64,000 bases of DNA, from the NCBI RefSeq assembly GCF_003057965.1, contig NZ_CP020921.1, positions 1,251,001 to 1,315,000 on the forward strand. Direction: 5' to 3'. This DNA is from Thermodesulfobium acidiphilum. GTDB taxonomy: Bacteria > Thermodesulfobiota > Thermodesulfobiia > Thermodesulfobiales > Thermodesulfobiaceae. Under the pieces are notes generated by a model. It had not been told where the DNA came from. It worked only from the letters and a program-made list of their open reading frames with translations, and searched no databases. A program made the translations under genes and the position numbers. Positions 1-64,000 of the stretch are shown here, piece after piece (position 1 is the stretch's first letter; every line of letters begins with the position of its first letter).

Positions 1-3000
1 TTGCAACTAATGTAGTGTTGGTTAACATTGTTGAATCTTTTACAAATAATCTTGAATTCTTATTACACGAAGCAAAATCACCCTGATAAATGTATATAGG
101 TGTAACCATCTCACCAGTTTCAGAGTCCAAAACTGGTTCAAACTTTGGGATAACAGCCATACCTAAAACTGGACTCGTTATACCTTCCGCAATCTCTTTA
201 CCTGGTACTACTTTTTCTCTATCTTTGATCTTAATATCAAGATTGGCATTAACCTTTATTATTATTGGTTTTTCTTTAGTAAACAAAACTTCACCATTTT
301 GAGAAGCAATACTTATTACGTTATTCTCAGATATAACTCTTTCCTCAACAGGCATTGTATAAAAAACAATATTACCCTTCTCTGCTATAAGATATTCATT
401 ATCCTCATCTTCCTCAACCAAGACATCGTTTTCTTTAACAAAAGAACCATCCTTAACGTGTAGAAGCATCCCTCTATTTACAAAAACTTTAACGCTTGTC
501 TCTCCTTTTATCACGATATTTCCTTCAGAAATAGCTATAGTAGTCTCTATGTTATCGTTCAAAAAAGTGAACGTCTTAAGAGATTCGAACTTTACTGTAC
601 CACTAATCTTTGATCTTTCTATATTCTTACTCCTATGAAGAGCAACCCCACCAGTGTGAAATGTTCTCATAGTCAGCTGAGTACCAGGCTCCCCTATAGA
701 TTGTGCAGCAATAATGCCCACAGCTTCACCAAGTTCTACAACTTCCCTGGTAGCAAGACTCCAACCGTAACATTTTTGACACACTCCATGAGGTGTTTTA
801 CAGGTTAAAGGAGATCTTACAGCTACTTCTTTTATTCCAGCATCTACTATCTTATCAGCTATAGAAGGAGTTATTAGTTCATTTCTTTTAACTATTAATT
901 TTCCATCAGCATCATAAATATCTTCAGCGCTAAACCTACCAATTATTCTGTCTTTTAATTCCAAAATAACCTTTGTTCCATCCATCAGATCAGAAACTAC
1001 AATACTTTCTTCGCTGCCACAATCTTCTTCTCTCACGATTATTTCTTGTGCAACATCGACCAGTCTTCTTGTAAGATATCCAGAGTTAGAAGTCCTTAGT
1101 GCAGTATCGACCAAACCTTTTCTTGCACCATATGTTGAAATAAAATATTCCATCATATTCATGCCTTCTTTAAGGTTTGCCTTTATAGGAATAGGTATGA
1201 TTCTACCGTGTGGATCTGACATAAGACCTCTCATTGCAGCCAGCTGTCTAACTTGATCGATATTGCCTCTTGCACCAGAATTTGCCATCATAAAAACGGG
1301 GTTTCTTTCACCCATACTGGAGTTCATTCTGTCCTTAATTTCGTCAGTAATCATATTCCACTTTTCTCTTACTTTAGCATCCTTTTCTTCTTGAGTCATA
1401 GTACCTTCAGAAACAAATTCATCAAATCTTTTAATTTCTTCTTCTGCCCTCTTTATTATTTCTTTCTTTTCTGCAGGTACAACAAGATCATCAATTGAAA
1501 TAGATATTCCAGATTCTTTAGCATATTTAAATCCTATATCCTTCAAGTCATCCACAAGCTTCACCGTTCTGGTAAGCCCGAAATCTTCATAACATTGCCT
1601 TACTATCTTTGCAATTCTCTTCTTTGTCAGCGGTTCCCTATAATAAGGCCACTTACCAGGCAAAATTTCATTAAATAATATTTGACCTACACTAGTAGCT
1701 AAAAATTCCTTATCAATTTTCACAGCAATTCTATCAATAAGACTAAGCGAGAATTCATGTGGTGGTTTTACACTATCAATTTGATACCTTGTAATAGCAT
1801 CATTTTTGTCTATAAAAAACAAAAACGGTTGTCCAGTTTGTATTTTTTTAACACAAGTTGTCAGATAACCATTAACTCTTTCGCAATAAACGTCTATTTT
1901 TTGGGTTTCATCAATTTCACCCTTCTTAAAAGCGTCTATAGCATCTTCTTCGCTTCTAAAAGTAGGATTTTTTTCAAAACTTGTAAGATAATGAAGCCCT
2001 AAAACCATATCCTGTGAAGGAGTTACCAATGGTTGACCATTAGCAGGAGACAATAAATTATGACTTGAAAGCATTAATACTCTTGCCTCAGCTTGTGCCT
2101 CAAGAGATAGTGGAACGTGAACAGCCATTTGATCTCCATCAAAGTCTGCATTAAAAGCAGCACAAACCAGAGGATGAAGTTGAATGGCTTTGCCTTCTAT
2201 CAAAACTGGTTCAAAAGCTTGAATTCCTAGCCTGTGAAGCGTAGGAGCACGATTCAGAAAAACAGGGTGTCCCTGTATAACTTCAGCAAGAATATCCCAT
2301 ATAACATTTTCGCCCCGTTCTATTTTTCTTTTAGCTCCTTTTACATTTCCAGTTAATCCTCTTTTAATAAGTTCGTGAATTACAAAAGGCTTAAAAAGTT
2401 CTAAAGCCATTTCTTTCGGCAATCCACATTGATGAAGTTTAAGTGTAGGACCCACAACAATTACTGAACGTCCAGAATAATCCACCCTTTTCCCCAACAA
2501 ATTCTGTCTAAATCGTCCTTGTTTCCCTTCAATGATATCAGAAAGAGACCTAAGAGGTCTGTCATGGGTCCCCGTTACGGGCTTTAATCTTCTTTCGTTA
2601 TCAAAGAGTGCATCCACTGCTTCTTGAAGCATTCTTTTTTCATTTCTAACAATAATTTCAGGAGCACCCATATCAAGTAGTTTCTTTAATCTATTATTTC
2701 TATTAATAACCCTTCTATAAAGATCGTTTAAGTCCGAAGTAGCAAATCTCCCACCATCTAATTGAACCATGGGTCTAAGATCAGGCGGAATAACAGGTAT
2801 GGCCTCCAAAACCATCCAGGCAGGATTAGCACCCGATTTTCTAAAAAATTCCAAAACCCTGAATCTTTTTATCATTTTTAGCCTTTTTGGACTTTGAAAA
2901 GATGTTGAAATCATTTCTTCTTTAATCTGATTACTCAATTCTTCAACGTTAATAGACTCTAATGCCTCTTTAATAGCTTCAGCACCCATTTTTGCTACAA

Positions 3001-3673
3001 AATAGTTTTGACCAAAGCTATATGTATAATATTCATATTCATCAGCAGTCAAAATTCTACCTGCTTCGAGAAAAGTGTTTTTAGGATCTACAACTTGATA
3101 ATTATCATCACTTAAATGTTCCACCTCAATTGCCGATCTACCAAGTTGTTTTACCCAGTATTCGTATTCATCTTCGGAAAGCGTTTTAAATTTTTGTAAT
3201 CCACTATCTTTAGGATCTAAAATTAAATATCTTGAAAAATATATTACTTCTTCAACTTCTTTGTTTGAAATATCTAAAACAGAACCTATGTAGCTCGTAG
3301 TGCCTTTGAAATACCAAATATGAGCAACAGGAGCTGCCAGATCAATGTGCCCCATTCTTAATCTTCTTACCTTCGACGAAGTAACCTCAACTCCGCATCT
3401 ATCACAAATCGTTCCTTTATATCTTGGTCGCTTATATTTGCCACAATAACATTCATAATCTTTCGTGGGTCCAAATATCTTTTCACAAAAGAGACCGCCT
3501 CTTTCAGGCCTTAACGTTCTATAATTAATAGTTTCAGGCTTTTTTACTTCTCCTCTTGACCACGATCTTATCCTTTCGCTTGACGCAAGCCCAATCTTTA
3601 TAGCCACAAGTTTAGAAGAAGTTTTATCCTTAACCTGTTTGTTATCTTCACTAATTTCAACAAAGGGTTCCAA
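1..3673 (-). CDS. rpoC: DNA-directed RNA polymerase subunit beta' (3' end cut by window edge)
   Basis: Catalytic beta' subunit of RNA polymerase. 1224 codons are visible and the C-terminus lies beyond position 1. Near residues 70-92 there is the N-terminal zinc site (CYCGKYK...CDRC). The Mg-binding active-site motif [12 protein letters not shown] is at about residues 508-519. The second zinc site ([11 protein letters not shown]) and the following [18 protein letters not shown] block lie further on. The remaining 200 or so residues look like beta-barrel insert domains. The start is a TTG at 3673, placed 8 nt after AAAGGGAGG; no better ATG is present before the conserved N-terminus. It follows rpoB by 57 bp and is surely cotranscribed with it. 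Confidence 0.97.
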
Positions 3674-3730
3674 AACTATTTCCTCCCTTTCAAAATTTGA
3701 TATCTAAAACTAAAGATGTTAACTCCTGTT

Positions 3731-6700
3731 CTAATCCTCAACGTCTACCGACTTCAAAAGTGGCAATACGCTATTATCATCTTCATCTATGTGCTCCAAA
3801 TCAATTTGACTTCCGTCTTGATGTATTAGAGTAATATCAAGCGCCAATCCTTGAAGTTCTCTAACTAATACTTTAAATGATTCAGGTAACCCCGGAGTTC
3901 CAAGGTTTTTACCTTTGATTATCGCCTCCATAGCCTTTGTTCTACCAGTAATGTCATCAGATTTTATAGTCAATATCTCTTGCAACACGTTTGCAGCACC
4001 ATATGCCTCTAAAGCCCAAACTTCCATTTCTCCAAACCTTTGACCACCGAACTGAGCCTTGCCTCCAAGTGGTTGTTGAGTGATCAGAGAATAAGGACCG
4101 GTTGACCTTGCGTGGATTTTATCATCAACAAGGTGTACAAGTTTTAAGAGGTACATATAACCTACGGTTACAGGAGATAAAAAGGGATCGCCAGTTTTCC
4201 CATCATAAAGAGTAACTTTCCCATTTTTTCCAATAAATGGTTTAATTTCTCTTGCTTTTTCTAAATATTCTTCAACAAATCTTTCGGATGCCCTTTCACC
4301 AAACGATTCGTCAAAAGGGGTTGCCTCAAACTTATATTTTATGTTTTTATCCTTGCCAAAGTTGTTAAGAACCCCTGCCGCAAGGCCTAGAAGTACTTCA
4401 AAAATCTGCCCAACGTTCATTCTTGATGGAACGCCCAAAGGATTCAAAACAATATCTACAGGTGTCCCATCGGGTAAATATGGCATATCAGCTTCTGGTA
4501 AAATTTTAGATATTACCCCTTTATTTCCGTGCCTACCTGTCATCTTATCTCCAACAGAAATCTTTCTTAATTGAGCCACTGTAACTCTCACTTTTGTAAT
4601 CACCCCAGGTGGAAGATCGTCTCCGTTATTTCTAGAAAAAACTTTCACATCGATAACCTTACCCTTTTCTCCATGGGGTAACTTGAGAGAAGTATCTCTC
4701 ATATCCTTCAATTTATCACCAAATATTGCTCTCAATAACCTTTCTTCTGATGGTGGTTCTACATCTCCTTTAGGAGTAAGCTTACCTACTAAATAATCTC
4801 CAGCTTCTACTTCAGTCCCAATTACAACAATACCCTGTTCATCAAGGTTTCTTCTTGCTTCTTCTGAAACATTAGGAATCTCTCTCGTTATCTCTTCATC
4901 TCCCAATTTAGTAGACCTTGCTTCAACTTCATAACTTTCAATGTGAATGGACGTAAATACATCTTCTCTCACAAGCCTATTGCTAATTAGTATTGCATCT
5001 TCAAAGTTGTAACCACCAAATGGCATAAAGGCAACTAATACATTTCTACCTAGGGCCAGTTCTCCGCTATCAGTTGCACAACCGGATGTAAGAACTTGTC
5101 CTTTCTTGACTCTGTCACCTGCTCTTACTAAAGCCTTTTGGTTAAAACACGTTGCATTATTTGTCCTAACAAATTTCATTAATTTATATTCCTTTGAAGT
5201 TCCATCACTAAAATCAATAACTATTTTTCCTCCAGCAGCGCTCCTAACAATTCCATCCTTTTCAGCTATATGAACCATACCCGAATCAATAGCAGCAACC
5301 ATTTCCATACCAGTACCAACCCATGGCGCTTCTTCTATAACAAGAGGCACGGCCTGACGCTGCATATTACAACCCATCAACGCACGGTTTGCATCATTGT
5401 GTTCTACAAAAGGGATTAAAGAAGAGCTCAAACTAAGCATTTGCTTCGGAGAAACACCAATATAATCAATTTTATCAGGTGCAACTTGTTGAAATTCTCC
5501 ATTATATCTTGCTACAACAGTGTCTCCAACAATCTTCTTGTTTTCAACTTTTACATCTGCAGACGCAATATAAACGTTTCTCTCTTTACTAGCCGTAAAG
5601 CTTTCAATAATATCAGTCAGTTTTCCGTTTTTAACCTTTCTGTAAGGAGTCTCCAAAAAACCATAATCATTCACAACAGCATAAATAGTTGGTGAACTAA
5701 TCAATCCAACATTTGGACCTTCAGGAGTTTCAATAGGACAAAATCTGCCATAATAAGAGGGATGAATATCTCTTACCTCAAATCCAGCTCTCTCTCTTGT
5801 TAACCCACCAGGACCAAGGACAGAGATCCTTCTCTTGTGAGTTAATTCAGCAAGAGGATTAGTTTGATCCATATACTGAGACAATTGACCAGTGCAGAAA
5901 AATTCACGCAAAGCCACAGTAAGGGGGCCACTATTTATAATGTTACTAATCTTAAGTTTTGTAGTACCTTTATATAAAGACATCCTCTCATGAATTACAT
6001 GTTCCATCCTATACAAACCTTCTCTAAACTTTTGTCTTACAAGTTCTCCCACCAATCTTACTCTTCTATTTTCTAGATGATCGATGTCGTCAAGAGTACC
6101 ATCCCCATAATGAAGATTTACAAGATACTTAACAATTGCAAGCATATCTTCTCTGTGAAGAACCAGATAATCAAGTGGTACAATACCATTTAAACCTAAC
6201 TTTTCGTTTATTTTTAGACGGCCAACCATACCTAGATCGAATCTCTTTTTGTCAAAAAACCTACTATTGATAATTCCTTTAGCTGCCTCAGGATTTGGAG
6301 CCTCTCCCGGCCTTATTTTTTTATAAAATTCTTGAAGAGCCTCTTCTCTATTTTGAGTATTATCCTGCGCAAAAGTTGCTTTTCTAAACTTTTCATCCAC
6401 TAAAGCCTCTTCGATTCTCGACTGTTCAATTCCACAGGCTTTAAGAAAGGTAGATACAGGTAATTTTCTCGACTTCTCGATTCTAATCCAGACAGTACCA
6501 TTTGAAGGAGCTTCAAAATTTATCCAATTCCCCTTCACAGGTATTACTGTTCCAACAAATGTCTTTCGATCCATAAGATCTTTATCTTCTTTGAAATAAA
6601 CACCAGGCGACCTTGTAAGTTGATTAACTATAACTCTTTCTGAACCATTTACAATAAAGGTCGCTCGTTTTGTCATAATAGGTATTTCTCCTAACAAAAC

Positions 6701-7033
6701 TTCAGACTCTACAACTTCTTGGCTTTGTTTATCAAGTAGTCTTAATTTAACCTTTATCTGGGCCTCATAAGTCTTATCCTTGATTCTTACTTCTTCTTCA
6801 GAAAATTTTGGTTCTTCTAAACGATATGAAACAAAAGATAATTCAAACCTATCGCCCGCATCAACAATCGGGAAATAAGAGCTTAACTCCTCTCCGATTC
6901 CCTGATAAAGGAACTTTTCATAAGATTTTTTTTGCAAATCCAAAAGATTTGGTATAGGCGCCTCGATCTTTTGTTTTTCATCCAAACTTTCACCCATAAA
7001 TTTAATACGGGGTTTAACCAATACATCTCTCAT
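3731..7033 (-). CDS. rpoB: DNA-directed RNA polymerase subunit beta
   Basis: Beta subunit of RNA polymerase, about 1100 residues. The rifampicin-pocket block GQLSQYMDQTNPLAELTHKR followed by RISVLGPGG is intact, with the serine and histidine that determine rifampicin sensitivity. FCPIETPEGPN and GDKMTGRHGNKG (Mg/NTP region) are also visible. I prefer ATG 7033, preceded by GAGGTG at 7 nt, over the in-frame GTG at 7039, which overlaps that site. First gene of rpoB-rpoC. The usual upstream rplKAJL genes are absent; a divergent tatA-like gene and a tRNA lie there instead. Confidence 0.97.
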   Translation of the reverse strand: MRDVLVKPRIKFMGESLDEKQKIEAPIPNLLDLQKKSYEKFLYQGIGEELSSYFPIVDAGDRFELSFVSYRLEEPKFSEEEVRIKDKTYEAQIKVKLRLLDKQSQEVVESEVLLGEIPIMTKRATFIVNGSERVIVNQLTRSPGVYFKEDKDLMDRKTFVGTVIPVKGNWINFEAPSNGTVWIRIEKSRKLPVSTFLKACGIEQSRIEEALVDEKFRKATFAQDNTQNREEALQEFYKKIRPGEAPNPEAAKGIINSRFFDKKRFDLGMVGRLKINEKLGLNGIVPLDYLVLHREDMLAIVKYLVNLHYGDGTLDDIDHLENRRVRLVGELVRQKFREGLYRMEHVIHERMSLYKGTTKLKISNIINSGPLTVALREFFCTGQLSQYMDQTNPLAELTHKRRISVLGPGGLTRERAGFEVRDIHPSYYGRFCPIETPEGPNVGLISSPTIYAVVNDYGFLETPYRKVKNGKLTDIIESFTASKERNVYIASADVKVENKKIVGDTVVARYNGEFQQVAPDKIDYIGVSPKQMLSLSSSLIPFVEHNDANRALMGCNMQRQAVPLVIEEAPWVGTGMEMVAAIDSGMVHIAEKDGIVRSAAGGKIVIDFSDGTSKEYKLMKFVRTNNATCFNQKALVRAGDRVKKGQVLTSGCATDSGELALGRNVLVAFMPFGGYNFEDAILISNRLVREDVFTSIHIESYEVEARSTKLGDEEITREIPNVSEEARRNLDEQGIVVIGTEVEAGDYLVGKLTPKGDVEPPSEERLLRAIFGDKLKDMRDTSLKLPHGEKGKVIDVKVFSRNNGDDLPPGVITKVRVTVAQLRKISVGDKMTGRHGNKGVISKILPEADMPYLPDGTPVDIVLNPLGVPSRMNVGQIFEVLLGLAAGVLNNFGKDKNIKYKFEATPFDESFGERASERFVEEYLEKAREIKPFIGKNGKVTLYDGKTGDPFLSPVTVGYMYLLKLVHLVDDKIHARSTGPYSLITQQPLGGKAQFGGQRFGEMEVWALEAYGAANVLQEILTIKSDDITGRTKAMEAIIKGKNLGTPGLPESFKVLVRELQGLALDITLIHQDGSQIDLEHIDEDDNSVLPLLKSVDVED

Positions 7034-7157
7034 AAACACACCTCACAAGACAAGTTCTTGCATCACAGGAAGAAAAAAGATAAAATATAACACAACAATC
7101 ATTTGAAGAAAACATTTAAAAAGCGAACTCCAAAAAACAAAGAAAGGAATTAAGAAA

Positions 7158-7325
7158 ATGATAAGCTGGCAACAAACTGGGATGATAATAGCAATTCTTT
7201 TGATCGTTCTTGGTCCTAAAAAACTTCCCAAAGTTACAAAAGAAATTGGAAAAACTCTTGGAAGCTTTAGAAAGGAAACCCAACAGATCAAAGATCAAGT
7301 AGATATAACCAAACAAATTAAATAA
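7158..7325 (+). CDS. tatA: TatA/TatB-family twin-arginine translocase subunit (55 aa)
   Basis: Short membrane protein of the Sec-independent (Tat) export pathway. The sequence shows one N-terminal hydrophobic helix (residues 8-19), then the diagnostic hinge LGPKKLP and an amphipathic lysine-rich helix (VTKEIGKTLGSFRKE). This is the standard TatA/Hcf106 plan, cut to a very short tail. AAGGA lies about 9 nt before the ATG. It is divergent from rpoB; no tatC is visible nearby. TatA and TatB cannot be separated at this length, so the symbol is tentative. The coding frame is read antisense by meaningless longer frames. Confidence 0.8.
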   Translation: MISWQQTGMIIAILLIVLGPKKLPKVTKEIGKTLGSFRKETQQIKDQVDITKQIK

Positions 7326-7439
7326 GATAAAAACATTCTTAAACCAAAGCATTATCTCGCCTAAAGAAAAAACCTAAAAAAATAAAAAATTTAAGTGATT
7401 TTTGAGGCTTTATGCATATCCCTCCTAAAAGATAAAGAG

Positions 7440-7514
7440 TGGTGGGCGAAGTAGGAATCGAACCTACGGCCCCTTGCGTGTGAAGCAAGTGCTCTACCTC
7501 TGAGCTATCCGCCC
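7440..7514 (-). tRNA. tRNA-Val (anticodon CAC)
   Basis: A full cloverleaf folds on the minus strand: a 7-bp acceptor stem with one G-T pair, D-arm GCTC/GAGC, anticodon stem CTTGC/GCAAG around the loop TTCACAC, a 5-nt variable loop, and T-arm GTAGG/CCTAC with TTCGATT. The anticodon CAC reads GUG valine codons. The 3' CCA is encoded (7440-7442), giving 75 nt in all. It stands alone between the tatA-like gene and the serpin gene. Confidence 0.96.
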
Positions 7515-7565
7515 AAAAAAATGTGTAAAAATTTATTTTAACACAAATATATATTGTTGTAAATA

Positions 7566-8765
7566 CTAAAAAATTTCAAACCATTCATCGGGATGAGGAT
7601 TCTCTATTGAAGCTATTAGCAACCATGCATTAGTTGTTTTGTTAGCTATAACCATTACAAACGGATGATCAAAACTTATAACATCCTTGACATTTTTATC
7701 AAAGATAGTTTTATTTAACCCGTATTCATCAACCTTCAAAAAACTATCAGAGATCTCGTTTGAAACAAAAGAAAAGTTTGCAATCTTAAACATTTTTCTA
7801 AAATCAGCATAGCTTTGGTCAAAAGGATCTCCAACTCCTATTTCCTTAAATTCAGGTATAAAAGAAGTTTTGTATTCAAGATCCATTTTTGGAATTTCAA
7901 CCATCAAAAGCCTCTTCTTAAATTGTTTGGACCAATTAAAATAATTTTCACCATTCATATTTCTATAGATATTCATAAGGGTTTTAGTCTCTTTTGGCAA
8001 GAAAAATACCGCTTCTAGATCTGGGTCAGCCAGATTAACTTTAACTGCCTGGAAAATATCGTTCTCATAATAATCGAAATTACCAGTAGTTTTCATATAT
8101 AAAGCTTTAGCACTCTGACCATTCGAAAGATAAAAGGTACCTTTTTTTGTTAGATTTTTTGGAAATTCGTTTTTCCATGCAAGCTTTGCATAGGTAATAT
8201 TTATCAAATACATCATCGCGTCCTTGCTAACATCCTTTTTGTTAACTATACTCGTAACCTGATGATTTGTACTCGTTTTAACCCAATCGTTTATAGCAGA
8301 AGGAGTATATTTATCAGAAAAATTTATATAGGTCAAATCAAATCCAGGATAAAAAGAATTGATTGTAGCCATAAATTTGGGATCAAATGTAAATCCATTT
8401 TGAACCCAAAGTGATGACCTCGTAAAAACAAACATTTTTTTATCGTAGGTATAAGGAGTTGGGCTTACAGTATTTTTCCAAAAATAATTTATATCTGATT
8501 CGTTATAACCATCAAATCCCTGAATAAGATTTAATTCATCAAATGTATGGCCCACAGCACCATTAGAAAGAACACTTAACGACTGACCCAATCCTATTGG
8601 AGAAAAGATTACGTTATTGTCAAATTCATGATTTCTTACCTCGTTCATTAACTTAATCGCAAAATTTATATTTCCCTTAATTAACTGGCTATCATCTGCA
8701 AAAGCACCAGGGATAACGATTAGCATAAAAAACAATACATTTAAAAAAATTAACACTTTTCTCAA
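7566..8765 (-). CDS. Secreted serpin-family protein (possible protease inhibitor)
   Basis: Serpin fold, 399 aa. A signal peptide (hydrophobic residues 3-22, GAFA cut region) implies export. Serpin marks include NVIFSPIGLGQSLSVLSNGA near the N-terminus and DHPFVMVIANKTTNAWLL near the C-terminus. Starts at TTG 8765 behind AGAGGTGATC; the in-frame codon upstream overlaps this site. The hinge and reactive-centre loop (EYGLNKTIF...DVISFDHPF) lack the small-residue stretch of inhibitory serpins and are about 6 residues shorter than in alpha-1-antitrypsin, so inhibition is uncertain. Lies 54 bp after the MORN gene on the same strand. Confidence 0.9.
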   Translation of the reverse strand: MRKVLIFLNVLFFMLIVIPGAFADDSQLIKGNINFAIKLMNEVRNHEFDNNVIFSPIGLGQSLSVLSNGAVGHTFDELNLIQGFDGYNESDINYFWKNTVSPTPYTYDKKMFVFTRSSLWVQNGFTFDPKFMATINSFYPGFDLTYINFSDKYTPSAINDWVKTSTNHQVTSIVNKKDVSKDAMMYLINITYAKLAWKNEFPKNLTKKGTFYLSNGQSAKALYMKTTGNFDYYENDIFQAVKVNLADPDLEAVFFLPKETKTLMNIYRNMNGENYFNWSKQFKKRLLMVEIPKMDLEYKTSFIPEFKEIGVGDPFDQSYADFRKMFKIANFSFVSNEISDSFLKVDEYGLNKTIFDKNVKDVISFDHPFVMVIANKTTNAWLLIASIENPHPDEWFEIF

Positions 8766-8819
8766 TAAGATCACCTCTCTATACAATAAGATAACATAAA
8801 TTTTAAAAATTTATAATCA

Positions 8820-10364
8820 CTAGTATTTCTTTGGCCCTTTAAAAACACCATCAAACCAGTATCCTTTTTCAACTCTACCATCAGCATAATACATTGTCCC
8901 AAAACCATGCCTCTTTGACTTACTCCATTCCCCCTCGTATCTATCACCATTAGCATGTTCTAAAACCCCTTTTCCCTCCCAAAAATCAGAATCCCATTCT
9001 CCAACATAGTGATTTTTATTCGCTGCAAAAAACTCTCCATATCCGTGTCTTTTATCAAACTTCCACTCTCCATCATATATATCCCCCTTAGTTGATATGA
9101 ATTTACCCTTGCCATGCCTTTTACCATCTTTGCACTCTCCTTCGTATCTGTCTCCGTTTGGCCAGGTCAAAACCCCGCTACCCTTAAATTCTCCGTCTTC
9201 AAAAACACCTTCATATTTTCTACCATCTAAATTTTTTAAAACTATTACACTATAAAATTTTCCATCCCTCCACTCTCCATCACATTCAAGACCGTCAGAC
9301 AATATCAGTTTACCCTTGCCAAAAAATTGATCATCTTTAAATTCTCCAACAAATCTACTATTGTTTGGCCACCAAAAAATACCCTTACCATGCATGAAGT
9401 TATCCTTAATATCACCAAAATATTTTCTACCATCAGGCCAAAAAATTACCCTTTCACCAACAAACCTACTATTTATATATTCAACTTCATATGCTTTCCC
9501 ATCAAAGTAAATAAAGCCTTTTCCAGTTATTTTGTCATTAACAAATTGCCCTTCAAAAATTATACCGCTTGAATAAAATATTTTTCCTGAGCCGCATTTT
9601 TTCCCCTCTTTCCATTCTCCCTCATATTTATCACCATTTTTGTAATAGAATTTACCCCTACCTTCATACAAATCATTTTTCCACAAACCTTCGTATTTTG
9701 TTGAATTATGATAATACATTGTCCCAAAACCATTCTTCATTCCATCTTTAAAATACCCTTCATATCTATCGCCATTAGCTGATATAAAAATTCCCCACCC
9801 TTCCCATTTATTTTCTTTCCATTCCCCCTCATATCTATCGCCATTGGGCCAAATGTAAATCCCTCTTCCACAAAATTGATCGTCTTTATATTCCCCTTCG
9901 TATACACTACCATTAGGCCATTTAAAAATTCCCTTACCAAATTTTTTGCCATGCCTCCAAGATCCTTCGTACATCCTTCCATCAGGCCAGATTTCTTTGC
10001 CCTGAATTAATTCATCATCTTTCCATTGTCCCTCTAATCTAACACCTGATAATGGATTTGTTTCTAAAAATATAAAAACTCCGAACCCCTCCCTTACTCC
10101 CTCTTTGAATTCTCCTTCATATATTCCTTCTCCCTCATAAAAAGCCTTCCCTTTACCATGTTTTTTCCCATTCTTAAACTCACCCTCATATTTATTGCCA
10201 TTAGGTTCTATCAGTATTCCAAAGCCATGTGGAACGGAGTTTAAAAGATCTCCCTTGTATTTTGAACCGTCCTCAAAATATTTCCAGGGATCTACCTTTT
10301 TTGAATCTTCAATTTTTTCTTTCTTTTTATTAAAAACTCTAGTAATTGAATCAAAAATGCCCAA
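8820..10364 (-). CDS. MORN-repeat protein (about 20 repeats)
   Basis: About 514 aa, nearly all tandem 23-residue MORN repeats of the form YEGEWKxGKxHGxGxxxxxNGDx. I count 20, plus a degenerate last unit, after a charged N-terminal segment of some 40 residues. No signal peptide or transmembrane segment is seen, so it is probably cytoplasmic or peripheral to the membrane. MORN repeats form extended beta-hairpin arrays used for protein or lipid contact; the partner is unknown. I favour TTG 10364, 5 nt after GGAGG; the ATG at 10376 overlaps that site and has none of its own. Sits between the TPR gene and the serpin gene on the same strand. Confidence 0.9.
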   Translation of the reverse strand: MGIFDSITRVFNKKKEKIEDSKKVDPWKYFEDGSKYKGDLLNSVPHGFGILIEPNGNKYEGEFKNGKKHGKGKAFYEGEGIYEGEFKEGVREGFGVFIFLETNPLSGVRLEGQWKDDELIQGKEIWPDGRMYEGSWRHGKKFGKGIFKWPNGSVYEGEYKDDQFCGRGIYIWPNGDRYEGEWKENKWEGWGIFISANGDRYEGYFKDGMKNGFGTMYYHNSTKYEGLWKNDLYEGRGKFYYKNGDKYEGEWKEGKKCGSGKIFYSSGIIFEGQFVNDKITGKGFIYFDGKAYEVEYINSRFVGERVIFWPDGRKYFGDIKDNFMHGKGIFWWPNNSRFVGEFKDDQFFGKGKLILSDGLECDGEWRDGKFYSVIVLKNLDGRKYEGVFEDGEFKGSGVLTWPNGDRYEGECKDGKRHGKGKFISTKGDIYDGEWKFDKRHGYGEFFAANKNHYVGEWDSDFWEGKGVLEHANGDRYEGEWSKSKRHGFGTMYYADGRVEKGYWFDGVFKGPKKY

Positions 10365-10401
10365 TTTTACCTCCATAAAAGCTAACTCAATTTTATAATA
10401 T

Positions 10402-11451
10402 CTATAATTTTTTATTAATTGCCTCTTGCAAATTTTTAAAAAATCGATTTTCTGGATCTAACAAAAGAGCAGCATCAATATCTTTTTTTGCATCTTTATA
10501 TTTATTTAATTCATATTCATAATATGCTTTTTGAAAATAATAATATTTGTTTTGTGAAATAGATAATGCAGTTTCAATATCATCGAGAGCCCTTTTTGGT
10601 TGTTTCAATGAATCTTCAATTTTTGCCCTCATCGCATAGTAATCACTCTGGTTAGGATCCAAAGATATTGTAAAGTTTAAAGCCTCGAGCGAACCCTGAA
10701 AATCACTTAAGTTATAAAGAATAGTCCCTTTAAGAAAGAAGAGATCAGGCTTTTTGTTATTGATATCTAATGCTTTGTTCACATCCAATAAAGCGTCCTT
10801 ATAGTCCTCTTTTTCCAGCTCAAGGCTTGATTTGAATTCAAGTACTTGCAGCGAATTCGGATATAACGTATAAGCATTATTAATGGTAGATAGTGCGTCA
10901 TCAATTTTACCATTACCCTGTTCTAAGGAAGCTTTGAACAAAAAATATTCAGTCTTCGGCTCTAATTTAATCGCGTTACCAACATCTTCTAATGACTCAT
11001 CATACTTTTTTTCTAAATAATAATCAATCGCTCTACCAAAATAGAATTTTGAAACATCATTATTTATCTCAATCGCCCTAGTGTAAAAGTTAATAGCTGT
11101 ATCAATATTTCCTGTTTCCTCATTAACTTTTGCTAAACCATAATAAGCTTCACTATTATCAGGATTTAACACAATAGCTTCATTAAAATCTTTCGATGCC
11201 TCAGTTAAGTCACCGTCAACGTAAAAACATTCCCCCCTCAATGTAAGAAATTTATAGCGTAGCGGATTGTTTTTATCCATTTGCAAAAGAGCTTTAGTAA
11301 GTTCAATCGAGCAGCCCAATGCATCATTATTCTTCAGCTTTTCTTCCGCTTTTTTATATGTATCGTCAAAGCCAGCAGCCCAGCTTGCTGCAGCAGTAAT
11401 AAATATAAACAATACTAATAGTAAAATTATCAAACCTCTTTTTATTATCAT
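10402..11451 (-). CDS. Exported TPR-repeat protein
   Basis: 349 aa. A signal peptide or N-terminal anchor (residues 5-25, ending AAASWA) is followed by about nine tetratricopeptide repeats from residue 30 to the end, recognisable by the A..DF..A..L.P......Y pattern (for example FNEAIVLNPDNSEAYYGLAK). TPR arrays are protein-binding scaffolds; the partner is unknown. The RBS at the ATG is weak (TTAAAG). The gene lies 38 bp upstream of the MORN gene on the same strand, so the two may be cotranscribed. No catalytic domain is seen. Confidence 0.88.
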   Translation of the reverse strand: MIIKRGLIILLLVLFIFITAAASWAAGFDDTYKKAEEKLKNNDALGCSIELTKALLQMDKNNPLRYKFLTLRGECFYVDGDLTEASKDFNEAIVLNPDNSEAYYGLAKVNEETGNIDTAINFYTRAIEINNDVSKFYFGRAIDYYLEKKYDESLEDVGNAIKLEPKTEYFLFKASLEQGNGKIDDALSTINNAYTLYPNSLQVLEFKSSLELEKEDYKDALLDVNKALDINNKKPDLFFLKGTILYNLSDFQGSLEALNFTISLDPNQSDYYAMRAKIEDSLKQPKRALDDIETALSISQNKYYYFQKAYYEYELNKYKDAKKDIDAALLLDPENRFFKNLQEAINKKL

Positions 11452-11591
11452 CTTTAATTTATTTTATAACATTTTAAATAGCTTAAAATAATTTTTTAAA
11501 CCAAATATAAATAAAACCTACTCTCGCCTATAAATAAAATTAAATAAAATATTGATATAATTAAAACAAAAAATGAAAGGAGGTACTATTT

Positions 11592-12635
11592 ATAATAGCT
11601 TTTCTCGAAATCCTAATTCGACCTATCATTCTTTTTATTTCATTTGCACTTTTTGGTTTAATTATAGAAAAACTTATTTTAGCAAGACTTTTAAATACAA
11701 AACTCTCCCAAAACTACCTAATAAAAATTGTTATTAGGTCATTCAATTGGCTTGTTTCTTTATTTTTTATAACAATAGGTTTACATCTTGCACTTTATAA
11801 TTATCCTTTTACTTATCAGCATTCTTTTCTTATAAACAAAATATTTACTTCATTAGAAATATTTATAGTTTTTTTATTTATAGCTAGAACATCTTCAAAA
11901 ATCATCGTCCACTACTTTTCTAAAAACGACAGCATCTTGCCTGCTACCAGCATTATATCGAACGTAATATTTGTAGCTGTCATATTCTTGGGCATATTAG
12001 TAATCCTTGAAGGAATTGGAATTTCAGATGTACCCATCATCACAACTTTTGGAGTGGGTGGCTTAGCCGTCTCTCTTGCGCTTCAAGATACTTTGTCTAA
12101 TTTTTTTTCAGGCATTCACATACTGGCATCGAAAAAGATTCAACCAGGAAACACAATAATTCTTGAAAATGGGCAAAGAGGTAAAGTTACGGATATAAAC
12201 TGGAGAAATACCACTCTTCTAACTCCAGACAACAATATGATAATAATACCAAATTCGAAAATTGCTACTTCCATAATTACCAACTATTCTTTTCCAGAAG
12301 AAAATTTTAGCGTTAGTTTGCAGATTGGCATTTCATATGACAGCGATCTTGAAGAAATAGAAATAAAAACAATAAATTTTTTAAAAAACTTTGTTCAAAA
12401 TACACCCGGGTGTGTAAAGGGTGTAGAACCAATACTAAGGTATCAAAAATTTGACAATTCTTGCATTACTTTTTCTATCTATATTAGAGTACAATCTTAC
12501 TCGGACCAGTTTATAGTACTGCATGAACTAATAAAGTCAATTCATAAATTTTATAATGAAAATAATATAGAAATACCATATCCGATCCAAAATATTATTT
12601 TAAAAAAATCTAAAAAATTTAATAATTCTCTTTAA
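11592..12635 (+). CDS. MscS-family mechanosensitive channel, non-canonical start
   Basis: Small-conductance mechanosensitive channel homologue, about 347 aa. The pore-lining TM3 (GVGGLAVSLALQDTLSNFFSG) and the beta domain (PGNTIILENGQRGKV, then WRNTTLLTPDNN) are clear. The first ATG/GTG/TTG in this frame is a TTG at 11937, which would remove the upstream helices. The frame is open back past a strong AAAGGAGGT at 11576-11584, and the hydrophobic N-terminal helices are encoded there. Initiation at ATA 11592 (8 nt after GGAGG) is therefore my choice. An ATG at 11573 is in another frame. Confidence 0.82.
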   Translation: MIAFLEILIRPIILFISFALFGLIIEKLILARLLNTKLSQNYLIKIVIRSFNWLVSLFFITIGLHLALYNYPFTYQHSFLINKIFTSLEIFIVFLFIARTSSKIIVHYFSKNDSILPATSIISNVIFVAVIFLGILVILEGIGISDVPIITTFGVGGLAVSLALQDTLSNFFSGIHILASKKIQPGNTIILENGQRGKVTDINWRNTTLLTPDNNMIIIPNSKIATSIITNYSFPEENFSVSLQIGISYDSDLEEIEIKTINFLKNFVQNTPGCVKGVEPILRYQKFDNSCITFSIYIRVQSYSDQFIVLHELIKSIHKFYNENNIEIPYPIQNIILKKSKKFNNSL

Positions 12636-12846
12636 ATAAAACTTTCTTCGCTAACATCGCTTTATTATTATAACGATTTCTTTCAGAATATTCACATATA
12701 ATAAATTCAAAAATTAAGTCTTACTTTCTTCGAGTTTTTTATGTAAATATTATAAATATATGATATTATTAACTATTAATTTTAAATATGATATTATTAA
12801 CTATTAATTTTAAATTAGTTTATAAACTTTCAAGGGGAGTAAAAGG
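12636..12846. other. Intergenic region with a 28-bp tandem repeat
   Basis: 211 bp between mscS and the RND efflux operon, very AT-rich. It carries the direct repeat listed separately and the RBS of the efflux gene (AAGGGGAG at 12832-12839). I see no ORF or RNA gene. Confidence 0.6.
12760..12815. repeat. Two perfect tandem copies of a 28-bp AT-rich unit
   Basis: The units 12760-12787 and 12788-12815 are identical and begin ATGATATTATTAACTATTAA. Each contains the short dyad ATTAA-CTA-TTAAT. The repeat ends 31 bp before the start of the efflux membrane-fusion gene, where an operator could sit. Slippage in AT-rich DNA is the plainer explanation. Confidence 0.75.
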
Positions 12847-14049
12847 ATGAACAAAATTGATATCAAAAGAAAACTTCCAAAAACCAGAAAAGGAAAGATC
12901 ATTCTTACCATCTCAATTATCGTATTTATAGCCTTATTTTTCTTTGTAAAGAAAGAAATAGAGGTTATGCTCACCCCTCCTGCAAAACCATATTCTGTTG
13001 TTGTGAATGTAGCCGTAGTAAAATCTGGCATTCTCAAGGCTTCTCAAAAGTATCTTGGCGATTTCAGACCAGAAAACGATGCCATTATTACTGCTAGAGT
13101 AAGTGCGAAGCTTGATTATATAGCAAGTGAGGGCACCCCAGTAAAAATTGGGCAGGTTGTTGCAAAACTCGACTCTAAGGATATTCAATCAAATATCCAA
13201 TCCCTTGTATACAACAAGAGATCTCTTGAAAGCACGCTAAGCGGTGCATACTCTGAAATAGAAGCTGCGAATACCCAGCTTGCGAATGCAAAGAACAATC
13301 TTGAAAGATATCAATATTTATATAAAGTAGAAGCGGTCCCAAAAGTAGAGCTTGAAACAATGGAAAACAACTATAAAGCAGCTGAAGCCAATCAAAAAAC
13401 AGCAATAAGTCATCTTCAAAGTATTCAGGAAAGCATAAAAAGCGTAGATTCCCAGATTGCATCTCTTGAGGATTCCCTTACTTATAGCGTAATAACATCT
13501 CCATTTAATGGACTTGTTGTAAAAAAATATTTTAATGAGGGTGATACTGTAGTGCAAGGGAAGCCCATATTAGAAATTACAGGAGGCAAAAATTCGCTTG
13601 TCTACGTGAGCGTTCCTGTTGAAATCTCGAGCAAAGTTAAAGTTGGTGATATTGAAACCATTGCTTACAATGGCAAAACTGCTCAAGCAGTAGTAGATGC
13701 AGTGCTCTCAAGTTCTGATAATAATTTAAATATGATAAAACTCAAACTTAACTCCAATCCTTTTAATCTTCCAGCACACACAATGATAGACACATACATT
13801 TATACTGGAAGTGCTAAAGGCTTTATAGTGCCAAATAACTCTATAGTAAAGTCAAAGGGTAAAACATATGTAATTGTTGTAGGAAAAGATAATAGAGCAA
13901 AATTTGTTGAAGTAAACATACTTGCCCAAAATGATAAAGAGAGTTGTGTTAGTGGTGCTCTTACAGATAACTCAGAAGTAGTTACGGGAGAAGATTCACT
14001 CCTTTTGAGAATATATGAAAATCAACCTCTCGAAGTGGTAAAAGAGTAG
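12847..14049 (+). CDS. RND efflux periplasmic adaptor (membrane fusion protein, HlyD/AcrA type)
   Basis: 400 aa. One N-terminal membrane helix (residues about 17-36) anchors it. A lipoyl half-motif (ITARVSAKLDYIASEGTPVK) follows, then a coiled-coil hairpin (residues about 115-215), the second lipoyl half (VITSPFNGLVVKKYFNEGD) and beta-barrel domains. It bridges the inner-membrane pump to an outer-membrane channel. ATG is preceded by AAGGGGAGTAAAAGG. The pump gene starts 3 bp after its stop. No outer-membrane TolC gene is seen here. Substrate unknown. Confidence 0.93.
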   Translation: MNKIDIKRKLPKTRKGKIILTISIIVFIALFFFVKKEIEVMLTPPAKPYSVVVNVAVVKSGILKASQKYLGDFRPENDAIITARVSAKLDYIASEGTPVKIGQVVAKLDSKDIQSNIQSLVYNKRSLESTLSGAYSEIEAANTQLANAKNNLERYQYLYKVEAVPKVELETMENNYKAAEANQKTAISHLQSIQESIKSVDSQIASLEDSLTYSVITSPFNGLVVKKYFNEGDTVVQGKPILEITGGKNSLVYVSVPVEISSKVKVGDIETIAYNGKTAQAVVDAVLSSSDNNLNMIKLKLNSNPFNLPAHTMIDTYIYTGSAKGFIVPNNSIVKSKGKTYVIVVGKDNRAKFVEVNILAQNDKESCVSGALTDNSEVVTGEDSLLLRIYENQPLEVVKE

Positions 14050-14052
14050 AAG

Positions 14053-17000
14053 ATGCTTAAATGGTATATTACTAGACCACATTTTGTATTTGCAATACTC
14101 ATTGCCTTTTTATTACTTGGTGTAATAGGTTTTTTTAGCATGTCAAGAGACCTCTTTCCTCCCGCTGATAGACCTCAAATTGCTGTAGTAGTGGTTGAAC
14201 CAGGTGCTTCTGCAAGATATGTTGCAGACCATGTCAGTGCAGTCATAGAAAGAGAACTTTATACACTTAGCAATATTAGAAGAGTTTATTCTACTTCCAA
14301 TGATGGATTCTGCACTGTTACAGCGGAGTTTCATTATGGAAAAAATATCGGAGAAGCTAAAACAGATGTCCAAAATGGCCTTTCTAAAATAGCAAATTTA
14401 TTACCATCTGATATCCAGACTCCCCAAATATATGAAGTCACGTCCTATTCCCCGCCAGTAATCGTGCTTTCAATTTCCCCAAAAGAGGGATCTAACTTAT
14501 CGATGCCAGATGTAAGATATATAGCCGAAAATCAGATAAAAGACGAGATATTAAGAACCGGTAAAGTTGCAAACGTTGACGTTTTCGGCGGATACCAAAA
14601 AGACATAGAGATAAAATTTAACAATGCAAAACTAGCATCTTTAGGTCTGAGCGTTCAAGACGTAGTAAATACAATACAAAAATCAAACAAAGATATACCA
14701 CTCGGTATTATTATGAACCCGAATTCACAATACACATTTAAGGTACTTACTGAAGCCACTAATCTCGATATGATAAGAAATTTTCAGATAACACCTGGAG
14801 TAAAACTACAAGACGTAGCAACAGTAGATTATGGCTATCCTCCTCCCACATCCTTCTACCACGGAAATGGTCATCAAGCAATTGCTGTTGCTGTTCAAAG
14901 ACCATATGGCGGAGCAGTAATGACAACTATCAATGCTGTAGAGAACATATTACCCAAGCTTAGAGCACAATTTCCACAACTAAATATTCAAGTAGCAGAT
15001 ACTCAAAAAGAGCTCGTGCAGCTCAGCAATGATAATATGTTTGAAGCCTTAAGAGATGCGATAATATTTACTGCAATAATAATATTTCTATTTCTTGCTG
15101 ATTTGAGGCTTACACTAATTTCAGCAATTTCAATACCTTTTGTTTATCTTGCAACTATAGCTATAATGTGGATATTAAATATTGGATTTAATATTGTAAG
15201 CTTAACAGGAATAATTTTAGCTCTTGGAATGCTTGTAGATGACGCAATTGTGATATTAGAAAATATAGAAAGACACCACACCCAGCTAAAAGAATCTCCA
15301 TTGGATGCAGCCATAAACGGGACAAAAGAAGTCATGTTAGTAGTTTTTGGAGGAACACTTGCCACAAGCGTGGTTCTTTTGCCACTAATGTTCGTAGGTG
15401 GATACCCTGCCCAGATCTTTAAACCACTTGCAGGAACATTATTAATTTCTCTTATAGTTTCATACTTTGTCTCTATTACGCTTATTCCAATTCTTAGTAT
15501 AAAAATGTTAAAGTCTGAATCCAAAAAATCAAAATTCGAAACAAAAATTAATAAAATTATGGATTACTGGCTCAATCCATTTAAACAATTTTACGCAAAT
15601 GCAGTAAAATTTTTAATAGATAATAAGAAGATGAGAATACCTTTAACCTTACCACTCCTTCCACTTTTAATGTTTAGTATTGGAGTTGTAATTCCTACTA
15701 TTGGAAGAGATTTAATGCCACCAATGGATACAGGCATTGTAAAGGCAAATATAACTTTTGACAGCAATACCTCTATTTTAAAAGTAAATCAAACTCTCTT
15801 TACAATAGAAAAATACGTAAAATCCCTTGGCGATGTAGAAATGATGTCAGACGCAATAGGCTCAGAACCAGGGGTATTGACCATCTCAGCAGGCCCTCCT
15901 CAAGTAGCCGGCATGACAATTCACTTTGTAAACAGGTTCAAAAGAAGTGCAACTATCTGGCAATTGGAAGATAAAATCAGAAATTATATTAGAACCCTGC
16001 CAGATGTAAAATATGCAGACGTGTTTGACTATGGCGCTACTCCTTTATCGTCTATAAAAGCCACTCTTGACACTACTATCTATGGAGATAGTGTAGAATC
16101 GGTCAATAGAGCTGGTAATGTTGTTATGCAGGCCATGAAAAACGTTAAAGGCTTAAAGTCTTATTCAAAAAACTGGGATATGGACAACCTGGAATACGTT
16201 TTTAAGATCGATCATTTAAAAACCGCATATTATCAAACCACTCCGTATGACGTGGCATCTCAGCTATCTGCCGGAATACAGGGAGCCACTGCATCAATCT
16301 TTACCGTTCCCAATGAAACTGGATATTTAATAAAGGTAATACTCCCGACTTCATCAAGAGAATACGTAAAAAGTTTAAAAAGTTTTTTGATAAAAACACC
16401 TAAGGGCTTTATCCCTCTTGAATCTTTTGGTACTTTAAGTACAATTTATGAACCCACCATAATTACTAGAGAAGCAATGAAGTACACTCAAGACGTAATG
16501 GGATATCGCTCTACCTTTCCTGTTACTCACATCATGGAAAGCTTCACACCTGCTCTCCAAAAAGCCATAAAAGATAACAAGGGCAAGATAACTTCCAATG
16601 TAGAATTAAAGCAAAGTGGCGACATCACAACTATGATGGATTCTATGGGAAGGATGCTTAAAGCTATATTAGTGGGATTTATTCTTCTTTATCTGGTACT
16701 CGTTCCAATATTTAGATCGTGGTTAAATCCTCTTGCTATTATGGCAGCAATACCTTTATCAATAATTGGAGGAGCATGGTCACTCCTAATAGCTGACAAA
16801 ACCATGTGTCTACCTGCTATTATGGGCTTTGTTTTACTCTCTGGCATAATTGTTAAAAACTCTATATTAATAATAGATTTTATAAAAACATATCTTGACA
16901 ATGGATATGGTATAGAAGAAGCAGTATTACAAAGTATCCACATAAGAACCAGGCCTGTTATGATGACAGCCTTAGGAACTGCGGTTGGTATGATTCCGAT

Positions 17001-17136
17001 AGCTATGCAGTGGGCAATTGGGCTCGAGAGACTATCGCCTCTTGCAGTAGTTGCCATTGGAGGCTTGATTTTTGGAACGTTTTTAAGCCTTATTTATGTT
17101 CCGTTTTTCTCATACTTTCTGACAAAGAAGGGTTAA
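14053..17136 (+). CDS. RND-family efflux permease (AcrB/MdtBC-like)
   Basis: 1027 aa, full RND length. N-terminal TM1 (residues about 12-30) is followed by a periplasmic domain, TM2-6, then a second half with the same plan. The TM4 motif GIILALGMLVDDAIVILENI carries the paired aspartates of the proton relay. The matching TM10-11 region has LLSGIIVKNSILIIDFI. This is a proton-driven inner-membrane exporter of the hydrophobe/multidrug type; the substrate cannot be told from sequence. It forms an operon with the adaptor upstream and the MFS gene downstream. Confidence 0.95.
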   Translation: MLKWYITRPHFVFAILIAFLLLGVIGFFSMSRDLFPPADRPQIAVVVVEPGASARYVADHVSAVIERELYTLSNIRRVYSTSNDGFCTVTAEFHYGKNIGEAKTDVQNGLSKIANLLPSDIQTPQIYEVTSYSPPVIVLSISPKEGSNLSMPDVRYIAENQIKDEILRTGKVANVDVFGGYQKDIEIKFNNAKLASLGLSVQDVVNTIQKSNKDIPLGIIMNPNSQYTFKVLTEATNLDMIRNFQITPGVKLQDVATVDYGYPPPTSFYHGNGHQAIAVAVQRPYGGAVMTTINAVENILPKLRAQFPQLNIQVADTQKELVQLSNDNMFEALRDAIIFTAIIIFLFLADLRLTLISAISIPFVYLATIAIMWILNIGFNIVSLTGIILALGMLVDDAIVILENIERHHTQLKESPLDAAINGTKEVMLVVFGGTLATSVVLLPLMFVGGYPAQIFKPLAGTLLISLIVSYFVSITLIPILSIKMLKSESKKSKFETKINKIMDYWLNPFKQFYANAVKFLIDNKKMRIPLTLPLLPLLMFSIGVVIPTIGRDLMPPMDTGIVKANITFDSNTSILKVNQTLFTIEKYVKSLGDVEMMSDAIGSEPGVLTISAGPPQVAGMTIHFVNRFKRSATIWQLEDKIRNYIRTLPDVKYADVFDYGATPLSSIKATLDTTIYGDSVESVNRAGNVVMQAMKNVKGLKSYSKNWDMDNLEYVFKIDHLKTAYYQTTPYDVASQLSAGIQGATASIFTVPNETGYLIKVILPTSSREYVKSLKSFLIKTPKGFIPLESFGTLSTIYEPTIITREAMKYTQDVMGYRSTFPVTHIMESFTPALQKAIKDNKGKITSNVELKQSGDITTMMDSMGRMLKAILVGFILLYLVLVPIFRSWLNPLAIMAAIPLSIIGGAWSLLIADKTMCLPAIMGFVLLSGIIVKNSILIIDFIKTYLDNGYGIEEAVLQSIHIRTRPVMMTALGTAVGMIPIAMQWAIGLERLSPLAVVAIGGLIFGTFLSLIYVPFFSYFLTKKG

Positions 17137-17137
17137 T

Positions 17138-18352
17138 ATTAAATCTATATTAGATGAAGAAAAATATTTAGTTTACGCAAGGGCAATAAGAAGTATTGGT
17201 CAGGGAACACTTTTAATTGATTTTCCTTTATATCTACATCATATAGGCTGGAACGCTATATCTATAGGTGCTCTCTTTAGCGCCAGCCTGTTTATAAATG
17301 GTATACTATCCTTTATCTTCGGATTGACTGCAGGAAAATATGATAAAAAAAAATTCATCTTAGGATTTCAGATAATTCTCATACTTTGTGCAACAATTGC
17401 ACTTCTTACCTCAAACAACCTACTTCTTGGGGGCGTTGCTATAATCGGAGGATTTGGCAGGAGTGGTATGGGTGGCTCTGGTCCATTTGCAGTAATAGAG
17501 GTCTCCTGGCTAAATGACCTGATAAAATATAGCAAAAAATCAGCAATTTTTAGTCTGAATAACTCTTTAATATTTTGTGGTATGAGCATAGGAACAATGA
17601 TCGCAACTATTCCTGAATTTCTATCAAAATTTGTTACCTTAGATCTTGCATTTAGATCTATCTTTCTTACCATAATATTCTGGAATATAATTTGCTTTTA
17701 CCTTATCGCTAAAGTAAAAAACAACTCAATAACTCAAAGCAATAACATAGATAAAAACTCAGAAAGGATGAAAAATATTGATAAAAATATTAATAAAAGA
17801 GAAAATAAAAACTTACTATTGTTATTTGCTTTGAATTTACTCAATGGTATCTCTCTGGGTTTCATAATGCCTCTTCTGCCATATTGGTTTAAACTCAAGT
17901 TTAACAGCAATGCATTTGATCTAGGAATAATATTTACAATTTCACTTTTTATGACATCCCTTTCAAGTATCATATCTATATACGTTGTAAAAAAAATTGG
18001 TGCAGCTAAAACCGTTATCTTTATGAGGTTTGGAGGACTTATATCCTTGGTATTGATGATCTATTCTCCAAGCTCATTATTAGCAGCATTTTTTTATATA
18101 TTAAGATCTTTTTTGAATAGAGGAAATATAGGAGCTAGACAAGCTCTTGTCACTAGTATCACTAGAAATAAGGCCACTCTGGCATTGAGCATAAACAACT
18201 TTTCACAAATATTGTCTTTATCTATTGGACCATTCATAACTGGAATATTTTTTGCGCACAAAGACTATATCACTCCATTTATTGTAGGCGCAGCATTTCA
18301 AACATTCTATCTTGTATGTTTTTATATGTTTTTCAAAAAATTTGAAGTATAG
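17138..18352 (+). CDS. Major facilitator superfamily transporter, apparent ATT start
   Basis: About 404 aa with roughly 12 hydrophobic segments and MFS-like loops (FGLTAGKYDKKK between TM2 and TM3, GGFGRSGMGG later). The first canonical start in frame is TTG 17324, which would remove TM1-2. The frame is open upstream to 17123, and AAAGAAGGG at 17124-17132, inside the end of the RND gene, sits 5 nt before ATT 17138. Starting there restores a full-length MFS protein and gives tight coupling to the RND stop at 17136. Substrate unknown. The 59-aa shorter form cannot be excluded. Confidence 0.82.
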   Translation: MKSILDEEKYLVYARAIRSIGQGTLLIDFPLYLHHIGWNAISIGALFSASLFINGILSFIFGLTAGKYDKKKFILGFQIILILCATIALLTSNNLLLGGVAIIGGFGRSGMGGSGPFAVIEVSWLNDLIKYSKKSAIFSLNNSLIFCGMSIGTMIATIPEFLSKFVTLDLAFRSIFLTIIFWNIICFYLIAKVKNNSITQSNNIDKNSERMKNIDKNINKRENKNLLLLFALNLLNGISLGFIMPLLPYWFKLKFNSNAFDLGIIFTISLFMTSLSSIISIYVVKKIGAAKTVIFMRFGGLISLVLMIYSPSSLLAAFFYILRSFLNRGNIGARQALVTSITRNKATLALSINNFSQILSLSIGPFITGIFFAHKDYITPFIVGAAFQTFYLVCFYMFFKKFEV

Positions 18353-18387
18353 AATAATATAAAAGTTAACAATATATAATACGGTGG

Positions 18388-19308
18388 AGTAACGTACATA
18401 ATTTCCTGTAAAAGGAAAATGATTATCAATAAAGAAATATAAAAGGTCATCATCCTCTAATAGAGTATAGGGTTAGCTAAACCAAAACTATCGGAGGTGG
18501 ACGATGACCAAATATAATATTACCTTAGATAAGGAAATTTTGCACTACCTTTTTTCAAGTAATGACAAAGGCATAAAAATGTTATTAGAACAAATATTAA
18601 ACCAGATTCTTGAACAGCAAAGAACAGAGCAAGTTAATGCTGAACTCTATGAGCATACAGAGGATAGAAAGGCATACAGAAATGGTTATAAAACAAGATG
18701 GTAATAAGAAGATTTTAAAGTAAGATCATGCAGCGCATTAATTGCAACAGGGATAAATGCCAAGGGATATAGGGAAATACTTGGAATAGAAATTGAAAAC
18801 AGTGAGTCAAAACAAAGCTGGTCAGATTTTTTCAGACATCTAAAGGAAAGAGGATTAAAGGGTGTAGATTTTGTAATATCAGATCAACATGGTGAACTTG
18901 TAAAAGCAGCAGCAATATACTTTCAAGGATCAACCTGGCAAAGGTGTCAGGCTCACTTTATCCGTAACATATTAAGTGCATGTCCTAAGCATCTACAAAA
19001 GAGTTTAAACAGCTATTTAAGACTATTTTTGAAGCTCCTGATTTAGAAACAGCTATAAGACTTTTAAATACAACAATTAAGACCTTAAATCGCATGACCT
19101 AATTAATAAATTAATTTTAGTTGTTAAATTTCATGGCAGTGTAAGATATATCTAAAAAAATGTGAGGTACACTATATGTAAAAATACCTTAAGGTTAAAA
19201 AAAGAACTTACATTGACATTGAGTAAATGAGATTTATAATTTTAAAACAAGGTTAACTGTAATTGATTTTGTCAGAGGATGAATTTACAGAAAAAATTGT
19301 ACTTGATC
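18388..19308. mobile_element. IS256-family insertion sequence, decayed copy A
   Basis: 921 bp, bounded by sequence shared with the second copy (36033-36791). The left end has GTACATAATTTCCTGTAAA and the right end, reversed, GTACAATTTTTTCTGTAAA: imperfect inverted repeats, 15 of 19 matching. The transposase start (18504), a middle block and the last part up to the right repeat remain. A shared deletion removes the region after residue 66. The C-terminal block kept in copy B is replaced here by about 150 bp (19094-19250) that I do not recognise. No clear target duplication is visible. Confidence 0.85.
18504..19093 (+). pseudogene. IS256-family transposase remnant (copy A)
   Basis: The ATG follows GGAGGTGGACG. 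The N-terminus (66 aa, ending YRNGYKTRW) stops at TAA 18702. After a lost segment the frame resumes as KVRSCSALIATGINAKGY and includes ISDQHGELVKAA (the second catalytic Asp region) and WQRCQAHFIRN, typical of mutator/IS256 transposases. A further frameshift near 19005 separates this from EAPDLETAIRLLNTTIKTL. The first DDE aspartate and the C-terminus are missing, so it cannot be active. Confidence 0.88.
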
Positions 19309-19317
19309 CGGTGGAAA

Positions 19318-19369
19318 AATGTTTATATTAGTTATATAATGCTTATTACGTATTTTTAATATAAACATT
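19318..19369. promoter_or_regulatory. Perfect 13-bp inverted repeat upstream of the alcohol dehydrogenase
   Basis: AATGTTTATATTA (19318-19330) is repeated inverted as TAATATAAACATT (19357-19369) with a 26-nt spacer. It begins 10 bp after the IS256 relic and ends just before the GGGGAG ribosome site of the dehydrogenase gene. It could be a paired operator or a leader hairpin; its AT-only stem would be weak as a terminator. Confidence 0.5.
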
Positions 19370-19389
19370 ACATTGTAGGGGAGAACATT

Positions 19390-20559
19390 TTGAGCAAAAA
19401 TGAGTCAATGTACAAGATTTCAAAGTTCGCTGCTCCCGAATTCATATTTGGAATTGATTCTATAGATTACGTAAAAAGATATATTAAAAACTTCTCGCTC
19501 ACCCATCCTATGGTAGTTACTGACTCAGGACTGCTAAGTGCAAGCTGGGCTAAAAATATTTTTAAACAGTTAGAAGGTATTGATATAAGGTACTCTATAT
19601 ATGACAAAGTTTCAGAAAATCCAAAGGACTATGAAGTAGAGGAAATTTCAAAAGTTATAATAAACTGCAATTGTGATTCTATTATTGCTATAGGCGGAGG
19701 CAGCGTAATAGATGCAGCAAAGGCAGGTGGTATTATGTGTGCAAATCCAGGATCAATAAGAGACTACGAAGGAATAGATAAGATTGTACATCCAATGCCT
19801 CCTATAATTTGTGTACCGACCACTTGCGGCAGTTCAGCTGATGTGTCCCAATTTGCAATTATTACGAACACCGATGAAAGATACAAAATGGCAATAGTAA
19901 GTAAGTCGCTACTTCCTGATATCTCAATAATAGATCCAAAAACACTTACCACACTACCAAAGGAACTTTTGATCGCCACATCCCTTGATGCATTGACGCA
20001 CGCATTTGAATCTTATGTATCCCTGGGTTCATCTCCCATTACCGATATGTTTGCCTTAAAAGCCATAAGGCTTATTTTCGAAACCCTTCCAAAAGTGGCC
20101 AAAGATCCAAAAAATATTAATTACTTAGAAGATCTAATGCTCGCAAGTCTTATGGCAGGAATGGCTTTCTCGAATGCCAGTCTTGGTATGGTTCATGCTA
20201 TAGCACACAGTATGGGCGGGTATAAAGATATTAGACATGGCACATGTAATGCAATACTATTAGACAGCGTTATAGATTTCAATTATGTATATGCAGCATA
20301 CAGATACGACAAAATTAGCGAAAGCTTAGGTTATGTTTTGGAAGATTTAAATGAAATAGATAGAAAAAAAATATTAATTGAGAGTATTATGAATTTAAAG
20401 AACAAAATCGGATTTAATATTACACTAAAAGATTTACAGATAAAAGAGAGTGAAATAGATATAATTGCAAAACATGCAGTAAACGATCCTTGCATGCTTA
20501 CAAATCCAGTTATGCCTACTTTTGAAGAGGTGAAAGAGTTCATTGCAAGAAACATCTAA
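19390..20559 (+). CDS. Iron-containing alcohol dehydrogenase (group III)
   Basis: 389 aa, the usual length. The dinucleotide-binding motif AIGGGSVIDAAKAG is near residue 100. Metal-ligand histidines appear in LDALTHAFESY and MVHAIAHSMGGYKDIRHG. The family reduces aldehydes or ketones with NAD(P)H or the reverse; the substrate here is unknown. TTG start, 8 nt after GGGGAG. Its last 17 nt overlap the diguanylate cyclase gene, so the two are likely cotranscribed, an unusual pairing. Confidence 0.92.
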   Translation: MSKNESMYKISKFAAPEFIFGIDSIDYVKRYIKNFSLTHPMVVTDSGLLSASWAKNIFKQLEGIDIRYSIYDKVSENPKDYEVEEISKVIINCNCDSIIAIGGGSVIDAAKAGGIMCANPGSIRDYEGIDKIVHPMPPIICVPTTCGSSADVSQFAIITNTDERYKMAIVSKSLLPDISIIDPKTLTTLPKELLIATSLDALTHAFESYVSLGSSPITDMFALKAIRLIFETLPKVAKDPKNINYLEDLMLASLMAGMAFSNASLGMVHAIAHSMGGYKDIRHGTCNAILLDSVIDFNYVYAAYRYDKISESLGYVLEDLNEIDRKKILIESIMNLKNKIGFNITLKDLQIKESEIDIIAKHAVNDPCMLTNPVMPTFEEVKEFIARNI

Positions 20560-22279
20560 GGAACCATCATTTGTAGAAAGTATAAGACGACAACTAATAG
20601 GTTTAGGAGAAAACTCTTCAAAAAAAACTTATTATGGCGAGTTAAGAGAAAAGATTCAATATCTTGAGCGTTTCAGGACTCTTCTTGATAGTTCTACAGA
20701 TATGATCTTGCTTATAAATTCTCAAACAAAAAAACTAATTGACGCAAACCTTTGCGCTATAAAAAGATTAGGATATAGCGTGAAAGAATTAGAAAAGATG
20801 TCAATCCTCGAATTTATAAACATTAAAGAAGATGAGTATCCTGAATTATTCGGGTACATTGTTTCAAAAGACTTTACAAAATCGCTTGTAACAGAATTTA
20901 TATGTAATGATGGCAAAAAAATACCCGTAGAAATCATAATAACGTCAAAGAGGTTTTCTGCCCAGTGGTACTACATAATTATTGCAAGGGATATAAGTGA
21001 AAAACTTGCCAAAGAAGCTGAGATGAAAGCAATAGAACTCCACTACACTAAAATTCTTGAAAACATATCTGATATAATAATTGAGCTCTCAGAAGATTTC
21101 AAAATATTATCCGTAACTCCATCTGCGTCTAAAATCCTTGGTTACCAAAATTACGAAATTATAGGTCACAGTTTCTACGAACTTGTAGAAAACAAAGACC
21201 TTAATTTAGTAATATCAGCTCTTTCTAATGTCAACAATGACAAACACATTAGCTTTAGTATAAAAAATAAGAAAAATATTTCAATAATTGTAAGTGCAAG
21301 CATATCTAGAACTAAATACGACAATACAAAATACATAGTAAGTTTAAGAGATATATCGGAAGTTTCAAAAGTTTATAAAAATTTAGAAGAGAAAGAAAGA
21401 CGCTTTAGAATTCTTTTTAACAGTATAAACGAGGCAGTTCTGTTATTCCCTATCCCGACAAAAGGAAGATTCGAAAAATTTATAGAAATTAACGATACAG
21501 CCTGCGCTTTTTTAAACATGAAAAAGGAGGAGATACTTAACTTTACCATTAAAGATATCTTAGCACCAGGAAAAGAAAAGAACACTCTCTTAGAAAAGTT
21601 AATTCTAGGAGAATTCGAGAACTCAATTCCGGCAGAATTTATTAGTAAAAACTCTCAAAATATTTTTGTTGAAATAGATATAAAAAGATGTCATATAGGC
21701 GATCAGGATATGGTGCTTTTAATTGCAAAAAACGTCACTGAAAAAAAGTTAATGGAAAACAAACTCAACTATCTTGCTTTCCATGATCATCTAACAGGAC
21801 TTTCTAATAGAACGCTCTTCTCAGATAGAGTCCAATATGAAATTTCGAGATCAAAGAGAAATAGAACCTTTTTAGGAGTAATGTTCTTAGACCTAGATAG
21901 GTTTAAAGATGTAAACGATACCCTTGGCCACAAAATTGGAGATAGCCTTCTACAACACGTAAGCGCAAAACTTCAAGAAACAATAAGAGAAACTGATATT
22001 TTAGCAAGAATGGGTGGAGATGAATTTGCTATCCTGGTGCCAGATCTTAAGGATAAAAATGAAATAAGACCTCTTGCAAAAAGAATACTTAAGTTATTTG
22101 AAAATCCATTTATAGTAAATAACAATTCTTTTAAACTTGGCATTAGCATAGGAATTAGTGTGTACCCTTATGATGCAAAAAATTATGAAGAGCTTCTTAC
22201 CAATGCTGATACTGCCATGTATAGTGCCAAAAATTCAGGAGGCAATAAGTTCATATTCTATTGTGAAAATATTCTGTAG
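20543..22279 (+). CDS. PAS-domain diguanylate cyclase (GGDEF)
   Basis: 578 aa, no transmembrane segment seen. Three PAS-type sensor domains (residues about 35-155, 165-280, 285-405) precede a GGDEF domain (about 412-575). The catalytic motif is intact (MGGDEF), and RETD five residues before it matches the RxxD product-inhibition site, so it should make cyclic di-GMP under feedback control. No EAL domain. TTG start; overlaps the dehydrogenase gene before it and the NlpC/P60 gene after it by 17 nt each. PAS ligands are unknown. Confidence 0.93.
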   Translation: MQETSKEPSFVESIRRQLIGLGENSSKKTYYGELREKIQYLERFRTLLDSSTDMILLINSQTKKLIDANLCAIKRLGYSVKELEKMSILEFINIKEDEYPELFGYIVSKDFTKSLVTEFICNDGKKIPVEIIITSKRFSAQWYYIIIARDISEKLAKEAEMKAIELHYTKILENISDIIIELSEDFKILSVTPSASKILGYQNYEIIGHSFYELVENKDLNLVISALSNVNNDKHISFSIKNKKNISIIVSASISRTKYDNTKYIVSLRDISEVSKVYKNLEEKERRFRILFNSINEAVLLFPIPTKGRFEKFIEINDTACAFLNMKKEEILNFTIKDILAPGKEKNTLLEKLILGEFENSIPAEFISKNSQNIFVEIDIKRCHIGDQDMVLLIAKNVTEKKLMENKLNYLAFHDHLTGLSNRTLFSDRVQYEISRSKRNRTFLGVMFLDLDRFKDVNDTLGHKIGDSLLQHVSAKLQETIRETDILARMGGDEFAILVPDLKDKNEIRPLAKRILKLFENPFIVNNNSFKLGISIGISVYPYDAKNYEELLTNADTAMYSAKNSGGNKFIFYCENIL

Positions 22280-23513
22280 GCTCTTTCTATCTATTTTTTT
22301 ATTTTTAATGCTTCAAGTTGATAGGACATGCCTGGCAAATTTTGATTTAGAATTATATATGTCTGGATTAAGCAATAACTTACTTATGTCACAGGAAGAA
22401 ATAAATAATTTTAATAAAAAAATAAATAATACAGTATCACTTAGTTCTTTTAAAAGTACCCTTTCAAAGGAAGAATTAGAAAAACTTATATTTCAAAACA
22501 ATTACTATTTTCCTCTTTATATAGATTCTATCTATTATGAACACCAGAATTTTGATAACAAAATTGTCGTAAAGGACCAAAACATTATAAAATATGCAAT
22601 TACGTTAAAAAGAGTAAATATAAGAACTTTTCCGACTTTAGAAAGAGCTAGTTATTCTCCTAATGATAGTAGATTTGATCAGTTTCAAGAAACAACCTTT
22701 GAAATAAATGAACCAGTACTAGTAATAACTGAAGATAAGAGCGGAAAGTGGGCTTTTATTCAAGGAAGAGACTATAATGGATGGACATTAAAAAAAGATA
22801 TTGCCTTTTTTCATAACAAAGAAGAATTTATAAAATATATTAAATCTCTAAAATCTAATTTTATTACAACCATTTCTTCTAAGTCCAGGTTAATGTTTGA
22901 TACAGGAGAATTTCAGGATATAAATATGGGAACAAAATTTATAATAAAAGAAAAGGAGCCAATAAATGGTTTTTTAAGAGTTATAGTTCCAATAAAAGAT
23001 AGTTTTGGTATGATTAAGTTTACTACAGGAAGTATCTCTACTTCTGATGTAGTTTATAAATTTCTTCCTTATACAAGAAAAAATGTTATTATCCAGGCTT
23101 TCAAAATGTTAAATGAACCTTATGGTTGGGGAGGAGAAAATGGCTTCCACGATTGTTCTTCCTTTATTCAAGACATCTTCAAAACATTTGGCTTTACCTT
23201 TCCAAGAAATGCAGATGCTCAGGAAATGTTGCCTGGAACAAGGTTTTCTTTCAAAAATCTAGATTATGATGAACGACTACAACTTATAAAAAACCTAAAG
23301 CCTATTTCTCTTCTTTTTATGAAAGATCACGTCATGTTGTACCTTGGGTTTATCGATAATTCACCATATGTGATAAATGACATTACAGCATATTACCAGA
23401 ACGGTATTCTCGTAAGAGATTACAAAGTTGCAGTTACTGATATAATTAATGCAAGAAGATCAGATTCTAAAAGTTTTTTAGAATCTCTTACTACTGCAAT
23501 TGAAATACCATAA
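22263..23513 (+). CDS. Exported NlpC/P60 peptidoglycan peptidase with SH3-type domains
   Basis: About 416 aa from GTG 22263, which gives a clean signal peptide (MKIFCRLFLSIFLFLMLQV). The middle holds two bacterial SH3-like regions (KRVNIRTFPT... and the block after residue 195). The C-terminal NlpC/P60 core has the catalytic cysteine in GGENGFHDCSSFIQD and the histidine in KDHVMLYLGF. Such enzymes cleave stem peptides in cell-wall peptidoglycan in the envelope. The frame is open upstream into the cyclase gene, so the exact start is not certain; AGGAGG lies about 19 nt upstream of the GTG. Confidence 0.87.
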   Translation: MKIFCRLFLSIFLFLMLQVDRTCLANFDLELYMSGLSNNLLMSQEEINNFNKKINNTVSLSSFKSTLSKEELEKLIFQNNYYFPLYIDSIYYEHQNFDNKIVVKDQNIIKYAITLKRVNIRTFPTLERASYSPNDSRFDQFQETTFEINEPVLVITEDKSGKWAFIQGRDYNGWTLKKDIAFFHNKEEFIKYIKSLKSNFITTISSKSRLMFDTGEFQDINMGTKFIIKEKEPINGFLRVIVPIKDSFGMIKFTTGSISTSDVVYKFLPYTRKNVIIQAFKMLNEPYGWGGENGFHDCSSFIQDIFKTFGFTFPRNADAQEMLPGTRFSFKNLDYDERLQLIKNLKPISLLFMKDHVMLYLGFIDNSPYVINDITAYYQNGILVRDYKVAVTDIINARRSDSKSFLESLTTAIEIP

Positions 23514-23531
23514 ATTAACGAGGTGATAAAT

Positions 23532-24047
23532 ATGAAATTTCTAATTTTTATAATTGCTTTATTATTCATGTTTGCTGCACCTGTACAAGCAGACGAAACA
23601 AATAAAACCTATTTTCAACTGGTAAATTTAGACGTCCAAGCCGATTCTTCTATTTACGTGCCAAAGGGTACAGGAAAAATAACCGAAAGAAAAGTAGGGG
23701 ATGAAGATCTTTCTAAGTTTTACGACATTATAAAATCAGACCTCAATGACCATAGCGTAGGCATAAATCCCAATAGCAATATCCATTTAATAATAACAGT
23801 AACCGATGTCAAAAAGGTTCCACAATTTAGCTTTGGAATTTCAGCAGAAAAGTCATTCATAAAGGCAAAAGTTGTCCTTATGAAAGGTGAAAAGATAATA
23901 GTTACAGATTCCGTATACGGAGAAAGCAAATCAACCACTCCAATTATTAGAACAAACAACCCTTTTGAAGGTGCTATGAAAGAGGCATCAGCTGAAATAA
24001 TGCGAAAGGTATTGCCTATTATAATTCCGGGTTTTCCTTCAAAATAG
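23532..24047 (+). CDS. Secreted protein of unknown function
   Basis: 171 aa from ATG 23532, which follows GAGGTGATAA; the GTG at 23523 lies inside that site. A signal peptide (residues 1-19, ending PVQA) is evident. The mature part reads like a small alpha/beta envelope protein (IHLIITVTDVKKV, then KAKVVLMKGEKIIVTDSVYGES) and vaguely resembles DUF4410-type proteins, but I do not recognise it. It lies 18 bp after the NlpC/P60 gene, same strand, and converges on mtaB. Confidence 0.75.
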   Translation: MKFLIFIIALLFMFAAPVQADETNKTYFQLVNLDVQADSSIYVPKGTGKITERKVGDEDLSKFYDIIKSDLNDHSVGINPNSNIHLIITVTDVKKVPQFSFGISAEKSFIKAKVVLMKGEKIIVTDSVYGESKSTTPIIRTNNPFEGAMKEASAEIMRKVLPIIIPGFPSK

Positions 24048-24055
24048 AAATGCTT

Positions 24056-25252
24056 TTATCCAACAACTAAATAATTTTTGTCTAAAGATTTGCCTTTTAA
24101 AAGAGTTATATTTAATTTGTTTTTATTAGCCTTAACAGGTATATAGTTTGAACTGTGCCCATAAACATACTTCTCATCTCCTCTCTCCCATAAGGGAGAG
24201 GGTATTTCTTTATCAATAAACTTTTTCAAAATTCTTGATTGAGAAAACCTTTCAGTTATCATTTTTTGTCTTTCTATAATAATTTTTTTGTCTAGTGGTT
24301 TAAACTGAGAGGCCACAGTCCCTTTTCTTGACGAAAATGGAAAAGAGTGAACTCTTACAAGAGGGAGTCTATCAAGAAAGTCAATTGTCATCTGAAAATC
24401 CTTATCACTCTCAGTAGGATAGCCTACGATAATGTCTGCAGAAACAAGAAAATCATTTCTTTTCTCTTTAATCTGAAAAATTTTATCCAAAATCTTATCT
24501 ACATTTGCAAACCTTTTCATAGATCTCAAAACCTTAGGGCTTGCACTTTGAAGAGATAGATGCAAATGAGGCTGAATTTTATTTGAGCTAATCATAAAAT
24601 TTATAAATTCTTTATTTAAAAGTAATGCTGGATAAATAGACCCAAGTCTTATTTTTATATCATTGCCATCAAGTAAAGTAACTATTTCCTTCAATAACCA
24701 AACTATATCAAGTCCAAGATCATACCCCCATAAAGCTAACTCAATTGCACTCAAAACTATTTCATCTACGTTGTGTAACAAAAGTATTTCTTTTTTAATA
24801 TCCTCAAATGGCCTTGATTTTAATGGACCGCGCAAAAACCTTATTATACAGTAAGTACACTCTCTGCAGCAACCATCCCCAACTTTAAGAATATACCTCT
24901 TTCTACCGCGATAATTCGAATTTACAACTCTACTAGTCAATAACTCTTCTAACTCTTTGTTATTGAAAAAAATTACCTGGGGAAATAATTTTTTTAAGTC
25001 CCCATATGCTGTAACAGCACAACCTAAAAAATAGGTTTGTTTGTTTAACTTACTAAACTTCTTTAACATTCTGATAGATTCTTTTTGTGCCTTCTCTGTT
25101 ACTGCACAGCTACTCAAAATAATAACGTCTGACAAACTAGCCGACAATTCTTCTATACAGCCAGGAAAAAATATTTCTTTAAATTTTGCAAGATCAGCCT
25201 GACTAACTTTACAACCTAGTGCAAGAGAAAATACCTTTTTATTTAATATCAT
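24056..25252 (-). CDS. mtaB: Radical SAM methylthiotransferase, MtaB-like (tRNA ms2t6A37)
   Basis: 398 aa. N-terminal UPF0004 domain with LGCKVSQ, SSCAVTEKA and FLGCAVT cysteines for one Fe-S cluster. The radical SAM motif CCRECTYCIIRFLRGPLKSR supplies CxxxCxxC for the second. A TRAM-like tail follows. The enzyme would add a methylthio group to t6A37 in tRNAs. A palindromic repeat (24183-24200) is read in frame as SPLWERG inside the C-terminal part. Overlaps rsmE by 14 nt; order hrcA-dnaJ-rsmE-mtaB is typical of Gram-positives. Confidence 0.87.
   Translation of the reverse strand: MILNKKVFSLALGCKVSQADLAKFKEIFFPGCIEELSASLSDVIILSSCAVTEKAQKESIRMLKKFSKLNKQTYFLGCAVTAYGDLKKLFPQVIFFNNKELEELLTSRVVNSNYRGRKRYILKVGDGCCRECTYCIIRFLRGPLKSRPFEDIKKEILLLHNVDEIVLSAIELALWGYDLGLDIVWLLKEIVTLLDGNDIKIRLGSIYPALLLNKEFINFMISSNKIQPHLHLSLQSASPKVLRSMKRFANVDKILDKIFQIKEKRNDFLVSADIIVGYPTESDKDFQMTIDFLDRLPLVRVHSFPFSSRKGTVASQFKPLDKKIIIERQKMITERFSQSRILKKFIDKEIPSPLWERGDEKYVYGHSSNYIPVKANKNKLNITLLKGKSLDKNYLVVG
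24183..24200. repeat. Palindromic repeat CTCTCCC-ATAA-GGGAGAG inside mtaB
   Basis: A perfect 7-bp inverted repeat around ATAA, G/C-rich in AT-rich surroundings. On the mtaB strand it is translated as SPLWERG, a peptide I know as a recurrent product of small palindromic repeats in unrelated bacterial genes. It lies at about residues 351-357, between the SAM domain and the TRAM-like tail. I see no second copy in this window. Confidence 0.6.
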
Positions 25253-25961
25253 TTGACAAATAAAACATTATACTACAAGAAACTACACTTGCTGTCTGAA
25301 CCCTCAAAATTCTCTCACCTAAAGATAAAACATAAGCCCCTTTAGATTTGAGAAATTCTATTTCATTTAAAGATATACCTCCTTCGGCTCCAATAAAAAG
25401 AGATAAATTTCCAGAAATAGCTGATTTAAATAAATCTTTAATTGACTGATTTGAATTTTCCCAAAAAACCACAATCTGACCTTTAAAGAGTTCATCTGGC
25501 AACCTAAAAAGTTTATACGGACCTAAAATTTCTGGAACAACTCCTCTTCCTGCAAGTTCAGCTGCTTCTTTTGCGATCCTTTGCCACCTTTTAATTTTGT
25601 TTGGAGATACTTCTCCGTAATAATTTCTTTCACCATATATTAGAACAAACTTCTTAACTCCAAGTTCAGTACACATACGAACTATATCACTCAACTTATC
25701 TCCCTTTGGAAGAAATTGAAATAATGTAAGATCTAACTTAGGTTCTTTTGCATCTAACCTTTCACCAAGAATTATATGGTTTCCCTTTACCCTGGATTTA
25801 AAAATATTTCCCACTCCATCAAGTATCATAACTTCATCATCATCTTTTAGTCGTAACACCTTAAAAAGATAATGTCTTTCATCTTTTTCTAATTCTATTG
25901 AAAGACCCGCTAAAGGATCGGTTATTCTATTCTTACCTATATAAAGTCGTGGTTCAGACAC
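25239..25961 (-). CDS. rsmE: 16S rRNA (uracil1498-N3)-methyltransferase
   Basis: 240 aa, normal for RsmE. An N-terminal PUA-like part (KDERHYLFKVLRLKDDDEV) is followed by a SPOUT methyltransferase fold with the AdoMet knot motifs FIGAEGGIS and LSLGERILRVQTA. Methylates N3 of U1498 in 16S rRNA. GTG start shares one base with the dnaJ stop; the 3' end overlaps mtaB by 14 nt. Confidence 0.94.
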   Translation of the reverse strand: MSEPRLYIGKNRITDPLAGLSIELEKDERHYLFKVLRLKDDDEVMILDGVGNIFKSRVKGNHIILGERLDAKEPKLDLTLFQFLPKGDKLSDIVRMCTELGVKKFVLIYGERNYYGEVSPNKIKRWQRIAKEAAELAGRGVVPEILGPYKLFRLPDELFKGQIVVFWENSNQSIKDLFKSAISGNLSLFIGAEGGISLNEIEFLKSKGAYVLSLGERILRVQTASVVSCSIMFYLSNDIK

Positions 25962-27076
25962 TACTTCTTAATTTTTTTCTTAATTTTTTTAAATAAACTA
26001 TCTTTTTCTGAATATTCTCCCCTGATCTTGGCGAGTTTAACGTAAAGTTCTCGTTCCTCATCAGTAAGATCGGTAGGAGTCTTTATGATGGTCCTTATAA
26101 TCAAATCTCCCCTAGATCTTCCACCATGCTTAGGGAGCCCCTTTCCCTTTATCTTAAACTCCGCATACGGCTGCACACCTGGTGGGATATCATATTCACT
26201 AAAACCTTCTTCTGAATCAGGAGTGTAATATTCTATTTTTGTACCAAGAACGGCCTGTGGAAAACTTATATTTACGGGATATATAAGATCATATCCATCT
26301 CTAATAAATCTTTCATTGTTTATATACTTAATCTTTACATATAAATCTCCATAATCTTCACCATATGACCCAGCATTTCCCCCTGATTTCACTTTAAATA
26401 TCTTTTTCTCTTCAGTAAATGGTGGAATACTTATAGATATCTTTGTCTTTGTGATAACTCTTCCAGTACCTCTACAATGAGGACAAGGATCTTCTATTAC
26501 AAACCCCTTTCCATTACACTCCGGACAACTATAGGTCTGATAAACGTTCCCTAATATTGTCCTTCTTGAAGAAGTTACCTGCCCTGTACCCTGACACACC
26601 TTACAAACAGTTTTCCTCCCACTGAGAGAGCCCTTTCCTTCGCATTTCTCACATCTCTCGTATCTATCGTACTCAATAATTTTATCTGGAGCACCATTTA
26701 TTGCTTCAAAGTAAGTCAGGCCTACTACAATCTCCCTATCTTCGCCCCTGAAACTAACAGTTCGTCTGGTTCTTTCCTGACTAACTCCAAAAAAGTCACC
26801 AAAAAATGTTTCAAATATATCAGACATGCCGCCAAATGGATCGGCCATTTCCTTTTCTGTGCCAAATCTATCATATCTTGCTCTTTTTTCTGGATCAGAT
26901 AAAATCTCATAGGCTTGAGTAAGTTCTTTAAACTTTTCAGCACAATCAGGATCGTCTTTATTCACATCAGGATGGAGTTCTTTAGCAAGTCTTCTATATG
27001 AAGCTTTAATCTCTTCAAATGAAGCATCGCGAGATACTCCAAGTACTGAATAAAGATCTTTATTATTTGTCCTCAA
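25961..27076 (-). CDS. dnaJ: Chaperone DnaJ
   Basis: 371 aa, full-length class I Hsp40. The J domain (residues 7-70) has the HPD tripeptide in KELHPDVNK. A short glycine/phenylalanine region (GGMSDIFETFFGDFFG) follows, then four CxxCxGxG zinc repeats (residues about 135-205) and C-terminal peptide-binding domains. It stimulates the DnaK ATPase. TTG start overlaps the hrcA stop by 4 nt. grpE and dnaK, usually between hrcA and dnaJ, are not here. Confidence 0.96.
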   Translation of the reverse strand: MRTNNKDLYSVLGVSRDASFEEIKASYRRLAKELHPDVNKDDPDCAEKFKELTQAYEILSDPEKRARYDRFGTEKEMADPFGGMSDIFETFFGDFFGVSQERTRRTVSFRGEDREIVVGLTYFEAINGAPDKIIEYDRYERCEKCEGKGSLSGRKTVCKVCQGTGQVTSSRRTILGNVYQTYSCPECNGKGFVIEDPCPHCRGTGRVITKTKISISIPPFTEEKKIFKVKSGGNAGSYGEDYGDLYVKIKYINNERFIRDGYDLIYPVNISFPQAVLGTKIEYYTPDSEEGFSEYDIPPGVQPYAEFKIKGKGLPKHGGRSRGDLIIRTIIKTPTDLTDEERELYVKLAKIRGEYSEKDSLFKKIKKKIKK

Positions 27077-28122
27077 TCAAACAACCTCCTCAAGCCGTTG
27101 GAAATTTTATGAGTATAAATATCAAGTAATTCTACTACATACGGGTATCTCACACGAGTAGGAGAAATAAGCCCTATAAAACCTACAACCTTATTAGCGT
27201 AATAATATGGAACCTTAAAGAAGGTAAACTCCCAGAATTTCGGATCCTCATTCTCCTCTCCAATTACTATCTTTATTTCTCTTTTTTCCCAAGGATCCTC
27301 AAAAAGCTTCTGCACAATTCTATCTTCTTCCTCTAAAAGGGCAACAAGTATATCGAATTTCTCTTTCTCAGAAAAATCTGGTAGGTTAAACATCTTCATA
27401 CTATAATAAATATAAGCTTTTTTATCTGTTGCATTCCATAAGTTTTCTATAACACTTGTCAAGATTTGTTTTGCTTGCGAAGAAAGATTAAAAACAGGAT
27501 CAAATACTGCCTCTAATTCAGAATTAATTTCATTTCTGTTTTTTCCCATCACTTTGCTCTTTATAAGAGAATTAAGTACAAGAGCATCTTCTTCACTTGA
27601 AATATCTATGTTTAGAGGATATGTAACACTAATTCCTCCTTCAAGAAGCAAAAATACAATACAAAAACCTTTTTTTACATATGACAGGTGAAAATCTTTA
27701 ACATAGAGTTCCAACAGAAGTGGATGAGAAATTATAGCAATCCCAAGGGTTTTGCTCGAAAGTTGCTTAGCCATCTTTTTCAAAAATTCACTTACAGGAT
27801 CATCTTCATCAAATTCCTCATCAAATTCTTCATACTGGTTTAGATTTGGCTTAGGCCATTCCATCAAAGAATCAACATAATATCTATATCCAATACAAGA
27901 AGGAATCCTACCTGCTGAAACGTGAGGCTGATTTAAAAATCCTTCTTCTTCAAGATCTGCCATATCGTTTCTTATAGTGGCAGGACTAACTCCTAAATCA
28001 AATCTCTTCCAAACAGTCCTCGACGCAACAGGTTCGGCTGTCTGAGTATAGCTTTCAACAACAGCCCACAAAACCTTTTTCTTTCTTGAAGAAAGATAGT
28101 CATCAGAGAATTTTCCCTTCAT
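27073..28122 (-). CDS. hrcA: Heat-inducible transcription repressor HrcA
   Basis: 349 aa. The N-terminal winged helix contains VSPATIRNDMADLEEEGFLN and the family mark HVSAGRIPS; a GAF-like domain and dimerisation region follow. HrcA represses class I heat-shock genes at CIRCE elements. I looked for CIRCE (TTAGCACTC-N9-GAGTGCTAA) in 28123-28311 and found none, so this copy is probably not autoregulated in that way. First gene of hrcA-dnaJ-rsmE-mtaB. Confidence 0.95.
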   Translation of the reverse strand: MKGKFSDDYLSSRKKKVLWAVVESYTQTAEPVASRTVWKRFDLGVSPATIRNDMADLEEEGFLNQPHVSAGRIPSCIGYRYYVDSLMEWPKPNLNQYEEFDEEFDEDDPVSEFLKKMAKQLSSKTLGIAIISHPLLLELYVKDFHLSYVKKGFCIVFLLLEGGISVTYPLNIDISSEEDALVLNSLIKSKVMGKNRNEINSELEAVFDPVFNLSSQAKQILTSVIENLWNATDKKAYIYYSMKMFNLPDFSEKEKFDILVALLEEEDRIVQKLFEDPWEKREIKIVIGEENEDPKFWEFTFFKVPYYYANKVVGFIGLISPTRVRYPYVVELLDIYTHKISNGLRRLFD

Positions 28123-28311
28123 TTTACTTAATCCTCTTTCTCATATATTTTTATACTATTTTATAATATATTATAATACAATTAGTTTTTGACAGTTTAT
28201 GACTAGTTTTTTATCTGAATACCAAGCTTTTGGTAATTTTAAATCTAAGAAATATTTTTATTTATTAGTATATTTTATATGAAATCTAATTGAAATGAAG
28301 GGAGAAAGAAA
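28123..28311. other. Divergent intergenic region hrcA/ilvD
   Basis: 189 bp holding both promoters. A short dyad TACCAA-GCTT-TTGGTA lies at 28220-28235, upstream of ilvD. No CIRCE, RNA gene or ORF is seen. Confidence 0.5.
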
Positions 28312-29985
28312 ATGGCAAGAAGAAGTGATATGGTTACAAAGGGAATTGAAAGAGCACCTCATAGATCTCTTTTTTATGCAATGGGCTACACAAAAGAAGA
28401 TATGTCAAAACCATTGATAGGAGTAGTAAATGCATTCAATGAAATAATTCCTGGTCACATTCATCTTAGAACTCTTGCAAATTACATTAAAAAGGGAGTT
28501 AATCAGGCAGGGGGCGTGCCCATTGAGTTTCCTGTTATAGGAATTTGTGATGGTATTGCAATGGGTCATGAAGGTATGAAATATCCTCTTGCTTCAAGAG
28601 AATTGGTAGCTGATTCAATTGAAACTATGACACAAGCACATATGTTTGATGGTCTCGTTTTGCTTACCAATTGTGATAAGATTGTTCCTGGCATGCTTAT
28701 GGCAGCTGCTAGACTAAATATTCCATCAATTATAGTCTCTGGTGGCCCAATGCTCGCTGGAAGATTTCAGCAAACTGATGTTGATCTGATTACTGTTTTT
28801 GAGGGAGTAGGGCACAAAACACGAGGTAAATATGATGATAAGACCCTTGAAGAACTTGAAATGTGTGCATGCCCAGGTTGCGGATCTTGTTCAGGAATGT
28901 TTACAGCAAACACAATGAATTGTCTTTCAGAAGCGTTGGGAATGGCTCTCCCAGGCAATGGTACAATACCAGCTGCCTTTGAAGGAGAAAGGAAGAGACT
29001 TGCAACATATGCTGGGATGAAAGCTGTAGAGTTAGTTAACAAAAACATATGTCCAAGAGACATACTTATACCTCAGGCTTTTGAAAATGCAATTGCAGTT
29101 GATATGGCTGTAGGCGGTTCAACAAACACAGTGCTACACCTGCCAGCAATAGCACACGAAGCAGGAATAGATCTCCCACTTGAAATATTTGACCTTATAT
29201 CTTCAAGAACCCCAAACCTTTGTAAAATAAGCCCGGCGGGGAAACATCATATTCAAGATTTGAATGAAGCAGGCGGAATAAGTGCAGTAATGAATGAACT
29301 ATCAAAGAAAAACCTTATAAACTTAAACAACTTAACTGTTTCAGGTCAAACAATTGGAGATCTTATAAAAGATAAAAAAGTTAAAAGAAGAGATGTGATA
29401 AGACCTATTGACGATCCATATTCTAATAGCGGTGGTATAGCAATTTTAAGAGGAAATCTAGCACCTGATGGCGCTGTAGTAAAACAATCTGCAGTAGATA
29501 AAGAAATGCTAGTTCACACAGGCCCAGCAAGAGTATTTGAATCAGAAGAAGAAGCTATGAAAGCCATTTTAGAGGGTCGAATAAAACCCAAAGACATAAT
29601 AGTTATTAGATATGAAGGCCCTAAGGGTGGCCCAGGTATGAGAGAAATGTTAAGCCCCACTTCAGCAGTTGTTGGAATGGGACTAGGAAAGGAAGTAGCT
29701 CTTTTAACTGACGGCAGATTTTCCGGAGGTTCGCGCGGTGCAGTTATAGGACATATTTCTCCAGAAGCTGCAGAAGGTGGCCCCATTGGTCTAGTAGAAG
29801 AAGGAGATATCATAGAAATCGATATTCCTGCAAAAAAAATTGAGCTTAAAATTGACCCTGAAACATTTGAAAATAGAAAGAAAAAATGGTCACCAAAAGC
29901 ACCCAAAGTAAAATCAGGTTATCTTGCAAGATATGCTAAACTAGTCACCTCAGCAAGTACAGGAGCAGTACTTAAAGACAATTAA
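28312..29985 (+). CDS. ilvD: Dihydroxy-acid dehydratase
   Basis: 557 aa, normal for IlvD/Edd proteins. Dehydrates 2,3-dihydroxy-3-methylbutanoate and its homologue in valine, leucine and isoleucine synthesis. Fe-S ligand cysteines lie in NCDKIVPGM and [18 protein letters not shown]. The C-terminal [13 protein letters not shown] motif is intact. ATG after GGGAG. No other ilv gene is adjacent. Confidence 0.97.
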
Positions 29986-29994
29986 ATTTGTTAT

Positions 29995-30342
29995 TTAAAA
30001 TTTTTCTATACTAACGCCCTTCCAAAAGTCTTCCAAATTATAGTAAATTCTTTCCATTGGGGAGAAAATATGGATTACAATGTCCAGCAAATCTATTATT
30101 ACCCACAATCCCTCGTTATAGCCAGAAATCTTAAAAAGGTTCTTTCCTAGTTCTTTACATCTTTCCATTATTTTATCAGCAATAGCCTTTACCTGTATAG
30201 GTGAATTACCTGAGGCAATAATAAAATAATCACATATTATAGACTTTTCGCCTATGGAAAGCATTGTAATGTCTTCCCCTTGTTTTTCTTTAATACAGTT
30301 AATAATCTCAAGAGCAAGCGATCTAGAATTATCTTTTTCCAA
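29995..30342 (-). CDS. rsfS: Ribosome silencing factor RsfS
   Basis: 115 aa from TTG 30342, which follows GGAGGTACTG; longer frames upstream run inside yqeK and lack an RBS. Family marks: CDYFIIASGNSPIQVKAIAD and a WVIIDLLDIVIHIFSPMERIYYNLE block (D...VVH.F....R.YY.LE). Binds ribosomal protein L14 and blocks subunit joining in starvation. Overlaps yqeK by 14 nt, the usual pair (nadD is missing here). Converges on ilvD. Confidence 0.93.
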   Translation of the reverse strand: MEKDNSRSLALEIINCIKEKQGEDITMLSIGEKSIICDYFIIASGNSPIQVKAIADKIMERCKELGKNLFKISGYNEGLWVIIDLLDIVIHIFSPMERIYYNLEDFWKGVSIEKF

Positions 30343-30928
30343 ACAGTACCTCCAAATTCTCTTTTTTGCAGTAATAGTTCCAGGCTTCAATTGATACCGG
30401 GTGAAGCTCTTGGTAATTATCCATTAAATATTTAAAGCTATAAGTAAAACACCACAAAAAAACTTTTTCAATTTCAGCAGGCAATAATTTTCGTACATTA
30501 AGCACGCTATCATCTATGTGTGATCCTTCCGTAATGGCAATCTTATCTGCCATAAAGAGTGTTGCTGCCATTTTGCCCATATTCACTGCCCCAGTTGTGT
30601 GTAAACAAATTGATTCATATATCTCCCAATCAAATATGCCCAGCTTATCAATTAGCCAATTCGCAGCTATCTGACCATGAAGCAAAATTGGTCTTTTTTT
30701 GTCTAAAGTAGAGATATTTATTTTATATTTTTTTGCTTCACTTAACATATCTTCAGAAGACAACGGTCTTGCAGTGTCATGCATTAAAGCAGCTATATAT
30801 GTTCTATCAACATCTACTCCCATAATAGATGCAATAGATTTTGCTTCTTCCGCAACAGCTATTGTATGGCGAAACCTGTATGTATTTCCAAGTCTATCCT
30901 TTACAAACTCTAAAACTTTATCTACCAA
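30329..30928 (-). CDS. yqeK: HD-domain Ap4A hydrolase, YqeK family
   Basis: 199 aa. HD metal-binding residues: [39 protein letters not shown] and FMADKI, the order seen in YqeK. Members split diadenosine tetraphosphate symmetrically into two ADP. TTG start after GGGAAG. Forms an operon with rsfS. Divergent from rpmB. Confidence 0.92.
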
Positions 30929-31006
30929 AAAACTTCCCTACCTTTTCAAAATTTATTTTATCTGTTAATATTATACATATTTTGTATATACAAAGGAGGC
31001 GAAACA

Positions 31007-31195
31007 ATGTCAAAATTTTGTGCAATATGTGGCAAGGGTCCTTCAACAGGCAATAATGTTAGCCACTCCAACAGGAAGACACGCCGCCGTTTTTTGCCAA
31101 ACCTTCAGAAAATAAAAGTAAATCTTGAAGGAAGTATAAAAAATGTTTACGTTTGCACACGCTGTATAAAGTCAAACAAAGTTTCACGCGCATAA
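31007..31195 (+). CDS. rpmB: 50S ribosomal protein L28
   Basis: 62 aa. The N-terminal [18 protein letters not shown] block and the C-terminal VCTRCIKS pair give a CxxC...CxxC zinc-type L28. ATG after AAAGGAGGCG. Single-gene unit with its own terminator. Confidence 0.96.
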
Positions 31196-31196
31196 A

Positions 31197-31228
31197 GGGG
31201 GACAATCTTAGTTATCCCCCTCCTTTTT
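31197..31228 (+). terminator. Rho-independent terminator of rpmB
   Basis: GGGGGA (31197-31202) pairs with TCCCCC (31215-31220) around a 12-nt loop; TCCTTTTT follows. It starts 2 bp after the rpmB stop. Its right arm overlaps the end of pilT. Confidence 0.75.
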
Positions 31229-32339
31229 GGGAGTCCGTAATTTCTCCAAATGCATCTGCGCTGTTATAAACTCCTCTCAACATCTGTTCAAGCTCACTAG
31301 GCCTATAAGAAGCGTTAAGTGCAGTAGTCTTATTAATTTTTCCTTCTTGAAATAATTTAAAAAGTGCTTGATTAAGAGTACTCATAGAATTGAATTGACC
31401 ATTTTTTATATCAATATACATATCATCTAATCTTGCTTCAGCTATTAAATCTTTTATGTGTGGAGTTACAACCATTACTTCACAAGCCACAATTCTTCCC
31501 TTTTTATCAATAGTAGGCAAAAGAGTTTGTGATATAACAACTTTTAGAGTTTCAGATAGTCTTAATCTTACAAAATGCTGCTGTTCTGCAGGAAAGGTAT
31601 TCACAATTCTATCAACAGTAGAATAAGAATTATTTGTGTGTAATGTTGATAACACGAGATGACCTGTTTCAGCAGCTAGAAAGGCAGAATTAATGGTTTC
31701 TTGATCTCTCATTTCACCAATAAATATAATGTCTGGATCTTCACGAAGAGCATATCTCAAAGCCTCAGGGAAGCTTCTTACATCCACACCAACTTCTCTT
31801 TGAATAATGTTTGATTTTTTATCAGTGAAAACATACTCTATAGGATCTTCAACGGTTATAATATTCACACTTTTCAAGCTGTTAAAATCGTCAATCATTG
31901 AAGCCATAGTAGTAGATTTTCCAGAACCTGTTGGACCTGTTACAAGAATCAAACCCTGTCTAAAATTTCTAATTTTTTCAATCACATCGGGTAAAGAAAG
32001 TTCTTCCCATGAGTAAGGATTCATAGGCAATATTCTTAATGCGATACCTATTGTTCCTCTATTAAAGTAAATATTCGCACGGCATCTAGATTTATTTTCG
32101 TATGTAAAACCAAAATCAAGACCAAGCTCTGTAAACATCCTCTTTTGCTGCTCTGGTGTTAAAAGCTGTAATATTATTTTTCTTAGTTCCTCATCTTTAA
32201 AAAAAGGTAAATAAGAAACTTTTCCAAGTTTACCATGAATTCTAAATATAGGATACGAATCACTCTTAAGATGAATATCGCTTGCTTCCAACCTTAGGGC
32301 TTCATCAAAAACCTGAGCAAATAAAGGATCAAATATCAC
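31212..32339 (-). CDS. pilT: Type IV pilus retraction ATPase PilT
   Basis: 375 aa. PilT/GspE secretion ATPase: N-terminal PAS-like domain (ASDIHLKSDSYPIFRIHG), Walker A GPTGSGKSTTMASM, Asp box, Walker B DIIFIGEMRDQET and a His box (GHLVLSTLHTNN). It powers pilus disassembly and twitching motility. The gene overlaps the DsrC-family gene by 11 nt, an odd partner. No other pil genes are visible. The GTG start has no strong RBS, which suggests translational coupling. Confidence 0.93.
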   Translation of the reverse strand: MIFDPLFAQVFDEALRLEASDIHLKSDSYPIFRIHGKLGKVSYLPFFKDEELRKIILQLLTPEQQKRMFTELGLDFGFTYENKSRCRANIYFNRGTIGIALRILPMNPYSWEELSLPDVIEKIRNFRQGLILVTGPTGSGKSTTMASMIDDFNSLKSVNIITVEDPIEYVFTDKKSNIIQREVGVDVRSFPEALRYALREDPDIIFIGEMRDQETINSAFLAAETGHLVLSTLHTNNSYSTVDRIVNTFPAEQQHFVRLRLSETLKVVISQTLLPTIDKKGRIVACEVMVVTPHIKDLIAEARLDDMYIDIKNGQFNSMSTLNQALFKLFQEGKINKTTALNASYRPSELEQMLRGVYNSADAFGEITDSQKGGG

Positions 32340-32655
32340 CTGTAGGCACCGGTAAACCAGCTAATTTGCTTAATAAATAAAGGTATCCATCCTTATACTG
32401 CATTGGAAAAAGCTCTGATATATCCCTTTCACTTAAATCAAACTCTTTTTTTATTTGCTTCTTTGGAGGCATAACTTTGTCAACTTCATAATATTTTCTT
32501 ACGTAATCAATAATTTTCCAATGAATATCTCTAAGCACAATATTGTTTTCTTTAGCTACAGCTTCAGCAAATTCTTTTGTCCAAAGATTGTAATCTAATA
32601 AATTCCCTTCCTGATCTACATAATATTCATTCTTATTAACTTTAAATATTCTCAA
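32329..32655 (-). CDS. DsrC/TusE-family protein lacking both C-terminal cysteines (RspA-like)
   Basis: 108 aa, full family length. The DsrC signature is clear in LRDIHWKIIDYVRKYY and in the tail SKLAGLPVPTGDI. DsrC itself ends ..CK(I/V)AGLPKPTGCV; here the first cysteine is Ser and the penultimate one is Asp. It cannot form the DsrC trisulfide or relay sulfur. Cysteine-free members are known and thought regulatory (RspA). An FNR-type palindrome lies 56 bp upstream of its start. Overlaps pilT and is divergent from the siroheme sulfite reductase gene. Confidence 0.88.
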   Translation of the reverse strand: MRIFKVNKNEYYVDQEGNLLDYNLWTKEFAEAVAKENNIVLRDIHWKIIDYVRKYYEVDKVMPPKKQIKKEFDLSERDISELFPMQYKDGYLYLLSKLAGLPVPTGDI

Positions 32656-32710
32656 TTAACCACTCCATAATTTTCCTTTATTATATCACAAATTCTGATG
32701 ATTAAAAATT

Positions 32711-32724
32711 TTGATCTAGATCAA
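32711..32724. promoter_or_regulatory. Perfect FNR/CRP-type operator TTGATCTAGATCAA
   Basis: A 14-bp perfect palindrome fitting the FNR consensus TTGAT-N4-ATCAA. It sits in the 132-bp divergent region between the DsrC-family gene and the sulfite reductase gene. It lies about 45 bp upstream of a likely start site for the rightward gene, if TAAAAT (32751-32756) is the -10. A CRP/FNR-family regulator could act on both directions. The regulator gene is not in the window. Confidence 0.65.
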
Positions 32725-32787
32725 CTTTTACAATTTTAAATAATTTAAAATAAAATGATATAACTTAATAACTTTAAGGAGAGAATT

Positions 32788-33417
32788 ATGAATCTAGAAA
32801 CTCTAAAAAAATTTCCTATGAGTTTTTATGCTCCAGACGGAATTTTAAGCCATCTTCAACTGAAATTGCTTTTAGAATTATCTAATAGGGGCTTTGAAGT
32901 AATTTTGTCTGGTAATTCATCAATTACTATACCAAATCTAGATTCTTTAACAAAAGAAAAATTAAAAGAGGCAGGTTTTTTACAAATACCACACATGGAA
33001 AACAAAGTATTTTATGCCCAAACTTGCCTTTCGAAACCATATTGTCCCATGTCCAGACAGAATGCTAGAAGTTTATCGAAAAGAATAAACGAAAATTACT
33101 ATGGAATGGTTACTCCCGCAAAAGTAAAAATATCTATTAGTGGGTGTCCAAACGGGTGTAGTGAACCTTTAGTAAGAGATATCGGAATAATGGGTTATCC
33201 TACTGGATATACCTTAACTATTGGAGGGTTTGCTGGAAGAAATGGTGGTATAGGTGAAGTAATATCATCAAATTTAGACGAAAATCAAACAGTGGATACA
33301 CTAGGAAAATTACTTGCCGTTTATAAAGCTTACGCACAAGAAAAGGAAAGAATGCATAAATTTTTAAGAAGGTTGGGCTTAGAGTTTATTAAAGAAAAAA
33401 TGGAGAGTGCAGAATAA
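32788..33417 (+). CDS. Small siroheme/4Fe-4S sulfite reductase-like protein
   Basis: 209 aa, a single half of the nitrite/sulfite reductase fold. The siroheme-cluster cysteines are present as CLSKPYC (CX5C) and SGCPNGC (CX3C). The size matches low-molecular-weight assimilatory-type sulfite reductases of anaerobes, and there is no added ferredoxin domain as in DsrA/DsrB. It would reduce sulfite or a related oxyanion in the cytoplasm. ATG after AAGGAGAG. Divergent from the DsrC-family gene across an FNR-type site. Its redox partner and true substrate are inference. Confidence 0.87.
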   Translation: MNLETLKKFPMSFYAPDGILSHLQLKLLLELSNRGFEVILSGNSSITIPNLDSLTKEKLKEAGFLQIPHMENKVFYAQTCLSKPYCPMSRQNARSLSKRINENYYGMVTPAKVKISISGCPNGCSEPLVRDIGIMGYPTGYTLTIGGFAGRNGGIGEVISSNLDENQTVDTLGKLLAVYKAYAQEKERMHKFLRRLGLEFIKEKMESAE

Positions 33418-33444
33418 ACTACATTCTCCAAATAAAATTTTAGA

Positions 33445-35064
33445 TCAATATTCATCCCATGTTATATAAGGCTTCTTAAGATCAACCATAGCATTAACCA
33501 TCAGCTCAACTAGCCCACCGTAAGTAAGATTGAATTTATCCTTGCAGTTATAATGTGCAAAAATATCTCTGATTGTACCTTTACAATTTGAACACGGAGC
33601 ACATACATATTTTGGTATATTAGGATTCAATTCATCCTTGAAAGCATTCAAAATTTGATTCAGCTTCATTCTTGATGAAACTTTATTTCTCCATTGAGGA
33701 AAATTCAAACCTTGCATAATAGCAAATCCAGATCCCCCACCACAGCAATAATTATAGACACCATTTGGATGCATTTCTCTCCACCTTGGAGCAATAGTGT
33801 TTAATATATTCCTTTGAGGCATAACTATTCCCATATTCCTTACTATATTACATGGATCATGAAGGGTAACTGGAAAATTATTCTTCGATGGATCAAATTT
33901 TATAGCACCACTCTTATAAATTTCCCAAAATAAAGGCAAACAGGATTCTCTTGAAATTTCTGAACTAGCAAGATCACCTGTAAGAATTCTGTCTCCAATA
34001 ACACAAAATGCTTTTGTAGAGTGTCCACATTCACCAATAACTATTCTTTTAACACCCAGATCTTTCCCAATCTTTGCTTGCCTTAAAACTACTCTCGCAG
34101 CCTCAATATCATCATTCCAAAGACCATAGTTAATATTATCATATCCAACGGGTTCATCAGAGATTGTCCAGCTTATACCAGCAGCATCAAATAATATAGC
34201 AAATGCGGCTGGATTTTCATGCCAGGAAACGAATTCACCAGCATTATGAAGCAGTAATATGTCAGCACCCTTTTTATTGATGGGAAATTTAATTTTAATC
34301 CCAGTCTTTTCATATGTATCTTCCTCAATAAATTCCAGGTAGTCTCTCAGAGCCATCGGAGAAAGTCCAGTAGAAGAACCAACTGATAGTTGTAGTCGCG
34401 AACCCTTCTCCAGTATTTCAACTGGGGATATTCCCAATTCTTGACTCAAAAGGACTCTGATTTCTCTTGCAAGATAACCATTATCTATACCTACAGGGCA
34501 TCTTTGTGCACACCTTCTACAAAGATTACATCTGTGAGCTAATTCTGCTAATCTATATATAGTCTTCCAATTAAGTTCCACATCGGCACCCACAAAAGAT
34601 CCTAAAAGCTTTCCTTCAGGTGTAAAGTATTTCTTATATATCCTCCTTAGTATTTCTATTCGATAAGTAGGTCTATAAATTTCTTGTCTTCCGCTAGCAA
34701 TAAATACATGACACGCCTCAGAACAGGTTTGGCATCTTACACAATAGTCCAAACCAGTTTTTAAAATTTGCAACATAGTCCAGTTATTTTTTGGGTCCAA
34801 AAGTTTCTCAAACCCACTTAAAAATTTTCTGACAATTTCGTTCTCTTCTTCTCTAGTTTTAGGTGGATACAAATTACTAAGTGCTACATGACCATCCAAA
34901 TACCAATCGTAGGTGTTCTTTATTTTTTCACTAGGTGGCTCAAGTGGAGTTTCTTCATTTTTATCTATACCTAGAATATCTATTAAGTCATCAATCTCAA
35001 TAGGAGCCATGGGCTCACTAAGATCTTTTGAAATATCGTTAAATGGCGGTCTTTTTATTGCCAT
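33445..35064 (-). CDS. dsrK: DsrK-like (HdrD-type) iron-sulfur protein of a membrane DsrMK complex
   Basis: 539 aa from ATG 35064, preceded by AAGGAGTAATAAC; a longer frame runs inside dsrM. Two ferredoxin-type sites are present (CVRCQTCSEAC near residue 108 and CNLCRRCAQRC near 190), then the HdrD-like catalytic part with VIGECGHSTKAF, HDPCNIVRN, YNYCCGGGSGFA and CAPCSNCKGT. In sulfate reducers DsrK takes electrons from the membrane partner and is proposed to reduce the DsrC trisulfide. Overlaps dsrM by 26 nt. dsrJOP do not follow. Confidence 0.9.
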   Translation of the reverse strand: MAIKRPPFNDISKDLSEPMAPIEIDDLIDILGIDKNEETPLEPPSEKIKNTYDWYLDGHVALSNLYPPKTREEENEIVRKFLSGFEKLLDPKNNWTMLQILKTGLDYCVRCQTCSEACHVFIASGRQEIYRPTYRIEILRRIYKKYFTPEGKLLGSFVGADVELNWKTIYRLAELAHRCNLCRRCAQRCPVGIDNGYLAREIRVLLSQELGISPVEILEKGSRLQLSVGSSTGLSPMALRDYLEFIEEDTYEKTGIKIKFPINKKGADILLLHNAGEFVSWHENPAAFAILFDAAGISWTISDEPVGYDNINYGLWNDDIEAARVVLRQAKIGKDLGVKRIVIGECGHSTKAFCVIGDRILTGDLASSEISRESCLPLFWEIYKSGAIKFDPSKNNFPVTLHDPCNIVRNMGIVMPQRNILNTIAPRWREMHPNGVYNYCCGGGSGFAIMQGLNFPQWRNKVSSRMKLNQILNAFKDELNPNIPKYVCAPCSNCKGTIRDIFAHYNCKDKFNLTYGGLVELMVNAMVDLKKPYITWDEY

Positions 35065-35959
35065 TGTTATTACTCCTTTCTCCCACTTTAAGATTGGTAG
35101 CAACCTCAGCCCATGAAGCGCCAGGTATAGCATGAGAAGCAGACCAGAACTGCTTATATTTTAATTGCTCTTGAATAATTAAATCAATTTTTTCCCCTTT
35201 CAAATTAAGAGCATCATCCCACATAATACTATGCCATGTCCAATACTTTATTGGAGCATGCATAAACTTTGAAAACGGAAAATAAAACAGGAAAAATTGA
35301 AACAGGAAAAATTGAACAATTACAAAATTAGATATATTTACAGGCTTAAACGATATAACTGAGCCAAGATACTTTAAAATATCGTGATTTGCATCAAACA
35401 AAAAGGTTGAGAAAGTTGCCAAAAACAAAAAAAGGAGCAGAAAAAGATTAAAAAAATCTAAAGGAGTCGTATAAATCCTCAGCTCCTGTGAAAATATTCT
35501 TCTTAGAATCAAAATAAATGATCCCAATAATCCAAATGCTCCAGCTACAATTCCAAAAATACTCGATAGTTGTATCAAAAAATAAAAAGGCCAAAAAACA
35601 GAAAAAACTGATAAGAGAATCCATCCAAATAATAAATATAGTCCCCAATGCAAAAGTAAAGACGGAAACCAAAGACCATAAATATTGTATTCTTTTACTC
35701 TTTTCAAGAAAAGGACTTCTCTAAGGATTTCGATTATATCGTTTGTCCAGATATGTTTTAGTCCTTTTTTTACTTCTTCCACGTAGTTTGCATCTTCCAT
35801 ATAACTACCACCATAACTATACTTTGGATCATGGGCTACTGGATATAACTCTACTCTTAGATGTAAAGGCATATTGTTAACTTTTAATAATTTAATAAAA
35901 GATCCAAGAAAAAAACATATTACAGAAAACCATGCAAAATAGATCATAAATTGTCCCAA
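35039..35959 (-). CDS. dsrM: DsrM-like membrane cytochrome b subunit (NarI family)
   Basis: 306 aa. One helix at the N-terminus (residues 3-22), a cytoplasmic segment, then about four more helices (residues 100-235). Histidines in LLHWGLYLL and KFMHAPIKY fit haem b ligation as in the NarI/DsrM family. It would oxidise menaquinol and hand electrons to DsrK. TTG start after AAGGAGATAAAA. The C-terminal tail is soluble and hydrophilic. Together with dsrK it makes the minimal DsrMK module. Confidence 0.87.
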   Translation of the reverse strand: MGQFMIYFAWFSVICFFLGSFIKLLKVNNMPLHLRVELYPVAHDPKYSYGGSYMEDANYVEEVKKGLKHIWTNDIIEILREVLFLKRVKEYNIYGLWFPSLLLHWGLYLLFGWILLSVFSVFWPFYFLIQLSSIFGIVAGAFGLLGSFILILRRIFSQELRIYTTPLDFFNLFLLLFLFLATFSTFLFDANHDILKYLGSVISFKPVNISNFVIVQFFLFQFFLFYFPFSKFMHAPIKYWTWHSIMWDDALNLKGEKIDLIIQEQLKYKQFWSASHAIPGASWAEVATNLKVGERSNNNGNKKTAI

Positions 35960-36032
35960 TTTTATCTCCTTATTTGAAATGATGTATATAGAAAATTATT
36001 TTATCACATAAATTCACTGTATTATTAAAAAA

Positions 36033-36791
36033 AGTAACGTACATAATTTCCTGTAAAAGGGAAATGATTATCAATAAAGAAATATAAAAGGTCATCATCC
36101 TCTAATAGAGTATAGGGTTAGCTAAACCAAAACTATCGGAGGTGGACGATGACCAAATATAATATTACCTTAGATAAGGAAATTTTGCACTACCTTTTTT
36201 CAAGTAATGACAAAGGCATAAAAATGTTATTAGAACAAATATTAAACCAGATTCTTGAACAGCAAAGAACAGAGCAAGTTAATGCTGAACTCTATGAGCA
36301 TACAGAGGATAGAAAGGCATACAGAAATGGTTATAAAACAAGATGGTAATAAGAAGATTTTAAAGTAAGATCATGCAGCGCATTAATTGCAACACGGATA
36401 AATGCCAAGGGATATATGGAAATACTTGGAATAGAAATTGGAAACAGTGAGTCAAATAGAAGACTTTTAAATACAACAATTAAGATACAACAATTAAGAC
36501 CTTTTTCAAAAACTGCAAATAAAGCCTATGGATATATTAGAACAGGGATTTGATGATGCTGCAAGTATTATGATACTTGCAAAACATTTATAGAAAAAAG
36601 CTACGTACTACAAATAGTATCGAACGATTAAATGAAGAAATTCGACGTAGAGAAAGAGTAATACGTATATTTCCAAACAGGGAATCAGCAATGAGACTAA
36701 TAGGAGTACTATTAATGGAGCAAGATGAATTGTGGTTAACTGTAATTGATTTTGTCAGAGGATGAATTTACAGAAAAAATTGTACTTGATC
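36033..36791. mobile_element. IS256-family insertion sequence, decayed copy B
   Basis: 759 bp. Its first 420 bp match copy A (18388-19308) with only a handful of substitutions, including the same deletion after transposase residue 66. Unlike A it lost the middle block but keeps the transposase C-terminus. Same imperfect end repeats. A 14-bp tandem duplication (36471-36484 and 36485-36498) marks a repaired junction. It sits behind the dsrMK promoter, between that operon and the hydrogenase operon. Confidence 0.85.
36149..36764 (+). pseudogene. IS256-family transposase remnant (copy B)
   Basis: The N-terminal 66 codons are the same as in copy A and end at a stop. Pieces of the middle are lost. 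The C-terminal block LRTTNSIERLNEEIRRRE then VIRIFPNRESAMRLIGVLL, diagnostic of the IS256/mutator family, survives from about 36597 to 36764 in a separate frame. The DDE core is gone, so there is no transposase activity. Confidence 0.88.
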
Positions 36792-36996
36792 TAAAAAAAT
36801 TATTATTTTCATATTTTACTGAAAATTCAGTCTGAACATTTAACTTTAATTTTTAAGTTTGGACTATATCTGGTAAACTAAAAGTTGATTAATTAAGTTG
36901 AAAATTAAAGCATGTCTTTTAAAAATATAAACTGGTACTATACCCTTGAATTTCTTATAGCATAGCACCAGTTTAATTTAAAATTGAGTTAATTTT
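36792..36996. other. Intergenic between IS256 copy B and the hydrogenase operon
   Basis: 205 bp, AT-rich. Apart from the hairpin at 36930-36975 I see no gene or RNA. Confidence 0.5.
36930..36975 (-). terminator. Terminator hairpin of the hdr-mvh operon
   Basis: On the minus strand AAACTGGTGCTATGC pairs with GTATAGTACCAGTTT: 15 bp including two G-U pairs, with about a 16-nt loop, followed by ATATTTTTAAAAG. The A-C mismatches on the plus strand become G-U pairs only on the minus strand, which supports that orientation. It lies 22 bp after the stop of the maturation protease gene. Confidence 0.7.
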
Positions 36997-37488
36997 TTAA
37001 ACTTTACACTTTTCAGAATTATTAAGTAAGTTTATAATTCTTTCTACTACCACATCAATTGCCTTTTGCACCATTGGAGTACAATCTGTTCCAAATGTTT
37101 CACTATCAAGAAGCTCTATGGTAAAAATCTTTATATCTTTTGGCATATCATTACCTAGAATTTCCATTCCAATCTTTAAAGTTGATGATAAAGATATATT
37201 ATGAGATCCAGAATATGTAAGGGTATGCAACAAATCTTCGGGGGACATCTCCTTTATGGTGCCAGGAACGTTCCCTAAACGAATACCATCAACAATTATT
37301 GCTCTTTCATACCCATAAAGAGCATCCAATACATCAAAATCAGTGGTCATCAAGATATGCGTATCTACAAAACCCTCTAACTTTTTAGCCACTTTAATCC
37401 CAACTGAATCATCAGTTAGCACAGGATTTCCAATTCCTAAGACTACTGTTTTACCCTTTCTTTCAATACTTCTTTTATCAAAATCCAA
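36997..37488 (-). CDS. NiFe-hydrogenase maturation protease (HyaD/HycI/FrhD family)
   Basis: 163 aa. The family start VVLGIGNPVLTDDSVGIKVA carries the Ni-sensing Glu/Asp position as Asp, and AIIVDGIRLGNVPGTI holds the second. SGSHNISLSSTLKI supplies the conserved His. It removes the C-terminal peptide of the large subunit after nickel insertion. TTG start, 24 bp after the mvhA-like gene; the adjacent large subunit has a 26-residue tail to be cut. Last gene of the hdr-mvh operon. Confidence 0.92.
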   Translation of the reverse strand: MDFDKRSIERKGKTVVLGIGNPVLTDDSVGIKVAKKLEGFVDTHILMTTDFDVLDALYGYERAIIVDGIRLGNVPGTIKEMSPEDLLHTLTYSGSHNISLSSTLKIGMEILGNDMPKDIKIFTIELLDSETFGTDCTPMVQKAIDVVVERIINLLNNSEKCKV

Positions 37489-37512
37489 AACAATTACCTA
37501 CCCAATCATCTA

Positions 37513-39045
37513 TTAAAAATTCTTAAGCGTTTTATAAAGTTTACCATCACAATCATATATGTCTATCTGCAAAGGATCGTGCCCAGGAAGAGCATGGGTA
37601 GCACACGCAAGACAAAGGTCATATGGTCTATAAGCTAACTCTACCATATTAAGCAGTCCCTCATTTACAACTCCATTCTTTATAAAGTTTTGTGCAGCAC
37701 GTTTTACAGCTATATTTATGGGACCTTTATTGTGAGTCGTAGCTACGATAAGATTAGCCTTTTCTACAATACCTTTTTCATCAGTTATATAATGATGAAT
37801 CAGCGTACCTCTCGGAGCTTCTACTATTCCTACTCCTTCTGATGCAGGCCCTAACTTTGACCTTACATCTGGATTGCATAAAGATTCATCCTTTGCTATT
37901 TCACGAATATTTTCCGCAGCACAAAGAAGCTCTATAGCTCTTGCCCAGTGATAACCCATAATGTTGTGAACCGGTTTATGCCCAAAAACGTCAAACATCT
38001 TCTCATATGCTTGTTGAGCTAATGGAGTAGGCATTCCACTTGCTACATTTAATCTTGGAAGTGGACCAACACTATAAAGGCTTGTATCAGGACCATCAAC
38101 TACACCCTTCCAACCTTTCTGTTTCAAATAAGGCATCTTCAGATAGCTCCATGGTAGAACTCTTTCAGAAATATAGTTAAGATATTCTTTGCCTTTGAAT
38201 CTTGCTATTTCTTTACCATTTGTATCTACAAATTTTTGTGTACCATCGTAAAAGGCTACTTTGTCGTTTTCATCTACAGAACCAAGATAATTGGTAACTA
38301 CTTTATACACATCCCCAGTAACCAATTTTACATACTCAGGATTTTTAAGAACTACATCTTCAAAGATTTTTAAAGTTAGCTGCCCTAGTTCTACCATTTC
38401 TTCAGCCAAAGCCATTATCTCTTTTCTTTCTTCTTGAGTAACTCTTTTTGACCAACCACCTGGAAGAGCTGCAACTGGATGTATAGGCTTGCCGCCCAAC
38501 ATTTCCAAAATTTTAACTGCTGCATATCTTTTCTTTAAAACCAATTTTCCAGTTTCAGCTCCAACAGCGTTAACCAAACCAATAAGGTTTCTCTCGGCAG
38601 GATTAGCCGTTGGCCCTACTACAAAATCAGGGAAACCAAGAGCATATAATATCGCAGCATGATCTTCTACATAATGCGCGTTGAAGAACAGCTCTCTTAT
38701 CTTACGGGCTGTAGGAGTAGGTTCCACATTATAAACTCCATCAGATGCCTTCATAGAAGCAGTGAAGTGTACCGCACGACATACTCCACAAATAGTTGAA
38801 ACTGTTCGTGGAACTTCCTCTATAGGCATACCTTGCACGAAACGCTCATATCCCCTCAGCTCAACCACCTGAAAAAAAGCGTTATCTACATTTCCCTTCT
38901 CGTCCAAGAATATACTTATTTTGCCGTGTCCTTCAAGACGAGTCATAGGATTAATTTCAATCTTTGTTAAAGCCATATCACTTCTCACTCCTTCTTTACT
39001 TTTCTGTCCACCGTGGAAAAGGTTTAAGATTCTCGAAAAATCCAC
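37513..39045 (-). CDS. mvhA: NiFe hydrogenase large subunit, MvhA-like (group 3c)
   Basis: Holds the Ni-Fe active site. The N-terminal ligand motif ICGVCRAVH (L1) and the C-terminal DLCLACATH (L2) provide the four cysteines; L2 has Leu where most relatives have Pro (DPCxxC). A 26-residue tail after the His would be removed by the protease encoded next. 510 aa from GTG 39045 (GGGGAG at 5 nt); the ATG at 38976 (MALTKIEINPMTR) matches the usual N-terminus and also has an AAGGAG, so either may be used. A 92-bp gap separates it from mvhG. Confidence 0.94.
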   Translation of the reverse strand: MDFSRILNLFHGGQKSKEGVRSDMALTKIEINPMTRLEGHGKISIFLDEKGNVDNAFFQVVELRGYERFVQGMPIEEVPRTVSTICGVCRAVHFTASMKASDGVYNVEPTPTARKIRELFFNAHYVEDHAAILYALGFPDFVVGPTANPAERNLIGLVNAVGAETGKLVLKKRYAAVKILEMLGGKPIHPVAALPGGWSKRVTQEERKEIMALAEEMVELGQLTLKIFEDVVLKNPEYVKLVTGDVYKVVTNYLGSVDENDKVAFYDGTQKFVDTNGKEIARFKGKEYLNYISERVLPWSYLKMPYLKQKGWKGVVDGPDTSLYSVGPLPRLNVASGMPTPLAQQAYEKMFDVFGHKPVHNIMGYHWARAIELLCAAENIREIAKDESLCNPDVRSKLGPASEGVGIVEAPRGTLIHHYITDEKGIVEKANLIVATTHNKGPINIAVKRAAQNFIKNGVVNEGLLNMVELAYRPYDLCLACATHALPGHDPLQIDIYDCDGKLYKTLKNF

Positions 39046-39137
39046 TTATTCTCCCCCCTTAGGTACGAGAATATAAGTTTTTACTTCCCTTATTAAGAAA
39101 GCTATGGGGTAAACCCTGTCATTAATAAATATCATCT
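39046..39137 (-). other. Gap within the hydrogenase operon
   Basis: 92 bp between mvhG and mvhA, the only real gap in an otherwise tightly packed operon. The minus strand has a small GGG-TTTA-CCC hairpin. I see no ORF. It may hold an RNA processing site or an internal promoter; nothing more can be shown. Confidence 0.4.
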
Positions 39138-40106
39138 CTATGCCTTTTTCACTTTTTTACCCAGCATAGATGAAGGAAGCGAATACCGATAGAACAATTT
39201 TACAGGACTAGGTATTTGTTCTACTAACTCTTCATTATCAAGTATTGATGCTATAGCGCTTATTGCTCTTAGTCCGAAATCTTTTACTCCAGGTATTGGT
39301 CCGCCGCAACCCGCACACGGGATATTTACCTTGGTACAAAGAGCCCCACAGTCTCCCTGAGTAATAGGTCCTAGACACATATAACCCTGTTGAAGCAAAC
39401 ACTTGTTTTCATCTGGATCTCCTTCTATTGTCCTTCTCACTTCTTTTACCAGTTCTCTCTTCTCATCTGTATTTCGTGGGTTTCTTGGACACACATCACA
39501 TACAGCCTTACCATTTGTTATCCATGAACCCTTAGGAGGCAATTCTCCTTTCAAAATAGCTACAAGAGCGTTTAGTACCACAGAATGGTGAGGCGGACAC
39601 CCTCCGATAAAATAGTCAACATCAATTACTGATTGAATAGGTCTCACATAAGGATAAAATTCAGGCAGTGTAAGATCATACTTTCCGTCCATAAGATAAT
39701 GAGGTTGAGGTGTTATGCCATCCGGATTATCAGTGCTAAACGTATCAAAGTACGCAGTCTGGAATATGTCTTCTTTTGTATGCATATTCGCCATACCGGG
39801 AATACCACCCATAGCGGCGCACGCTCCATAAGCAACTACTACGTTACACTTTGCCCTCATAACCTTAGACATATGTTCATGTTCGTCTAAGCGAATCATT
39901 CCAGAAATAAGTCCAACATCAACTGATTTATCGGGCATAGCCTCTAAGTCTTTGTATTTCACATCAGCAACTGTAGGCGCCCAAAACACTACTTCTAGAG
40001 AGGGTAGTACATCTACAAGGGTCTCCGAAATATCAACTATAGCCATATCACAACCGCCGCAGGCCCCCGCCATTAAAACAGCCAATCTAAGTTTTTTGTC
40101 TGCCAT
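39138..40106 (-). CDS. mvhG: NiFe hydrogenase small subunit, MvhG-like
   Basis: 322 aa, cytoplasmic (no Tat signal). Proximal Fe-S cluster ligands: GACGGCDMA, VAYGACAAMGG and FIGGCPPHHS. Further cysteines (AVCDVCPRN, KCLLQQGYMCLGPITQGDCGALC, PCAGCGG) carry the additional clusters of the MvhG/FrhG type. It relays electrons from the Ni-Fe site of MvhA towards MvhD and HdrA. Start codon overlaps the mvhD stop (TAATG). Confidence 0.94.
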   Translation of the reverse strand: MADKKLRLAVLMAGACGGCDMAIVDISETLVDVLPSLEVVFWAPTVADVKYKDLEAMPDKSVDVGLISGMIRLDEHEHMSKVMRAKCNVVVAYGACAAMGGIPGMANMHTKEDIFQTAYFDTFSTDNPDGITPQPHYLMDGKYDLTLPEFYPYVRPIQSVIDVDYFIGGCPPHHSVVLNALVAILKGELPPKGSWITNGKAVCDVCPRNPRNTDEKRELVKEVRRTIEGDPDENKCLLQQGYMCLGPITQGDCGALCTKVNIPCAGCGGPIPGVKDFGLRAISAIASILDNEELVEQIPSPVKLFYRYSLPSSMLGKKVKKA

Positions 40107-40522
40107 TATACTCCCTCCTTTACTCTGCAGGGTCCTAATTCTCTAATGTTCTTTTCAAAAGTGGTCATAGCCTCAGCAAATCTCTTCCCTTCAGAACCAG
40201 AAATCCACTCTAATTGAAATCTTTCCTTTTCTATCCCCATATCAATAAGGATCCGTTTTAATAGATCGAATCTTCTTATAGCCTTATAGTTTCCTTCTTT
40301 ATAATGGCAATCTCCTGGGTGACATCCTCCAATAAAGACTCCATCAGCCCCTCTCTTAAAAGCCTCAACTACAAATTCAGGCTCTACTCTACCGCTACAA
40401 GGGACTCGAATTATCTTTATATTTGCTGGATAATCATATCGCAAGCTCCCTGCAAGATCAGCCCCCTGATAAGTACACCAGTTACACGCAAAAACTATTA
40501 AGTTAGGCGTCCATTCGCTCAT
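40106..40522 (-). CDS. mvhD: MvhD/FlpD-type 2Fe-2S electron-transfer subunit
   Basis: 138 aa. Five conserved cysteines in VFACNWCTYQGAD, RVPCSGRV and GGCHPGDCHY define the MvhD family, which carries one 2Fe-2S cluster and links a hydrogenase (or formate dehydrogenase) to HdrA. It is separate here, not fused to HdrA. Its place between hdrB and mvhG is as expected for a bifurcating Hdr-Mvh complex. Confidence 0.95.
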   Translation of the reverse strand: MSEWTPNLIVFACNWCTYQGADLAGSLRYDYPANIKIIRVPCSGRVEPEFVVEAFKRGADGVFIGGCHPGDCHYKEGNYKAIRRFDLLKRILIDMGIEKERFQLEWISGSEGKRFAEAMTTFEKNIRELGPCRVKEGV

Positions 40523-40544
40523 AATTTATTGAACCTCCATAATA

Positions 40545-41438
40545 CTAGTTTATCTTCTTTAGCTTTCCTAATATTCCACTCAGATCCGTTGTACTAAGTC
40601 CTACAACTTGCTGTGGATCTGCCCCCAAACAAAGAGCTAACAACTGTACATAATGAACAGAAGGAATCTCATAATTAATCTTATTTTCCCTTTTCATAGG
40701 AGCCTGAGCAGTATCGAATTGGATAAGACAAGAGCTACATCCTGTAACCAAAAGATCTGCTTTTATTTCATCTTTCATTGAATCAAGCTTTGTTTTTACC
40801 AATTTATATGAAGCCTCAACGTTCGTAGATCGCATTCCACCCATCCCACAACAATCTACAATACGACTATAATAAGGAGCAGATGCTCCAAGGGCTTCAC
40901 ACAACTCCCTCAACATAACTGGATGAAATGGATCTTTTTCTCCTTCCTGATAAACTTCACTTGGCCACAGTGAATGACATCCTGGTTGAACGCCAATAGT
41001 TACACCTTCCAAAGTATATTTCAATGAATTTTTAATTTTTTCAATACCTACTTCGTTGTACAAAAAGTTAGTCGCAAGTCTAATCCTCGTCGTTCCCTTA
41101 TATTCTTTGCCAATAGCTTTAAGCATCTCGTTTACCTTTTCTCTTAGTTCTGGTTTCTTTTCCATTTTATATTTACTCTCTGACAAACTCCCATAGCAAC
41201 TTCCACAAACTGTAACCATATCAACGTTCTTTTCTTCAGATATTATAAAGTTACGCGCTCCTAATGCACACCACCCGGCTTCGTCAACAGAAGGCATCGT
41301 CCCCCAACTTGGGCAACAAGATTGACCCTCTAAATCGTCAATTTCAATACCAAGCGCGTCAAATACGAAACGAAATGCCTTTTCCAGATCTGGTCTATTA
41401 AATGCAGTATTACATCCTATAAAAAATCCTACTTTCAT
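40545..41438 (-). CDS. hdrB: Heterodisulfide reductase subunit B
   Basis: 297 aa with two CCG domains: SCCPSWGTMPS with VCGSCYGSL, and PGCHSLWPS, VDCCGMGGMR with GCSSCLIQFD. These bind the two non-cubane 4Fe-4S clusters where methanogens reduce CoM-S-S-CoB. This bacterium should use a different disulfide or thiol couple, which the sequence does not reveal. Lies 3 bp after hdrC. Confidence 0.95.
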   Translation of the reverse strand: MKVGFFIGCNTAFNRPDLEKAFRFVFDALGIEIDDLEGQSCCPSWGTMPSVDEAGWCALGARNFIISEEKNVDMVTVCGSCYGSLSESKYKMEKKPELREKVNEMLKAIGKEYKGTTRIRLATNFLYNEVGIEKIKNSLKYTLEGVTIGVQPGCHSLWPSEVYQEGEKDPFHPVMLRELCEALGASAPYYSRIVDCCGMGGMRSTNVEASYKLVKTKLDSMKDEIKADLLVTGCSSCLIQFDTAQAPMKRENKINYEIPSVHYVQLLALCLGADPQQVVGLSTTDLSGILGKLKKIN

Positions 41439-41441
41439 CGG

Positions 41442-42008
41442 CTACACCTCACAACAAGTGACATCGGATAACCCTGAGTCCATTGGGATAATTCCCAACG
41501 AAGACAGTGCTGACTTGTTCATTAGAATTCTTAGCTCTTTTAGAGCTTGTTCATTACTTGCCGTTGTAGGAGGCTTTTCCGGCAAACCTATTTTCTTTCT
41601 AATTTCACCTGCATTAGAAAAGTATACGGCGTGGCCTACATCATATAATGATTTCAAACCTTCTACTGCAAGAGTTGGCAACGCAAACTCTCTAATTGCA
41701 GAACGCCTCATTGCCATAACCACACCAAAAGGCTCTACCTTTCGTGGGCACACCTCAGTACATCTATTACATGCCTGACAAGCCCAGATAGAACTATCAT
41801 CAAGCAAAATCTCCTTTTGACCTATTAGAATTGACTGAATAATACGCTTATTGAAAAATTCAAAACCTGCAAGAACCATCGGACACGCAGCAGCACATTT
41901 GGCACACTGGATACAATCCAACAATTCCTCTGCTCCAAGTTTCATTATCTCATCAGAAAAACCTGGCTCACCCTCTGAAATATTAAGAACTTCTATTACT
42001 TCAGCCAC
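41442..42008 (-). CDS. hdrC: Heterodisulfide reductase subunit C
   Basis: 188 aa. Two 4Fe-4S sites, CIQCAKCAAACPM near residue 33 and CQACNRCTEVCPRKV near residue 85, carry electrons from HdrA to HdrB. No membrane helix, so it belongs to the soluble HdrABC type. 14 bp after the ferredoxin gene. Confidence 0.95.
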   Translation of the reverse strand: MAEVIEVLNISEGEPGFSDEIMKLGAEELLDCIQCAKCAAACPMVLAGFEFFNKRIIQSILIGQKEILLDDSSIWACQACNRCTEVCPRKVEPFGVVMAMRRSAIREFALPTLAVEGLKSLYDVGHAVYFSNAGEIRKKIGLPEKPPTTASNEQALKELRILMNKSALSSLGIIPMDSGLSDVTCCEV

Positions 42009-42022
42009 TAACGTTCACCTCC

Positions 42023-42301
42023 TTAAAAAGTCAAATTCTCTATTTGAGATTCAATTTCTTCAGTAGTAAAGCCTTCTAAAATTATTGCTCTAGAAGGACA
42101 CGCAGCCACACATACCCCACATCCTGTACAGAGAGCTGGATCTATGTGTGCCCTCTTCTTGCCCTTGTATTCTATCCAACCAATAGCAGAGTAGGAACAT
42201 AATGGCAAGCAAACGCCGCATCCACTACACTTATCAAGATCAATTTCTGAGACTAAAGCTTCAACGTTATCTGTAATTTTAGGGATCTCAGTTACTGCCA
42301 T
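42023..42301 (-). CDS. Stand-alone 2[4Fe-4S] ferredoxin, near-copy of the HdrA C-terminus
   Basis: 92 aa with two sites, CSGCGVCLPLCSYSA and CTGCGVCVAACPSRA. Residues from about 20 to the end match the last 73 residues of HdrA almost throughout, including the shared stretch KKRAHIDPALCTGCGVC and the identical plan of the ending (GFTTE.IESQIE.LTF). Roughly 80 percent looks identical by eye. It may be an extra electron-transfer module for the complex or a swappable carrier. Start follows a good GAGGTG. Confidence 0.93.
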   Translation of the reverse strand: MAVTEIPKITDNVEALVSEIDLDKCSGCGVCLPLCSYSAIGWIEYKGKKRAHIDPALCTGCGVCVAACPSRAIILEGFTTEEIESQIENLTF

Positions 42302-42322
42302 TACCGTTCACCTCCTCATTTT

Positions 42323-44353
42323 TTAAAAAGTAAGGGCCTCTATTTGTGACTCAATCTGCTCGGTGGTAAAACCATGTAAAGTTATTGCTCTAGAAGGACA
42401 TGCTGAAGCACATACTCCACATCCTGTGCAAAGAGCTGGATCTATGTGTGCCCTCTTCTTATCACCATATTCCTTCCAGCTAATAGCAGAATATGGACAA
42501 AGTGGTAAGCATATACCACACCCACTACACTTATCTGCATTCACCTCAGAAATTAGAGGTTCTACTACAACTCTGCCCGTTGTCAACGGTACTGCCGCTG
42601 CTGCTGCTGCTGCCCTAGCTTGAGATACGCTTTCTGGAATATCTTTTGGTCCTTGAGCACAACCAGCAATGTAAATACCTTTGACTGAGGTCTCTACAGG
42701 ATAAAGCTTGGTATGTAATTCTTTCAAAAAACCTTCTCCACCACATTGTATTCCAAGCTTCCTTCCAAGCTCTTCAATCCCAGGCGGAGGCTCTATTGCA
42801 GTAGCAAGAATAACCATATCAGATTCTAATTCTACAGGAGCTCCCATATCTACGTCATATGCACGTACGCGCAAACGATCGCCCGGTAATTCATCTACAC
42901 CTCCCACACGACCTCTTATCACTCTGATACCTAGCTCTCTGCAGTAAGTATAATATTCTTCAAAATCCTTACCTGCAGTACGTACGTCAATAAAGAATAT
43001 ATAAACGTTAATATCTGGGTATTTCTCTTTGATTAACCTCGCTTCCTTCAACATATACATACAACAAACTTTGGAACAATAGCGATGATAATTTTTATCT
43101 CTACTGCCCACACATGAAATAAAAGCAACCGTCTTAGGATGTTGATTGTCAGAAGGCCTAAGAAGTTCACCTTCCGTGGGACCAGTAGCAGAAAGTATTC
43201 TCTCAAACTGCAAAGAAGTAAGAACATTTGGTGATTGAGGAGAATACTCTTTGAATGGAGTTTTATCCATAGCCTTAAATCCAGTCGCTGCAATTATTGT
43301 ACCTACTTTTATTTCGATCAATTGACCTTTAGGATCCCATGGTATAGATCTATCACATGCACCTGTTGGGCATGCCTTTTCACAGGGAGACAAAATTGGC
43401 TCCCCTGTCTTTGGATGGGGTTTTGGTTGAGTTCCAATAGTTCTCCCAGCACAGTTTAAACAATGATCTATGTCTACTACTGCTTTTTTAGGCACTGCCT
43501 GAGGAAATTCAATATATACAGCCTTTCTCTTGTCCATGTTTTCATTAAACTCATTATCAACTTTGCCCGGACAAGCTTCTACACAAGCACCACAACCGGT
43601 GCATTTATCCCAATCAATATAAGTCTGCTTTTTACGCACAAGAACCTTGAAATTTCCAATAGAACCATCTATCGATTCTACTTCTGAATAGGTCAAAAGC
43701 TCAATATTTGGGTGCGTTCCAGCAGAAACCATTATTGGTGTTAAAATACATGCTGAACAATCATTTGTAGGAAAGGTTTTATCAAGCTTTGCCATGTTCC
43801 CGCCAATTGAAGGCTGTCTGTCAAGTAAATAAACCTTATAGCCCATATTGGCAATATCAAGAGCAGCAAAAATTCCTGATACACCCGCCCCAATCACGAG
43901 GGTAGCTTTTGTAACATCGACATAAGAGTCTTCTAGAGGTTCAGCCAACCTTACTTTGGCAACAGCACTTGCAACCAATTTTTTTGCCTTCTCTGTAGCT
44001 CCAGCCTTATCATGCCAGTGTGCCCAGCTATCTTGATCTCTAATGTTAGCCATTTCAAAGAAATACTTGTTTAAACCCGCATCTGATACAGCTTTTCTAA
44101 AGATTGGTTCGTGAGTTCTGGGCGTACACGCAGCAACGACAACTCTGTTTACAACCCCGTTTCTAATGTCTTCTTTAATTAACTCCTGCCCTGGGTCAGA
44201 ACACATAAACATATAATCTCTTGCAATAGCAACATTGGGTAAAGATTCAGCAAATTTTCTGACCGCTTCGACGTCTACCGCACCTGCGATATTCTCGCCA
44301 CAATGACATACGTAGACACCAATTTTAAGAGCATCTTCCCCGCTAGCACTCAT
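42323..44353 (-). CDS. hdrA: Heterodisulfide reductase subunit A (FAD, electron-bifurcating)
   Basis: 676 aa from ATG 44353 (spaced from AAGGAGGG; the ATG at 44359 touches that site). An N-terminal region with YVCHCGENIAG precedes the FAD fold (VIGAGVSGIFAALDIANMG), an inserted ferredoxin site CTGCGACVEACPGKV, CLNCAG...CEKACPTGAC, the block around SKVCCMYMLKEA, and two C-terminal 4Fe-4S sites. HdrA is where electrons from H2 are bifurcated to ferredoxin and HdrBC. No selenocysteine codon is needed. First gene of hdrA-fd-hdrC-hdrB-mvhDGA-protease. Confidence 0.96.
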   Translation of the reverse strand: MSASGEDALKIGVYVCHCGENIAGAVDVEAVRKFAESLPNVAIARDYMFMCSDPGQELIKEDIRNGVVNRVVVAACTPRTHEPIFRKAVSDAGLNKYFFEMANIRDQDSWAHWHDKAGATEKAKKLVASAVAKVRLAEPLEDSYVDVTKATLVIGAGVSGIFAALDIANMGYKVYLLDRQPSIGGNMAKLDKTFPTNDCSACILTPIMVSAGTHPNIELLTYSEVESIDGSIGNFKVLVRKKQTYIDWDKCTGCGACVEACPGKVDNEFNENMDKRKAVYIEFPQAVPKKAVVDIDHCLNCAGRTIGTQPKPHPKTGEPILSPCEKACPTGACDRSIPWDPKGQLIEIKVGTIIAATGFKAMDKTPFKEYSPQSPNVLTSLQFERILSATGPTEGELLRPSDNQHPKTVAFISCVGSRDKNYHRYCSKVCCMYMLKEARLIKEKYPDINVYIFFIDVRTAGKDFEEYYTYCRELGIRVIRGRVGGVDELPGDRLRVRAYDVDMGAPVELESDMVILATAIEPPPGIEELGRKLGIQCGGEGFLKELHTKLYPVETSVKGIYIAGCAQGPKDIPESVSQARAAAAAAAVPLTTGRVVVEPLISEVNADKCSGCGICLPLCPYSAISWKEYGDKKRAHIDPALCTGCGVCASACPSRAITLHGFTTEQIESQIEALTF

Positions 44354-44397
44354 ACTCATCCCTCCTTAGAGAATTTATAAAAACCATCCTAAAATTA

Positions 44398-44426
44398 AGT
44401 TTAAACTACTGATATACTAGTGTCAA
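44398..44426 (-). promoter_or_regulatory. Likely sigma-70 promoter of the hdr-mvh operon
   Basis: On the minus strand TTGACA (44426-44421), 17 bp, then TAAACT (44403-44398). The start site would be near 44391, about 38 nt before the hdrA ATG. A perfect -35 with a weak -10. Confidence 0.55.
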
Positions 44427-44729
44427 TTGTGATTTAAATAATTAAAAATAAAAATATAATTATTAAATTTTCTTTAAAAAAATAATGTAATTATTAAAAC
44501 AGCTTAATATAAAGCCATTAAATCAATATAGTTAGATTAAAAAGTTTATAAATTTAACTAATAACGTAATTTTGCTTATACATTAATAAACAAGGCTTAT
44601 TATTAAAATAAGCCATCATTTTTATAATGAAATTTTGGGTGTTCGTTGGTAAATTTTTTTAAAATTTTACAAACCATTGTAAATTATTTAAAATTAAGGA
44701 AAACTAATAGAGAGGGAGTAAAGATTTTT
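44427..44729. other. Intergenic hdrA/valS
   Basis: About 300 bp of almost pure AT. It should contain the valS promoter. I searched for a T-box leader (the conserved AGGGTGGNACCGCG) because this is a tRNA synthetase gene, and found none. No ORF or tRNA recognised. Confidence 0.5.
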
Positions 44730-47357
44730 ATGGATAAAACATACCAACACAACAATACAGAGAAAAAGATATTAAATTTTTGGCTCGAAAATCATATTTA
44801 TCATGCTGATGTGAATTCCAATAAAGAAGCCTTTTCTATAGTAATACCCCCACCAAATGTAACAGGGTCTCTTCATTTAGGACATGCCCTTGATGATACG
44901 CTTCAAGACATAATTTGCAGATATAAGAGATTGATGGGATACGAAGTATTATGGTTACCCGGAACCGATCATGCAGGTATAGCCACACAAAACGTTGTTG
45001 AAAAGATGTTACAAAAAAAGGGCATTACCAGACATCAACTTGGTAGAGAAAAATTTGTAGAAAAGGTTTGGGAATGGAAAGAACAATACGGACAAAGAAT
45101 TATTAACCAATTAAAGTCTTTGGGCGCTTCGTGTGATTGGGATAGAGAAAGATTTACAATGGATGAAGTACTTTCCAAAGCTGTAAAAAAAGCTTTTGTA
45201 ACACTCTATAACATGGGATTAATATATAAAGGTACGAGAATAATAAACTGGTGTCCTAGATGTTCTACAGCTCTAGCTGATCTAGAAGTAGAACATGAAG
45301 AGAAAGAGGACAAGTTATATTTTGTGAAATATAGGTTCCTTGAAAATCCAGACCAATTCATTACAATAGCAACAACGAGGCCTGAAACTATATTTGCAGA
45401 TACAGCAGTAGCTGTAAATCCAAGGGATGAAAGATATAAATCCCTAGTTGGTAAAAAGGTAATTGTTCCAATGACTGAAAGAGTGGTGGAAATTATCACT
45501 GATGAAAGAGTAGAAACAGACTTTGGCACAGGTGCCTTAAAAATAACACCTGGACACGATCCTACAGACTTTGAAATTGGTTTAGATCATAACCTTAAAG
45601 TACTAATAGCTATCGATTCTAATGGAAAAATGACCGAAATTGCTGGAGAACTAAGTGGTTTAGATCGAGAGATTGCAAGAAAAAGATCTGTAGAAATTCT
45701 TAGGGAAATTGGATCTCTAGAAAGGGTCAAAAATTTAAAACACGCAGTTGGTCATTGCTATAGGTGCAAAACTGTAATCGAACCGTATGTATCTGAGCAG
45801 TGGTTTGTAAGAAGCACTCCACTTGCAAAAAGAGCAATAGATGCCGTAAAGAGTGACACTATCCAGTTTTTCCCAGAACGATGGGAAAAAATATACTTTG
45901 ATTGGCTGGAAAACATAAAAGATTGGTGTATATCAAGGCAGATTTGGTGGGGTCACAGAATACCTGCCTGGTATTGTAATAACTGTAATGAGATTATTGT
46001 TTCTGAAGATGAACCAAAAAGATGCCCAAAATGTAATTCAAGCAATTTAAGACAGGATGAAGACGTATTGGATACATGGTTTTCCTCTTCACTATGGCCT
46101 TTTTCTACAATGGGCTGGCCAGAAAATACTCCAGAATTAAAAAAGTTCTTTCCAACGAGTGTACTTGTTACTGGTTTTGACATAATATACTTCTGGGTTG
46201 CAAGAATGATTATGATGAGTCTCACTCTAACAGGCAAGGAACCTTTTAAAAATGTAATAATTCACGGCTTAATAAGAGATTCTCAAGGGAGAAAAATGAG
46301 CAAATCTGTTGGAAACGTTATTGATCCGATGGACATCATTGAAGAGTCAGGTGCAGATGCACTAAGATTTTCTTTAGCCAGCCTTTCAAACCCATCTGGC
46401 CAGGACATAAAGATGTCTAAAGAAAAGGTTAAGGGAGCACGTAACTTTGCCAATAAACTTTGGAATACAGCAAGATTCGTCTTAGGATATGAAGAATACT
46501 TCACTAACTATAATATTTCTAGCGAAGATATTAATGTTATGGAACCTGAAGATATCTGGATACTTTCAAGATCTATCTCAGTTATAAAAGATTTATGCCT
46601 AAAACTAGACGAATACAATTTCTCAGCAGCTTCTACAGAAGTTTATAATTTTATATGGGATGAATTTTGCGATTGGTATATTGAACTTACCAAGTTTAGA
46701 ATAAAAAATAATTTCAAAAGCACACTAGCTATAAAAGTTTTATTTTGTGTCTTTAAACAATCTTTAATTATGCTACACCCTTTTATGCCATTTATTACTG
46801 AAGATCTATATAAAAGATTACCAGAAAACAAAGGTTCTATAACCTTTGAAACTTTGAAAGGGTTTGATTATTCGCTAAATTTAAAAAAACTTAAGAATAT
46901 GGGTGCTCTTATTGAAGCCACAAAATGTACAAGAAAATTAAGAAGTGAATATAAGGTTGCGCCAGATCATATAACTGAGCCTATTTTAATTATGCCAGAG
47001 AATATTAAAGACCGATTTATTTCTGAAATAGAGAAGTTTTGTTTTCTTACAAAATCCAAAAATCCTAAAATCGCATTGGAGATGCCAAAGGATTTAAAAG
47101 GCTATGCTATAGAAAGAAACACCTCTATTACTGTCTTATTATATTTAGAAAAAGGAGAACTAGAAAGAAGCAGAGAATTAATAGAAAAAACTCTTCAAAA
47201 GCTGCTAAAAGAATCTGAAATTTCAAAACAAAGACTTAATGATCCAAAATTTTTAAATTCAGCTCCTAAAGAAATAATAGAATCTGAAAGAGAAAAACTA
47301 GATAACCAAAAAAAATCAATTGAAATCCTTGAAAGAAAATTAAGTTTCTTAAAATGA
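44730..47357 (+). CDS. valS: Valyl-tRNA synthetase
   Basis: 875 aa. Class I synthetase: HIGH motif in PNVTGSLHLGHAL, KMSKS in GRKMSKSVGNVIDP, an editing domain between them (TTRPETIFADTAVAV), zinc-like CNNCNE...CPKCNSSN, and the C-terminal coiled-coil arm typical of ValRS. I start at ATG 44730; the longer frame from 44646 adds unconserved residues. An ATT at 44724 sits closer to the AGGGAG. Overlaps folC by 4 nt (ATGA). Confidence 0.96.
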   Translation: MDKTYQHNNTEKKILNFWLENHIYHADVNSNKEAFSIVIPPPNVTGSLHLGHALDDTLQDIICRYKRLMGYEVLWLPGTDHAGIATQNVVEKMLQKKGITRHQLGREKFVEKVWEWKEQYGQRIINQLKSLGASCDWDRERFTMDEVLSKAVKKAFVTLYNMGLIYKGTRIINWCPRCSTALADLEVEHEEKEDKLYFVKYRFLENPDQFITIATTRPETIFADTAVAVNPRDERYKSLVGKKVIVPMTERVVEIITDERVETDFGTGALKITPGHDPTDFEIGLDHNLKVLIAIDSNGKMTEIAGELSGLDREIARKRSVEILREIGSLERVKNLKHAVGHCYRCKTVIEPYVSEQWFVRSTPLAKRAIDAVKSDTIQFFPERWEKIYFDWLENIKDWCISRQIWWGHRIPAWYCNNCNEIIVSEDEPKRCPKCNSSNLRQDEDVLDTWFSSSLWPFSTMGWPENTPELKKFFPTSVLVTGFDIIYFWVARMIMMSLTLTGKEPFKNVIIHGLIRDSQGRKMSKSVGNVIDPMDIIEESGADALRFSLASLSNPSGQDIKMSKEKVKGARNFANKLWNTARFVLGYEEYFTNYNISSEDINVMEPEDIWILSRSISVIKDLCLKLDEYNFSAASTEVYNFIWDEFCDWYIELTKFRIKNNFKSTLAIKVLFCVFKQSLIMLHPFMPFITEDLYKRLPENKGSITFETLKGFDYSLNLKKLKNMGALIEATKCTRKLRSEYKVAPDHITEPILIMPENIKDRFISEIEKFCFLTKSKNPKIALEMPKDLKGYAIERNTSITVLLYLEKGELERSRELIEKTLQKLLKESEISKQRLNDPKFLNSAPKEIIESEREKLDNQKKSIEILERKLSFLK

Positions 47358-48628
47358 GCGAAAAAAAATTTATTAATTTAATCAAAACAATTTCAGTAGA
47401 ACACTGGAATTTTGGTCTTGAAAGAGTCAAAAATGCCCTTGAAATACTGGAACTAAATAGATTGCCATATAAAATAATTCTAGTCGGGGGAACAAATGGT
47501 AAAGGTTCAACAGTAAAGTTTATTCAACACATATTAGTAGAACATGGTATAAGAACAGGGCTCTTTACCTCTCCACATTTAATTGAATACAACGAGAGAT
47601 TTAATATAAACTTAGATAACCTCCCCTATTATGTCTTAATCGAAGGACTCAGTGAAATAAAAGACAAAATTAAAGGCTTAAACTTAACTGAATTTGAAGT
47701 TCTTACAATATTATCCCTTTACTTGTTCAAAAAACTATCAGTTGACGTTTGTATTCTTGAAGTGGGCTTAGGCGGAAGGCTTGACGCTACAAATGCCATA
47801 GAACCTGATATCAGCGTATTAACTAGAATAGATGTTGATCACAAAAATTTTCTTGGGAATACAATAGAAGAAATAGTAAAAGAAAAGACAAAAATTTCTA
47901 GAAAGGATAAACGATTAGTTATAGCAAAACAAACTAATGAAACTCTTAACATAATACTCGAAGATATTGATCTGATTGGTTCAAACCCAATTTTATCAGA
48001 TGATGAAGTAAAAACAGAATTTAAATTTAACAAAGTGAAGTTTATTTTTAATGAGTTTGAAACAGATTATATAACTCCATCCCTCACAGCTGATTATCAG
48101 ATAGAGAATATGAAAACAGCTCTTGTCACTTCTTATATCTTCTTAAGAGACTTTCTTAATGTAAGATTTGAACATCAAAAGTTTCAAAGGGCGATAGAAA
48201 AAACTAAATGGCCAGGAAGATTTCAAGTAATTAAAGAAAATCCTTTATTATTACTTGACGGATCTCACAATCCATCTGGTTTTAAAGCTCTAAGCCAATC
48301 ACTAGAAAAAATTTTGAAATATGAAAAAGCAGTTTTTATAATAGGAATTTTAAAAGATAAGGATGCAGAAAATATGATAGATAAAATCATTTTATTTTCA
48401 AAAGAAATAATATTTACTCAGGTACCATCAAACAGAACAATGACTTTAGGAGATTACAAAAAGGTCTTCAGTAACCTCAATTTTACCTATATGGATATCG
48501 AAAAAGCAAAAACGTTCATTTTAAAACGTTATCCCTTTGAAAATATAGTAGTCTGTGGCTCACTTTACTTAATAGGTGAGATCTTAAAAACTTTAAAGCA
48601 AAACAAAGATTTCCAATTATTAGCTTAA
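47354..48628 (+). CDS. folC: Folylpolyglutamate/dihydrofolate synthase
   Basis: 424 aa Mur-ligase family enzyme adding glutamate to folates. P-loop VGGTNGKGSTVKFI near residue 45, SPHLIEYNERF, LEVGLGGRLDATN, RIDVDHKNFLGNTIEEI and LLDGSHNPSGF are all in place. Translationally coupled to valS by the ATGA overlap, as in many Gram-positives. Confidence 0.95.
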   Translation: MSEKKFINLIKTISVEHWNFGLERVKNALEILELNRLPYKIILVGGTNGKGSTVKFIQHILVEHGIRTGLFTSPHLIEYNERFNINLDNLPYYVLIEGLSEIKDKIKGLNLTEFEVLTILSLYLFKKLSVDVCILEVGLGGRLDATNAIEPDISVLTRIDVDHKNFLGNTIEEIVKEKTKISRKDKRLVIAKQTNETLNIILEDIDLIGSNPILSDDEVKTEFKFNKVKFIFNEFETDYITPSLTADYQIENMKTALVTSYIFLRDFLNVRFEHQKFQRAIEKTKWPGRFQVIKENPLLLLDGSHNPSGFKALSQSLEKILKYEKAVFIIGILKDKDAENMIDKIILFSKEIIFTQVPSNRTMTLGDYKKVFSNLNFTYMDIEKAKTFILKRYPFENIVVCGSLYLIGEILKTLKQNKDFQLLA

Positions 48629-48655
48629 CTATCAACTAAAGGGGGAGTATAAAAA

Positions 48656-49012
48656 ATGAAAGACAAGTTGAAGTTTATAACTTTTGGAATATTGGGCGGT
48701 TTGGCTTCAGGATTACTAGGAATTGGTGGTGGTTTAGTATTTGTCCCTCTTTTAACAAACTATGCCGGATACTCTCAAAAAGAGGCGCATGCCACATCGC
48801 TCGGTGCAATTATTCCTGCAGCCATTGTAGGCGCACTTATATATAATGTAAATGGCTTAAACAGTTTTACAGCCAGCATTTATTTAGCTTTGGGAGGCAT
48901 TATAGGTGCTCAAATCGGATCAAGAGCAATGTACAAATTTTCAAACAAATGGCTTAGAAAAACATTTGGAGTTTTTCTTTTGTTAATGTGTATAAGGATG
49001 GTATTAAAGTGA
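48656..49012 (+). CDS. TauE/SafE-family permease, N-terminal half-gene
   Basis: 118 aa, about four hydrophobic segments. The TauE/SafE motif GGLASGLLGIGGGLVFVPLL is at the N-terminus. Full-length members have two such halves in one chain of some 250 aa; here the second half is a separate gene overlapping this one by 4 nt (GTGA). The family exports sulfite, sulfoacetate or related anions, which fits a sulfur metaboliser, but the substrate is unproven. RBS GGGGGAG before ATG. Confidence 0.85.
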   Translation: MKDKLKFITFGILGGLASGLLGIGGGLVFVPLLTNYAGYSQKEAHATSLGAIIPAAIVGALIYNVNGLNSFTASIYLALGGIIGAQIGSRAMYKFSNKWLRKTFGVFLLLMCIRMVLK

Positions 49013-49359
49013 ACATTATTTTATTTCTTGTTGTAGGGCTTTTTACAGGTGTTGTTAGCGGCATGATGGGAGTTGGCGGTGGACTAGTGATGATACCTGC
49101 AATGGTATTATTTATGTCTGTGCCCCAAGGTATGGCACAAGGAATATCTCTAGCTGCAATAGTACCAATAAGTTTGATGGGAGCATGGGTACACTTTAAG
49201 AAAGGTGGATTAAAAAAAGACGCAATATTGATAGGATTGGGTGCCATACTAGGCGCGTCTATTACAAGTAGTATTATACCGTATATACCTATAAACGCTT
49301 TAAAAATGATATTTTCCTTAGTTTTATTTTATTTTGCTTTAAGAATGATATTGAAGTAA
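49009..49359 (+). CDS. TauE/SafE-family permease, C-terminal half-gene
   Basis: 116 aa from GTG 49009 (AAGGATGG upstream, coupled to the first half by GTGA). The same half-fold, with GVVSGMMGVGGGLVMIPAM matching the first half's motif. The two products probably pair as a heterodimer equal to one full TauE/SafE transporter. A longer frame from 48988 runs inside the first gene and is unlikely. Confidence 0.83.
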   Translation: MNIILFLVVGLFTGVVSGMMGVGGGLVMIPAMVLFMSVPQGMAQGISLAAIVPISLMGAWVHFKKGGLKKDAILIGLGAILGASITSSIIPYIPINALKMIFSLVLFYFALRMILK

Positions 49360-49399
49360 CGTTAGAAATGTGATACAGTGTGGGTAAATATAAGCTTCT

Positions 49400-49558
49400 A
49401 TGAATCTTTATAGTTTTTGCAATGCCATAACATCGGGATTACCCGGTAAAGGGAGATATAATATTTGTACCTCAATAAATTTTAATTGCAAATTTAACCA
49501 AAAGGGTGTTCATGCTATATCTGTAGGTGCCGTAGCATGTTGGTGTATACTAATTTAA
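49400..49558 (+). other. Possible small Cys-rich ORF or gene relic in the tauE-aroQ gap
   Basis: Part of a 275-bp gap (49360-49634). A 52-codon ATG frame has five cysteines (positions 7, 23, 30, 47, 49) and ends GVHAISVGAVACWCILI, but it lacks a clear RBS. The DNA also holds the inverted repeat CATGCTA (49511-49517)/TAGCATG (49533-49539). It could be a decayed gene, a small protein or a leader RNA of aroQ; I recognise none of these. Confidence 0.25.
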
Positions 49559-49634
49559 TTTCCTAAGATGGTATTTTCACTTATCCTTAAATTATTTTTA
49601 GTAGCAAGAATGATTATTTTGTAGGAGGTAAATT

Positions 49635-50087
49635 ATGAAAAAAATATTAGTTATAAATGGTCCAAACCTTAATATGCTAGGAACCAGAGAACCAAATATT
49701 TATGGCAATATTACTTTACATAGCTTAGAAGAGTTAATATTAAACTTTGCCAAAGAACTGGAAATAAAAGTAGATTTCTTTCAGTCAAATCATGAAGGAG
49801 ATATTATAGACAAAATTCACAGAACTTACGACGCATATAATGCTTTTATAATCAATCCAGGTGCCTTCACTCACTACTCCTATGCAATAAGAGATGCTAT
49901 TGCCTCAATTAACATCCCCGTTATAGAGGTGCATCTCTCAAACATTCACGCAAGGGAGGAGTTTAGAAAATCTTCAGTGATAGCACCAGTTTGTCTTGGG
50001 CAAATAAGCGGCTTGGGAGAATTATCCTATTTAACTGCAATAGTTGCCATAGACAAATACCTACAAAAGTCAGCAAAAAAGATATAA
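49635..50087 (+). CDS. aroQ: 3-Dehydroquinate dehydratase, type II
   Basis: 150 aa. Step 3 of the shikimate pathway. Type II marks: INGPNLNMLGTREPNIYG (Asn, Arg and the catalytic Tyr), FFQSNHEGDIID, NPGAFTHYSYAIRDA and EVHLSNIHAREEFR with the catalytic His. ATG after GTAGGAGGT. No other aro gene is adjacent. Converges on mtrB. Confidence 0.96.
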   Translation: MKKILVINGPNLNMLGTREPNIYGNITLHSLEELILNFAKELEIKVDFFQSNHEGDIIDKIHRTYDAYNAFIINPGAFTHYSYAIRDAIASINIPVIEVHLSNIHAREEFRKSSVIAPVCLGQISGLGELSYLTAIVAIDKYLQKSAKKI

Positions 50088-50107
50088 TAGATGCTTTTTT
50101 ATCGACA

Positions 50108-50410
50108 CTATTCCTTTTCTGGCATTCCAGAATACACTACTCCATACTTTGTAAGTATTTTTGCCTTGCCTCTTACCTTCATTGCTGAAGTATTATCGGT
50201 GAACTGTGCTATTACTACTTCACCAACGTCAATTCTTTCAGAGTGATGAAATTTTGTTTCTTTTCCCCTTGTCATGCCAGATATCATTACCCCATCAGCC
50301 AAAGCTTTTATTACTACGTAATCAGCTAAAGTAGAAATAGGTTTTGTATCAAGAGGAAACATAAGATTTTCTACTTTTTCATCTATATTATTGTTATCTG
50401 ATTTATCCAT
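50108..50410 (-). CDS. mtrB: trp RNA-binding attenuation protein (TRAP) homologue
   Basis: 100 aa. Residues from about 30 on match Bacillus TRAP closely ([46 protein letters not shown]). The threonines, Gln-47, Thr-49 and Ser-53 that hold tryptophan, and the RNA-binding Lys-56 and Arg-58 are kept; Lys-37 is Arg. An added N-terminal stretch of about 25 residues is unusual. TRAP rings bind GAG/UAG repeats in leader RNAs when tryptophan is plentiful. Overlaps the end of hisIE. The trp operon is not in this window. Confidence 0.9.
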
Positions 50411-51053
50411 CCTTCTCATCCTTCTTTCTTCTAATTAACTCTTCATAAATATTATCAAAACTCAAACCAAAAGTATAAAGTGAAAGTGCTATATGAAAGT
50501 ATAAGTCTGTTACCTCATAAACAAATTCGCTTTTATCCCCTCTCATACCAGCTATAATAGTTTCAACCGCTTCTTCTCCAAGTTTTTGAAGTATTCTACT
50601 TTTTCCTTTATTCAGTAGTTTACTAACATATGAATCCGGTTTCGGGTTTTCTTCTCTATTTTTAAAAGTTGAAAACAAATACGATAAAATAGCTGACTTT
50701 GACTTCTCTTCTACTAAGCCGCTATTCTCTATCTTCCTATAAAAGCAACTTCTGTTTCCTGTATGACAGGCAATCCCACCAACTTGTTCTACTAAAATAA
50801 GAAGAGTATCCCCATCGCAATCAACTTTTATCTCTTTAACCCTTTGTATGTGGCCACTCGTTTCGCCTTTATGCCACAAACACTTTCTCGATCTGCTATA
50901 AAACCATGTTTCGTTAGTTTCAATTGTTTTCTTTAAGGACTCCTCATTCATGTACGCCATCATTAGAACATCTAATGTATAAAAATCCTGAACAATAGCT
51001 GGAACAAGACCAGATTTATCAAATTTAATTTTAGATATTATATTATCTATCAA
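50403..51053 (-). CDS. hisIE: Bifunctional phosphoribosyl-AMP cyclohydrolase / phosphoribosyl-ATP pyrophosphatase
   Basis: 216 aa fusion for steps 2 and 3 of histidine synthesis. HisI part (residues 1-110): [38 protein letters not shown] and [10 protein letters not shown] with zinc/magnesium ligands. HisE part (from about 125): [12 protein letters not shown] and the metal-binding [11 protein letters not shown] start overlaps the frr stop (TTGA). No other his genes follow; mtrB comes next. Confidence 0.95.
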
Positions 51054-51607
51054 TCGTTTAATATCTCCCTTTCTTTGTTAGAAAGAAGTTTATCAATTTC
51101 TTGGATAAAAGAATCCGTTATCTTTTGGAACTCGTTTTTAAACCTCTTCAGATCATCTTCTGAAATCTCTTTATTTTTTACCTTTTTCTCCAAAATTTCA
51201 AGTTCGTCTCGCCTTATATTTCTTACAGCTACCCTCGCCTCTTCAGCCATCTTTTTAACAACCTTTACAAGTTCCTTCCTTCTCTCCTGAGTTAGAGTAG
51301 GAATCACTATTCTCAAAACCATCCCATCCACTTGAGGAGTAAGTCCTAAATCAGATAATCTAATTGCTTTATCTACTGCTTGAAGAGCATTCTTATCATA
51401 AACGTTAATAAGAAGAGTTCTTGCATCTTGTTGAGAAACGTTCGCAAGCTGTTTAATGGGAACAGTAGTCCCATAATAATCAACCTTAACGTGATCTAAA
51501 AGAGCGGGAGACGCTCTTCCTGTTCTTACAGAAGCAAATTCTTTTGAAAGATTATCAATAGCTTTTGACATTCTCTGTCTTAAGTGTTCTACTTCTTTTG
51601 AATTCAA
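51050..51607 (-). CDS. frr: Ribosome recycling factor
   Basis: 185 aa, normal length. Helical domain with [30 protein letters not shown] and the [14 protein letters not shown] region. Splits post-termination ribosomes with EF-G. TTG start after AAAAGGAGGTG. Fourth gene of rpsB-tsf-pyrH-frr. Confidence 0.96.
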
Positions 51608-51648
51608 TTAATACACCTCCTTTTATCAGATATTAATTGAAAAGTTAA

Positions 51649-52374
<726 letters not shown>

Positions 52375-52974
52375 TTATACGCTCTCTCCTAAAGAAAAAC
52401 GAGAAAATCTCCTTACTACAATGTTTTCCCCAACTTTGGCAATCATCTGGTTTATTAGATCAGAAATCTTAATAGAAGGATCTTTTACAAAGGGTTGTTC
52501 TAAAAGACAAACTTCTTCATAAAACTTCTTAATTTTACCCTCTACAATTTTATCAAGCATATTTTCTGGTTTGCCTTCCTGTCTTGCTTGATTTTTGAGA
52601 ATTTCCTTCTCAGAATTTAACACTTCTTCTGAAACATGCTCTTTAGAAATATAAATAGGATTAGATGCAGCAATCTGCAGAGCAATATCATGTGCAAGAT
52701 TCAAAAATTCATCAGTTCTTGCAACAAAATCAGTCTCGCAATTAAGCTCCAAGAGTACTCCAATTTTTTTGTTTTGATGGATATAAGCTTCAATTATTCC
52801 TTCCTTTGCTTCTTTACCAGCTCTTTTAGCAGCCTTTGCAAGCCCTTTTTCTCTCAAGTATTTTATTGCCTTCTCCATATCACAAGAGCACTCTTGCAGA
52901 GCCTTTTTGCAGTCCATAATTCCTGCTCCGGTTCTCTCTCTTAGCTCTTTAACGATTTCACTTTTTATTTCCAC
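52375..52974 (-). CDS. tsf: Translation elongation factor Ts
   Basis: 199 aa, the short form with one core subdomain. [15 protein letters not shown] at the N-terminus, then [20 protein letters not shown] and [16 protein letters not shown]. Exchanges GDP on EF-Tu. GTG start after AAGGAGTAG. Between rpsB and pyrH. Confidence 0.96.
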
Positions 52975-53027
52975 TTTATATCTACTCCTTAAAATAGTTT
53001 ATTATTTAGATTTTAGATTTAATAAAT

Positions 53028-53771
53028 TTATACAGCTTCTTCTGTACTTTCCTGAAATTCCTTACTTTCAGATACCTCAACAGCATCTTGCCCTTGTTTT
53101 GCCTCAATAATTGCATCTGCAATTTTCCCAGCAATGAGCTTTATAGCCCTAATTGCATCATCATTAGCTGGAATTATGCAGTCGACTAAATCCGGATCAC
53201 AATTGGTATCTACTATACCTATAACAGGTATGCCAAGCTTCCTTGCTTCAAGAACTGCTATTTGATCCTTCTTTATATCAGCAACAAATAAAGCACCAGG
53301 CAATCTGTTCATGTTTTTCATGCCACCAAGACTACTTTGAAGCTTAGCAAGCTCTTTTTTGAGCTTCATAGCTTCTTTTATAGGATACAAATCTATTCTT
53401 CCGCTTGCCTGAAGTTCTTCCAATTCTTTTAATCTTGTAATTCTGCTCATAATTGTTACAAAATTTGTAAGCGTACCGCCAAGCCATCTGGTATTTACAT
53501 ACGGCGAACCACACCTTATAGCTTCTTCTTTAATGGCATCTTGAGCCTGTCTTTTAGTTCCAACAAACAAAATTTCTTCACCTTCAGAAGCAATTTTTCT
53601 AGCAAAATCATAGGCTGCTTCGAAACAACGAAGAGTTTTTTGAAGATCAATAATATAGATTCCATTTCTAGCAGTAAAGATGTAAGGTTTCATTTTCGGA
53701 TTCCACCTTCGCGTCTGGTGCCCGAAATGTACCCCTGCTTCTAAAAGCTGTTTCATAGAAATTATTGACAC
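53028..53771 (-). CDS. rpsB: 30S ribosomal protein S2
   Basis: 247 aa from GTG 53771, 5 nt after AAGGAGG; a longer frame to 53861 is not conserved. S2 marks: [64 protein letters not shown] and [13 protein letters not shown]. First gene of the operon ending in mtrB. Confidence 0.97.
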
Positions 53772-53943
53772 TACAACCTCCTTAAATATACCTCCGCCAA
53801 AAGAAAAAAATTGGCGTGCGAATTTACCGAACAATCGGCTAAAAAAGTTTATCACAAACATTATATTCAGTAAAGACTCAAAACTTTCTTTAAGTGTTAA
53901 AATAAATTAATTTCTTCTTTTTAAATTTTGGAGGATCTAATTT
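53772..53943 (-). promoter_or_regulatory. rpsB promoter and leader (divergent from sixA)
   Basis: A TATAAT -10 lies at 53865-53860 on the minus strand; no clear -35 at 17 bp. The roughly 80-nt leader has a small CCGA-TTGT-TCGG hairpin (53827-53838). Ribosomal-protein leaders are often autoregulated, but no known S2 leader fold can be shown here. Confidence 0.4.
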
Positions 53944-54426
53944 ATGGAAATAATTTTTATAAGACACAGCAACGCTGAAACCATCGGCATAGAACAGAAA
54001 GATTTTGACAGGAAACTAACTCCAAAGGGTGTTAAAAAGGCAAAAAAGATTGCGAAGGGCCTAAAAAAGATCTTTAACAATGAAATTGTAGAAATCTGGA
54101 CCAGCCCAGCTCAAAGGGCATTTCAAACATCAAAAATAATAGCAGAAACTTTAAAGTGTGAAAACGTAAAAGAAATGGATTCTCTCTGGGAGAGTGATTT
54201 TATAAAATTTTTGCATGATATAAAAAACGTAGATGAAAATGTAAGATTAATATGTATAGGACATCAACCCACTCTCACAGACTGGGTAAAAAGTCTTACG
54301 GGATCAATAGTATCATTTAAAAAGTGTTCATGTTTGAGCCTTACAATAGATCCTACCAACCCTCACTCAGGAACCCTTAACTGGTTTTTTGATGTAAAAT
54401 TTATAGAAAAAATCCTGGACGTCTAA
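53944..54426 (+). CDS. sixA: SixA-type phosphohistidine phosphatase
   Basis: 160 aa, histidine-phosphatase (phosphoglycerate mutase) superfamily. The catalytic RHS motif is in FIRHSNAE; WTSPAQRAFQTSKIIAETL and CIGHQPTLTDWV hold the second arginine and histidine. SixA removes phosphate from His in phosphotransfer proteins. ATG after TGGAGGAT. Stands alone, divergent from rpsB. Confidence 0.9.
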   Translation: MEIIFIRHSNAETIGIEQKDFDRKLTPKGVKKAKKIAKGLKKIFNNEIVEIWTSPAQRAFQTSKIIAETLKCENVKEMDSLWESDFIKFLHDIKNVDENVRLICIGHQPTLTDWVKSLTGSIVSFKKCSCLSLTIDPTNPHSGTLNWFFDVKFIEKILDV

Positions 54427-54668
54427 GTTCTACCTTGATAATTATCTCCGTTTTCTCTAACCTAAATAAATCTATCCCTTTTTGTACCCTATCAAGGGCA
54501 TTTCCAATCATTTGGCAAGTCTTTAAACTAACTATCAGCAGGAATACTATTCTCTAATTTTTATAATATGAAAATCGTATTTATATCCTCTATAAAATGA
54601 TAAATTTCCATAAATTTCCTCCAATTGAATCAGTTCTTATTTTCGTTATAATATAATTACAGAAAAAA
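54427..54668. other. Intergenic sixA / zinc-ribbon protein
   Basis: 242 bp, AT-rich. I see no ORF, RNA or repeat that I can support. A -10-like TATAAT (54650-54655) lies just before the next gene. Confidence 0.4.
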
Positions 54669-55415
54669 ATGTTAAGAAAAAAAGTTTGTAAAAGATGCAA
54701 TACAATAAATTTTGCCGATGCAAAGTTTTGCAGAAATTGTGGAAATTCATTAATAATCTCAAAGGAAATTAGAGATGAATTAAACAACATTGAAAACGAT
54801 GATTTTTCACTTGCTACACCAATTGGAGGTCCCATCTGGACATTTCAATTACTATTTTCAAATTGGGCAAAAAAACAAGAAAAAAGATATTTAAAATATA
54901 TAAATAAATTTACATCATTAAAAACTTTATTATATGCAATTATTTTAGCAAAAAGTACTTATAAGGAGTTTGTTTTTGATAAAAAAAACAACAACTTAGC
55001 TTTAAGTTATATAAATTTATATATTTTAAATTTTCTAATTGGATACATCTTCTCTCTGGGCTTTTCATTAAATCTTTTGTTAATTGCATTATTGCTAAGC
55101 CTCACAGAGGCAGCAATAATATTTGCCAAAATTATAGTATTGAAGTTTTTGACTCATACGCTGGTAAAGGTGTCTTTTCCAAACGATTTATTTTTAAGAT
55201 TGATCTCTATCACATGCGCACCGCTATTCTTAAGCTTCATACCTTACAGTTGGGAAATTTTGAAAATTTATATATTTTTTACCCAGGCAGTTGGCATTAG
55301 GGATATAACAAACTGCACAACATTAAAGTCTTTTTTCATAAGTCTATGTTTATCAATAGTAGACATCATTATTTGGGGAACGCTAAGCCCTTATATTCAT
55401 TCTATTAAATTTTAG
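54669..55415 (+). CDS. Zinc-ribbon membrane protein with Yip1-like domain
   Basis: 248 aa. The N-terminal zinc ribbon VCKRCNTINFADAKFCRNCG (two CxxC) is followed by a linker and about five hydrophobic segments (residues 85-245) in a Yip1-like pattern, so an inner-membrane protein with a cytoplasmic zinc knuckle. Function unknown. The RBS is weak and a TATAAT sits 14 bp upstream of ATG, suggesting a very short or leaderless mRNA. Confidence 0.75.
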   Translation: MLRKKVCKRCNTINFADAKFCRNCGNSLIISKEIRDELNNIENDDFSLATPIGGPIWTFQLLFSNWAKKQEKRYLKYINKFTSLKTLLYAIILAKSTYKEFVFDKKNNNLALSYINLYILNFLIGYIFSLGFSLNLLLIALLLSLTEAAIIFAKIIVLKFLTHTLVKVSFPNDLFLRLISITCAPLFLSFIPYSWEILKIYIFFTQAVGIRDITNCTTLKSFFISLCLSIVDIIIWGTLSPYIHSIKF

Positions 55416-55497
55416 ATTTATTAAAAAATTGTTATATAATCTAAATTAATAGTATTATGAAGTCAATAGATTAAAAATCTGGAAGAGAGGAAACGGT

Positions 55498-57858
55498 GTG
55501 GATAAGGATATAAAGGATATAAAAGAAAATCAAAACGAAACAAAAGAATTACCCTATAGGGAATTACCCTTAATACCTCTAAAAGATACGGTAATCTTCC
55601 CTCATATGGTAGTACCTCTTTTTATAGGAAGAGATAAATCGCTAAAAGCACTTGAAGAAGCAATGTTAAAGTATGAAAAACACGTTTTGGTAGTCTCTCA
55701 AAAAAAGCCCGATGAAGAAGCTGAAATAGAAGGCCTTTATCAGGTTGGAGTAATAGCAAATATACTTCAAATATTAAAATTGCCTGACGGTCATGCAAGA
55801 ATAGTTGTGCAAGGCACAGATAGAGCAAAAATTTTATCATTTAAACAAACCGATCCATTTTTTCTTGTCGAATTTGAGAAACTAGAAGAAGAAGATTCAA
55901 AGGATCCAGAAATTGAAGCAATGGTAAGAGTCCTTATTAGCAAATTTGAAGAAGCTACAAAACTTGGGAAAAATATTCCAAGTGAAGCTGTGATAGCCAT
56001 ATATAATATAAGTGAACCATCAAGATTATCTGAATATATAGCTACTCATCTTATAAACAGCACAGAAGAAAAACAACTTATTCTTGAAACCACTGACCTA
56101 AAAGAAAAACTAAAAAAGTTACTCAAATATGTGCAAAAAGAAATTTCTATTCTAGAAGTAGAATCAAGAATCAAGAATCAAATAAACCAGGAGATGGAAA
56201 AACATCAGAAGGAATTCTACCTTAGAGAACAAATTAAAGCGATCCAAAAAGAACTTGGAGAAGCAGAAGAAAAACAAGTGGAATTAGAGGATCTTAAAAA
56301 CAAAATTAAAGAAGCAAAAATGCCCCCAGAAGTAGAAAAAAAGGTTTACAAAGAAATTTCCAGATTGGAAAAAATGCCCTCTACTTCTGCAGAAGTACCA
56401 GTAATTAGAACATACCTTGATTGGGTTATAAATCTTCCCTGGTCAAAAAAGTCGAAAGATAATCTCGATATATTAAAAGCTGAAAAAATTTTAGAAAGAG
56501 AACACTATGGGCTTAAAAAAGTAAAAGAGAGAATAATAGAATTTTTAGCTATAAGAAAGTTAACAAAAAGTCTTAAGGGACCAATTCTTTGTTTTGTAGG
56601 ACCACCTGGTGTAGGAAAAACTTCTCTTGGAAAGTCAATTGCAGCGGCATTAAACAGAAAATTCATAAGAATCGCGTTGGGCGGCATGAGAGATGAAGCA
56701 GAAATAAGAGGACACAGAAAAACATATGTAGGAGCACTACCAGGTAGAATTATTCAAAGTATTTCTCAAGTGCAAACTAATAATCCTGTATTTATGATGG
56801 ATGAAATAGATAAAGTTGGTACCGATTTCAGGGGCGATCCAACAAGCGCCCTACTTGAAGTTTTAGACCCAGAGCAAAACCATTCTTTTACTGATCACTA
56901 CTTAGAAGTTCCTTTCGATCTTTCAAACGTTATGTTCATAACTACTGCAAATCTAATTGATCCTATTCCAGAACCTTTAAGGGATAGAATGGAAATAATA
57001 GAGATCCCGGGATATACAGAAGATGAAAAAGTAGAAATTGCTATGAGACATCTTTTACCCAAGCAACTAAAATTTCACGGTTTAAATAAAGAAAAAGTTA
57101 AAATCAACAAAGATGTAATAATAAAAATTATACGGGAATACACCCACGAAGCAGGTGTAAGAAATTTAGAAAGAAATATTGCATCTTTATGTAGAAAAGC
57201 AGCAAAATTAATTGCTACCAACAAGGCAAAAAGCGTAACCTTTACCGTTAAAAATCTAGAAAAATATTTAGGAGTAGCAAAGTATAGCTACGGAATGGCA
57301 GACGAAGTAGACAGGGTAGGTGTGGTAACAGGCCTTGCATGGACACCTAGTGGAGGAGACATCTTGTTTATCGAAACCCTAATATATCCGGGTAAAGGAC
57401 AATTAACCCTAACTGGCCAACTTGGTGATGTCATGAAAGAATCAGCTCAGGCAGCACTTAGCTATATTAAATCCAATGCAAAAACATTGAATATTTCTGA
57501 AGAAATTCTTAGTAAGAATGATATGCACATTCACGTACCAGAAGGCGCAATACCTAAAGATGGACCATCAGCAGGAGTCGCAATTGCTACCTCAATGGTA
57601 TCAGCTCTTACTGGCAAAAAAGCAAACAAAAACGTTGCAATGACAGGAGAAATAACGCTTAGAGGACAGGTGTTACCAATAGGAGGTATTAGAGAAAAGC
57701 TTCTTGCAGCTCATAGAGCAGGGATTAAAAAAGTTTTAATTCCTGAAAAAAATAAGAAAGAAGTTGCAGAAATCCCAAAAAATGTATTAAAAAATTTAGA
57801 AATAACTTACATTAAAGAAGTTCAAGAAGCCTTTCAGGCTACTCTTTTAGACAATTAA
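55498..57858 (+). CDS. lon: ATP-dependent protease La
   Basis: 786 aa. N-terminal substrate-binding domain (LPLIPLKDTVIFPHMVVPLF), coiled coil, AAA+ module with Walker A GPPGVGKTSLGKS and Walker B VFMMDEIDKV, and a C-terminal peptidase with the catalytic Ser in PKDGPSAGVAIA and Lys in GGIREKLLAAHRAGIKK. Degrades misfolded and regulatory proteins. GTG start after AGAGAGGAAA. Confidence 0.97.
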   Translation: MDKDIKDIKENQNETKELPYRELPLIPLKDTVIFPHMVVPLFIGRDKSLKALEEAMLKYEKHVLVVSQKKPDEEAEIEGLYQVGVIANILQILKLPDGHARIVVQGTDRAKILSFKQTDPFFLVEFEKLEEEDSKDPEIEAMVRVLISKFEEATKLGKNIPSEAVIAIYNISEPSRLSEYIATHLINSTEEKQLILETTDLKEKLKKLLKYVQKEISILEVESRIKNQINQEMEKHQKEFYLREQIKAIQKELGEAEEKQVELEDLKNKIKEAKMPPEVEKKVYKEISRLEKMPSTSAEVPVIRTYLDWVINLPWSKKSKDNLDILKAEKILEREHYGLKKVKERIIEFLAIRKLTKSLKGPILCFVGPPGVGKTSLGKSIAAALNRKFIRIALGGMRDEAEIRGHRKTYVGALPGRIIQSISQVQTNNPVFMMDEIDKVGTDFRGDPTSALLEVLDPEQNHSFTDHYLEVPFDLSNVMFITTANLIDPIPEPLRDRMEIIEIPGYTEDEKVEIAMRHLLPKQLKFHGLNKEKVKINKDVIIKIIREYTHEAGVRNLERNIASLCRKAAKLIATNKAKSVTFTVKNLEKYLGVAKYSYGMADEVDRVGVVTGLAWTPSGGDILFIETLIYPGKGQLTLTGQLGDVMKESAQAALSYIKSNAKTLNISEEILSKNDMHIHVPEGAIPKDGPSAGVAIATSMVSALTGKKANKNVAMTGEITLRGQVLPIGGIREKLLAAHRAGIKKVLIPEKNKKEVAEIPKNVLKNLEITYIKEVQEAFQATLLDN

Positions 57859-57900
57859 GCAAAAAATTGTCAAATATATTCGAAAACATAATATCTCAAA

Positions 57901-58917
57901 ATGATTAAACTAATCTTAAATCGTATAAAACGAGAAATTTTTCTAGTATTTTTTATCATTTTATTTGGAACATGTGGATACATGTTTCTAGAACATTACA
58001 CTCCAATTGAAGCACTTTTTATGACAGTCATAACAATAACAACTGTTGGTTATGAAGAAGTAAAGCCTCTTGACAATGCTGGAATGTTATTTAGCATAAT
58101 TTTAATACTATCAAGTTTTGGCATATTTGCATTCGCTATCTCAAGAATAGTAGATTATATGTTTAGCTCATATTTCGAAGAAAGAGAGAAGATGAAAATG
58201 GAAAACAAGTTAAAAAAACTTAAAGATCATATTATAGTATGTGGATATGGCAGAATGGGTTCTATCGTAGCAAAAGATTTGAGAAAAAACAAAAAAGACG
58301 TAGTAATAATAGAAAATAATCCCCAAACTTGTGAACTTGCAAAAAAAGATGGGTTTATCGCTATCGAAGGAAATGCTACTAATGATGAAATGCTAATAAA
58401 AGCTGGCGTAAAAGTAGCAAAATCAATAGTAGCTACTACCTCATCTGAGCCAGATAATGGGTTTATAAGTCTTTCTGCAAAAAAACTTAATCCGCAAATA
58501 TTAGTTATCAGTAGAGCCAGTAATACAGAATGGATATCAAAATTACACCTTGCTGGTGCAGATGAAGTGATATCTCCACATACCTTTGGTGCAAGGAGAA
58601 TTGTAAACTTTATATTAAATCCAGGGCTTGTTGAATTTCTCGACATTTTAAGAGATGAAAATATTGACATATTTATGGAAGAATTAATTGTAAAACCTAA
58701 CTCCATACTCAATGGCAAAACTTTTAAATCATGGGAGGATTTAAGATTATTCTTAGATGTTCCATCTCTAATACCTTTAACATTTTGTATCGAAAAATAT
58801 AATAAGTGCCCACATAACGAGGAGTTTACATTAAAAGAATCTGATAAAATAATCATAATCGGTTCAAAATCGGATATAGAGAGAGTTAATAAACTTGTAT
58901 TGCAAAATAGCAATTGA
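57901..58917 (+). CDS. Potassium channel with RCK (TrkA-N/TrkA-C) domains
   Basis: 338 aa. Two membrane helices (residues about 14-32 and 62-84) flank a pore loop whose filter reads TTVGYEEV, not the usual TVGYGD. A cytoplasmic RCK domain follows (VCGYGRMGSIVAKDL nucleotide site, Rossmann fold), then a TrkA-C lobe. This matches MthK-like ligand-gated K+ channels or their TrkA-linked cousins. No RBS is evident 5' of ATG. 42 bp after lon. Confidence 0.88.
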   Translation: MIKLILNRIKREIFLVFFIILFGTCGYMFLEHYTPIEALFMTVITITTVGYEEVKPLDNAGMLFSIILILSSFGIFAFAISRIVDYMFSSYFEEREKMKMENKLKKLKDHIIVCGYGRMGSIVAKDLRKNKKDVVIIENNPQTCELAKKDGFIAIEGNATNDEMLIKAGVKVAKSIVATTSSEPDNGFISLSAKKLNPQILVISRASNTEWISKLHLAGADEVISPHTFGARRIVNFILNPGLVEFLDILRDENIDIFMEELIVKPNSILNGKTFKSWEDLRLFLDVPSLIPLTFCIEKYNKCPHNEEFTLKESDKIIIIGSKSDIERVNKLVLQNSN

Positions 58918-58982
58918 CTATCATAAGTTTTTTATTTGTATAAATTTTAGGTATTTTAAAAAGTTGAAAGTAAGCTTGTATC

Positions 58983-60008
58983 ATGGGTAAATCTTTTTTA
59001 AGCTTTTTACCAATATATATTTTGATAGCTATAACAATTTTCGTGTTTGCATTCAAAGATTTTATTATTCAAGTACTTCTTGCCCTTATTTTTGCTATAG
59101 TTTTATCTCCTCCTGTAGACTTTCTTGAAAAAAAGAAAATTCCAAGATTTTTTGGATCTTTAATAATATTTTTCTCGGTAATCTCATTTATGGTCATTAT
59201 TTATTTACTTATTGCACCTATTTTGAATTTCGAAATCCAAAAATTAGTCGCATCTTTTCCAGATTATCTTAAAAATTTTGATGACGTCTTTCAAAATTTT
59301 TTAACCAATTTACAAATAAATCCAGGACATTATATTTGGTTGAATTTAATTCTCCAAAAATTAAGGGATCACTTTCAGGAATGGATTGGTAATGCATTAA
59401 ATATTTTAGGTGCATCAACATTTGATTTAATAAATAAAGCCATATCCTGGCTAGTTTTCCCTATTCTAACTTTATTTTTTATGAAAGATCTTCCAATCCT
59501 TACCAAAGGTATTTTAGAAATATTTCCACAAAACAAAAGAACTCTCATAAAAGAAATTGGATCCTGTCTCACTCACGGCATTAGAGCCTATGTAAAAGGA
59601 CAACTTATTTTGTCAGTCACTATAGGATTTTTGACAGGTCTAGGATTATTCTTTTTAGGTATCGAATATTTCCTTCTTCTTGGTGTTTTGGCAGCTATTT
59701 TAGAATTTATTCCTTATCTGGGGCCAATGCTTGCTTCAATTCCTGCTCTTATAGTTTCAATAGCAATTTCACCTTTGAAAGCTTTCATAGTACTTATTTT
59801 CTACATTATACTTCATCAATTTGAAGGAGTAATAATAGCGCCAAACATAATGAGCAAAAGCATCGACGTGCCTCCATCTCTGGTAATAATTGTGCTCACT
59901 ATTGCTGCAGCACTTGGCTCAATTCCTGGAATGCTTTTATCAATCCCTCTTACTGCTATTTCTAAATCTCTTTATGAATATTGGCAAAAGAGCCGCACTA
60001 AACCCTAA
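58983..60008 (+). CDS. AI-2E family (PerM/UPF0118) membrane protein
   Basis: 341 aa with about eight membrane segments, the first two at residues 8-50. The conserved C-terminal block GVLAAILEFIPYLGPMLASI and FEGVIIAPNIMSKSIDVPPS identify the family, which includes TqsA (AI-2 export) and Na+/H+ antiporter-like members. The substrate cannot be told. ATG lacks a strong RBS. Confidence 0.9.
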   Translation: MGKSFLSFLPIYILIAITIFVFAFKDFIIQVLLALIFAIVLSPPVDFLEKKKIPRFFGSLIIFFSVISFMVIIYLLIAPILNFEIQKLVASFPDYLKNFDDVFQNFLTNLQINPGHYIWLNLILQKLRDHFQEWIGNALNILGASTFDLINKAISWLVFPILTLFFMKDLPILTKGILEIFPQNKRTLIKEIGSCLTHGIRAYVKGQLILSVTIGFLTGLGLFFLGIEYFLLLGVLAAILEFIPYLGPMLASIPALIVSIAISPLKAFIVLIFYIILHQFEGVIIAPNIMSKSIDVPPSLVIIVLTIAAALGSIPGMLLSIPLTAISKSLYEYWQKSRTKP

Positions 60009-60039
60009 AAGTATAATAAATATTTTTTCAGGAGAAAAG

Positions 60040-60930
60040 ATGAAAGCTATACGCGTTTTGGGACTCACAAAATCCTATAAATCAGAAACCAATATAGTTG
60101 CCGTAAACAATTTATCCTTTGAAGTAGAAGAGGGACAGGTTTTTTGTCTTTTAGGTCCTAATGGTGCTGGTAAAACTACTACTATAAGAATACTCAATAC
60201 ACTTTTAAAAAAGGATAAGGGTCAAATCTATTTTTTTAATATTGATTTAGACAAAAAACCACAAGACATAAAAAATATTATCGGTGTGGTCCAACAGCAC
60301 ACAAATGTCGATTCAGAACTTACGGTATGGGAAAATCTTTTGATTCACTCTATGCTTCATAAAATGAATAAAATGTTGTTTAAAGAAAGAGCGAATCAGC
60401 TTTTAGAAGCTATAGATATGATTGACAAAAAAAACAGGTTTGCAAATAAACTCTCTGGTGGAGAAAGGAGAAAGCTTTCTATTATTAGAGCGCTTTTACA
60501 CAATCCAAAAATTATATTCTTAGATGAACCAACTGTTGGACTAGATACTTTTACTAGAAGATCTATCTGGGAAAATATAAAACAACTCAAGTATTCTGGC
60601 AAAACAATAATTTTAACTACACATTATATTGAAGAAGCTCAAATGCTTTCAGATCTCGTCTTAATAATAAACAAGGGGAAAAAGCTTATTGAGGAAACTC
60701 CAAATACTCTAATAAATAGATTGGGCAAAGTTACACTTGAATATCAAGAAAATGGTAAAACGATATATAAATTTTTTAATACCAATCAAGAAGCAAAAGA
60801 TTTTAGCGTAAATCTTAAAGATTTAAATTCTATCCTTATTAGAGAAACAAATTTAGAAGACGTTTTCGTCACAATGACAGGAAATGGAGGTGAAGATTAT
60901 TGCAACTCTTTAGAGAAGTGTTTCCCATAG
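60040..60930 (+). CDS. ABC transporter ATP-binding protein (DrrA-like, ABC-2 type)
   Basis: 296 aa from ATG 60040 (CAGGAG at 5 nt); a longer frame into the AI-2E gene is unlikely. Walker A GPNGAGKTTTIRIL, signature LSGGERRKLSI, Walker B IIFLDEPTVGLD, and a switch His in THYIEEA. The C-terminal domain matches drug or lipid exporters of the DrrA/NatA group. Overlaps its permease gene by 31 nt. Confidence 0.94.
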   Translation: MKAIRVLGLTKSYKSETNIVAVNNLSFEVEEGQVFCLLGPNGAGKTTTIRILNTLLKKDKGQIYFFNIDLDKKPQDIKNIIGVVQQHTNVDSELTVWENLLIHSMLHKMNKMLFKERANQLLEAIDMIDKKNRFANKLSGGERRKLSIIRALLHNPKIIFLDEPTVGLDTFTRRSIWENIKQLKYSGKTIILTTHYIEEAQMLSDLVLIINKGKKLIEETPNTLINRLGKVTLEYQENGKTIYKFFNTNQEAKDFSVNLKDLNSILIRETNLEDVFVTMTGNGGEDYCNSLEKCFP

Positions 60931-61664
60931 TCTTAAGAGATCTGATAGTTTTAAAAAGAAGACTTATAATATTAATTGGTTCTAATCTTATGGGACCAAT
61001 TTTATATCTTACGGCATTTGGCTGGGGTTTAGGCTCACAAATTCACACTTCAGAAGGTTCATATCTCAACTTCGTTCTACCTGGCATATTATCTCTTACA
61101 GCAATGACATCTGCATTTAATGGTTCTGGTCCTTCAATAACAATCTCAAGAATATATACCAAAACTTTTGAAGAACTCTTAATAGCTCCTATTAAAACAT
61201 CAAGCATCGCCATTGCAAAAATAATCACAGGTTTAATTAGAGGAATACTTGCCTGTATCTCTCTAATATTTGTATCATTTTTTTACGGCGCGAATCCTTT
61301 TTTATGGAACGCTATATTTATAATTCACTTAACTTTTTGTCTTCTTATCTTTTCGTCTATGGGAGTGGTAGCCGGGCTTATAGCCTCATCTCATGAAACA
61401 ATGAACCGTCTTAATTCTTTTTTTATAACTCCAATGGCTTTTTTAGGCGGTACTTTCTTTAATACAAGTTTACTGCCTTTTCCAATAAACCAAATTATAA
61501 GTCTTCTCCCTATTACCCCATGTTCAAATGGCTTAAGAGCAGCAGCTTTAGGAAAACCTCAAAATTTAAGCTTTTTCTTCCTTGAATCTATTTGGCTCAT
61601 TTTTCTTGTAAGTATTATAATTTATATTTTAAAAAACAAAGAATTAACCACCCCATACTCATAG
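60900..61664 (+). CDS. ABC-2 type transporter permease
   Basis: 254 aa, six hydrophobic segments. The family region around AGLIASSHETMNRLNSFFITPM, then FLGGTFFNTSLLP is typical of DrrB/NodJ-type permeases. TTG start 60900 after GGAGGTGAAGA, inside the end of the ATPase gene. Exports drugs, lipids or polysaccharide precursors in the family; the substrate here is unknown. Converges on accA with a 6-bp gap. Confidence 0.92.
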   Translation: MQLFREVFPIVLRDLIVLKRRLIILIGSNLMGPILYLTAFGWGLGSQIHTSEGSYLNFVLPGILSLTAMTSAFNGSGPSITISRIYTKTFEELLIAPIKTSSIAIAKIITGLIRGILACISLIFVSFFYGANPFLWNAIFIIHLTFCLLIFSSMGVVAGLIASSHETMNRLNSFFITPMAFLGGTFFNTSLLPFPINQIISLLPITPCSNGLRAAALGKPQNLSFFFLESIWLIFLVSIIIYILKNKELTTPYS

Positions 61665-61670
61665 CTTTTT

Positions 61671-62648
61671 TTAAAGATTTAAAACAGTATATTTACCCAT
61701 ATTTGCATATTTATTCCATTTTGCAGCCTTTCTCTTTTCTTCGCTTAGGCTTAAAAGATTGGAAATATTTCTTATTATGCATTCCTTAGTTTTTTCTATA
61801 GTTAAATCTATATCTCTATGTGCACCACCAAGGGGTTCTTCGATTATCTCGTCAATTATACCTAACGAAAGCAGATCATAAGATGTCATCTTAAGAGCGC
61901 TAGCTGCTTCATCAGCAAATTTTGCGTCTCTAAAAAGTATAGATGCACAACCTTCTGGGGATATAACAGAAAACACAGAGTTTTCAAGCATTGCTATTCT
62001 GTCAGCAACAGAAATTGCTAAAGCACCACCCGATCCACCTTCTCCAATAACAATTGCTAACGATGGAATAGAAAGAGAACTCATAAGACAAATAGACTCC
62101 GCAATTGCATTAGACTGTCCTCTTTCTTCAGCCTCTATACCTGGATATGCGCCTGGAGTATCTATAAACGTGATCAAAGGAAGATTAAATTTCTGGGCGT
62201 GCCTCATTAATCTCATAGCCTTTCTGTAACCCTCTGGATGAGGCATTCCAAAGTTCCTGTACATATTACTTTTGGTATCGCTACCCTTTTGATGCCCAAT
62301 AAAAACCACGCTCAAACCAGAAAGCCTTGCTATTCCACCTATTATTGAGGGGTCATCACGATATAACCTATCTCCTTTCATTTCAAACCAGTCATCAAAA
62401 ATTCCTTTTACAAAGGTAAGAGTACCTGGTCTTTTTGGATGTCTAGCTATTTGAAGCCTCTGGTAAGGAGTTAGATCTTTCATAGTAATCTTATACAAGT
62501 TCTCCACTCTTTTTTGAAGAGATTCTATCTCTCCTGTCATGTCAACACCAGTTTCAGCAGATACTCTTTTTAACTCTTCAATTTTGTTATAAAGGTCTAT
62601 TATTGGTTTTTCAAAATCAATATATTGATCTTTTTTATCAATAGCCAT
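61671..62648 (-). CDS. accA: Acetyl-CoA carboxylase carboxyltransferase subunit alpha
   Basis: 325 aa. Marks: RLQIARHPKRPGTL, FGMPHPEGYRKAMRLM, PLITFIDTPGAYPGIEAEERGQ and IVIGEGGSGGALAI. With AccD it moves CO2 from biotin to acetyl-CoA, making malonyl-CoA for fatty acids. Its start overlaps the accD end by 11 nt. Confidence 0.97.
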   Translation of the reverse strand: MAIDKKDQYIDFEKPIIDLYNKIEELKRVSAETGVDMTGEIESLQKRVENLYKITMKDLTPYQRLQIARHPKRPGTLTFVKGIFDDWFEMKGDRLYRDDPSIIGGIARLSGLSVVFIGHQKGSDTKSNMYRNFGMPHPEGYRKAMRLMRHAQKFNLPLITFIDTPGAYPGIEAEERGQSNAIAESICLMSSLSIPSLAIVIGEGGSGGALAISVADRIAMLENSVFSVISPEGCASILFRDAKFADEAASALKMTSYDLLSLGIIDEIIEEPLGGAHRDIDLTIEKTKECIIRNISNLLSLSEEKRKAAKWNKYANMGKYTVLNL

Positions 62649-63453
62649 GCCAGCTCACCAACTTATTTAAAGTCTCTTTAATTGCTTTTCTTTCAATTAC
62701 AGCATCTATCATACCATGTTCTAAAAGATACTCCGACCTTTGAAATCCTTGTGGCAATTTTTGCCTTATTGTCTGCTCTATAACTCTTGGTCCAGCAAAA
62801 CCTATCAAAGCACCAGGCTCAGCAATAATTACATCTCCCAGTGTTGCAAAGCTTGCAGAAACACCTCCCGTCGTTGGATGCAATAAACAAGAAATATAAA
62901 ATCCTCCGCTCTCCTTGTATTTTCCAATAACCATTGCAGTTTTAGCCATCTGCATAAGAGAAAACATTCCTTCTTGCATTCTTGCTCCACCAGATGCACT
63001 AAACAGTACAAGCGCTAATCTTTTTTCTCTGGCATAATTGGTAATTCTAAATATCTTTTCTCCTACCACAGATCCCATACTTCCGCCAATAAAGTCAAAG
63101 TCCAAAATTCCTACAGCAATCTTCTTATCACCAATTGTACCAACTCCAACTATTATTGCTTCTTCTTTAAGAGTTTTAGACTGAGCTTCCTTAAGTCTTT
63201 CAGAATATGGCATTGTATCAACAAAATTAAGACTGTCCACCGGAAGAATCCCTGAAAACATTTCTTCAAAATTATCAAATGTAATATCTATTCTTTCTTG
63301 AACGGTTAGTCTAAAATGATAATTACAATGATGACAAACTTTAAGATTATCGTTTAATTCACGAGTATATATTGCATTACTGCAATTTGGACATTTTGTC
63401 CAGAGACCTCCTGGTATCTCCTTTTTTTTAACGTTAAAAAATTTATCTAGCAA
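62638..63453 (-). CDS. accD: Acetyl-CoA carboxylase carboxyltransferase subunit beta
   Basis: 271 aa. An N-terminal zinc ribbon, CPNCSNAIYTRELN...CHHCNYH, precedes the carboxyltransferase crotonase fold (FIGGSMGSVVGEKI, SASGGARMQEGMFSLMQM, PTTGGVSASFATLGD). TTG start after GAGGTGAAATT. Operon DUF457-accD-accA. Confidence 0.97.
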   Translation of the reverse strand: MLDKFFNVKKKEIPGGLWTKCPNCSNAIYTRELNDNLKVCHHCNYHFRLTVQERIDITFDNFEEMFSGILPVDSLNFVDTMPYSERLKEAQSKTLKEEAIIVGVGTIGDKKIAVGILDFDFIGGSMGSVVGEKIFRITNYAREKRLALVLFSASGGARMQEGMFSLMQMAKTAMVIGKYKESGGFYISCLLHPTTGGVSASFATLGDVIIAEPGALIGFAGPRVIEQTIRQKLPQGFQRSEYLLEHGMIDAVIERKAIKETLNKLVSWHGY

Positions 63454-63457
63454 AATT

Positions 63458-63961
63458 TCACCTCAATCCTTCAAAAACAATTAATAAATATACCAAAAGA
63501 ATCAAAAATTCCAAAGGAGTTCTGCTCTTAAACCATCCAGTAAGAGGAAATGAAAAACTTCTTTTGCTAAAAGGATAAAAAAGCTTCACTCCCTTATTCC
63601 CTATCATATCAAAAAAGATATGAAGCAGATAACACATGGTAAAAAAAATTATAAAGCTTACAAAAAAATTAAAATCTATATTCATTAGAAATCTTAACAG
63701 AAAAGTAAACAAAAAGTCTACTATAATTACTGCAGATAAAGAGTGCCAAAAACCTCTATGTGAGAAAAAGATGCCAAAAAAAGGATTTCTCACCAAAGTA
63801 GATATCTTTGAAGTAGGCGAATCAATGTCTGGAAACAATGAGCCTAAAAAACTGCCCAAAAAAACTCCAATTTCATTGAAGTTCTTCACCCATTCAGGAT
63901 GATTAACATATATAGCAACTGTGCTACCAACTCCAGCCACCAAATGAGTAAAACCTGTCAA
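63458..63961 (-). CDS. DUF457-family membrane protein (YdjM-like metal-dependent hydrolase)
   Basis: 167 aa. The family's metal-binding marks are seen: FTHLVAG at the start, LFPDIDSP and FFSHRGFWHS. About four hydrophobic segments. Members are annotated as membrane-bound metal-dependent hydrolases (LexA-regulated YdjM); the reaction is unknown. TTG 63961 is the first start after an in-frame TAG, with a weak RBS. Ends 4 bp before accD, so cotranscribed. Confidence 0.85.
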   Translation of the reverse strand: MTGFTHLVAGVGSTVAIYVNHPEWVKNFNEIGVFLGSFLGSLFPDIDSPTSKISTLVRNPFFGIFFSHRGFWHSLSAVIIVDFLFTFLLRFLMNIDFNFFVSFIIFFTMCYLLHIFFDMIGNKGVKLFYPFSKRSFSFPLTGWFKSRTPLEFLILLVYLLIVFEGLR

Positions 63962-64000
63962 GATCTACCAAACCATTCTTTAAGATATTTACCCGTAAAA
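63962..64000. other. Window edge, no feature seen
   Basis: 39 bp upstream of the DUF457 gene. Too short to show a promoter or a neighbouring gene. Confidence 0.4.

Follow-up and report, generated by a model that had tools for sequence, protein, structure and literature searches.

Gene content of the locus

The window (i.e., the whole stretch of 64,000 nucleotides analyzed; G+C content, about 34%) lies in a single-contig genome of 1.77 Mb that also carries qmo- and dsrK-like genes. Its minus strand encodes, from position 44359 to 36997, hdrA, a small ferredoxin gene (here designated fd), hdrC, hdrB, mvhD, mvhG, mvhA, and a gene for a hydrogenase maturation protease (Table 1). The six subunit genes of HdrABC-MvhAGD are encoded together at the locus, and homology predicts that the complex bifurcates electrons from H2, by way of a flavin, between ferredoxin and a second acceptor. 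A first-pass annotation of this DNA had placed the hdrA and fd reading frames at the positions where we found them, and had described the layout as unusual. This description holds for the inserted fd but not for the rest of the gene order, because hdrA-hdrC-hdrB-mvhD-mvhG-mvhA-protease is common in bacteria (e.g., Desulfotruncus arcticus, L036). The HdrA of the window is 75% identical to that of Desulfotruncus and 81% identical to that of genome G017.

Several other features of the genome were recorded. Genes for a NarI-like membrane cytochrome and a DsrK/HmcF-like iron-sulfur protein lie downstream of the hydrogenase operon, in a two-gene order that is kept in two related genomes (G001 and G003), and two fragments of a Mutator-family transposase are located between the protease gene and this pair. 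In a second HdrA-type cluster (L033, 1674-7911), a gene for an 861-aa HdrA-like protein without a C-terminal ferredoxin domain adjoins one for a 574-aa protein with the domain, together with small HdrC/HdrB-like and MvhD-like genes. The HdrA of the window has a cysteine (Cys204) at a position where the HdrA frames of loci L037, L113, L115, L116, L117, and L120 have an in-frame TGA, within DCSA(U). These six frames apparently encode selenocysteine-containing HdrA, which is known from Desulfobacterium autotrophicum (PMC2702500).

Table 1 Features of the hdr-mvh locus and its surroundings in the window
Feature	Position	Strand	Basis or remark
hdrA, 678 aa, bifurcating flavoprotein subunit retaining a C-terminal ferredoxin domain	42323..44359	-	NCBIfam HdrA models
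hdrA 3' end, residues 602-678 and stop; very probable parent copy of the duplicated domain	42323..42556	-	
hdrA core, other side of the conversion tract	42409..42460	-	
Leader copy 1 (GGAGGTGAACGGTA), before fd	42302..42315	-	one of two GGAGGTGAACGNTA sites in the genome
fd, stand-alone 2[4Fe-4S] ferredoxin, 92 aa	42023..42301	-	residues 16-92 = 42026-42256
fd core, homogenized with hdrA within species	42109..42160	-	alignment A3, columns 97-148
Leader copy 2 (GGAGGTGAACGTTA), before hdrC	42009..42022	-	one of two GGAGGTGAACGNTA sites in the genome
hdrC	41442..42008	-	TIGR03290
hdrB	40545..41438	-	TIGR03288
mvhD	40106..40522	-	PF02662
mvhG, hydrogenase small subunit	39138..40106	-	VhuG
mvhA, [NiFe]-hydrogenase large subunit	37513..39045	-	VhuA
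Hydrogenase maturation protease	36997..37488	-	TIGR00072
Mutator-family transposase, two fragments	36149-36349, 36577-36765	+	PF00872
NarI-like membrane cytochrome and DsrK/HmcF-like iron-sulfur protein	33445-35959	-	

Similarity of the ferredoxin to the C terminus of HdrA

The product of fd contains two CxxCxxCxxxC cluster motifs and a C-terminal helix. All eight cluster cysteines were invariant among the 51 sequences compared, and the proline that follows the fourth cysteine, otherwise nearly invariant, is serine in the ferredoxins of two genomes. The last 77 residues of the ferredoxin (16 to 92) and of HdrA (602 to 678) align without gaps, with 61 of 77 identical. The same codon is used at 40 of these 61 positions, and the DNA likeness runs through to the last codon, in keeping with the visible DNA similarity mentioned in the first-pass annotation; the repeat of the HdrA tail described there is also present, its length being 77 rather than 73 residues. 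Upstream of residue 16, the likeness to HdrA is weaker and not significant at the protein level. When the ferredoxin was searched against its own genome, HdrA matched with an E value of 8e-40, whereas the next ferredoxin-like frames outside the HdrA/Qmo paralogues scored 8e-10 or worse, a gap showing that the match far exceeds generic 4Fe-4S similarity. Because fd is a separate open reading frame with its own leader and is unfused to the FAD-binding part of HdrA, its product is best regarded as a descendant of the HdrA domain and not itself an HdrA. HdrA retains an intact C-terminal ferredoxin domain, so the ferredoxin adds to this domain and does not replace it.

Structural comparisons led to the same relatives. 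An AlphaFold model of the ferredoxin showed a confident core (pLDDT of >90) and a C-terminal helix at residues 80 to 91; the first dozen residues were poorly defined. The seven best matches in a fold search of the PDB were all HdrA chains, and ferredoxins such as 3eun, 1xer, and 1fca were also retrieved. In sequence profile searches, the HdrA chains of 5odc, 8rvu, 8rvv, and 9sfi matched via their C-terminal ferredoxin domain (E values of 1e-18 to 1e-26); polyferredoxins such as MvhB were also among the matches.

Distribution across genomes

The phylum comprises four genomes, all of one genus: the window genome (G000), G001, G002, and G003. The G+C content and the qmo- and dsrK-like genes suggest that this genus is Thermodesulfobium. 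The fd gene occupies the same operon position in three of them, with products 95% (G001) and 83% (G003) identical to that of the window. G002 (94% complete, 140 contigs) yielded no match to fd, to an Mvh-type hdrA tail, or to mvhA.

Outside the genus, we surveyed about 1,150 genomes, covering the class and phylum around D. arcticus, the phylum around a Thermodesulfobacterium genome, and the phylum around a Nitrospirae genome. All matches were embedded in HdrA, in open frames of at least 239 residues, among the best 13 to 46 candidates scored per genome, a depth at which a very diverged free copy could escape and a close one should not. Of 108 distinct loci, the gene after hdrA was hdrC in 50 (with no ferredoxin between) and mvhD in 37. 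Small frames with two cluster motifs were all HdrC-like, with no fd-type ferredoxin among them. Viral contigs scanned with the domain gave one weak match. In the literature searched, we found no description of a free copy of the HdrA C terminus and no paper naming HdrA, MvhD, ferredoxin, and Thermodesulfobium together. As far as surveyed, fd is confined to one genus of H2-using sulfate reducers.

Phylogeny and traces of a tandem duplication

In two maximum-likelihood trees, the three ferredoxins grouped with the three HdrA tails of their own genus (support of 100/99 and 95/99) and not with unrelated ferredoxins; the trees rest on a short domain (80 to 90 columns), and their deeper branches are unresolved. 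The neighbor of this group was the HdrA of G017, and the nearest relatives of the ferredoxin were HdrA C termini, never free ferredoxins. In trees of the whole domain, the three ferredoxins stay apart from the three HdrAs, so the three fd-bearing species most likely diverged after the duplication.

A second trace is a duplicated leader. The sequence GGAGGTGAACGNTA occurs at exactly two sites in the genome, directly before fd and directly before hdrC, and the shorter GGAGGTGAACG is absent from all loci fetched from outside the genus. Comparison of the hdrA-fd spacer with the fd-hdrC spacer of G003, leader included, showed a difference at 1 of 16 bases. The restriction of GGAGGTGAACGNTA to these two sites indicates that the duplication took the 3' end of hdrA along with the hdrA-hdrC leader. 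As read from the sequence, the duplicated unit runs from within hdrA via its stop codon through the leader. The upstream junction probably lies just inside the 5' end of hdrC, the first codons of which would have given fd its start. The starts of the two genes would then correspond (MAEVIEVLNISE versus MAVTEIPKITD). DNA shuffle tests lent this junction modest support (P = 0.002, 0.033, and 0.012); protein-level tests deriving the first 15 ferredoxin residues from the hdrC start or from HdrA residues 581 to 604 were not significant.

Gene conversion between fd and hdrA

A 234-bp alignment of six copies (three of fd and three of hdrA) revealed a mosaic. At both ends, sites group by gene (ferredoxin versus HdrA), whereas in a core of about 52 bp (columns 97 to 148) they group by species. 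Within this core, fd and hdrA of G001 are identical; those of the window genome differ at 3 sites, versus 4 between its fd and that of G001; and those of G003 differ at 10 sites, versus 13 between its fd and the other ferredoxins. A GENECONV-like permutation test of 15 pairs, which is independent of chosen tract boundaries, detected a run of 15 variable sites shared by fd and hdrA of G001 (P = 0.0002) and a signal in the same region for fd and hdrA of the window genome (P = 0.011). Fisher tests by species pair, with boundaries picked after inspection of the data, gave P values of 0.0006, 0.003, and 0.007. These statistics show that within-species gene conversion has replaced the core, including the second cluster motif; in the flanks, older differences specific to each gene persist. 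The stretch KKRAHIDPALCTGCGVC, to which the first-pass annotation had drawn attention, lies in the homogenized core, so its very high identity stems both from the original duplication and from copying after it.

Taken together, the trees, the duplicated leader, the restriction to one genus, and the local conversion signals bear out the origin proposed in the first-pass annotation, and we consider it very probable that fd is a duplicate of the HdrA C-terminal domain. A wide and old ferredoxin family in hdr operons, which that annotation had named as the competing outcome, was not encountered, with no free copy in the roughly 1,150 genomes. That fd is an unrelated or anciently associated ferredoxin merely resembling the HdrA tail can be dismissed for practical purposes: 4Fe-4S motifs are generally alike, but tree placement, the duplicated leader, the full-length colinear match, and the absence elsewhere all contradict it. 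On this reading, the hdrA 3' end and the hdrA-hdrC leader were duplicated in tandem, which equipped the detached domain with a ribosome-binding site and a start. The ends of the copies then diverged, and their middle was overwritten by conversion.

Selective constraint and protein properties

The ferredoxin is under purifying selection and is maintained, though less constrained than HdrA (dN/dS of 0.10 to 0.125 versus 0.012 to 0.038, with dS near 1 for the fd comparisons). Its frame, ribosome-binding site, and cluster ligands are intact in three species. Of all operon products, it is the one conserved least between the window genome and G003 (82.6% identity), followed by the protease (84.0%), HdrB (88.2%), HdrC (91.5%), MvhG and MvhA (both 93.5%), HdrA (95.1%), and MvhD (97.1%). 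It is also more acidic than the HdrA domain (pI of 4.55 to 4.67 versus 5.5). The HdrA-type C-terminal helix (ESQIE.LTF), which lies outside the conversion tract, is nearly unchanged in the ferredoxins of all three genomes.

Possible roles of the ferredoxin

In solved complexes, electrons from H2 pass from MvhAG via MvhD to the flavin of HdrA (PMC12350162, PMC9012536, PMC6019823), and the N- and C-terminal domains of HdrA, together with the MvhD-type subunit, make up a mobile arm (PMC12350162). Low-potential electrons exit via the inserted ferredoxin domain of HdrA, where MvhB and FmdF of methanogens dock (PMC12350162, PMC9012536, PMC6019823); MvhB, which docks at this domain as the expected electron exit, is encoded in the mvh operon (PMC12350162). 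Against this background, the best overall explanation of fd, to which we assign a probability of about 0.55, is a genus-specific tandem duplicate with later conversion that serves as a carrier for the Hdr-Mvh complex. The role itself, a small electron carrier dedicated to this complex, is put forward tentatively from sequence features. Soluble, acidic, and encoded alongside HdrABC-MvhDGA, the 2[4Fe-4S] protein could act as a dedicated carrier that accepts the low-potential electrons generated by HdrA from H2 through flavin-based bifurcation and relays them. Its acidity and faster evolution favor this role; several other small ferredoxins in the genome, which are possible acceptors of the same electrons, count against it.

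A somewhat less probable alternative is that the ferredoxin binds the Hdr-Mvh complex stoichiometrically at the surface that receives the HdrA C-terminal domain (e.g., MvhD or the mobile arm), where it would add or swap an electron path and possibly couple another donor to HdrA. The near-identity of the C-terminal helix and tail to those of HdrA speaks for docking, since the helix has no evident use in a free carrier, and the arm seen with the MvhD-type subunit (PMC12350162) and the location of fd inside the operon fit as well. However, with an intact HdrA copy present, a second one must compete or find a new site, and the low conservation and acidity of the ferredoxin count against docking. 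About as probable as docking is a reading in which a domain of a bifurcating enzyme has been released as a dedicated, exchangeable electron shuttle or arm of its own complex and is kept compatible with its parent by conversion.

It is improbable that fd is a duplicate without a separate role, kept through dosage or chance, with conversion holding it close to its parent. Conversion is easy between tandem repeats separated by a few hundred bases, and constraint on fd is relaxed relative to that on HdrA, but dN/dS remains well below 1 at a dS near 1, the gene is intact in all three species, and conversion is limited to its middle. Still less likely, and indeed very unlikely, is that the ferredoxin supplies a C-terminal domain in trans to an HdrA-like protein lacking one (the 861-aa protein or QmoA). 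The genome does encode HdrA-like proteins that stop short of the domain (L033 and L034), and archaeal HdrA classes without it are known (PMC12054007); however, the candidate partner genes are located elsewhere in the genome, the 861-aa protein already has a domain-bearing neighbor, and G002, which lacks fd, has a homologue of this neighbor with its own C-terminal ferredoxin domain (L024).

Significance and comparison with known systems

Anaerobic energy metabolism depends centrally on ferredoxins, and little is known about how a bifurcating complex selects its ferredoxin. With its duplicated leader still visible, fd shows an internal electron-transfer domain turning into an independent redox gene within its own operon, and its conversion tract cautions that two such copies can be highly identical without having arisen by recent duplication. 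As a naturally detached copy of the HdrA arm domain, the ferredoxin also offers a small probe with which to test what surface is important. If fd does encode a released shuttle or arm, Hdr complexes would have a second type of connection to their partners in addition to polyferredoxins.

The HdrABC-MvhAGD complex itself is already known; what is new here is the occurrence of an HdrA domain as its own gene in the operon. The hdrACB-mvhDGA operons of the sulfate reducers Desulfotruncus and Thermodesulfobacterium share the gene order and the maturation protease with the present locus, but in them hdrA and hdrC are not separated by a ferredoxin gene. The C-terminal domain of HdrA in structurally characterized HdrABC-MvhAGD complexes (PDB 5odc, 7bkb, and 8rvu) resembles the ferredoxin in sequence, fold, and C-terminal helix, whereas here the domain additionally exists as its own gene, with a leader, beside an intact HdrA. 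The MvhB and FmdF polyferredoxins of methanogens (PMC12350162) are, like the ferredoxin, extra 4Fe-4S carriers linked to the complex, but they contain many clusters and have another origin, whereas the ferredoxin has two clusters and very probably derives from HdrA.
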